DNA from: a virus
IMG/VR virus record: IMGVR_UViG_3300020183_000391
Coordinates: 1-26,807 of that record
Strand: one strand, 5' to 3'
Length of the DNA stretch: 26,807 bases
The notes beneath the pieces are model-generated. The model was given only the letters and a program-made list of their open reading frames with translations, had not been told where the DNA came from and did not search any database. The translations under genes and the position numbers were made by a program. Below, piece by piece: positions 1-26,807 of the stretch. Numbering within the stretch: position 1 is the stretch's first letter; each line of letters opens with the position of its first letter.

Positions 1-228
1 GTCGCTCATGGCCACCGGTGTCACGTCGGTGTCTTCGGTGAGGGCCGAAGTAACGGCGGTCAAGTCGTTGAAAATCGTGAACTTGACGCTGGAACCCGGC
101 ATTGCTTGTGCGACAGGCATCACGTCTGCCACCGCGTCGAACAAGAGTTCGCTGCGGAGTGCGAAGTACGCAATCCTGTCAAATGCTGTCTGGTCTGTTG
201 ACAGACTCGACGTTTGTGTCTTGGACAC
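1..228 (-). CDS. Major capsid protein, N-terminal part (cut by window edge)
   Basis: This reading frame is open from a GTG at 228 to the first base of the window, giving 76 codons. It is the last gene in view on the transcribed strand, and the rest lies outside. The segment FTIFNDLTAVTSAL and the surrounding pattern AYFALRSELLFD...AMPGSS...TDVTPVAMSD are, from memory, typical of the N-terminal arm of N4-gp56-like phage major capsid proteins, which build the icosahedral shell. It follows directly after the scaffold gene, the usual order. An in-frame TAA lies four codons before the GTG, so no earlier start is possible. The Shine-Dalgarno is weak (AGGTAAAG). It probably shares the promoter at 827-855 with the scaffold gene. 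The fold assignment is by recognition, not by search. Confidence 0.82.
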   Translation of the reverse strand, partial: MSKTQTSSLSTDQTAFDRIAYFALRSELLFDAVADVMPVAQAMPGSSVKFTIFNDLTAVTSALTEDTDVTPVAMSD

Positions 229-248
229 TTTCTTTACCTGTTACTTTC

Positions 249-272
249 CCCGACAGGCGCGGGGCCTGTGGG
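249..272 (-). other. Hairpin between scaffold and capsid genes
   Basis: An inverted repeat ACAGGC-(5 nt)-GCCTGT at 253-269 is extended by a CCC/GGG pairing with a one-base bulge. It fills almost the whole 44-base gap between the scaffold stop codon and the capsid start. No T-run follows it on the transcribed strand, so it does not look like an intrinsic terminator. It could be an RNA processing or stability element that separates the expression levels of scaffold and capsid. That role is inference. Confidence 0.4.
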
Positions 273-731
273 CTAGATGTTTTCTACTTGTTGTCTCATT
301 TGAGCCAAGAGTTGCATGACTTCGTCTTGGTTGCGTGTCGCATTCAACTTGGCGGTCCAATCGACCTGTTCGTCGTTTGTCTCACCGGCTGAACCGGCTT
401 TCTGCAACCTTGACCAAGCCCGTTTCTCGGACTCGTCAACCATGTCTTGCGGCTTTGAGGGTTGAAGCAGATTGGCTTCTTCGGCTGCTTTCCTGATGGC
501 CTCAGGGGAAACCTCGCCGTCGTAACCTTTGACGAAGTACTTTGCAATCGGTGCATTGAGGTCAATGCCCGCTTTGGTGAAAGCCATTTCTCGTTTCAGG
601 TTCTCGAACTCCGCAGCCTGTTGACGGAGCAGTTTGTTTTCCTGCTCCACCTTTCTCAGGTGCGAACGAACGGGGTCTTTGCCTGCCGTTTCGCCAGTCT
701 CGTCTTCATACTCTTCGTTGACGCTTGACAT
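273..731 (-). CDS. Capsid scaffold (assembly) protein
   Basis: A 152-aa acidic, highly charged protein directly upstream of the major capsid gene. Residues about 25-50 (from LRKVEQENKLLRQQ) form a strong heptad-type coiled coil, and the C-terminus is again helical and Gln-rich (QLLAQMRQQ). Small size, acidic N-terminus, central coiled coil and position just before the capsid gene are the hallmarks of phage scaffold proteins. These direct procapsid assembly and are then lost. The ATG at 731 has GGAG six bases upstream. A consensus-like promoter lies about 100 bases upstream, so scaffold and capsid can be transcribed apart from the rest of the late operon. Sequence identity to a known scaffold family was not established. 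Confidence 0.75.
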   Translation of the reverse strand: MSSVNEEYEDETGETAGKDPVRSHLRKVEQENKLLRQQAAEFENLKREMAFTKAGIDLNAPIAKYFVKGYDGEVSPEAIRKAAEEANLLQPSKPQDMVDESEKRAWSRLQKAGSAGETNDEQVDWTAKLNATRNQDEVMQLLAQMRQQVENI

Positions 732-826
732 GACTCACTCCATTCTGCCCACTCCCGTTCGGAGGAATCGGGAGGCTGCTTTCACCCTTGTTGCTTAGGT
801 CAGGTCGGGGATTCCTAACAACAACA

Positions 827-855
827 AACATACACCCACAAGTGGGTATTGTCAA
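827..855 (-). promoter_or_regulatory. Sigma70-type promoter for scaffold and capsid genes
   Basis: On the minus strand a perfect TTGACA (850-855) is followed by a 17-bp spacer and TATGTT (827-832), which matches the -10 consensus at four of six positions. It starts only three bases past the stop codon of the preceding gene and would give a leader of roughly 90 bases before the scaffold ATG at 731. That leader contains a CTCCCG/CGGGAG hairpin around 747-769. This is the best consensus promoter in the window. It fits the need for high capsid expression. Confidence 0.7.
834..847 (-). promoter_or_regulatory. Palindromic operator inside the scaffold/capsid promoter spacer
   Basis: A perfect 14-bp palindrome, ACCCAC-TT-GTGGGT on the minus strand, sits wholly between the -35 and -10 boxes. 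A dimeric protein bound here would block or remodel RNA polymerase. It differs in sequence from the GCGAAC-N4-GTTCGC palindromes further along, so it would need another regulator. Alternatively the RNA could form a short hairpin followed by the T-rich GTTTGTTGTTGTT and act as a weak terminator for the upstream genes. Confidence 0.55.
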
Positions 856-858
856 GGG

Positions 859-2064
859 CTATTGAGCAGTACCTACGCCAGTCTCAATTACACCAGAAGT
901 TGCGCCACGCGTAGAAGCAAACTGTCCGCCGCCCTCGAACTCGGCCTTGCGCATAGCCTTGCGTTTTTCAAGGCGTTGGGCCGCCATCGGGTTGTAGCCG
1001 AATGCCGCGCCGAGACGTTCTTGTTCGCTAAGTCCCTCTTCGCCCGTAAGGGCCTCGTAGAGTCCAGCCTGCTGCGTAAGGGTGGTGAACGCCGTACCAG
1101 CCTGAGCAGCCGTATAGCCGCGAGCCGCAATGTCTTCTGCCGTATCAGCCGTGAGTTGCATGCCGCCCTGCTCTTTGCCGATTGAAGCAATCTTTGCAGC
1201 CTCAGCCCTACGCTTCAGCATTGACACACTTGTCTTCGGGTCAAGGAAGTAGGCAGCCAAATCTTTGTCTTCCACGTTGTATAACTCGCGCATCTGGGCT
1301 TTGGTGCCAGGGTCTGCATCACGCACAACTTGGTAGGCGTTTGTCATCCGGTCGTATAGTTCTGCTGGGGATACGTCTCCACCGATGAGGGATTCAAATA
1401 TCTCTTGGCGGTTGAAGTATTCGAGCATGCCGCCGCGACGCAGGACTTCGCGGTAAGTGTTTTCCATGTCGACGTAGGAGCGAGGATTGAGGGCCGGGAG
1501 GCCTGCTGCTCGTCGGGCTTCGTTGGCTTTGAATCTGGTTTTGAATGCGTCAGTGTTACGCAGTTCAAACAGTACGGATGCTTCGTCTTCAATGCCACGA
1601 GCCATCAGTTCGTTGAGCGTGCCCTCAAGTGAGGACAATCCGAATTCGGCAAGGTATGACTTTAGTTTCGCAAATGCGTTTTGGTCAAATGTTGATGCCG
1701 TCTCATCATCGTCGTCTGGTGGTGGCGTCTCATCATCGTCGTCTGGTGGTGGCGTAGTGTCTGCTGGTCCGATGTCGGTTCGAGTTTGATTGCCGTCAAT
1801 GTCAGTAACAACTTGGATGCGGCGACCACCCTCAATGACAATCTCAGAACTGACGATGTAGTAACGACGTTTCGCCGCATAAGGGTCAACAGGGGGTGCG
1901 ACCTGCTCTGGCCTGATGGTCGTATCGGCGGGAATGTTCAAACCTGGTTGCGCTGGAGACAACGCTCCCTGATCAATGAGTTGTTGCACCTGCTCTGGTG
2001 AAAGTTCGCGAACATCTTCGGGGTCAAAAAACGCCTGGTTGCTTGGTTGATACATCATGCTCAT
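859..2064 (-). CDS. Unknown late protein, probable virion component
   Basis: A 401-aa protein from a late-gene run between portal and capsid, not recognised as a family. The N-terminal third (to about residue 130) is Pro- and Asp-rich and ends in two exact copies of a nine-residue acidic repeat (ETPPPDDDD), which looks like a flexible linker. From about residue 130 on it is mostly alpha-helical (for example YDRMTNAYQVVRDADPG and the Ala-rich stretch near 290-330). The C-terminus is Gly/Thr-rich and low in complexity. The ATG overlaps the previous stop as TAATG, the same coupling used at four successive junctions here. Position suggests a head or internal virion protein. No enzymatic motif is visible. 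Confidence 0.6.
   Translation of the reverse strand: MSMMYQPSNQAFFDPEDVRELSPEQVQQLIDQGALSPAQPGLNIPADTTIRPEQVAPPVDPYAAKRRYYIVSSEIVIEGGRRIQVVTDIDGNQTRTDIGPADTTPPPDDDDETPPPDDDDETASTFDQNAFAKLKSYLAEFGLSSLEGTLNELMARGIEDEASVLFELRNTDAFKTRFKANEARRAAGLPALNPRSYVDMENTYREVLRRGGMLEYFNRQEIFESLIGGDVSPAELYDRMTNAYQVVRDADPGTKAQMRELYNVEDKDLAAYFLDPKTSVSMLKRRAEAAKIASIGKEQGGMQLTADTAEDIAARGYTAAQAGTAFTTLTQQAGLYEALTGEEGLSEQERLGAAFGYNPMAAQRLEKRKAMRKAEFEGGGQFASTRGATSGVIETGVGTAQ
1700..1753 (-). repeat. 27-bp perfect tandem duplication (two copies)
   Basis: Two identical 27-bp units at 1700-1726 and 1727-1753 encode two copies of the nine-residue acidic, Pro-rich motif ETPPPDDDD in the 401-aa late protein. The unit is a multiple of three, so the frame is kept. 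Perfect identity indicates a recent slippage duplication or ongoing length variation of a linker. Confidence 0.85.
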
Positions 2065-3104
2065 TAGATGTACTGTCCTAACGCTTGCTCAAGCATTGAA
2101 ATGAGGGACGACGCTTGTTTCTTGGCTTCACGCGTATTTGACCACTTGTACTTCGGGTCCTTCTTCAACGTGTACTCCCACTCCGAAGCGGACATGCTCG
2201 TGCCGTCCGAGGTCCGTTTGTCCAACGCAATCCTAAACTTCGGGTCCGTGTATTTCACGTCGTTCGGGTTCAGTTCAAGTGTGCGTGCAGCAATCTCGCG
2301 GTATGGTTCGAACACGTCGTCAATCGTGTAACCCTGGTCAAACTGTTGGGAAAAGTGCGGCATCATAATCTTTGCGTGGTCCCTGGCTTTCTTCAACAGC
2401 AGGTCGCTCGTGTAGGTCGTGCCAAGATAAGCCTTGCCGGTGAGAACGGAGTTGATTTGCTCTTCCAATCCGGGCGGGTTGTAGTTGTAGCGCTTGAGTG
2501 ATTCGCGCAGAATGGTTGCCTCATCGGTTTCACCGAGGGCAACTGGGCCACCTGGGGTTGTTTTGCGTCCAGCAACAATCGAGTAGGCGTAGTACTTGGT
2601 TTGCGCAGCAGAAGCCTTGGTGCTTAGGGCATAGGTTGCCAAGTCGATGAGTTGTTTGTCGTCGAGTTCCAACTCGCCGTATTCCTGCAACAACTCAATC
2701 TTTTTTGCTTCAACCTGTTCACGTTTGTTGGCTTCCGGGGTGAGCGTCCATTCGCGACGCGACGGAGCAACCTTGGTGTACAGATTGGTTGCTTTGACTT
2801 TGGACATCCAAACGTCTTTGCCCGCCTGGGTGGTCAAGTCATACTTGTTCGGGTTCTTTGCGTAGTCGAGGAACAGGTCAATAAGGTCGTCACCGAACTC
2901 TTGACGTGCCTTGGCTTCCCCTTCTGCGCCGTCAACCAAATCCGAAAATTGCGGGAACTCTGTTTTGAAGCGAGTGCGCCAATCTGACGATTTGCCACCG
3001 GCATACTTTTCGTCGTATTCGGCACCCAACTTCTTACGGTTGGCAGCCGTATCCTTCAAACCTCTAGCGGCCAACTGTTCTTTGACGTACTGTTCTTTTG
3101 TCAT
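2064..3104 (-). CDS. Unknown late protein, probable virion component
   Basis: A 346-aa, mainly helical and strongly charged protein without a recognised domain. The N-terminus is Lys/Glu-rich (KEQYVKEQLAARGLKD). The middle contains repeated Tyr- and Leu-rich helices, and the C-terminus carries aromatic-rich segments such as EWEYTLKKDPKYKWSN. No signal peptide or membrane segment is seen. It lies in an unbroken late-gene train and both ends overlap neighbours by one base (TAATG), which implies translational coupling and perhaps fixed stoichiometry with the flanking unknown proteins. A head-completion, adaptor or internal protein is plausible from position only. Confidence 0.6.
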   Translation of the reverse strand: MTKEQYVKEQLAARGLKDTAANRKKLGAEYDEKYAGGKSSDWRTRFKTEFPQFSDLVDGAEGEAKARQEFGDDLIDLFLDYAKNPNKYDLTTQAGKDVWMSKVKATNLYTKVAPSRREWTLTPEANKREQVEAKKIELLQEYGELELDDKQLIDLATYALSTKASAAQTKYYAYSIVAGRKTTPGGPVALGETDEATILRESLKRYNYNPPGLEEQINSVLTGKAYLGTTYTSDLLLKKARDHAKIMMPHFSQQFDQGYTIDDVFEPYREIAARTLELNPNDVKYTDPKFRIALDKRTSDGTSMSASEWEYTLKKDPKYKWSNTREAKKQASSLISMLEQALGQYI

Positions 3105-3925
3105 TACTGACCCAACGCCTGCATTGCTAAGGAGATTGCGTTACCAAGACCGTAAACAGTGCGCGAGGTTGGGTCTGCTTTTTGCGCAAAGGTTTGGGCA
3201 ACCAACCCGGCATTTGGCATTTGCTGACCGGCGGCAACCGCTTGTCGCTCGCGATTGCGAATAAAGGCTGCGGCGTCTGCCATTTCTTTGCGGGTTGGCA
3301 TACGACCAAGTTCGGACAAAAACACTTCACGTGTGTAAGCCGCAGCATCTTCGTCGGATGTGACGCGAATGACCGGTCCGGGGCTGGTAATGGTGGAGAA
3401 CGATGCGAGCATGCCGACCATGTCGGTCCAGCGTCGTTGGGCTTTGTTGGACATGTCCAGCAACGTGGCCCACGCTCTTTCGTCGTCGCCAGAATAACCA
3501 ACGCCCCGCATGAGGGCTTCGCTGATTTTTTTGTCGCCGTAAAACCCGACGCGCTTCAGTTCTTTTGAGATTCGGATTATGTCGTCGGTGCCAAGTTTTG
3601 CAAGTTCTCGCTGGACGAGGAACGGGTCTTCAAAGTTGTATTGCATTCCGGCGACTCGGCCCTGGTCGTCGTAGAGAACTGGAGTTGTTATATATTGCGG
3701 AAATTCCATGAGTCGGGGGCCGCGCAAAAGGGCACCAGGTGTGGGCCGCAAACCAATGCTAAGACGTATTTGCTCTTGTTCGGCCAAAGGAACGTCAGGG
3801 GAGAATCCTTTGAACGCGCGCTTAGGGAAGCCAAGGTTTTGGACGAAGGCGAAATCCTCTATGTTCTGGTCCTGGTTCGTTTGACCACCTTGGTCGTCAG
3901 GGTTAGTTTTATTTTTAGGAGTCAC
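3104..3925 (-). CDS. Unknown late protein, probable virion component
   Basis: About 273 aa if translation starts at the GTG at 3925. That GTG overlaps the TAG of the 1713-aa gene by one base and has AGAGGTGG about eight bases upstream, matching the junction style of this operon. A longer form starting at 3961 is open but would overlap the giant gene by 37 bases. The N-terminus is Asn/Gln/Asp-rich and likely disordered (TNPDDQGGQTNQDQ). The remainder is helical and ends in an Ala/Gln-rich tail (VYGLGNAISLAMQALGQ). No family recognised. It belongs to the set of four co-translated late proteins between portal and scaffold. Confidence 0.6.
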   Translation of the reverse strand: MTPKNKTNPDDQGGQTNQDQNIEDFAFVQNLGFPKRAFKGFSPDVPLAEQEQIRLSIGLRPTPGALLRGPRLMEFPQYITTPVLYDDQGRVAGMQYNFEDPFLVQRELAKLGTDDIIRISKELKRVGFYGDKKISEALMRGVGYSGDDERAWATLLDMSNKAQRRWTDMVGMLASFSTITSPGPVIRVTSDEDAAAYTREVFLSELGRMPTRKEMADAAAFIRNRERQAVAAGQQMPNAGLVAQTFAQKADPTSRTVYGLGNAISLAMQALGQ

Positions 3926-6900
3926 TACAAATCCACCTCTTGTACCAAAAAACGTGACCAAACTCTATCAAATTCGGGATTGTTGGCAGCCAGCGACTCG
4001 CCCAACTGGTAGAGCGCCATGCGGGCACCCATTGCTTTCTTCGACCGAAAACTCACCAGGCTCTGCGCTTTCATGTACTGCTCGCGTGCTTTCAGGTACT
4101 GCTTGGTCAAACGGGCAACGTCGTTGTCCTTGAGGCGCGGGTCGTCTACCAATTTGTTCATCTGCGCAATGTCGTTGGTCAGTTTGTTTGCTTCAAATTG
4201 CGCGCGAATCGGGAAGCCCGGGAGTTTTGCGTTCAGGTATTCGCGGTATTGGCTTAGCGCTTCTCGTTGCCTTTCGTTCGGGTTGGGGCCGAACATGCGA
4301 CGGGCCGCACGGTATTTGACCGACCCAAGACGGTTCTGGGCAAAGTCAATCATTTCGCGGTCAGTGAACTTCTCTCGTTTGCCTTCTTGCAACTGGCGCT
4401 GCCACACCGTGAATGAGAACTCACCGCCGCCACGGGGGGCCATGAAGTATGCGGTGTCCGGGAACTGGTTGATGAGGTCTTTGTTTTCGCGTTCCCACAC
4501 ACCGAACTCTTCGGTTGCTTCCAAACCCTGGGCTATGGCACGGCTCTTTGACGAGGTGTACAGAACCAGTTCGTCGCCGTACAGGTCAAGGAATCGGTCC
4601 ACTGCGCTGTCGTAATCGTCCTGTTCAAACTGGCGCAGTTCCTGCAACAGAGCATCAACAAACTTGTCGCCTCGTTTGGTTGGAATCTTCATTTCGACGG
4701 TCGGTGATGCGGGACCGGTGAACTGACCCGTAGCGCGCATGAGGGTGAGGATTTGTGCGCGTTGGCGTGCATCGGCCATCAAACGCGTGACGCCATCTTC
4801 GGTTGATAGGTCGTACCTATCCGAGTTGACCGACAGGGCACGCAACACCTCCATGTAGGTATTGCCGTAGGTGGTGTTCATGTAGACCTGGTTCGTGAGC
4901 ATGCCGCTCACCGCCGGGGCCGCTTTCTGCAACCATGACGGAACCACGTTGACGGCCTGGGTGAACGACACTTCGCCAAATGGAAGCAGTAGTTCTTTCA
5001 ACTTGTCGTACTTGGGGACATCGGGAAGAATCTGGGAAACGGCAAAACTTGCATACGGACCCAACGCCGGATAGAAACTAATGCCCTGGGATAGCCGGGT
5101 TAGCGGGGCTGCAAGTGGTGCGTTGATTCCGGTAAACAGTTTGGCAATCGTTCCTGAGAGTGGGAAGGTGAACATTTGTTCGCCGGTTGACGGGTCACGG
5201 TAAATGAATCCGCGCCCATCGCGGTCCGGGTCTGCCTCGGAGAAGCCGCGGTAAACCTTGTGGAACTGGCGATAGATGTTGATGTTGTCCTCAACGGCCA
5301 ATGATGTGTAGCGGCCGATAACGTCACGCCAGGCGGCTTCGAACGGCGCAACGATGCGCAGAGCGTCCTGAAAGTTGTTGCGCGATGATGCGTCATACAG
5401 CAGTTCTTTGGTGCGGGTAATGCCAACGAAGCGGGAGTATTCGTCCAATTCTTCAACGGTAAGTGTGCCCTGTATGCCCTTGCGTCCTGGCAGCGACTCG
5501 ATTGCTTTTGTCACCTTGGAACGACCAGGCCAGTTGCTTTCGCCAATGTACTTGCGAATGTTGCCACCGCTCTTTTCGTAGATGTCGGCATACAGTTTCA
5601 TGCCTTCTTCGTACGACAACTGATTGATGTGCTTTACAACTTCGTCGTAGTAGTACTGGCGGAACACGACTGACTTTTCCAGTTTGCGAGAAGCCGTGTC
5701 ATACAGGTCAAACCACCAACCAGTGGCTTTGTCCATTGCGTTGTAGACCGCTTCATCAAGCGAGTCATATTTGCCACCGGAACGGTAACGAAGCATCTGT
5801 TCACGTGGATACGAAAATGCCAACCCGCTCTTTGATGTTTCGTCATAAAGTCGCTGGCGCTCAACGAGTCGGCGCGCTTCTTTGGAACCCATTCCATTGC
5901 GTCCCGCCGTGGCGGCATTTTCGCTGACTATGGGTACAAATGTGATTTGATTGCCTTCAATTCTCTGCAGGATTCCTTTCACTTCAACTCCGTCAATTTC
6001 AACGCTGCGCTTCTGACCAATGGCCAATCTGTCTTTTGCATTCTTCAACTTAAACATCGATGCATCAACAACTCTGGTATTTGCCAGGTCGCCCACGGCG
6101 TTGTGCGCAAACAGGAACAGAACGTCATCTAGATTGCCGGTGTTTGTTTTGACGTTGCCGATTACGACGTGCCGGAAATAGGCGTCAAGAATTGAACGAT
6201 AGAAGTCTGGGTCTTGTTTTTTGAGTTGCAACAGATTCAGTGGAGGGAACTTGTGGACTGCGTCATCGGCCTTGTCGTAGAACTCGATGCCGTCGGAAAA
6301 CAAGGCGTTGGTTGCACGAAATGCGTAGGTTCGCTCATTGTCCATGAACTTGAGCAGTTCTTCAACGATTTCGTCTTCGGTTTTTCCTGCAGACAACAAC
6401 AGCGCAACACGACTCTGGAACTCATCTGACTGTGTTTTCTGTGCTGATTGGATAACACCGTCGGTGTGGTATTGGCTGGGGTATCGTTTTGGTCCGTCAG
6501 CGCGCGAAACCAGTGTGAACGAGCCGGTCTTCTTTCTGTGGTAAACGCTGTCAGAAGTGGTCCAACCGTGACGCGTTTTTGTTGACATGAACGCGTTGCG
6601 CAAATCCTCCCACACGTCTTCTTGATTGCTGCGTTCCCACACGCGTCGACGCACACCAGCCTCGGCCATGTCACGGCCTTCTTCGATTGCTTTTCTTCCA
6701 GCGGCTGCACCAAGGTCGGTGAACTCCACACCCATGATGCTCTGCCCATACTTTTTGCCCATCACTGCATGGATGTAATCAATCGGATGCTTGAACTGGT
6801 TGACCCCACCGGTTGCCATGCGGACCTGCGCGTCCATCATGTTACGAACTGCGTATCCTCCGGTTGCAAGTGTGGCCAGTTTCCAGACGCGTTGCTGCAT

Positions 6901-9066
6901 CATTTCGGCAAAAGCCAAGGTGAGACGCTGCTCACCGGTTAGTACTGGACGCTTTGCCTGCTGGGTCATTGCAGCCATCTGGTCTTTTATTTCGTCAATT
7001 CGCTCCTGTGCATTTACGCGAGCAGCACCAATTTCTCGTTCCAACCTGAACACCTCTTCGCCCAACTGGTCATACAGTGCCTGTTGTTCTCGTGGTACAA
7101 CATCAACAGTTCGCCACGGCATGCGGCTAGTAATTGGCAACTTGGGAATGATTTGCTTGCCGTCTTCACCAGAAAGAATTTTGCGGAACAGGGGACTGCG
7201 TGTCAGTCGCCTGATTTGTCGCGTGTCGGGAAGAATCTGAACACGGTTCAACAGGTCGACAAGTTGGGCTGGTTGCATCAGGCGAACATCGCGCATCGTG
7301 TAGCCAGCGCCGTCCATCATTGCGTTGAACAACGCCGGGTCCAAATTCTCTTCAAACTGTTTGAACAGGGCGGCAATGAGGCCGTTGTCCGACTCGACGC
7401 CCTGGCGGTTACGCATCCATGTGCGCATCGTGTCAAGTGTCATTTCGCCGGCGCTCAAGATTTCTTCGACAACTTCTTTTCGCACACCAGCGGACTTCAT
7501 GTAGGTGCGCAAGTAGGACTTGTAGACGTTCATCACGTTTTTGCGTGCGGTCGGCGTGGCGGTTGGAAGTTTGGAGAAGGCTTCGATTGCGCCCATTTGG
7601 TTCTTGTCAGGAACGCCGTTCAGGAATGCTTTGACATCTGCATCGTCTGCACCACCAGCCCGTAGCGAACGGACCAGGTTCATTATCGATGTCTGGTTGT
7701 CAAGGTCGCCGCCAGACACAATGATTTGTTCGTCCGGCACCTGTTGCATGAATCGCATCTTGCGAATGGTTGACCCAACAAGATTGCGTTCGTACTTGTA
7801 GGTTCCGATTGCCGATTGAAGCGTTTTGTCTCCGAACGTCCATCCGCTCGTCAAAGCAGAAATAACCTGGTCTTCGGACTTTGCTTTCCGTAGGCGTAAA
7901 GCCATGTCGGTGGTGATTTTGCCGTCAAAGATGTCTTCCCAGATAACGCCAACGTCGTCGGTGTCAATGAGTTTTTGAACCATGTTTTTTGCGTACGGGT
8001 TGGTCCTGAAGAACTTGTCGAATTGCAGCGCATTGTAGGTTGCACCGGAAAAGTCCATGCCCAAACCCGATTCACGCAAGTAGCGCTGTTTGGTTGGGCC
8101 GAGGGCCTTGCGTAGCGAAATTGCGTCAGCCTCGGAAAGAAGCGGGACCAAGCCCTTTAGACCGGCAATTGGTTTACCAGCCTTCATCAATGTTTCAATT
8201 GCCTCACCGCTACTTACGGCTGCAATACCGTATGTTCCGAGTTTGATTCCCTTGGTGATGTATTTGCTTGGTTCTGGCAGGGCGATGTTGAAAATTGCGT
8301 CGATGATGCCGGAGCCGTAACGGTACGCCATGTCTTCTTCTTTGAAGATTCCTCCGATAGACATGAGCCCACGACCGACAGTGAATGCCGAACCGTAGAT
8401 GGTGCCGCGTGCGGCACGAGAACGGGCTGCTTGTTCTTCTACGATTTTTTGGTTTGGCAGCCAACCCACACCTTGGTCTTCTGGGTTGTCAAGCATTGTG
8501 CCAAGTGTCGAGGCGTGGAACATGCCGGGAATGTCGAGTCCCTTGCCGGTTACAAGCGTCTGACCCAAAGCCGTGTTCGCATATTCGGGCAACGACATCA
8601 ATGCGGCCAAAGACCATCTTGACGCATATTTGGCTGGTCGGGCCGCCAATGTTCCAAGAGCCCCAATGCCAGAAGTTGCCGCACCAACGGTTGTTTCCGC
8701 CACACCAGGAACCAAAGCCTGAAGAGTTTTAGAAGAAATGCGTTTTACGAAACCAGCAGCATCATAAACGTATTGCACGCTGCGCGGCAGAATACCGACG
8801 GCAGCCTTCTTCTGTTCAAACGAATCCATTTCACGTTGCATGTACATCTTGCCAACCTGGTCAACTGCGGCAGTTGAGGCGCCAGCCTTAGCCAAAGACA
8901 ACTGAACCTCGGGCGACAACCACGGTGCGCGATAGTTGATTTGATTCAGTTTCAAAGCCATTGACTTGGAATACTGTGGCGATAACTGGAACCCCAGGGT
9001 TGGGATATCTTGCCCCAATTGCAGGATGTATTCTCTGTCCTCAGGAAACAGGTTGTTGTAAAGCAT
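3925..9066 (-). CDS. Giant late protein, probable internal virion/ejection protein
   Basis: A 1713-aa protein, the largest product in the window. I do not recognise a defined enzyme domain. The N-terminal 250 residues contain Ala/Gly-rich, weakly hydrophobic stretches (around 120-170) that could insert in or pass through a membrane. Residues near 670-705 form a charged coiled coil (RIDEIKDQMAAMTQQ). The C-terminal 150 residues are again long charged helices. Very long, mostly helical, late-operon proteins between portal and capsid are often internal virion or DNA-ejection proteins in short-tailed phages, and this is the favoured reading. A polyvalent protein with a hidden enzyme domain is possible. 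The ATG overlaps the upstream stop (TAATG). The C-terminus meets the next gene's GTG. Confidence 0.65.
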   Translation of the reverse strand: MLYNNLFPEDREYILQLGQDIPTLGFQLSPQYSKSMALKLNQINYRAPWLSPEVQLSLAKAGASTAAVDQVGKMYMQREMDSFEQKKAAVGILPRSVQYVYDAAGFVKRISSKTLQALVPGVAETTVGAATSGIGALGTLAARPAKYASRWSLAALMSLPEYANTALGQTLVTGKGLDIPGMFHASTLGTMLDNPEDQGVGWLPNQKIVEEQAARSRAARGTIYGSAFTVGRGLMSIGGIFKEEDMAYRYGSGIIDAIFNIALPEPSKYITKGIKLGTYGIAAVSSGEAIETLMKAGKPIAGLKGLVPLLSEADAISLRKALGPTKQRYLRESGLGMDFSGATYNALQFDKFFRTNPYAKNMVQKLIDTDDVGVIWEDIFDGKITTDMALRLRKAKSEDQVISALTSGWTFGDKTLQSAIGTYKYERNLVGSTIRKMRFMQQVPDEQIIVSGGDLDNQTSIMNLVRSLRAGGADDADVKAFLNGVPDKNQMGAIEAFSKLPTATPTARKNVMNVYKSYLRTYMKSAGVRKEVVEEILSAGEMTLDTMRTWMRNRQGVESDNGLIAALFKQFEENLDPALFNAMMDGAGYTMRDVRLMQPAQLVDLLNRVQILPDTRQIRRLTRSPLFRKILSGEDGKQIIPKLPITSRMPWRTVDVVPREQQALYDQLGEEVFRLEREIGAARVNAQERIDEIKDQMAAMTQQAKRPVLTGEQRLTLAFAEMMQQRVWKLATLATGGYAVRNMMDAQVRMATGGVNQFKHPIDYIHAVMGKKYGQSIMGVEFTDLGAAAGRKAIEEGRDMAEAGVRRRVWERSNQEDVWEDLRNAFMSTKTRHGWTTSDSVYHRKKTGSFTLVSRADGPKRYPSQYHTDGVIQSAQKTQSDEFQSRVALLLSAGKTEDEIVEELLKFMDNERTYAFRATNALFSDGIEFYDKADDAVHKFPPLNLLQLKKQDPDFYRSILDAYFRHVVIGNVKTNTGNLDDVLFLFAHNAVGDLANTRVVDASMFKLKNAKDRLAIGQKRSVEIDGVEVKGILQRIEGNQITFVPIVSENAATAGRNGMGSKEARRLVERQRLYDETSKSGLAFSYPREQMLRYRSGGKYDSLDEAVYNAMDKATGWWFDLYDTASRKLEKSVVFRQYYYDEVVKHINQLSYEEGMKLYADIYEKSGGNIRKYIGESNWPGRSKVTKAIESLPGRKGIQGTLTVEELDEYSRFVGITRTKELLYDASSRNNFQDALRIVAPFEAAWRDVIGRYTSLAVEDNINIYRQFHKVYRGFSEADPDRDGRGFIYRDPSTGEQMFTFPLSGTIAKLFTGINAPLAAPLTRLSQGISFYPALGPYASFAVSQILPDVPKYDKLKELLLPFGEVSFTQAVNVVPSWLQKAAPAVSGMLTNQVYMNTTYGNTYMEVLRALSVNSDRYDLSTEDGVTRLMADARQRAQILTLMRATGQFTGPASPTVEMKIPTKRGDKFVDALLQELRQFEQDDYDSAVDRFLDLYGDELVLYTSSKSRAIAQGLEATEEFGVWERENKDLINQFPDTAYFMAPRGGGEFSFTVWQRQLQEGKREKFTDREMIDFAQNRLGSVKYRAARRMFGPNPNERQREALSQYREYLNAKLPGFPIRAQFEANKLTNDIAQMNKLVDDPRLKDNDVARLTKQYLKAREQYMKAQSLVSFRSKKAMGARMALYQLGESLAANNPEFDRVWSRFLVQEVDL

Positions 9067-9437
9067 TACTCCATCCCGTAGCGAGCCAATAGGTCGTCAA
9101 GGTCTTCGTTGGGAAACATCATTGCAATCTGACGAATTTCTTCCAATGCCAACTGGCTTTCAGTGGCCATCGGAATGCCAGCCTGATACATGTTCGGTCC
9201 GGGACCAAACGATGCACCAGCAGTGATGGGTTCGTCGGGGCGTTGGGTTGGCGCGGTAAGTGAAACCGGTGCAGGTCTTTTTGCGGTACGTGCAGCCATG
9301 ACATCTGCTGGGGGTGCACCCATTGGTACCGCGGACTGGCTGGCAAGTTGTTCTGTGGCTTTGCCGTAGGTTTGTCCTTTGGCTGCCGCTTTGGCAACTT
9401 TGGCTGCAGGGTTCTGCAAATCGAATCGATTAGCCAT
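9066..9437 (-). CDS. Small unknown late protein after portal
   Basis: About 123 aa from the ATG at 9437, two bases after the portal stop codon. The first half is Ala/Pro/Thr-rich and probably disordered (VSLTAPTQRPDEPIT). The last 30 residues form an acidic amphipathic helix (LALEEIRQIAMMFPNEDLD). A slightly longer form starting at 9449 would overlap the portal. Its size, place between portal and the giant protein, and disordered-plus-helix build suggest a small virion linker or chaperone. This is inference, since no family was recognised. It is coupled downstream through TAATG. Confidence 0.6.
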   Translation of the reverse strand: MANRFDLQNPAAKVAKAAAKGQTYGKATEQLASQSAVPMGAPPADVMAARTAKRPAPVSLTAPTQRPDEPITAGASFGPGPNMYQAGIPMATESQLALEEIRQIAMMFPNEDLDDLLARYGME

Positions 9438-9438
9438 A

Positions 9439-11196
9439 TCAGCCACCAATCTGCGCTAAGAGTTGCTCCAGGCTCGGTTCGCCCCCTGGACCTTGGACCG
9501 GTGCCTCTGCACCCATTCCGGGCATCGCCAATCCTGGCATTGTTTCCGGTGCCCCCATCGGCATTGCCATCGCTTGGCGTTCCTGTGCGCGCGTATTCGT
9601 GCGCTCTACGGCCTCGTACAGGGTTACGTCCTGCTCCATGACAAGGCGCGTAAGGTACGCGAGGTCATCTGGCTGATACGGACCGTTCGGGTCAACGGCC
9701 TGCTGCTGAATGCTCGATAGCAGTGCGGCTTCAACACCTTCCGAGATGATTCGGTCATGTTCAAGTTCCGGGTCAGAGATAAGCGGGTCTGCCTCACGTG
9801 CAGATTCCTTGCTCATCATGCCCGTACCGAGACGCTGACCAAGCCCAATGATGAGCGAGTTCACATCTGAACCTGCGGCCGAGTACGCAACATAGTGGAA
9901 GTCGGTTTCCCAAATCTTGTTTGGCACATACGATTCCTGACCGACAGAGGTGCGCGAAGGAATGAAGAACGTTTTGGGAAAGTCGCCCCAGTACGCTTTT
10001 TCAATTGCAATTGCAATCTTGTCTTCTTCGAGCAATGATGCCTCAAAAACTGCTTGTGATTCTTGGACGCGGAAGTCGACGGTTGCCGACAACACGTTTT
10101 CGCCTCGGCGGCCAGTACGAATGTTGGTCGCTGATTCGCCGCCAAACTCCGCCGGAATTGCCCCCTCTAAACGCTCTTGGCGCTCAAGACGGTCAAGCGC
10201 CTCATAGGTTTTGTAGCCAGGATTAAGGTCTTGGCTACGAATGTCTCCGCCACGAACCACGCCGAGTATGCCACTACGACCGTCGGCCATTTGAATGATT
10301 TCCGGGTTTTCGCCTGTGCGGGCAACCAGGTATTCTTCGGGGAAGATGCCGCGTTCAATGGCGATTTCGGTGAGCGCCTGGAGTCGTGCGCGCGTGTAGT
10401 ACATGCCGAGAACACCATCGAACTGTCCACGTTGCTTGTCGAGTGTTATTCGATTGGCGACCACGGCCATGGGCATGCCGGTGCGGTTCGGGATTGACTC
10501 CAGAAGCATGGATTCAAGTCCGGCACGCTCGGCCACCGACAATTCTGGGTTGTCTTCTGCGCCGAGGATTACCAGTTGTAGGGCGTCAGCCGAAACGTAT
10601 TCAAGCATCGTGTAACGCGAATCGGAATTAACTTCGCCCATTCGCAACTGTCCACCAATAAGTTCTCCGTAGTTGCGCAGCAACCAGTTGGCGTTCACCT
10701 TGTAGGTGAAAATGCAATCATCGGGAAGCATGTCGTCTTGGTCTTCAACCGGAGCGGGATAAGTGTCCAATGGGTTGCGCACAACCCATTTCGGCATAAG
10801 CGTGCGAAAGTCGGGCTTGACGAACACCGCAGATTGCGAATAGGCAAGCAAGTGGCGTGCGCGCCGACGCATTTTCATCTGTATCTTGTTGTGGTCCCAG
10901 AAGGAAAGCACGGCTTTCTTGCGCATGCGCGCGTAACCCTTTGAGCGCTCGCTGCCATCTTTGACGGGCGGAAAATATGGGGCTGGCATTGTTGATGCAA
11001 CGCGCATCGACATCTGGTCCAAGCCCTGTACGAGCAAGTTTGCAACGTTTGATTTGGCCTGTTTGTCAAGTTCGTTCAACGGTACGATAACGTCACCGTT
11101 GGCAAGGTCGCGTACGCGGCGCATCTGCCCGAACATTGGTCCGAGTTTCGTTTGACGGTTGCGGTACAGTTCGACAATCTGCTCTGCTGAGAGCAT
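9439..11196 (-). CDS. Portal protein
   Basis: A 585-aa protein encoded after the terminase and a linker gene. The N-terminal region has the pattern usual for phage portals: a helical entry (LYRNRQTKLGPMFGQMRRV), then a segment describing membrane- and DNA-proximal helices (VANLLVQGLDQMSMRVAS), and an aromatic/Pro segment before the wing (MPKWVVRNPLDTYPAPV). The C-terminus is Met/Pro/Gly-rich, as in portal barrel tails. Portals form the dodecameric ring at one capsid vertex through which DNA is packaged and ejected, working with the terminase. Length fits the family. The start lies four bases after the previous stop codon. Recognition is by pattern and by gene order, not by alignment. Confidence 0.8.
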   Translation of the reverse strand: MLSAEQIVELYRNRQTKLGPMFGQMRRVRDLANGDVIVPLNELDKQAKSNVANLLVQGLDQMSMRVASTMPAPYFPPVKDGSERSKGYARMRKKAVLSFWDHNKIQMKMRRRARHLLAYSQSAVFVKPDFRTLMPKWVVRNPLDTYPAPVEDQDDMLPDDCIFTYKVNANWLLRNYGELIGGQLRMGEVNSDSRYTMLEYVSADALQLVILGAEDNPELSVAERAGLESMLLESIPNRTGMPMAVVANRITLDKQRGQFDGVLGMYYTRARLQALTEIAIERGIFPEEYLVARTGENPEIIQMADGRSGILGVVRGGDIRSQDLNPGYKTYEALDRLERQERLEGAIPAEFGGESATNIRTGRRGENVLSATVDFRVQESQAVFEASLLEEDKIAIAIEKAYWGDFPKTFFIPSRTSVGQESYVPNKIWETDFHYVAYSAAGSDVNSLIIGLGQRLGTGMMSKESAREADPLISDPELEHDRIISEGVEAALLSSIQQQAVDPNGPYQPDDLAYLTRLVMEQDVTLYEAVERTNTRAQERQAMAMPMGAPETMPGLAMPGMGAEAPVQGPGGEPSLEQLLAQIGG

Positions 11197-11199
11197 GGG

Positions 11200-12435
11200 T
11201 TACTTACTCCGTAGTCTGCGAAGCGTTGCCACCGTTTGCGGGTTCTTCAACCATTTGGCGTAACCCTCATAACCGGATGATTTCTTTTCAATTGCTTGCT
11301 GTGCGCGGTTCAGGCTCTTGATGAACGGGATGTCTTTTTCGGTCATGCCTGGGAAACGGTTCTTCATTTGTGCCAACGCGTATGCGGCGTCGTCTTCTGC
11401 TTCTGGTCGGGCAGGTTTTGTTGCATCCGGGTCAGACTTCTTTGCAGCCGTTTTGGTTTGCGTCTTTGTCTTCGTAACCGTTTTTGTTGCTGGGGCCGGG
11501 GTTGAACTTGCGGGCGCTTGCGGACCGTACGGTTTGCCACCAACACCACCTTTTGCGTTGATGCGGATTCGTGCTGCGCGCGGAGCAGCAGTTGATTTCC
11601 CGGCAGAAGCAGTAGAAGAAACAGACGACGGTGCCGGTGCCGGACCAGGTCCAAGTTCCAGCATCGGCTTTGAACCGCCTGCTGGTGCTTGTGGACCGTA
11701 CGGCTTTTTGCCGACACCGCCAAACTTGTTGATGCTGGCATCGCCAAGTCTTGGCATGAAGCGCGCAAGGGTTTTCAATCCGAATCGCGAAACTGCGGCA
11801 CCGGCCTTGAGTGTTCCGGCAATGGCACCAGCCTGGGGATACGCAATTAGTCCTTCGGCTATTTCGCCACCAACGGCTTTGGCAATTCCCTTGGCGGACA
11901 AATCTTTGATTGGGCCACTTTGGCCAAGTGGATTCAAAATGCGCTCAAAAGCAGCACGACCAGGATAGTCAATTCCTTTACCGATGATATTGCTGCGACG
12001 ATTTGTAAAAATATTTCCACTCGACTTGGAAGATGTTTTGGTTACCGGAGGGGAAACAATCGGGGTCTTTGTGGCGGGTGTAGGAACCTTATAGGAGCCG
12101 CTCTTGACCGCCTGCTGCCAACCAGCCGTGACCTCTTTTGCGTTCGGAACCTTATAGGTTGAACCTTTGATTCTGGTGTCTCCAGTTGTTGGCAAATTAG
12201 AACGAGCGCGCATTTCGGTGGCAAGCATGCGACGGAAAGCCTTTGGGTCTTCAACATTCAACTGTCGAGCAATTTTTCCGCGGCCTTCCTTAGTGCCAGC
12301 AAGAACATCAAATCGTTGACGGAACTGTGCGCGTTGCTCAGGCGTACCTTCGACACCGCGTCTTTCAACTCGCTGTTGAACGAACTGTCGGCGCGCCTGC
12401 TGGTATGGCGTTAAATCCTTTTTCTTCTTGGCCAT
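11200..12435 (-). CDS. Basic, repeat-bearing late protein between terminase and portal
   Basis: A 411-aa protein that starts with a Lys cluster (MAKKKK) and is rich in Lys, Arg, Ala, Pro and Thr throughout. Residues 1-90 are helical and Arg-rich. The middle is Gly/Ala-rich. It carries two internal sequence repeats: GGVGxKPYGPQAPA twice (DNA at 11509-11550 and 11680-11721) and a (T/S)YKVP motif twice near residues 90-120. The C-terminal 80 residues are again charged helix. Such a protein may bind packaged DNA or serve as an internal structural protein. No catalytic motif is visible and no family is recognised. It sits 22 bases after the terminase stop and four bases before the portal start. 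Confidence 0.6.
   Translation of the reverse strand: MAKKKKDLTPYQQARRQFVQQRVERRGVEGTPEQRAQFRQRFDVLAGTKEGRGKIARQLNVEDPKAFRRMLATEMRARSNLPTTGDTRIKGSTYKVPNAKEVTAGWQQAVKSGSYKVPTPATKTPIVSPPVTKTSSKSSGNIFTNRRSNIIGKGIDYPGRAAFERILNPLGQSGPIKDLSAKGIAKAVGGEIAEGLIAYPQAGAIAGTLKAGAAVSRFGLKTLARFMPRLGDASINKFGGVGKKPYGPQAPAGGSKPMLELGPGPAPAPSSVSSTASAGKSTAAPRAARIRINAKGGVGGKPYGPQAPASSTPAPATKTVTKTKTQTKTAAKKSDPDATKPARPEAEDDAAYALAQMKNRFPGMTEKDIPFIKSLNRAQQAIEKKSSGYEGYAKWLKNPQTVATLRRLRSK
11509..11721 (-). repeat. Two dispersed copies of a 42-bp coding repeat
   Basis: Copies at 11509-11550 and 11680-11721 encode GGVGGKPYGPQAPA and GGVGKKPYGPQAPA. They lie 129 bases apart in the same frame of the basic late protein, within a low-complexity Ala/Pro/Lys region. 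Third-position differences show the copies are not brand new, so the motif itself is probably conserved, perhaps as a repeated binding motif. Confidence 0.75.
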
Positions 12436-12457
12436 GGTTACAAAAACATTAGCACAG

Positions 12458-14410
12458 TCAAGCGCTCATCCATGTTGGCCGCCACATGCGGGGCGGGCGC
12501 TTCAACGGACCCAACTGCGGCATATGTAATTCTGCGAACCAGTGTGCCATCACCAGGTCGGTGCCGTTCTTTTTGTCCCGGGTCCAAGACGACATTTCGT
12601 CAACGAAAGCCAACGTTTTCCAGTTGTCAATCATGGTCGGCAAACGTATCTGTCCCGCCCGCCACAGGGGTGGCAGCAGCGCTTCGACACCAAGGTTTTC
12701 GTCCAGTTTGTTCCTTGAGGTGGTGTGCGGCACTATCATTGCCCCATGGAGCGCTTGCCATCTGCGCACAAAATCGTGGGCCAGAAGGAATCTTTGGGCG
12801 GCGTTGATTTCAACCACCCAGTGCGAGATGGGGTATCCGTATTGGAACGACCGCTCTTGCCAAATATCCATTATGCCGCCGTATGTTTGCGACTGCGTGT
12901 CGTACCCCAGCAAGTCTTCGGCAGTTAGTTTGATTCGCTCGCAATCAATCAGGTACCTCAGGTTGGTTTCGGGTTGATAAATCCACCACTGTAAAGCCCA
13001 GAACTGGGTGGGGGATGGGTCGACTGTGGCTATGGACACGAGTGGTGGTTCTAGTCCGGCGGGGATGTAGCCGGGTCTGCGGTCTCGGTCGATGCAGCCC
13101 GGGTAGAGGACGCCGTCGGGGCCGAGTCCGCCGGTAGCCCAAACCCGTTCAATCAAATAGTTGCCTTCGGCCATGTCTTCTTGTTGGTAGACGGTGGCGA
13201 ACTTGTGGGGGCTGGAGTGGCGCACATACGACAGGTCACGCCACGAGAGTCGGTATGGTTCCAGTAGCGGGCCGTCGGGCCACGGTTTGGCGTCGGTGCG
13301 CCGCGAAGCAGGGCCGTCGTCCAACTCTTCGTAGTACGCCTTGTAAACCAAGTGTTCGTACTTGTGGGTCTTGATGGGGTCGGGAATGTCCAAGATGTCG
13401 TTTACGTCTTCGCCGTCGTATTCTTGTTCTTCGTACGTCACTTTCGCCAAACAATGTGCGTAAAGGTCCAGGGGCCCCAAACGCTGCCCGATAACCGCCA
13501 ACAGGCCACCCGGGTCCACGCGAGCCTCAGCCATCGAATCCCAACGCTCAATCAACTTGTCGCGTGCCACAGACTCCTTGGCGTTTTCTGGTGAAGCCAC
13601 GTCATCAAACAAACACAAATCGGCACGATGACCAATGAACTCCGATTCGATACCGTACGCAGAAACCGTCGGCTCTTTGTTGTCCAGTCCGCCACCGGCA
13701 TACTGCTCTACGATGAACTCTTCCGCACGCCATAGTGCACCAGCGTTGTTCGGTTTGAAACGCCCGTAGTCGAGGGCCAAACATGCTTCGGCGTTCACCG
13801 CCAACCCGCGTTTTACCAACTCTGGGTCGGGACGAAGAGGCACCGTACGTTCCAACGTCTCACGAATACGGCGGCTGTACATCTTGGCCAACGTCTGCGA
13901 AATCGACCCAATCATCACACGCACCGCACGATTACGCACAATCGCCCACACGGCCACATCGTGAAACAAAGTTGACTTACCGGCACCAGGCGGACAGTTC
14001 AACACCAAGAACTTCTTGTCCTTATTCTCCAGCCGTTCAACAATCTTATATGCGGCATCAACCTGCCACGGGGACGGGACGCGACCCAAATAGACGCGGC
14101 GAAAGAAATCGAAATCCTCAAGCCCGCGCTGAGCCCGCTCTTTCAAACGGGAACCGGGAATCACCGGTGGCACGTCGCGCATCGTATTCAGGTCGCGGGT
14201 CAGGGTGTTGCCGCCAGTACCGCGACCGGTTTGCAGTTTGGCTTCGTCCAACTCAATCTTGGTTTGCTTCGAACGAGCCATCCAGTTACGGGCAGTTGTA
14301 TACGAAATACCGGCAAGACGACCGGCCTCTTTCATGTTCATCCCAGACTGGATAGCCTGGAAGAAAATAGCGCGGTCCTCTGCGCTTACGTTACGTTTCC
14401 CCTTGGGCAC
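12458..14410 (-). CDS. terL: Terminase large subunit with N-terminal helix-turn-helix
   Basis: A 650-aa DNA-packaging motor. The ATPase domain has a Walker A (CPPGAGKST, residues about 139-147) and a Walker B (LCLFDD, about 265-270). The C-terminal RNase H-like nuclease that cuts concatemers shows its acidic residues in VDPS (D464), VVEINAAQ (E534) and GTDLVMAHWFAE (D618). Unusually, residues about 10-48 (from EDRAIFFQAI to TTARNWMARSK) look like a helix-turn-helix of the kind found in small terminase subunits or resolvases. No separate small terminase is recognisable nearby. Translation starts at a GTG one base after the stop of a 20-codon upstream peptide. The protein docks on the portal encoded 1.3 kb downstream. 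Confidence 0.93.
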   Translation of the reverse strand: MPKGKRNVSAEDRAIFFQAIQSGMNMKEAGRLAGISYTTARNWMARSKQTKIELDEAKLQTGRGTGGNTLTRDLNTMRDVPPVIPGSRLKERAQRGLEDFDFFRRVYLGRVPSPWQVDAAYKIVERLENKDKKFLVLNCPPGAGKSTLFHDVAVWAIVRNRAVRVMIGSISQTLAKMYSRRIRETLERTVPLRPDPELVKRGLAVNAEACLALDYGRFKPNNAGALWRAEEFIVEQYAGGGLDNKEPTVSAYGIESEFIGHRADLCLFDDVASPENAKESVARDKLIERWDSMAEARVDPGGLLAVIGQRLGPLDLYAHCLAKVTYEEQEYDGEDVNDILDIPDPIKTHKYEHLVYKAYYEELDDGPASRRTDAKPWPDGPLLEPYRLSWRDLSYVRHSSPHKFATVYQQEDMAEGNYLIERVWATGGLGPDGVLYPGCIDRDRRPGYIPAGLEPPLVSIATVDPSPTQFWALQWWIYQPETNLRYLIDCERIKLTAEDLLGYDTQSQTYGGIMDIWQERSFQYGYPISHWVVEINAAQRFLLAHDFVRRWQALHGAMIVPHTTSRNKLDENLGVEALLPPLWRAGQIRLPTMIDNWKTLAFVDEMSSWTRDKKNGTDLVMAHWFAELHMPQLGPLKRPPRMWRPTWMSA

Positions 14411-14411
14411 C

Positions 14412-14474
14412 CTACTTGGGTCCCTGAAACTTGCGAACAGACTTGGGCATGGGTTTGCTCTTCTTGGCGGCCAT
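14412..14474 (-). CDS. 20-aa basic peptide upstream of terminase
   Basis: The ATG at 14474 lies two bases after the stop of the preceding gene, and the TAG at 14412 lies one base before the terminase GTG. The product is very basic (MAAKKSKPMPKSVRKFQGPK) with seven Lys/Arg in 20 residues. The exact fit between two real genes, leaving no other use for the 66-base gap, argues that it is translated. It could act as a leader that couples terminase translation or as a tiny nucleic-acid-binding peptide. There is no strong Shine-Dalgarno, and length alone gives no statistical support. Confidence 0.45.
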   Translation of the reverse strand: MAAKKSKPMPKSVRKFQGPK

Positions 14475-14476
14475 AA

Positions 14477-14962
14477 TTACTTCAACCACCATAGTTGAAC
14501 CTTGTTCTGTTTCTTATTGTCCGGAGGAGGAGGAACATACGTACCCTTTTTTGGCTTATCGCTGGGTTTCGGGTCGCGCAGTGGTTTGCGGGGATTGATG
14601 CCGTGAGGGATATCGGGAACCAAATACTGGCCCGGTCGAGGCAAATCCCAACTTTTCTTACCACCCTTGCTTGGACGAGGTGGCGGCAATTCGTTGACAA
14701 CATTTTGTGGAACGGCATTGCGGCGCGGAGGGGGCAAATTCTTCACCGGCGGATTCTTGCGCTCCTCTATTTCCCGTTTCCTTCTAGCAACGGATTGCGG
14801 CGTCATCAAGCGGTTGCGCCTCTTGGCGGAGTCTGCCGCTTGTTGCCTTCGTGGACTGGCTACATACTCCTCGAAGCGCTGTTGTGCACGGGCCTTTCGC
14901 AGGTTGTACAAACGATTGTTTGCACTATCCGGCAACTGAGGGTCGGGCTTACGACGCGTCAT
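14477..14962 (-). CDS. Basic Pro-rich protein, first gene of the late operon
   Basis: About 161 aa from the ATG at 14962 (MTRRKPDPQL). In-frame GTG (14995) and TTG (15028) codons upstream are also possible. The TTG has AGGAG 12 bases upstream. The ATG has no clear Shine-Dalgarno, so the start is uncertain. The first 90 residues are Arg-rich helices (RRKREIEERKN). The second half is Pro/Lys-rich and probably disordered (YVPPPPDNKKQNKV), ending in WWLK. It sits just upstream of the terminase, where a small terminase subunit often lies, but no DNA-binding fold is recognisable. It may assist packaging. Function is unknown. Confidence 0.6.
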   Translation of the reverse strand: MTRRKPDPQLPDSANNRLYNLRKARAQQRFEEYVASPRRQQAADSAKRRNRLMTPQSVARRKREIEERKNPPVKNLPPPRRNAVPQNVVNELPPPRPSKGGKKSWDLPRPGQYLVPDIPHGINPRKPLRDPKPSDKPKKGTYVPPPPDNKKQNKVQLWWLK

Positions 14963-15028
14963 CAAACAAAATCTAGCACGGGGGTTGCGCGTCACCAAAA
15001 CACCTGCTAACCTCCAACCCACAACCAA

Positions 15029-15367
15029 AACGAATCTCGTCTCCTAAACGGTTACATTCCTCCTCGCCAACAACGGCCAGGGCAGCATGGTTAGACCGCA
15101 CGGATATAGTGGCCTGAAAAGGGGACCGTAGATTGTCGTCTTCTTTCGGTATGCAGACAGACGGGTTCAGACGTAAAACAGAACTTGGGGGGGCTAAAAC
15201 GTTTCGCAACCAGCAGAAGCCCAAAGCCAAAAGCACAGAAGGAGGGGCCGAAACTCTGACACTTAGGCTACGGCTTCAAATGGCTCTATGTAGAGGACGG
15301 GTATATTACCGCCCCACCCCCCTACGGTAGCGGCATACCCCTAGTTCCTTTCTGCTTGAGCATGGGC
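15029..15367 (-). other. Non-coding region ahead of the late operon
   Basis: About 340 bases separate the terminator at 15368 from the first late gene. They should hold the late-operon promoter. No consensus -35/-10 pair is clear. One candidate is a CGGTAGCGG element at 15325-15333, which reads as GCTACC on the minus strand and lies 17 bp ahead of TAATAT, echoing the upstream element of the three palindrome promoters. The pieces GGGTAT, TACCG, CGGTA and ATACCC there can fold into an interrupted hairpin. A minus-strand frame of 87 codons (14973-15236) crosses the region, but I doubt it codes. An AGGAGG followed almost at once by ATG-TAA lies near 15053-15065. Confidence 0.4.
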
Positions 15368-15407
15368 AAAAAAAAGAACCCCCCGAGCCTTTCGGCCCGG
15401 GGGGTTC
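15368..15407 (-). terminator. Strong intrinsic terminator
   Basis: On the minus strand a GC-rich 14-bp stem closes a GAAA tetraloop (15376-15407) and is followed by eight T residues (15368-15375). It begins 15 bases after the stop codon of the 95-aa gene and insulates that gene from the late operon. This is a textbook rho-independent terminator, with one G-G or similar mismatch at most in the stem. Confidence 0.93.
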
Positions 15408-15421
15408 TCCCGTCGGGGGTT

Positions 15422-15709
15422 CTAGAGTTCGTTCACAACTTTGCAGTTGAAGAGAACTCGCTTGAGCCCTTCTTTGTCGACATGCTCACCCTCTTGAGTG
15501 GTCACCTCGACCAGTTGGAATGCCCCTCGACTCTTGGCGACCCACACGTAGTCGCCTTCGATTGGCATGCCGACCGCTTGACCGTAAGCGACGCTCACGT
15601 ACCAAGTGTCCTTCTTGGCGGTGGTATCTGGTGAATACCACTTACCTCGAGGGATATTACCTATTGCTTTCTTGAGGCTTTCAAGCCTCTGTTCTTTTGC
15701 TGTTGCCAT
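15422..15709 (-). CDS. 95-aa paralogue of the neighbouring 93-aa protein, unknown function
   Basis: Starts at the ATG at 15709, with AGGAGG ten bases upstream. A longer open frame to 15820 runs through the promoter and cannot be the real start. The product has an N-terminal helix and then a beta-rich core: KWYSPDTTAKKDTWYVSV, EGDYVWVAKSRGAFQLVEV and a C-terminal strand (RVLFNCKVV). It matches the 93-aa protein upstream across its length, sharing SPDT-AKK-TWY, GQ, G-P and KSRGAFQ. Net charge is near neutral. It forms a single-gene transcription unit with its own palindrome promoter and a strong terminator. I do not recognise the family. The spacing of strands suggests a small beta-barrel. The arrangement suggests tightly dosed expression in response to one signal. 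Confidence 0.8.
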   Translation of the reverse strand: MATAKEQRLESLKKAIGNIPRGKWYSPDTTAKKDTWYVSVAYGQAVGMPIEGDYVWVAKSRGAFQLVEVTTQEGEHVDKEGLKRVLFNCKVVNEL

Positions 15710-15764
15710 ACTGAGCCCCCCTCCTAGAGGGCTTGTCTCGGTGGCTTTCACCTCGACACTCATC

Positions 15765-15862
15765 ACGGTACTCGAACCACCGAAAAAGTCAAGCGAACAA
15801 GTGTTCGCCCCCTGCCACATGTGCCCCCGTGTGTGCGTATTGGCGCGCGCAATCGGTAGCGC
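15765..15862 (-). promoter_or_regulatory. Palindrome promoter module, copy 1
   Basis: In transcription order: GCGCTACCG (15854-15862), ATACGCAC (15833-15840), a perfect palindrome GCGAACACTTGTTCGC (15793-15808), a TTGACT -35 (15787-15792) directly abutting it, a 16-bp spacer and a TACCGT -10 (15765-15770). The 95-aa gene starts about 50 bases downstream. The palindrome core CGAAC-N4-GTTCG matches the general form of Gram-positive LexA boxes. Its centre lies near -44, so an activator is also possible. Confidence 0.75.
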
Positions 15863-15891
15863 AAGAAGGAGGGAGGCTTGCGCCTCCCTCC
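15863..15891 (-). terminator. Intrinsic terminator after the 93-aa gene
   Basis: A perfect 10-bp stem GGAGGGAGGC/GCCTCCCTCC with a four-base loop (15868-15891) lies 15 bases after the stop codon of the 93-aa gene and is followed by the short pyrimidine run TTCTTG. The T-run is weak, but the stem is strong. It separates the two paralogous single-gene units and abuts the upstream element of the next promoter. Confidence 0.7.
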
Positions 15892-15905
15892 AACCTGCTT
15901 ACTGC

Positions 15906-16187
15906 TTAGGCTAGAACCTTCGCAGTCCACAATGACACTGCCAGACCGTTCTTGTCTGACTTGTCACCCTTGCGTTCCACAAGTTCGGCGTACTGAAACG
16001 CACCCCGTGACTTGGTGACTCGCACTATCCGACCAGCCTCAGGCTTACCTGCGACTTGTCCCTCATGGCACTGAATGTACCATGTCTCCTTCTTGGCTGA
16101 AGTATCAGGACTAGTCCATGTACCCTTCAGCAATTGCTGACTAGCAGCCTCAATGGCTGCCATAGTCACTTGGTCTTGCTTATTCAT
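15906..16187 (-). CDS. 93-aa paralogue of the neighbouring 95-aa protein, unknown function
   Basis: Starts at the ATG at 16187, with AGGAGG nine bases upstream. The ribosome-binding leader closely matches that of its paralogue (CTAGGAGGG then GCTCA). An open frame reaching 16268 is excluded because it would run into the promoter. The protein repeats the plan of the 95-aa neighbour: an N-terminal helix, then TWTSPDTSAKKETWYI, GQVAGKPEAG, a KSRGAFQ motif and a C-terminal strand (SLWTAKVLA). By eye about a third of positions are identical, so the duplication is old although both promoters are kept nearly intact. It has its own promoter and terminator. No known family recognised. Confidence 0.8.
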   Translation of the reverse strand: MNKQDQVTMAAIEAASQQLLKGTWTSPDTSAKKETWYIQCHEGQVAGKPEAGRIVRVTKSRGAFQYAELVERKGDKSDKNGLAVSLWTAKVLA

Positions 16188-16239
16188 GATGAGCACCCTC
16201 CTAGATGCTTGCCGTAGGGAGTTTCCCGACGACCAGCCC

Positions 16240-16330
16240 AGCGTACAGCAAGCCTTGCCAGCCGTCAAGCGAACAGCCGTTCGCCCAGCCCCTCGCGCAT
16301 GTGCGTATTCGCCACCGACATCGGTAGCGC
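16240..16330 (-). promoter_or_regulatory. Palindrome promoter module, copy 2
   Basis: In transcription order: GCGCTACCG (16322-16330), AATACGCAC about 15 bases later, a perfect palindrome GCGAACGGCTGTTCGC (16269-16284), a TTGACG -35 (16263-16268), a 17-bp spacer and a TACGCT -10 (16240-16245). The 93-aa gene starts about 50 bases downstream of the -10. The spacing from GCGCTACCG to ACGCAC equals that in copy 1. Confidence 0.75.
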
Positions 16331-16346
16331 AACGCAGTTTATGGCA

Positions 16347-16412
16347 GATAACAAGAGACTACGGGCAGGTCAGAGGAGGTTTGACGCACTATTGCTGCCT
16401 ACCCGTAGTCTC
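16347..16412 (-). terminator. Hairpin, probable terminator of the MoxR-VWA operon
   Basis: Arms GAGACTACGGG and CCCGTAGTCTC (16355-16365 and 16402-16412) pair perfectly over 11 bp, with three to four more pairs after one mismatch. They enclose a large loop and are followed on the minus strand by TTGTTATC. The hairpin begins seven bases after the stop of the last gene of the operon. The loop contains ACCTCCT, identical to the anti-Shine-Dalgarno of 16S rRNA, so a regulatory RNA role is also possible. Confidence 0.55.
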
Positions 16413-16418
16413 CTAATG

Positions 16419-16580
16419 CTATTTGGCTGAGTGTCTTGCGTATAGAAGCCCTGCGATTACTAGTGCTGCTATTGCTGCTCGCAAGTAGAGACCTGCGCCA
16501 GAGGCTCTGGCTGCTGTGTCTTGGAGAACAATAAGAGCGCCAATAAATGTGAGGCTTGGGTCATTGTTGATTATCCTCAT
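16419..16580 (-). CDS. 53-aa predicted membrane peptide, last gene of the MoxR-VWA operon
   Basis: Starts at the ATG at 16580, with AGAGGA six bases upstream, inside the last codons of the 232-aa gene (20-base overlap). The frame stays open for 53 codons. The sequence has a short hydrophobic patch (LTFIGALIVL) and then a convincing membrane helix (YLRAAIAALVIAGLLYA) followed by a basic tail (RHSAK). This gives an N-out or hairpin topology at most. A small membrane partner at the end of an ATPase/VWA operon may anchor the complex, or act as a holin-like or toxic effector. Those roles are inference. The codon pattern, good ribosome-binding site and following terminator support it as real. Confidence 0.65.
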   Translation of the reverse strand: MRIINNDPSLTFIGALIVLQDTAARASGAGLYLRAAIAALVIAGLLYARHSAK

Positions 16581-17259
16581 CTGTTTCCTCTCCCATGGCT
16601 TTGAGTGCTTGTGACAACATTACTTTGTAGGTGTCTGGGTACTCTTTGCGCATCTCTTGAGGTCCTGTTGTAAAGCGATACTGTGAGCCGACTATGCGCT
16701 TGCCCTCTGTGTAAAGGGTGCTTTCTATCTGCTCTGAGTCGCTTGTGCTTGGGTCGAAGAACGAGGTGAGGCTGTCGCCTGTGGGTAGCACCTTGTGTAT
16801 GGTGACGCATTTGCTTGCGACCATGATGTAGGTGGTTGTGCCTTGTTCTTTGTAGCAGGTGACTGATGCCCATGCTCGTTGTTTCTGTGACCAGTCTGCC
16901 AAGATGGCTGATACAGGACTGTTGAGGTTGTGTAGGCATTCGTCATAGGTGTCAAAGGTGAAGGGTCTGGTGACATTGCCACCCGTGTAGCCCTCTGCCT
17001 TTAGTTGCTCTATGGTCTTGCCCTTGGTCTCTTGTGTCCTGACTGCTTTGTCTGGGTCGACTGTGTCTATGGGTGTTTGTCCTATGAGGTACATCATCAC
17101 TTGCTGCCCTGAAGGGAGTAGGTTCTCCTTCCTTGACTCTTTGACGAGTGTGCCGAGTACTTGTTTCATCTCGGCTTCTCTTGCTTTCCTGATGTCTGTA
17201 GCAGCAGCATCTACGATGCTTTGGACTTCTGCCATCAGGTCTTTGTTGTCATTGGACAT
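16561..17259 (-). CDS. Unknown 232-aa protein downstream of VWA gene
   Basis: The ATG at 17259 overlaps the end of the VWA gene by 11 bases, so translation is coupled. The N-terminal 45 residues are charged helix (MAEVQSIVDAAATDIRKARE). The middle is mixed alpha/beta with aromatic strands (TRPFTFDTYDECL, TTTYIMVASKCVTIHKV). The C-terminus is a helix with an acidic tail (EETDEDNQQ). There is no signal peptide, membrane segment or known catalytic motif, and I do not recognise a family. Its fixed place behind a MoxR-VWA pair suggests it is a substrate adaptor or the target of that complex, an inference from operon logic only. Confidence 0.65.
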   Translation of the reverse strand: MSNDNKDLMAEVQSIVDAAATDIRKAREAEMKQVLGTLVKESRKENLLPSGQQVMMYLIGQTPIDTVDPDKAVRTQETKGKTIEQLKAEGYTGGNVTRPFTFDTYDECLHNLNSPVSAILADWSQKQRAWASVTCYKEQGTTTYIMVASKCVTIHKVLPTGDSLTSFFDPSTSDSEQIESTLYTEGKRIVGSQYRFTTGPQEMRKEYPDTYKVMLSQALKAMGEETDEDNQQ

Positions 17260-18724
17260 AGTTGGTGAACCCCCTGTCGGTATCGTCTTGCCATTGGCTT
17301 AGGGCTTTGAGCCTTGGTCGTTTGCCCATCTGTATTCTGCGTAGCAGTGTTGCTGCTTCGTAGGAGTTGGGTGTGATGTAGATGTCGTGCCTGTCGCAGA
17401 ACTCCAAGCACCAATCTCGCAGGTAGTTGCTGGCGTTGTCGTTCTTGCCTGTGACTCTGGTGTCGCTTATCCATACGACGGGCTCGTTGTGCCGTCGTAG
17501 CGATAAGCCATACTCCAATGCTGGCCCATCTACTCCGTTGTTGCCGGGGAAGTAGGGCAAGGTGCTTGTGCGTCTGCCGTTCTGTGCTACGAGCCACATG
17601 TTGGGCTCATCTGCTCTGTTGCCTGAGGAGTAGCAGAGCACTGTTGCGCCTGCCGTTGCTGCCATTATTCGGTCAAGGTCGTCTCTGTCAAACGACATTG
17701 AGCCTGAGCAGTCGACTATGACTACGCCACCTGTGCTTCGGGTCTTGCGTGAGAACACCCTCTGTTCTGGGTCGGTGTCCTCTCTGGCGATGAACCTGAT
17801 GCTCTTGCCGTATGGCACTGGTATCAGTTTCCTGCCTTTGCGCCCTGTGTGGGGAAGCGTTAGTGGCAGCTTCTCAAGTAGTGCTACGCACCAGCCGTCT
17901 AGCGTTGGCACAATCTGCCTCAAGGCTGGTTTGTCGCCTCGTTGTGGTGTGCGCTTGCCCTCTAGTTGGTTTGGTGTATGGCGTTTGAGTCTGTCCTTGC
18001 CACGCTGTTTGCGCTTCTTGTGCGCTTCTCGCATGGCTTCCTCTTGCTCACGCTGGTTGGCTTTGGCTTGTACGGAGTCAACCCCCCTCATTAGGGTTCG
18101 GCACAAGTGCTCGTACTCTCTGTTGGTGTAGCGAGTGCTGCCTGCGCCCTTCTTGTTGATGTACATTCTGATGGACGTGGAAACATGGGAGATGAAATCG
18201 TTGTACCCGTATTCCATGTCTGCCAAGTCTTTCTGTACATCTGGGTTGGTGACCATGTCCAGTAGTTGCTTGTAAGCGCCTGTGCCTACATACGAAAGCG
18301 CATGGGCAATCGTTGATGGTGGGCATTTGGGCTGACTGAGCATGGCTGCCAATGGCGCAAGGTTGGTTGTGCCTACGGTGGGGTCGCCACCGTAGATGTC
18401 CTTGTAGCCAGTGGTTGCCACTAGTCGTTCTGCGCATGTGACAATGTCCAACGGTATGTCCCTGTTGCGTGCGAACTTGTTCTTGTCAACAAGTCCGTAG
18501 CGTGAGAGAAGCAAGCCGAAGCGACGAAGTCGCCTGAACTCTGGTCCTTCTGCTTCTGGGGCAGAGTAGATGTGAGGTTTCTCTGAGTCTGACAAGACCA
18601 CCGAAACACCGTCAAGAGTCGTGGGCATAGCACCCATTGACTCAAAGCGATTGTGCTTGGCTTTCTTGCGCACCTCCAGAGCCTCTGGGGCGAACTGCGC
18701 CCTGCCGTACTTGGGGTTAGGCAT
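17249..18724 (-). CDS. VWA-domain (MIDAS) protein, partner of MoxR ATPase
   Basis: About 491 aa from the ATG at 18724 (MPNPKYGRAQ), overlapping the MoxR stop by eight bases. A form eight residues longer is open. The N-terminal half is helical with a Lys/Arg/Gln-rich segment near residue 240 (KKRKQRGKDRLKRHTP). The C-terminal domain is a von Willebrand factor A fold: the metal-binding motif DCSGS lies at about residues 338-342 after the strand GGVVIV, followed by a GNNGVDGPAL loop and WISDTRVTG, giving the usual MIDAS ligands. This layout resembles CobT/CoxE/ViaA-type partners of MoxR ATPases, which recognise the client protein that the ATPase remodels or loads with metal. It is transcribed with the ATPase from the promoter at 20559-20663. 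Confidence 0.85.
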   Translation of the reverse strand: MPNPKYGRAQFAPEALEVRKKAKHNRFESMGAMPTTLDGVSVVLSDSEKPHIYSAPEAEGPEFRRLRRFGLLLSRYGLVDKNKFARNRDIPLDIVTCAERLVATTGYKDIYGGDPTVGTTNLAPLAAMLSQPKCPPSTIAHALSYVGTGAYKQLLDMVTNPDVQKDLADMEYGYNDFISHVSTSIRMYINKKGAGSTRYTNREYEHLCRTLMRGVDSVQAKANQREQEEAMREAHKKRKQRGKDRLKRHTPNQLEGKRTPQRGDKPALRQIVPTLDGWCVALLEKLPLTLPHTGRKGRKLIPVPYGKSIRFIAREDTDPEQRVFSRKTRSTGGVVIVDCSGSMSFDRDDLDRIMAATAGATVLCYSSGNRADEPNMWLVAQNGRRTSTLPYFPGNNGVDGPALEYGLSLRRHNEPVVWISDTRVTGKNDNASNYLRDWCLEFCDRHDIYITPNSYEAATLLRRIQMGKRPRLKALSQWQDDTDRGFTNYVQ

Positions 18725-19445
18725 GGTTGCTTGCCTCAGATGCGACAATGGCGAGTGAGTCCAAGATGGACTCTGCCACCTCTGGGAACACCACTTGTGC
18801 CGTGAAAGCCATGTTCTTGGAACGCTGGTACATGTTGTGGAACTCTACGAAAGAGCGCAACGAGTATCGGTATTCTGCGTGCTCTGCCGTAAAGGTGGTT
18901 GCGAGGTTGCGCAAGTACTCTGGCAGTGCTGCTATGGCTTTAGGGTTTGGTTCATTGACGGGGCAACGAACAATCATTCGGTCAAGCACTGCTGGTGCTA
19001 GGTCCTCTGGTTGTCCGTTCATGGTTGCCACGACGCTGAAGGTGCTGTGTGGCTTGACCACCTCGCTTGTGTCAGGGTTCTGCCATGAGGCTGACGCTTC
19101 GGTGTCCAGAAGCATCATCAGTTTGCTCTCGACATCACCGTTGATGCGATTGACCTCGTCTACCACGAGTCTTGCGCCTTCACGCCATGCCTTGATGCCA
19201 ACACCCTCGTACCAGCCGAGTGTGCCGTCTTGCTTGCGCCTCCAGAAGCCAATCAAGTCGGCTTCTGTCATCTCCTCGGTACAAGCGAGCCTGTACGAGG
19301 GCTTTCCGTTGAGGGCATGGGTGAGACCGAAGTAGGTCTTGCCTGTTCCGGGAAGTCCGTACAGAAGCACTCTGTTGGAGTGTTCCATAGCGAACTCTGC
19401 TCGTTGCCATGCTGTGAGGAATGTGTCTTGCTGTTCGGTATTCAT
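18717..19445 (-). CDS. MoxR-type AAA+ ATPase
   Basis: A 242-aa single AAA+ module. Walker A is GLPGTGKT at residues 30-37, Walker B with the catalytic glutamate is LVVDEVNR at 93-100, and EADLIGFW (61-68) is the segment typical of MoxR proteins between them. Sensor 1 lies in VVATMNGQ, followed by APAVLDRM, which carries the arginine of the AAA+ core. The protein is shorter than most cellular MoxR proteins (about 300-350 aa) and has little lid domain. Such ATPases form hexameric rings that act as chaperones or metal-insertion motors together with a VWA protein, which is encoded next and overlaps by eight bases. The ATG overlaps the upstream stop (ATGA). The client in this phage is unknown. Confidence 0.9.
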   Translation of the reverse strand: MNTEQQDTFLTAWQRAEFAMEHSNRVLLYGLPGTGKTYFGLTHALNGKPSYRLACTEEMTEADLIGFWRRKQDGTLGWYEGVGIKAWREGARLVVDEVNRINGDVESKLMMLLDTEASASWQNPDTSEVVKPHSTFSVVATMNGQPEDLAPAVLDRMIVRCPVNEPNPKAIAALPEYLRNLATTFTAEHAEYRYSLRSFVEFHNMYQRSKNMAFTAQVVFPEVAESILDSLAIVASEASNHA

Positions 19446-20182
19446 TGTGCGTTGTCCTCCTTGGACTGCTGGTTGTTGTTGCTGGTTTCCTCCTCGTGCT
19501 TACGAGAGAGGTCTTTGTACAAGGCTTCTGCCACTTCTGGATTAGCCTCGTAGATTGCTTTAGCGCCCACATAGAAGGCGATTAGGGCATTGACCAACTG
19601 GTGGTCGCCCTTGTAGTCCTCTGCGTGGATTGTTTGGAAGTGAACCTCATCTGGCTTGGACAAGAAGCGAGTAGCCACATACACATGGTCACTCATGAGC
19701 ATCGTTGTCACAACGACATCTTGTGGTTCTTTGGGGTCATGGTCATTGGCTGGCTCTCCGTTGACCCATGTTGCTTTGCCCCCAATGCGAAGGAGTACAC
19801 CGATGGTGTTTGTGTCCTTGGCTAGGTGTAGCGCAAGCAACTTGTTCTCAAGCGCATCATAGATGTGACCTGTCTCAGCCACAAGGTTTAGACGGACAAG
19901 CGTGTCTGCGCTAGCCCCATCTATGCTTCCATCACCCTTGATTACTGTGGCAGCACCTGAGTCAATGTCGCTCATGGCTTGGTCTTGTTCATCATCTGGA
20001 ACTACGCGTACGGAATACACTTGATGTACATCGTGGACTGCGCCAAGTTCCTGCCACATGGAGGCTTCTATTTCTTGGAACTCCTTGTTGATGCTCTCGG
20101 CTCGTTCAGATGTCACCTTGGCTTCTGCCTCACTGAGTATTCCCTCAAGTTCAGAGAGAAGTGCGTCGTCAGAAGGGGTCAT
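19442..20182 (-). CDS. Unknown 246-aa protein upstream of MoxR
   Basis: Starts two bases after the stop of the AT-hook gene and overlaps the MoxR start by four bases. Residues 1-45 form an acidic helix (LLSELEGILSEAEAKV). The middle is alpha/beta with several short strands (VYSVRVVP, IGVLLRIGG, DVVVTTMLMSDHVYVATRF). The C-terminus is a helix with an acidic, Asn/Gln-rich tail (EETSNNNQQSKEDNAQ) that resembles the tail of the 232-aa protein at the other end of the operon. No family, catalytic motif or membrane segment recognised. From position it may be a cofactor or client of the ATPase-VWA pair. Confidence 0.65.
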   Translation of the reverse strand: MTPSDDALLSELEGILSEAEAKVTSERAESINKEFQEIEASMWQELGAVHDVHQVYSVRVVPDDEQDQAMSDIDSGAATVIKGDGSIDGASADTLVRLNLVAETGHIYDALENKLLALHLAKDTNTIGVLLRIGGKATWVNGEPANDHDPKEPQDVVVTTMLMSDHVYVATRFLSKPDEVHFQTIHAEDYKGDHQLVNALIAFYVGAKAIYEANPEVAEALYKDLSRKHEEETSNNNQQSKEDNAQ

Positions 20183-20184
20183 GG

Positions 20185-20508
20185 CTACTTGCGCTCCTTG
20201 AGTTTGTCCAACTCCTCAAGCGCCATGTCACGGTCGACCTCTGCCCAGATGACTTTGTTCATGGCGATGTAGTCCTTGCGCCATGCCTGAACGGTACAGA
20301 ATGACACCTTGATGCCCGATAGGGCAAGGGCTTCGTGGATTGCGCGAACTGGTATCTGAGTGTCTACGAGAGACGCTCGGAACAATTCCCACTCTCCGAT
20401 TGGCGCAAGGTGCTCACACACTTTGTCCAACTTGCTTGGTCTGCCTCGCCGTTTGGGCTTTGCCGTTTGCGACAGGGCAATTCTGAATGATACTGGTTTC
20501 TTGGTCAT
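20185..20508 (-). CDS. Small AT-hook/helix-turn-helix protein, first gene of MoxR-VWA operon
   Basis: A 107-aa basic protein. Residues about 17-26 (KPKRRGRPSK) contain the RGRP core of an AT-hook, and residues about 52-75 (IPVRAIHEALALSG then VSFCTVQAWRKDY) fit a helix-turn-helix with a recognition helix near TVQAWRK. It is therefore probably a sequence-specific or architectural DNA-binding protein. It is the first gene after the palindrome promoter and has AGGAG about six bases before its ATG. It could regulate its own promoter or the two other copies of that module. This is inference. The C-terminus is a charged helix (ALEELDKLKERK). Confidence 0.7.
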   Translation of the reverse strand: MTKKPVSFRIALSQTAKPKRRGRPSKLDKVCEHLAPIGEWELFRASLVDTQIPVRAIHEALALSGIKVSFCTVQAWRKDYIAMNKVIWAEVDRDMALEELDKLKERK

Positions 20509-20558
20509 GGTTTCTCCTGTTGGTTGATGTCGCTTGCTGGTCAGCGAGCGACCCTGCG

Positions 20559-20663
20559 AGAGTACCCGACCCCGAACTCGCCGTCAAGCGAACGCATGTT
20601 CGCCCCGATTTCCGGTACTTCGCGTGCGTTCGGTAGCGGTAGCGGTAGCGAAAACGGTAGCGC
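20559..20663 (-). promoter_or_regulatory. Palindrome promoter module, copy 3 (drives the MoxR-VWA operon)
   Basis: In transcription order: GCGCTACCG (20655-20663, touching the stop of the preceding gene), three tandem CTACCG hexamers (20631-20648), ACGCAC, a perfect palindrome GCGAACATGCGTTCGC (20588-20603), a TTGACG -35 (20582-20587), a 17-bp spacer and a TACTCT -10 (20559-20564). The first operon gene starts 51 bases after the -10. The leader can form a GTCGCT/AGCGAC hairpin. This copy differs from the other two by expansion of the CTACCG repeats. Confidence 0.75.
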
Positions 20664-20890
20664 TACTCTTCCAACCCCAACTGTTTGATGCGCAGGAGGG
20701 CGTATTGTTTGCTTCGAGCAACCGCGTCATCGTCCAACACGTAAGCGATTCCGTCGCACAGGTTCCCGATGTAGTCACGCAAAGCCGGACGTACCTGCAT
20801 GGCCAGCACTACAAGTTCGGTTAGAACTTCTTCTGCGATTCGTTTCTCTTCATCGCTGAAGTCCGGTATCTCAATCGTTGGTGTGGCCAT
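20663..20890 (-). CDS. Unknown 75-aa acidic protein
   Basis: Small acidic protein, the last gene of the recombination operon before the palindrome promoter. Residues 10-40 form an amphipathic helix (DEEKRIAEEVLTELVVLAMQ), and the C-terminus is helical too (AVARSKQYALLRIKQLGLEE). It overlaps the preceding zinc-ribbon gene by 20 bases. The Shine-Dalgarno is weak (AAAAAAGAA). There is no cysteine cluster or membrane segment apart from one Cys near the middle. It is not recognised. Size and helical build would suit a small regulator or a modulator of a host protein. Confidence 0.55.
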   Translation of the reverse strand: MATPTIEIPDFSDEEKRIAEEVLTELVVLAMQVRPALRDYIGNLCDGIAYVLDDDAVARSKQYALLRIKQLGLEE

Positions 20891-21020
20891 CTGATTCTTT
20901 TTTCATTTGGTATTGCTTCGATGTGTGCGAGTTCTTATTGTGGCACACCGGTGGTTCCGATAGGCGCACGTGTACTACGACTTGGTTGTTGCAGTTGGGG
21001 CAGGTCCACTTCTCTTTCAC
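20871..21020 (-). CDS. 49-aa zinc-ribbon-like protein
   Basis: Starts at a GTG at 21020 that overlaps the stop of the previous small gene as GTGA, indicating coupled translation. The product begins KEKWTCPNCNNQVVVHVRL and continues with a second Cys/His group (PPVCHN, then SHTS), so one CxxC knuckle is followed by strands and a further Cys and His. That is the layout of a small zinc ribbon. Short zinc ribbons of this type are common in actinophage early operons, with no known role. The frame is too short for length statistics. The Cys pattern and overlaps are the support. Confidence 0.6.
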   Translation of the reverse strand: MKEKWTCPNCNNQVVVHVRLSEPPVCHNKNSHTSKQYQMKKESDGHTND

Positions 21021-21187
21021 AGGTCGACCATTTCCCACTCGGCCTGCGAGAACCCTCGCACCTTGCCGTTTGTTTCAATGTACACCCATGTTGGTGCGTC
21101 CGGGTCGCAGCCACAACCAACAATGTTTCGTCTGTCGTGGACGATTAACGTCTTACATTTCTTGCATCTAACTGCCTGGTTTCGCAC
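21017..21187 (-). CDS. 56-aa Cys-rich zinc-binding protein
   Basis: Starts at a GTG at 21187, with AAGGA nine bases upstream, overlapping the end of the 77-aa gene by 20 bases. It carries VRCKKCKTL near the start and GCGCDPD about 15 residues later, giving CxxC plus CxC as likely zinc ligands. The rest is a small beta unit (TWVYIETNGKVRGF) with an acidic C-terminal helix. No family recognised. It forms a run with the zinc-ribbon gene after it and the Cys/His-rich gene before it, so three consecutive genes encode small metal-binding proteins. Confidence 0.6.
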   Translation of the reverse strand: MRNQAVRCKKCKTLIVHDRRNIVGCGCDPDAPTWVYIETNGKVRGFSQAEWEMVDL

Positions 21188-21401
21188 CGGATTTTTTCCT
21201 TCGCCAGTTTTTCTGTTGACTTGTCAACTTGCCTTCATGGTACAGGTGGCACGCGCACTCGCACCCCGCAATCTCGGAAGTTTCCCACTTTTTGAGTGCG
21301 CGTTCCACCGTACCGCAATGGTGGCAAGTCCTGTAACTGCCGTCTGGCATCCGACCGTAAGGACCAGTCGGATAATCCAAACCAGGGATGACGAGCTCCA
21401 T
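21168..21401 (-). CDS. 77-aa Cys/His-rich zinc-binding protein
   Basis: The ATG at 21401 lies three bases after the stop of the 217-aa gene. Residues about 24-29 (YRTCHHCG) and 46-52 (GCECACH) supply two pairs of metal ligands about 20 residues apart, followed by a very basic C-terminal tail (KNWRRKKSGAKPGS). This suggests a zinc-stabilised nucleic-acid-binding protein. The family is not recognised, and the target is unknown. Confidence 0.6.
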   Translation of the reverse strand: MELVIPGLDYPTGPYGRMPDGSYRTCHHCGTVERALKKWETSEIAGCECACHLYHEGKLTSQQKNWRRKKSGAKPGS

Positions 21402-21404
21402 GCG

Positions 21405-22058
21405 TCATTCGCGTTCCTTGAACGTGTAGAAATACAACTCCTCGTCGCTCGCGCTCACCCATCGTGAGCCGGTGCTTTCGCACGAGAACTCTTGGCTAAA
21501 GATTTTCCAGTCGGGTTTCTCAAGCTTCATCGTTATCCATGAGCCGCCGTCCATCCACAGGATGCGGTTGTTCGGTTGGATAAAGAACTGTCCGCCTTCA
21601 CCTTCGAACACGTGCCCGCATTTGTGACCAGCCGCGTACTCGCCGTACCCGTTCGAGTACTGCGGGCCAAGGCACCAGTCGATGGTGAACAAGTACTTGG
21701 CTTTGTGTTGCGTGTGATCCTTCAACCAAATCATCGCGCTACGGTTCTTGCAGTATTCGTAGATAGTGACGGATGCGTAGTAGGACACCGAATCCCATAA
21801 TTGTATCCAGTCGAGCGGGTAGGCGGTGTATTCGCATTCGTTGTTCAGCGACCACAGGTAATGGATTGGTACGCGGGCGTGCTGCGAGCCGTACTCGGTC
21901 ATCACCGAAAACATGCCGCAGCGTTGCGGTATCGACGTGTATGCGAACACCTCCACCGGCACCTGCTTGTTGGTTGGTGACGGGTCACGGTCGTACAGGA
22001 ACGCCGAGTCGAGTCCTGCGTAGAACGTCGGGATGTTGACGTTTAGATAGTTGCTCAC
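21405..22058 (-). CDS. Unknown 217-aa aromatic-rich protein
   Basis: Starts at a GTG at 22058, two bases after the stop of the previous gene. The protein is exceptionally rich in Trp, Tyr and Phe (for example LFTIDWCLGPQYSNGYGEY and ILWMDGGSWITMKL) and appears to be mostly beta. There is no signal peptide or membrane segment. Repeated aromatic strands suggest a beta-sandwich or ligand-binding fold, but no family or catalytic motif is recognised. It is embedded in the early operon among small metal-binding proteins. Codon use looks like that of its neighbours. Confidence 0.6.
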   Translation of the reverse strand: MSNYLNVNIPTFYAGLDSAFLYDRDPSPTNKQVPVEVFAYTSIPQRCGMFSVMTEYGSQHARVPIHYLWSLNNECEYTAYPLDWIQLWDSVSYYASVTIYEYCKNRSAMIWLKDHTQHKAKYLFTIDWCLGPQYSNGYGEYAAGHKCGHVFEGEGGQFFIQPNNRILWMDGGSWITMKLEKPDWKIFSQEFSCESTGSRWVSASDEELYFYTFKERE

Positions 22059-22060
22059 GG

Positions 22061-22291
22061 TTAGAAGGGTTCTTCACCGATTTCTTCAGCAACCTGTTCT
22101 GGTTCCTCTGACGTGCATGACCAGAGGCTTGCGTCTGGGAACTGGGCAATCTTCTTGACCAGCCAAACTTGAGTCTCTTCGCCTTTCTTGTTGGTCAGCA
22201 TGACGGAGTCACCTTCGGTTGCGGTTGTCCGCAACTTAGCCCCCCACGTGCCGTCCCTCAACTTGTACCACGTGTTCAATGTGTCGCTCAT
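22061..22291 (-). CDS. Unknown 76-aa small beta-rich protein
   Basis: The ATG overlaps the preceding stop as ATGA. The protein reads as a small beta fold: TWYKLRDGTWGAKLR, then EGDSVMLTNKKGEETQVWLV, then an acidic C-terminal tail. The central EGDxVx(L/V)xNxKG...V pattern lines up with EGDYVWVAKSRG...VEV of the 95-aa paralogue at 15422-15709, so a distant common fold (an OB- or SH3-like barrel) is possible. That resemblance is short and unproven. It belongs to the recombination/WhiB operon. Confidence 0.6.
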   Translation of the reverse strand: MSDTLNTWYKLRDGTWGAKLRTTATEGDSVMLTNKKGEETQVWLVKKIAQFPDASLWSCTSEEPEQVAEEIGEEPF

Positions 22292-22473
22292 ATCCAGTTA
22301 TCACTCCCCTGGCTGACAGCCAGTTGTAGTCGTTCCACCATGGATTTGTACATGGCTATTTGTTTCTCCAGTTCGGTTACCCGAGCCTGAAGGTCTTTCT
22401 TGTCCTCGCGTAGCGTATCAACCACAATCTGTAGTTCGTTTAACCACGCTTGGAACACTTGGGCGTCGCTCAT
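22288..22473 (-). CDS. 61-aa coiled-coil protein
   Basis: Starts at the ATG at 22473, overlapping the WhiB stop by four bases (ATGA). A longer open frame upstream to 22689 is a shadow of the WhiB gene. Almost the whole protein is one heptad-patterned helix (DTLREDKKDLQARVTELEKQ), so it should form a parallel dimer or pair with another coiled coil. It may be a partner of the WhiB-like protein, given strict coupling, or a scaffold for other early proteins. No family recognised. Confidence 0.65.
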   Translation of the reverse strand: MSDAQVFQAWLNELQIVVDTLREDKKDLQARVTELEKQIAMYKSMVERLQLAVSQGSDNWI

Positions 22474-22751
22474 TTCTTTTTCTCCAGCGACGCAAGAATC
22501 TGTGCAGCGGAACGCCGACGCTGCTTTGGTGACAACCCACCCCACACACCGAAATCGATGCCGTTGTTTATTGCGTAACGCAGACAGTCCTTGTAGACTG
22601 TGCATTTTGCGCAGATGGCTTGGGCTTCTTTGTAGACGCGGTTGGCTGCTGTGTCTGGGAAGAACGTTTCGTATGGTGCGCCTTTGCATGCGGCGTTCTC
22701 ACGGAACCTGTCGTCTTTGTCGACAAGTTCCCATTCGCTCAACAATTGCAT
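22470..22751 (-). CDS. WhiB-like iron-sulfur transcription regulator
   Basis: About 93 aa from the ATG at 22751. A longer frame to 22808 would overlap the lysozyme gene by 53 bases. The four conserved cysteines are C22 (NAACKG), C47 and C50 (ICAKC) and C56 (KDCLRYA), which bind a 4Fe-4S cluster. GVWGG (68-72) is the signature turn, followed by a basic helix (SPKQRRRSAAQ) that contacts DNA. WhiB proteins are confined to Actinobacteria and their phages and act with the main sigma factor. This is the strongest clue to the host. In mycobacteriophage TM4 a phage WhiB represses host whiB2 and affects septation and superinfection. A like role is possible here. Confidence 0.92.
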   Translation of the reverse strand: MQLLSEWELVDKDDRFRENAACKGAPYETFFPDTAANRVYKEAQAICAKCTVYKDCLRYAINNGIDFGVWGGLSPKQRRRSAAQILASLEKKK

Positions 22752-22755
22752 GTAG

Positions 22756-23283
22756 TTATATCCCCCACGGCTGGAAGCCGTTTCCATTGTGTTTTTTCGA
22801 ATAGTCATGGATTGCTTTGGCTGCTTCCAAGTTTATTGCCGGGTCGAACAATTCGTCACAGCCAACTTTAGTGAGTACGCCGATTGTTTGCAAGTATCCG
22901 TTCGGATACCAGCGTGTGGGCAGGCACCATGACCTGTCGTTGATTTGGGTCAACCCGATATCAGTCGAGCCGTCTTTGTTAAGGGTCGTGTTGTGTTGCG
23001 TCGGGTCGCACCGGGACTCGCGCCACATCAGATAGTCAAGGGTTGGCATGCTGTCGGCATGCCAACCCAAATCCAATGCCAACCCCCACCACTGACCACA
23101 CCGGGCTGCGGGCGGAACCATTGCGCCGTTGGCAGTCGTGGTGGGAGTTGGTTCGACTGTGGTTGAGGAAACTACAACCGTGGTCGAAGTAATAGTTGGG
23201 GCCGTTGCTTGCGGTGCTTTAGTTATGCCAAGCGCCAGCAGCGTGATTGAGGCGGCCCCCAAAACTCTTGCTAGGTATTCCAT
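22756..23283 (-). CDS. Membrane-anchored or secreted lysozyme/transglycosylase-like protein
   Basis: About 175 aa from the ATG at 23283, with AAGGAG four bases upstream. The N-terminus is a signal peptide or single membrane anchor (LGAASITLLALGI, residues 8-20), followed by a Thr/Val/Pro linker (to about residue 52) suited to crossing the cell wall. The catalytic domain shows the lysozyme-like pattern of lytic transglycosylases: a glutamate in MWRESRCDP (E89), DIGLTQIN at 108-115, and Cys, Trp and Tyr residues further on. It would cut peptidoglycan outside the membrane. Position in the early operon next to whiB, not with lysis genes, is odd. A role in superinfection control or wall remodelling is as likely as lysis. 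Confidence 0.82.
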   Translation of the reverse strand: MEYLARVLGAASITLLALGITKAPQATAPTITSTTVVVSSTTVEPTPTTTANGAMVPPAARCGQWWGLALDLGWHADSMPTLDYLMWRESRCDPTQHNTTLNKDGSTDIGLTQINDRSWCLPTRWYPNGYLQTIGVLTKVGCDELFDPAINLEAAKAIHDYSKKHNGNGFQPWGI

Positions 23284-23314
23284 GTTGCTCCTTGTTTGTG
23301 TAGTGGGGGTTTTT

Positions 23315-23351
23315 CCCGGCCGGCGGAGATACCAGCAACCAGCCGGCCGGG
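23315..23351 (-). other. Strong GC-rich hairpin ahead of the lysozyme gene
   Basis: Perfect 10-bp arms CCCGGCCGGC and GCCGGCCGGG enclose a 17-base loop in the 97-base gap between the nuclease and lysozyme genes. On the transcribed strand it is followed by A residues, not T, so it is not an ordinary terminator. It could be a processing or stability element that protects the downstream message. Confidence 0.55.
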
Positions 23352-23380
23352 GCGGCAAGCCCTCAGGAGGAAGGGACCCT

Positions 23381-23845
23381 TTATCTTGCCGTCTGTTCTA
23401 ACAACAACACTATCTCACTGAACTCTTCCAGGTCCATGAGCACGATTCCTTTGCTGGTTCCGTCTGGCATTGCAACCATCACGAACGGGCGAATGTCGCC
23501 CACTGCCTTCGCCGCATAAGACTGGGCTTTAGCGGCTTGGAAACGGGTAGCAATCGGACCGACTTGCGCACCTGCTTTGATTTCGCAAAGAAAGCGACCG
23601 CCCCAGTTCTCCTCGTGACGGGTAAGATGACCGCCCAACCCCAGTTTCTTACGGGCACGACGAGCCTTCGAGTCGCCTTTGGTTCGATTGCGGCGACCTC
23701 TAGCGGCAGGGTCGGCACACCCTCTGACGCGGCGTACGCCACGTTTGTCGGGTCTTCCCAAAGTACCAAACAGAGGGCACGTTTCATGTGTGCACTTGTC
23801 ATAGTTTCCCTGGCAATAGCCCTTGCGTTCGTCGTCATGACTCAC
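23381..23845 (-). CDS. Putative PD-(D/E)xK nuclease, possibly resolvase-like
   Basis: About 154 aa from a GTG at 23845 that overlaps the previous stop. A GTG at 23890 would add 15 residues and a longer overlap. The N-terminal part carries Cys residues (CQGNYDKC, ETCPLFG) that may bind zinc. A basic stretch (RRNRTKGDSKARRARKK) precedes a possible nuclease core: RHEENWGGR, then the strand FLCEIKAG with the ExK pair, then a helix with ATRFQAAKAQSY. This fits PD-(D/E)xK nucleases such as phage Holliday-junction resolvases, with the first acidic residue supplied by the HEEN segment. It follows exonuclease and annealing genes, consistent with recombination. The assignment is tentative. Confidence 0.55.
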   Translation of the reverse strand: MSHDDERKGYCQGNYDKCTHETCPLFGTLGRPDKRGVRRVRGCADPAARGRRNRTKGDSKARRARKKLGLGGHLTRHEENWGGRFLCEIKAGAQVGPIATRFQAAKAQSYAAKAVGDIRPFVMVAMPDGTSKGIVLMDLEEFSEIVLLLEQTAR

Positions 23846-24635
23846 GGGTGGCACGTGCTTCAAGAACTTTGATTGCTTTGTTTGCTTCACCCTTGGTCAG
23901 CATATCCAATTTGGCGATGGGACGGTGGATGATTTCGGAAATCGTTTCGGTCTGCTTCGGTCGCTCACCAATGCCGTTTGCCATAAGCATTGCCCGCAGT
24001 TTGCCTATCTGTGGGTTGGTTGCTTTGGCATCCGGGTCCTTTATCTCTGGCTCCTTTTCGGTGGCCGTGGGGAACACTGACTGAATCTGCTGAACGAACG
24101 CCTCGTTCTTCACGGGTTCTGCCGGTTTGCTTTGCATCTTCTTGAATGCGTCACGCAACTTCGGCATGGAAGAATCGGTGAGATTGTTTAGGTCCACGTC
24201 TGCTTCTTTGGCTACGTCCTGCGGGTCAAGTCCTGCCTTGGCGCACGCCTCACGGAACCTGGTGACAAGGTCTGCGTCATTGCGTGGCGCTGATGCCTCG
24301 GTCATGCGCTGAACCTTCTCCATCTCCTGACGCGACGGGCGTGGCTGGGATTTGGAGGCGTACTTCCAGTTGGCCAACGCCCGGCCAATGGCACTCGTCT
24401 CTGCGTTCTCCACATGGGATGTGCGGTTCACTGGTGATGCGTCACGCACTTCCTCTGCGAACCCTGTCGCTACTGGGCGTGGGTCTGCGATGTCTCGGTA
24501 GACCTCAGCCTTGAACACGACACGGTTGTCGTCGTAATGGTGGATTGAGGTGAAGACTTGTCCGTTGGGGTACTCTTCCCAGAACTTGGCTAGTCTCTGC
24601 TCAACTGTCTCATAGTTGTCCAAATTGAATCTCAT
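23835..24635 (-). CDS. ERF/Rad52-like single-strand annealing protein
   Basis: A 266-aa protein whose first 100 residues show the pattern of phage ERF-type annealing proteins: YETVEQRLAKFWEEYPNG, a beta unit with VVFKAEVYRD, and ENAETSAIGRALANWKY (77-93). The rest is a Lys/Pro-rich linker and a C-terminal helical domain (LRAMLMANGIGERPK), which may bind DNA or a partner. Annealing proteins coat single-strand overhangs and pair them with homologous DNA. The partner exonuclease is encoded just upstream, and the start overlaps its stop as ATGA. Together they form a Red-type recombination pair. Confidence 0.75.
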   Translation of the reverse strand: MRFNLDNYETVEQRLAKFWEEYPNGQVFTSIHHYDDNRVVFKAEVYRDIADPRPVATGFAEEVRDASPVNRTSHVENAETSAIGRALANWKYASKSQPRPSRQEMEKVQRMTEASAPRNDADLVTRFREACAKAGLDPQDVAKEADVDLNNLTDSSMPKLRDAFKKMQSKPAEPVKNEAFVQQIQSVFPTATEKEPEIKDPDAKATNPQIGKLRAMLMANGIGERPKQTETISEIIHRPIAKLDMLTKGEANKAIKVLEARATRES

Positions 24636-25579
24636 TCCTCTTCTCCTTGTTTGCTGATTTTGAATTGCCGGTATGTGGTTGCTTTCTTGTACTTGGCATG
24701 GAGTGCCGGATGGTCCTTCTCGAACGCTTTTTGGTCGAACGAGTTACGGGTTACTGGTTTCCATGTTGCTACCAGTATGCCGTCAATGACGGCGTACTGA
24801 GACTCTCCCATCATTCTGCACAGGTCGGCTTGTATTTGGGCAGCCGAATCAGTCATTGTCTTGATGAGTTGGTTTGTTTTTTGAAGCATGGCAACAAGTT
24901 GGTTGGCCTCGGTGGGCAGTTGTGCCGTCGTGCCCTGTGACTCCTTGTGCAGTTCCTTGATGTTGTCGTAGGACGGAATGACATCATCCGGATACATGCC
25001 CATGTCTACGTAGGACAAGAACCTGCGACATGCCTCAATGTGTATGCGCTTTTCATCCGAGGTAACTTCCTGTGTGTGAAACTTGAGGTCCAAGTCGCCG
25101 TCAAGGATGCACCAAATGACCCTGTCGGTACCCGTGCATATCGCCTGCTGTACGCCCTGCCAAAGCCACATGTCGGGCATCTTGCCGTCCCAACGCTTTT
25201 TGCGCGTCTTGATTTCGTGCACCACACCATCGGCGTTCATTGCGTCAATGGTCGCAATCAGGCGCACACCATCCTCTTCATAGGCGTACATCTCCTGTGG
25301 CTCGTGCAAGCCGTAGCCGAGGATTTGTGCCGACCATTCACGGATTGGTCCTTCAAGTACGGTGCCTCGAAACATCGCGGAGTTGGGGTCTTTGGGTTGC
25401 GGCGGTTCGGCGGCGATGAGTTCGGTGACCAAGTCGGCCGTCGTCATGTATGGATGTGTGCCGTGAACCGCGGCGGCGACGCTGGCCGAGATTCGGGCGA
25501 GACCGTTTTCGTCACGCCATCTAACTGCGAGCCATTCGGCTGAGCCGTGCGTCGGTTTGCTGATTTTGCTGATTTTCAC
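24632..25579 (-). CDS. YqaJ-type phage recombination exonuclease
   Basis: About 315 aa from a GTG at 25579, with AGGAGG four bases upstream. An open frame to 25639 lacks such a site. The lambda-exonuclease/YqaJ fold is marked by HGSAEWLAVRW and RISASVAAAVHG at the N-terminus, LEGPIREW (E76), ATIDAM (D112), HEIKTRKK (E122, K124) and WQGVQQAIC. These form the PD-(D/E)xK site of a processive 5'-3' double-strand exonuclease. The C-terminal third is a coiled coil-like helix (QKTNQLIKTMTDSAAQIQ) plus a small beta unit. It makes the single strands used by the annealing protein encoded directly after it. Confidence 0.88.
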   Translation of the reverse strand: MKISKISKPTHGSAEWLAVRWRDENGLARISASVAAAVHGTHPYMTTADLVTELIAAEPPQPKDPNSAMFRGTVLEGPIREWSAQILGYGLHEPQEMYAYEEDGVRLIATIDAMNADGVVHEIKTRKKRWDGKMPDMWLWQGVQQAICTGTDRVIWCILDGDLDLKFHTQEVTSDEKRIHIEACRRFLSYVDMGMYPDDVIPSYDNIKELHKESQGTTAQLPTEANQLVAMLQKTNQLIKTMTDSAAQIQADLCRMMGESQYAVIDGILVATWKPVTRNSFDQKAFEKDHPALHAKYKKATTYRQFKISKQGEEE

Positions 25580-25608
25580 TGAGCCTCCTATCGCTCGTTG
25601 TTGACATC

Positions 25609-25920
25609 CTACGGGGTCGGTGTCGCGTTTGCAACCCACTCGGGTTCGGAAAGAATGACGATTCGCTGAACCATGCCAACCGGAATGTGGGTAACCATGC
25701 CCACTGTGTCCATCTCCGGCTCCTCGTCGGGGCAGTACGAACAGGTCACCGAGACGTAGCCTTCAAGCAAGTCGGGCCACAGCCAGCCCACCGAAACAAC
25801 ATGCTGCGGCTTGGCTTTATAGGTCTTGGTGTGTATCCAGCCGTTCTCTGAATCAAAGGCGTCAATCCAATGGACCGCCACCAACGCCCAAGGGCAGGCG
25901 CTAATCGAGCCAGCAAACAT
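25609..25920 (-). CDS. Unknown 103-aa phage protein
   Basis: The ATG at 25920 overlaps the end of the metallophosphoesterase gene by 20 bases. The protein is beta-rich and aromatic: VHWIDAFDSENGWI, VVSVGWLWPDLLEGYVSV, a CSYC pair, and a C-terminal strand IPVGMVQRIVIL. The single Cys pair is too little for a full zinc site unless it dimerises. The WIDAFDSENGW and GWLWPDLLEG segments look like those of small conserved early proteins in actinophages, known to me only as hypothetical. It lies 29 bases upstream of the exonuclease start. Confidence 0.6.
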   Translation of the reverse strand: MFAGSISACPWALVAVHWIDAFDSENGWIHTKTYKAKPQHVVSVGWLWPDLLEGYVSVTCSYCPDEEPEMDTVGMVTHIPVGMVQRIVILSEPEWVANATPTP

Positions 25921-26807
25921 ACTCGCAGGTTACCCTGCCCTTTACGGGGTCTACGAACATCAGTCTTTGTGAGGGTTTTCCGACCGCCGCCACGAAACTC
26001 TTGGCATATTGGTTGTCTGATTCGGGACTACCCGTCACCCAAATGCGGCCACCATTGGCCATGGTCAAATTGATCGGGGTATGGAAATGACCCATGATGG
26101 CATCGTCAAAGTCCATGAAGGTAGCCCATGCGTTGCACTTGCGCAGGATTGAGTATGCCGGAGTCTGGCCCCCAAAGCTTGGTATTTCGTCTCCGTGCAC
26201 AACCAGGAGCTTGTAGGCACCAATGGTGGCAATCTGGTACCAGTCTGCTGACTGCTGCCACGTCACATGCTTCAGGTGGTTGCAGCGCTCTGAGGCAATC
26301 TGGTACGCCATGCGGTCCACGTTGTCTGCCCCCGGCATGTCGCCCTTGCGACCGATGCGCCCGTGGTTGCCGTACTCGCACACCACCTGCAGATGGGTGA
26401 AGTTGGCTGACAACCGGTGGACCACCGACTCGATGATGTTGGCAACGGTGAACATCTGTTCGAACAGGTGTGCTTCGATTTCGTACACCTGTCCCGGAAA
26501 TACCGTCAATCCCTCGACCATATCTCCACCCAACACCAGCACACAGTCGTTGACCGGATGATGGGCGCGCTGTATCTCGGTCAACGCCATCACCTTGTCG
26601 CACATCTGCTCCATGCGCTTGCGTAGTACTTGAAGGTTGTACGACACCGACACCTTGCCCGCCTGCCAGTCGGTGAGATGCACGAGTGCCACCTCCGCTT
26701 TCTTTGATTTCGCGGGCTTGGGTGCGTGGACTTTGACACGCGGTTGCACCAATGCAGCATCCTTGGCTGCTCGGTACACGGCTTCAACTAGGTCTGCGCT
26801 TTTGCTT
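25901..26807 (-). CDS. Calcineurin-like metallophosphoesterase (5' end outside window)
   Basis: The frame is open to the window edge. A GTG at 26779 could be a start, but SKSADLVEA encoded before it is helical and in frame, so the gene probably begins outside. The five metallophosphoesterase motifs are in order: LTDWQAGK (first motif, Gln where His is usual), VLGGDMVEG, YGNHGR, VVHGDE and MGHFHTP. These bind two metal ions. In this phage branch such proteins resemble the Mre11/SbcD nuclease core. The location beside exonuclease and annealing genes supports a DNA-processing role, but a nucleotide phosphodiesterase acting on signal molecules cannot be excluded. Complete length is unknown. Confidence 0.85.
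   Translation of the reverse strand, partial: SKSADLVEAVYRAAKDAALVQPRVKVHAPKPAKSKKAEVALVHLTDWQAGKVSVSYNLQVLRKRMEQMCDKVMALTEIQRAHHPVNDCVLVLGGDMVEGLTVFPGQVYEIEAHLFEQMFTVANIIESVVHRLSANFTHLQVVCEYGNHGRIGRKGDMPGADNVDRMAYQIASERCNHLKHVTWQQSADWYQIATIGAYKLLVVHGDEIPSFGGQTPAYSILRKCNAWATFMDFDDAIMGHFHTPINLTMANGGRIWVTGSPESDNQYAKSFVAAVGKPSQRLMFVDPVKGRVTCEYVCWLD

What the first reader, a model, noticed from the sequence alone, without database searches (positions are those of the whole stretch)
15368..16330. Two adjacent paralogous mini-operons, each with its own palindrome promoter and terminator
Seen: the 95-aa and 93-aa proteins share SPDT-AKK-TWY, GQ and KSRGAFQ along their length. Each is a single-gene unit of about 450 bp with the same promoter layout, the same AGGAGG leader and a strong hairpin terminator. 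The proteins have diverged far more than the promoters. Phages seldom spend this much regulatory DNA on genes under 100 codons. Inference: a tandem duplication of a whole expression cassette followed by specialisation, for example against two host targets, with pressure for autonomous, strong, transient expression.
Basis: seen in the sequence. Interest (0 to 1): 0.68.

Follow-up and report, generated by a model that had tools for sequence, protein, structure and literature searches.

The report
Twin SOS-controlled phage gene cassettes
A virus of actinobacteria carries two side-by-side copies of a small, uncharacterised gene, each with its own promoter bearing the binding site of the host's DNA-damage repressor LexA, so the pair probably switches on only when the host's SOS alarm goes off.

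Summary
Two paralogous genes (p95, p93; 43% aa identity, E=4e-24) lie in tandem, each with its own promoter, Shine-Dalgarno and hairpin. The palindrome is CGAAC-N4-GTTCG, the actinobacterial LexA (SOS) box, beside a -35 TTGAC. A third such promoter (box 20589-20602) drives the upstream operon (HTH-like, o246, MoxR-AAA, vWA). The same box lies near lexA in 30 of 32 Acidimicrobiia loci and is the commonest 5-4-5 palindrome in 25 related phage records (36 copies; next 12; mean 0.9). Close relatives keep both genes and boxes under purifying selection (dN/dS 0.07-0.21); distant relatives carry one divergent copy in the same slot, so cassette duplication is supported. A sister clade keeps both cassettes and the promoter skeleton but lacks all three boxes, so the box is a modular operator. 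p93 models as a small beta-barrel (pLDDT 91) without Pfam, PHROG or PDB match. Best explanation: phage effectors repressed by host LexA and timed by SOS. LexA control is strongly inferred, not shown; the proteins' role is unknown. 'Two host targets' is unsupported. No integrase or CI-type repressor was recognised in a near-complete relative, so LexA may be the phage's own switch, as in GIL01.

The parts
15422..15709 (-). p95, 95-aa small beta-barrel protein gene (second cassette)
15906..16187 (-). p93, 93-aa paralogue (first cassette)
15794..15807 (-). LexA (SOS) box CGAACACTTGTTCG of p95
16270..16283 (-). LexA (SOS) box CGAACGGCTGTTCG of p93
20589..20602 (-). LexA (SOS) box CGAACATGCGTTCG of the upstream operon
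15765..15792 (-). p95 core promoter: TTGACT-N16-TACCGT
   Evidence: read from sequence
16240..16268 (-). p93 core promoter: TTGACG-N17-TACGCT
   Evidence: read from sequence
20559..20587 (-). operon core promoter: TTGACG-N17-TACTCT
   Evidence: read from sequence
15854..15860 (-). conserved GCTACCG element upstream of p95
16322..16328 (-). conserved GCTACCG element upstream of p93
20631..20661 (-). four GCTACCG elements, three in tandem, upstream of the operon promoter
15366..15408 (-). intrinsic terminator of p95 (hairpin + T8)
15868..15891 (-). strong hairpin after p93, no clear T-tract
16355..16412 (-). strong hairpin between the operon end and the p93 promoter
16419..20508 (-). operon under the third LexA-box promoter: HTH-like 107-aa gene, o246, MoxR AAA ATPase, vWA-like, o232, o53

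Best explanation
p93 and p95 are paralogous members of an unrecognised small-protein family in a group of podovirus-like phages of actinobacteria, made by duplication of a whole one-gene cassette. Each promoter carries the host LexA operator one base from the -35 hexamer, so bound LexA should block RNA polymerase. When RecA filaments form, through DNA damage or ssDNA from the phage's own RecE-like recombination, LexA would be cleaved and the two cassettes plus the upstream MoxR/vWA operon would fire together, just before the late genes. Shown: duplication, conservation and constraint of both copies, identity and fixed position of the boxes, and their match to boxes at lexA in actinobacterial genomes. 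Strongly inferred: LexA repression and SOS induction. Only guessed: that the proteins act as SOS-timed regulators of the phage or host programme (for instance on LexA/RecA or the switch to late transcription).
For: Homology of the pair. Exactly two copies in nine relatives, same slot, conserved synteny, dN/dS 0.07-0.21, separate orthologue groups. Single divergent copy in outgroup phages. Exact boxes at all three promoters in the window and recurring at the same promoters in relatives. Box is the commonest of 1024 palindromes of its shape in 25 phage records, 36 vs next 12; 0.07 expected per shuffled window. Same box near lexA in 30 of 32 Acidimicrobiia and 21 of 31 Actinomycetes loci; published Streptomyces consensus tCGAAC-N4-GNNCGa (PMC9380542). 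WhiB gene indicates an actinobacterial host.
Against: No binding or expression data. G002-G004 have a one-mismatch box before p95, and the sister clade L128/L129 lives without any box, so LexA control is not essential to the cassettes. Host not identified. A phage regulator with the same specificity cannot be excluded. No structure or family match tells the proteins' function.
Confidence: 0.75

Rival explanations
1. LexA is the phage's main repressor of lytic genes in a non-integrated dormant or carrier state, as in phage GIL01, and p93/p95 are parts of that switch (antirepressor-like or LexA-modulating).
For: Three LexA-box promoters; no integrase or CI/S24 repressor among Pfam hits of near-complete relative G001; precedents GIL01 and LexA-controlled Gifsy antirepressors.
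Against: No close prophage in 395 Acidimicrobiia genomes; PHROG list was cut at 25 of 49 families, so a divergent repressor could be missed; late leader has no LexA box; box-less sister phages exist.
Confidence: 0.3
2. The palindrome is the operator of a phage-encoded regulator that happens to resemble the SOS box.
For: Phage boxes are flanked G..C (21 and 18 of 24), unlike the T..A of Actinomycetes boxes; GCTACCG elements show the promoters have another conserved site too.
Against: The core is identical to boxes near host lexA, where flanks vary in Acidimicrobiia. No LexA-like or CI-like gene seen in G001. The 107-aa HTH-like gene is replaced by another ORF in the box-less clade.
Confidence: 0.15
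3. One reading: unregulated strong early expression of two host-takeover proteins specialised for two host targets.
For: Small proteins, own promoters and terminators, old divergence of the paralogues.
Against: Operators at all three promoters argue for conditional expression; no effector family matches; in the sister clade both copies are p95-like.
Confidence: 0.1

Closest known systems
Phage GIL01 lytic switch (host LexA with gp7 and gp6; PMC4551915, PMC6182141)
   Same: Host LexA boxes at phage promoters; no dedicated repressor recognised; small phage proteins under SOS control
   Different: GIL01 is a Bacillus tectivirus with a known dormant linear-plasmid state and a tested LexA partner; here a podovirus-like phage of actinobacteria, late leader without a LexA box, no tested partner
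LexA-controlled antirepressors of Gifsy prophages (PMC3121763)
   Same: Small phage proteins whose genes are directly under LexA, set apart from other genes by hairpins
   Different: No cognate phage repressor recognised here; duplicated cassette; no sequence comparison made
CtrA boxes in alphaproteobacterial phages (PMC9437464)
   Same: Phages placing a host master regulator's boxes at their own promoters
   Different: LexA/SOS instead of CtrA/cell cycle; no experimental proof here

Membership tests
LexA (SOS) regulon promoter, actinobacterial type | CGAAC-N4-GTTCG core at the promoter | tested here: met
   exact at all three window promoters
LexA (SOS) regulon promoter, actinobacterial type | same box near lexA in candidate host groups | tested here: met
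   30 of 32 Acidimicrobiia, 21 of 31 Actinomycetes loci
LexA (SOS) regulon promoter, actinobacterial type | LexA binding and SOS induction | not testable with these tools
   needs EMSA and reporter assays
GIL01-type LexA-maintained lysogeny | no dedicated phage repressor or integrase | tested here: inconclusive
   none among Pfam hits of G001, but PHROG list truncated and a few hundred bases of G001 missing
GIL01-type LexA-maintained lysogeny | stable dormant state and LexA partner protein (gp7) | not testable with these tools
   no isolate; gp7 not compared; no close prophage in 395 Acidimicrobiia genomes
LexA-controlled antirepressor (Gifsy type) | cognate phage repressor | tested here: inconclusive
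   none recognised in G001
Any Pfam, PHROG or PDB protein family | significant profile or fold match | tested here: not met

The most novel reading that the evidence does not exclude
A lineage of podovirus-like phages of actinobacteria with no recognised lysogeny repressor or integrase uses the host's LexA as its own timer, holding a MoxR/vWA operon and a duplicated pair of new-fold effectors until the host, or the phage's recombination-driven replication, raises the SOS alarm; the operator set is gained and lost as a unit between sister clades.
Probability: 0.35. Interest if true: 0.7.

Novelty: new variant of a known kind. Interest (0 to 1): 0.52.

Why it matters
Host-LexA control of phage genes is known from a few temperate phages. 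Here it appears across an uncultured group of actinobacterial phages without lysogeny genes that family searches recognise, on three coordinated promoters, with box-less sister phages as a natural control. It gives a direct, testable prediction of SOS-timed infection and defines a conserved protein family of unknown function.

Tried and rejected
Fourth exact box at 138-151: by alignment with G001 (box 8084-8097 inside the capsid ORF) it appears to lie in the major capsid gene and follows from conserved ELLFD codons, so it was not counted; boxes L148:285 and L155:620 look like the same effect in the SLT gene. G017's slot gene (115 aa) as a homologue: hhalign probability 0.4%, rejected, although it carries two LexA boxes in the same slot. 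Pfam, PHROGs and PDB-sequence searches of the family: nothing. Fold searches: no PDB match with E<0.1 for either model; three matches with E<0.001 among predicted viral proteins, two named only as uncharacterised and one unnamed. The family in bacterial genomes and p95 in 50,697 phage records: none. Exact box + CTTGAC in all genome contigs: 21 hits, about what chance gives, so not used as host evidence by itself. Rfam: only sub-threshold hits on the terminator hairpin. The generic sigma-70 scan does not list these promoters.

Full report
On the minus strand lie p95 (15422-15709) and p93 (15906-16187), 43% identical over 84 residues without gaps, E=4e-24. Each is a unit of its own: promoter, AGGAGG, one gene, hairpin. 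The hairpin after p95 (15366-15408) is a textbook terminator with a T8 tail; those between the cassettes (15868-15891) and before p93 (16355-16412) are as stable but lack a clear T-tract.

What the palindrome is. Both palindromes are CGAAC-N4-GTTCG, one base upstream of a TTGAC -35 hexamer, with TACnnT -10s 16-17 nt further on. A third promoter of the same build (box 20589-20602) precedes a long operon: an HTH-like gene, o246, a MoxR-type AAA ATPase (PF07728), a vWA-like gene, o232 and o53. Shuffled windows hold 0.07 such boxes on average and none with TTGAC attached. In 25 records of this phage group (437 kb) the box is the commonest of all 1024 palindromes of this shape: 36 copies, next 12, mean 0.9; other orderings of the same five letters give at most 4. 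A few of the 36 lie in coding sequence and are probably coincidental.

It matches the LexA box of actinobacteria. The published Streptomyces consensus is tCGAAC-N4-GNNCGa (PMC9380542). Checked in genomes: 30 of 32 lexA loci from Acidimicrobiia carry the exact box, 49 boxes where 0.11 are expected, and 21 of 31 Actinomycetes loci do too. Actinomycetes boxes are mostly flanked T..A, while the phage boxes are flanked G (21 of 24) and C (18 of 24), which Acidimicrobiia boxes tolerate. With the WhiB gene at 22470-22808 (PF02467) this points to an actinobacterial, perhaps Acidimicrobiia, host; the host is not proven.

Relatives. IMG/VR holds the same gene block in many contigs. Nine of them (G001-G007, G009, G018) have exactly two family members side by side between the vWA operon and terL; G008 is cut off after the first. 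The boxes recur at the cassettes and the operon, with a one-mismatch box before p95 in G002-G004 and no exact box seen before p95 in G006. p93s and p95s form separate groups (100/100; 95/95 and 95/93 with outgroups), and dN/dS between orthologues is 0.07-0.21: both copies are kept and constrained. More distant phages (terL about 75%) have one divergent member in that slot (hmmsearch E from 5e-10 to 0.002), some with a LexA box (L143, L144, L153), some without. So a single copy is most likely ancestral and the cassette was duplicated in the window's lineage.

A natural control. The sister clade (L128, L129; terL tree) keeps the operon, both cassettes and the rest of each promoter (GCTACCG repeats, AATACG element in the cassettes, TTGAC and -10), but none of its three promoters has the box. 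Its four family copies cluster together inside the p95 side, which suggests gene conversion or a second duplication. The box is therefore a module gained or lost as a set on an existing promoter skeleton, as expected for the operator of one trans-acting factor.

The proteins. No Pfam, PHROG or PDB-sequence relatives. With 20 sequences AlphaFold2 gives p93 at pLDDT 90.7: an N-terminal helix and five strands, which I read as a small barrel. No solved structure matches at E<0.1; for the weaker p95 model three predicted viral proteins match at E<0.001, two named only as uncharacterised and one without a name. The biochemical function remains unknown.

Most likely working (inference). Host LexA keeps the three promoters shut; RecA activation by damage, or by ssDNA from the phage's own exonuclease (YqaJ in the window; RecE-like phrog_434 in G001), opens them together. 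The cassettes sit directly before the late genes, whose conserved leader has a GCTACCG-N19-20-TATACC element and no LexA box. Relative G001 (38.2 kb, its long gene split over the contig ends, near-complete by my reading) shows no integrase, CI/S24 repressor or DNA polymerase among Pfam hits; the PHROG list was cut at 25 of 49 families. A GIL01-like use of LexA as the phage's own switch is possible (PMC6182141, PMC4551915), but no close prophage was seen in 395 Acidimicrobiia genomes; the single terL match was 36-40% identical.

Comparison. Host-LexA control of phage genes is known (GIL01; Gifsy antirepressors, PMC3121763), and host-regulator boxes in phage promoters are known for CtrA (PMC9437464). 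New here are the phage group, the three coordinated promoters with box-less sister phages, the duplicated cassette and the protein family. Verdict: observation confirmed, interpretation partly supported, new variant of a known kind.

Noticed in passing
15030-15345 (-): About 300 bp of apparently non-coding DNA between the p95 terminator and the late genes is conserved in relatives, with GCTACCG-N19-20-TATACC and a G-rich run GGGGGGTGGGG; possible late promoter, leader or packaging signal.
   Followed up: partly
20631-20661, 16322-16328, 15854-15860, 15325-15331 (-): GCTACCG occurs 8 times on the minus strand (1.1 expected), 7 of them near these promoters and the late leader, and stays in the box-less clade: a likely second regulatory element of unknown binder.
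   Followed up: partly
L143:5300-5340, L144:4708-4750, L153:4624-4665: In these single-copy phages the LexA box is followed by a second palindrome (CAAGTACCCCCTAAAGGGGGTACTTG in L143 and L144) that runs into the -35.
   Followed up: no
L034:5354-5382 and 4919-5263 (-): G017 has two LexA boxes side by side before an unrelated 115-aa gene in the same slot: the slot may hold different SOS-controlled cargo.
   Followed up: partly
L128:9159-9886, L129:9191-9920: Both copies in the box-less clade are p95-like and cluster together: gene conversion or independent duplication.
   Followed up: partly
22470-22808 (-): Phage-encoded WhiB regulator (PF02467), a marker of an actinobacterial host.
   Followed up: yes
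L045, L061: Box directly followed by CTTGAC upstream of an FtsK/SpoIIIE-like gene (identified by eye) in two actinobacterial MAGs, hinting that it is SOS-controlled there.
   Followed up: no
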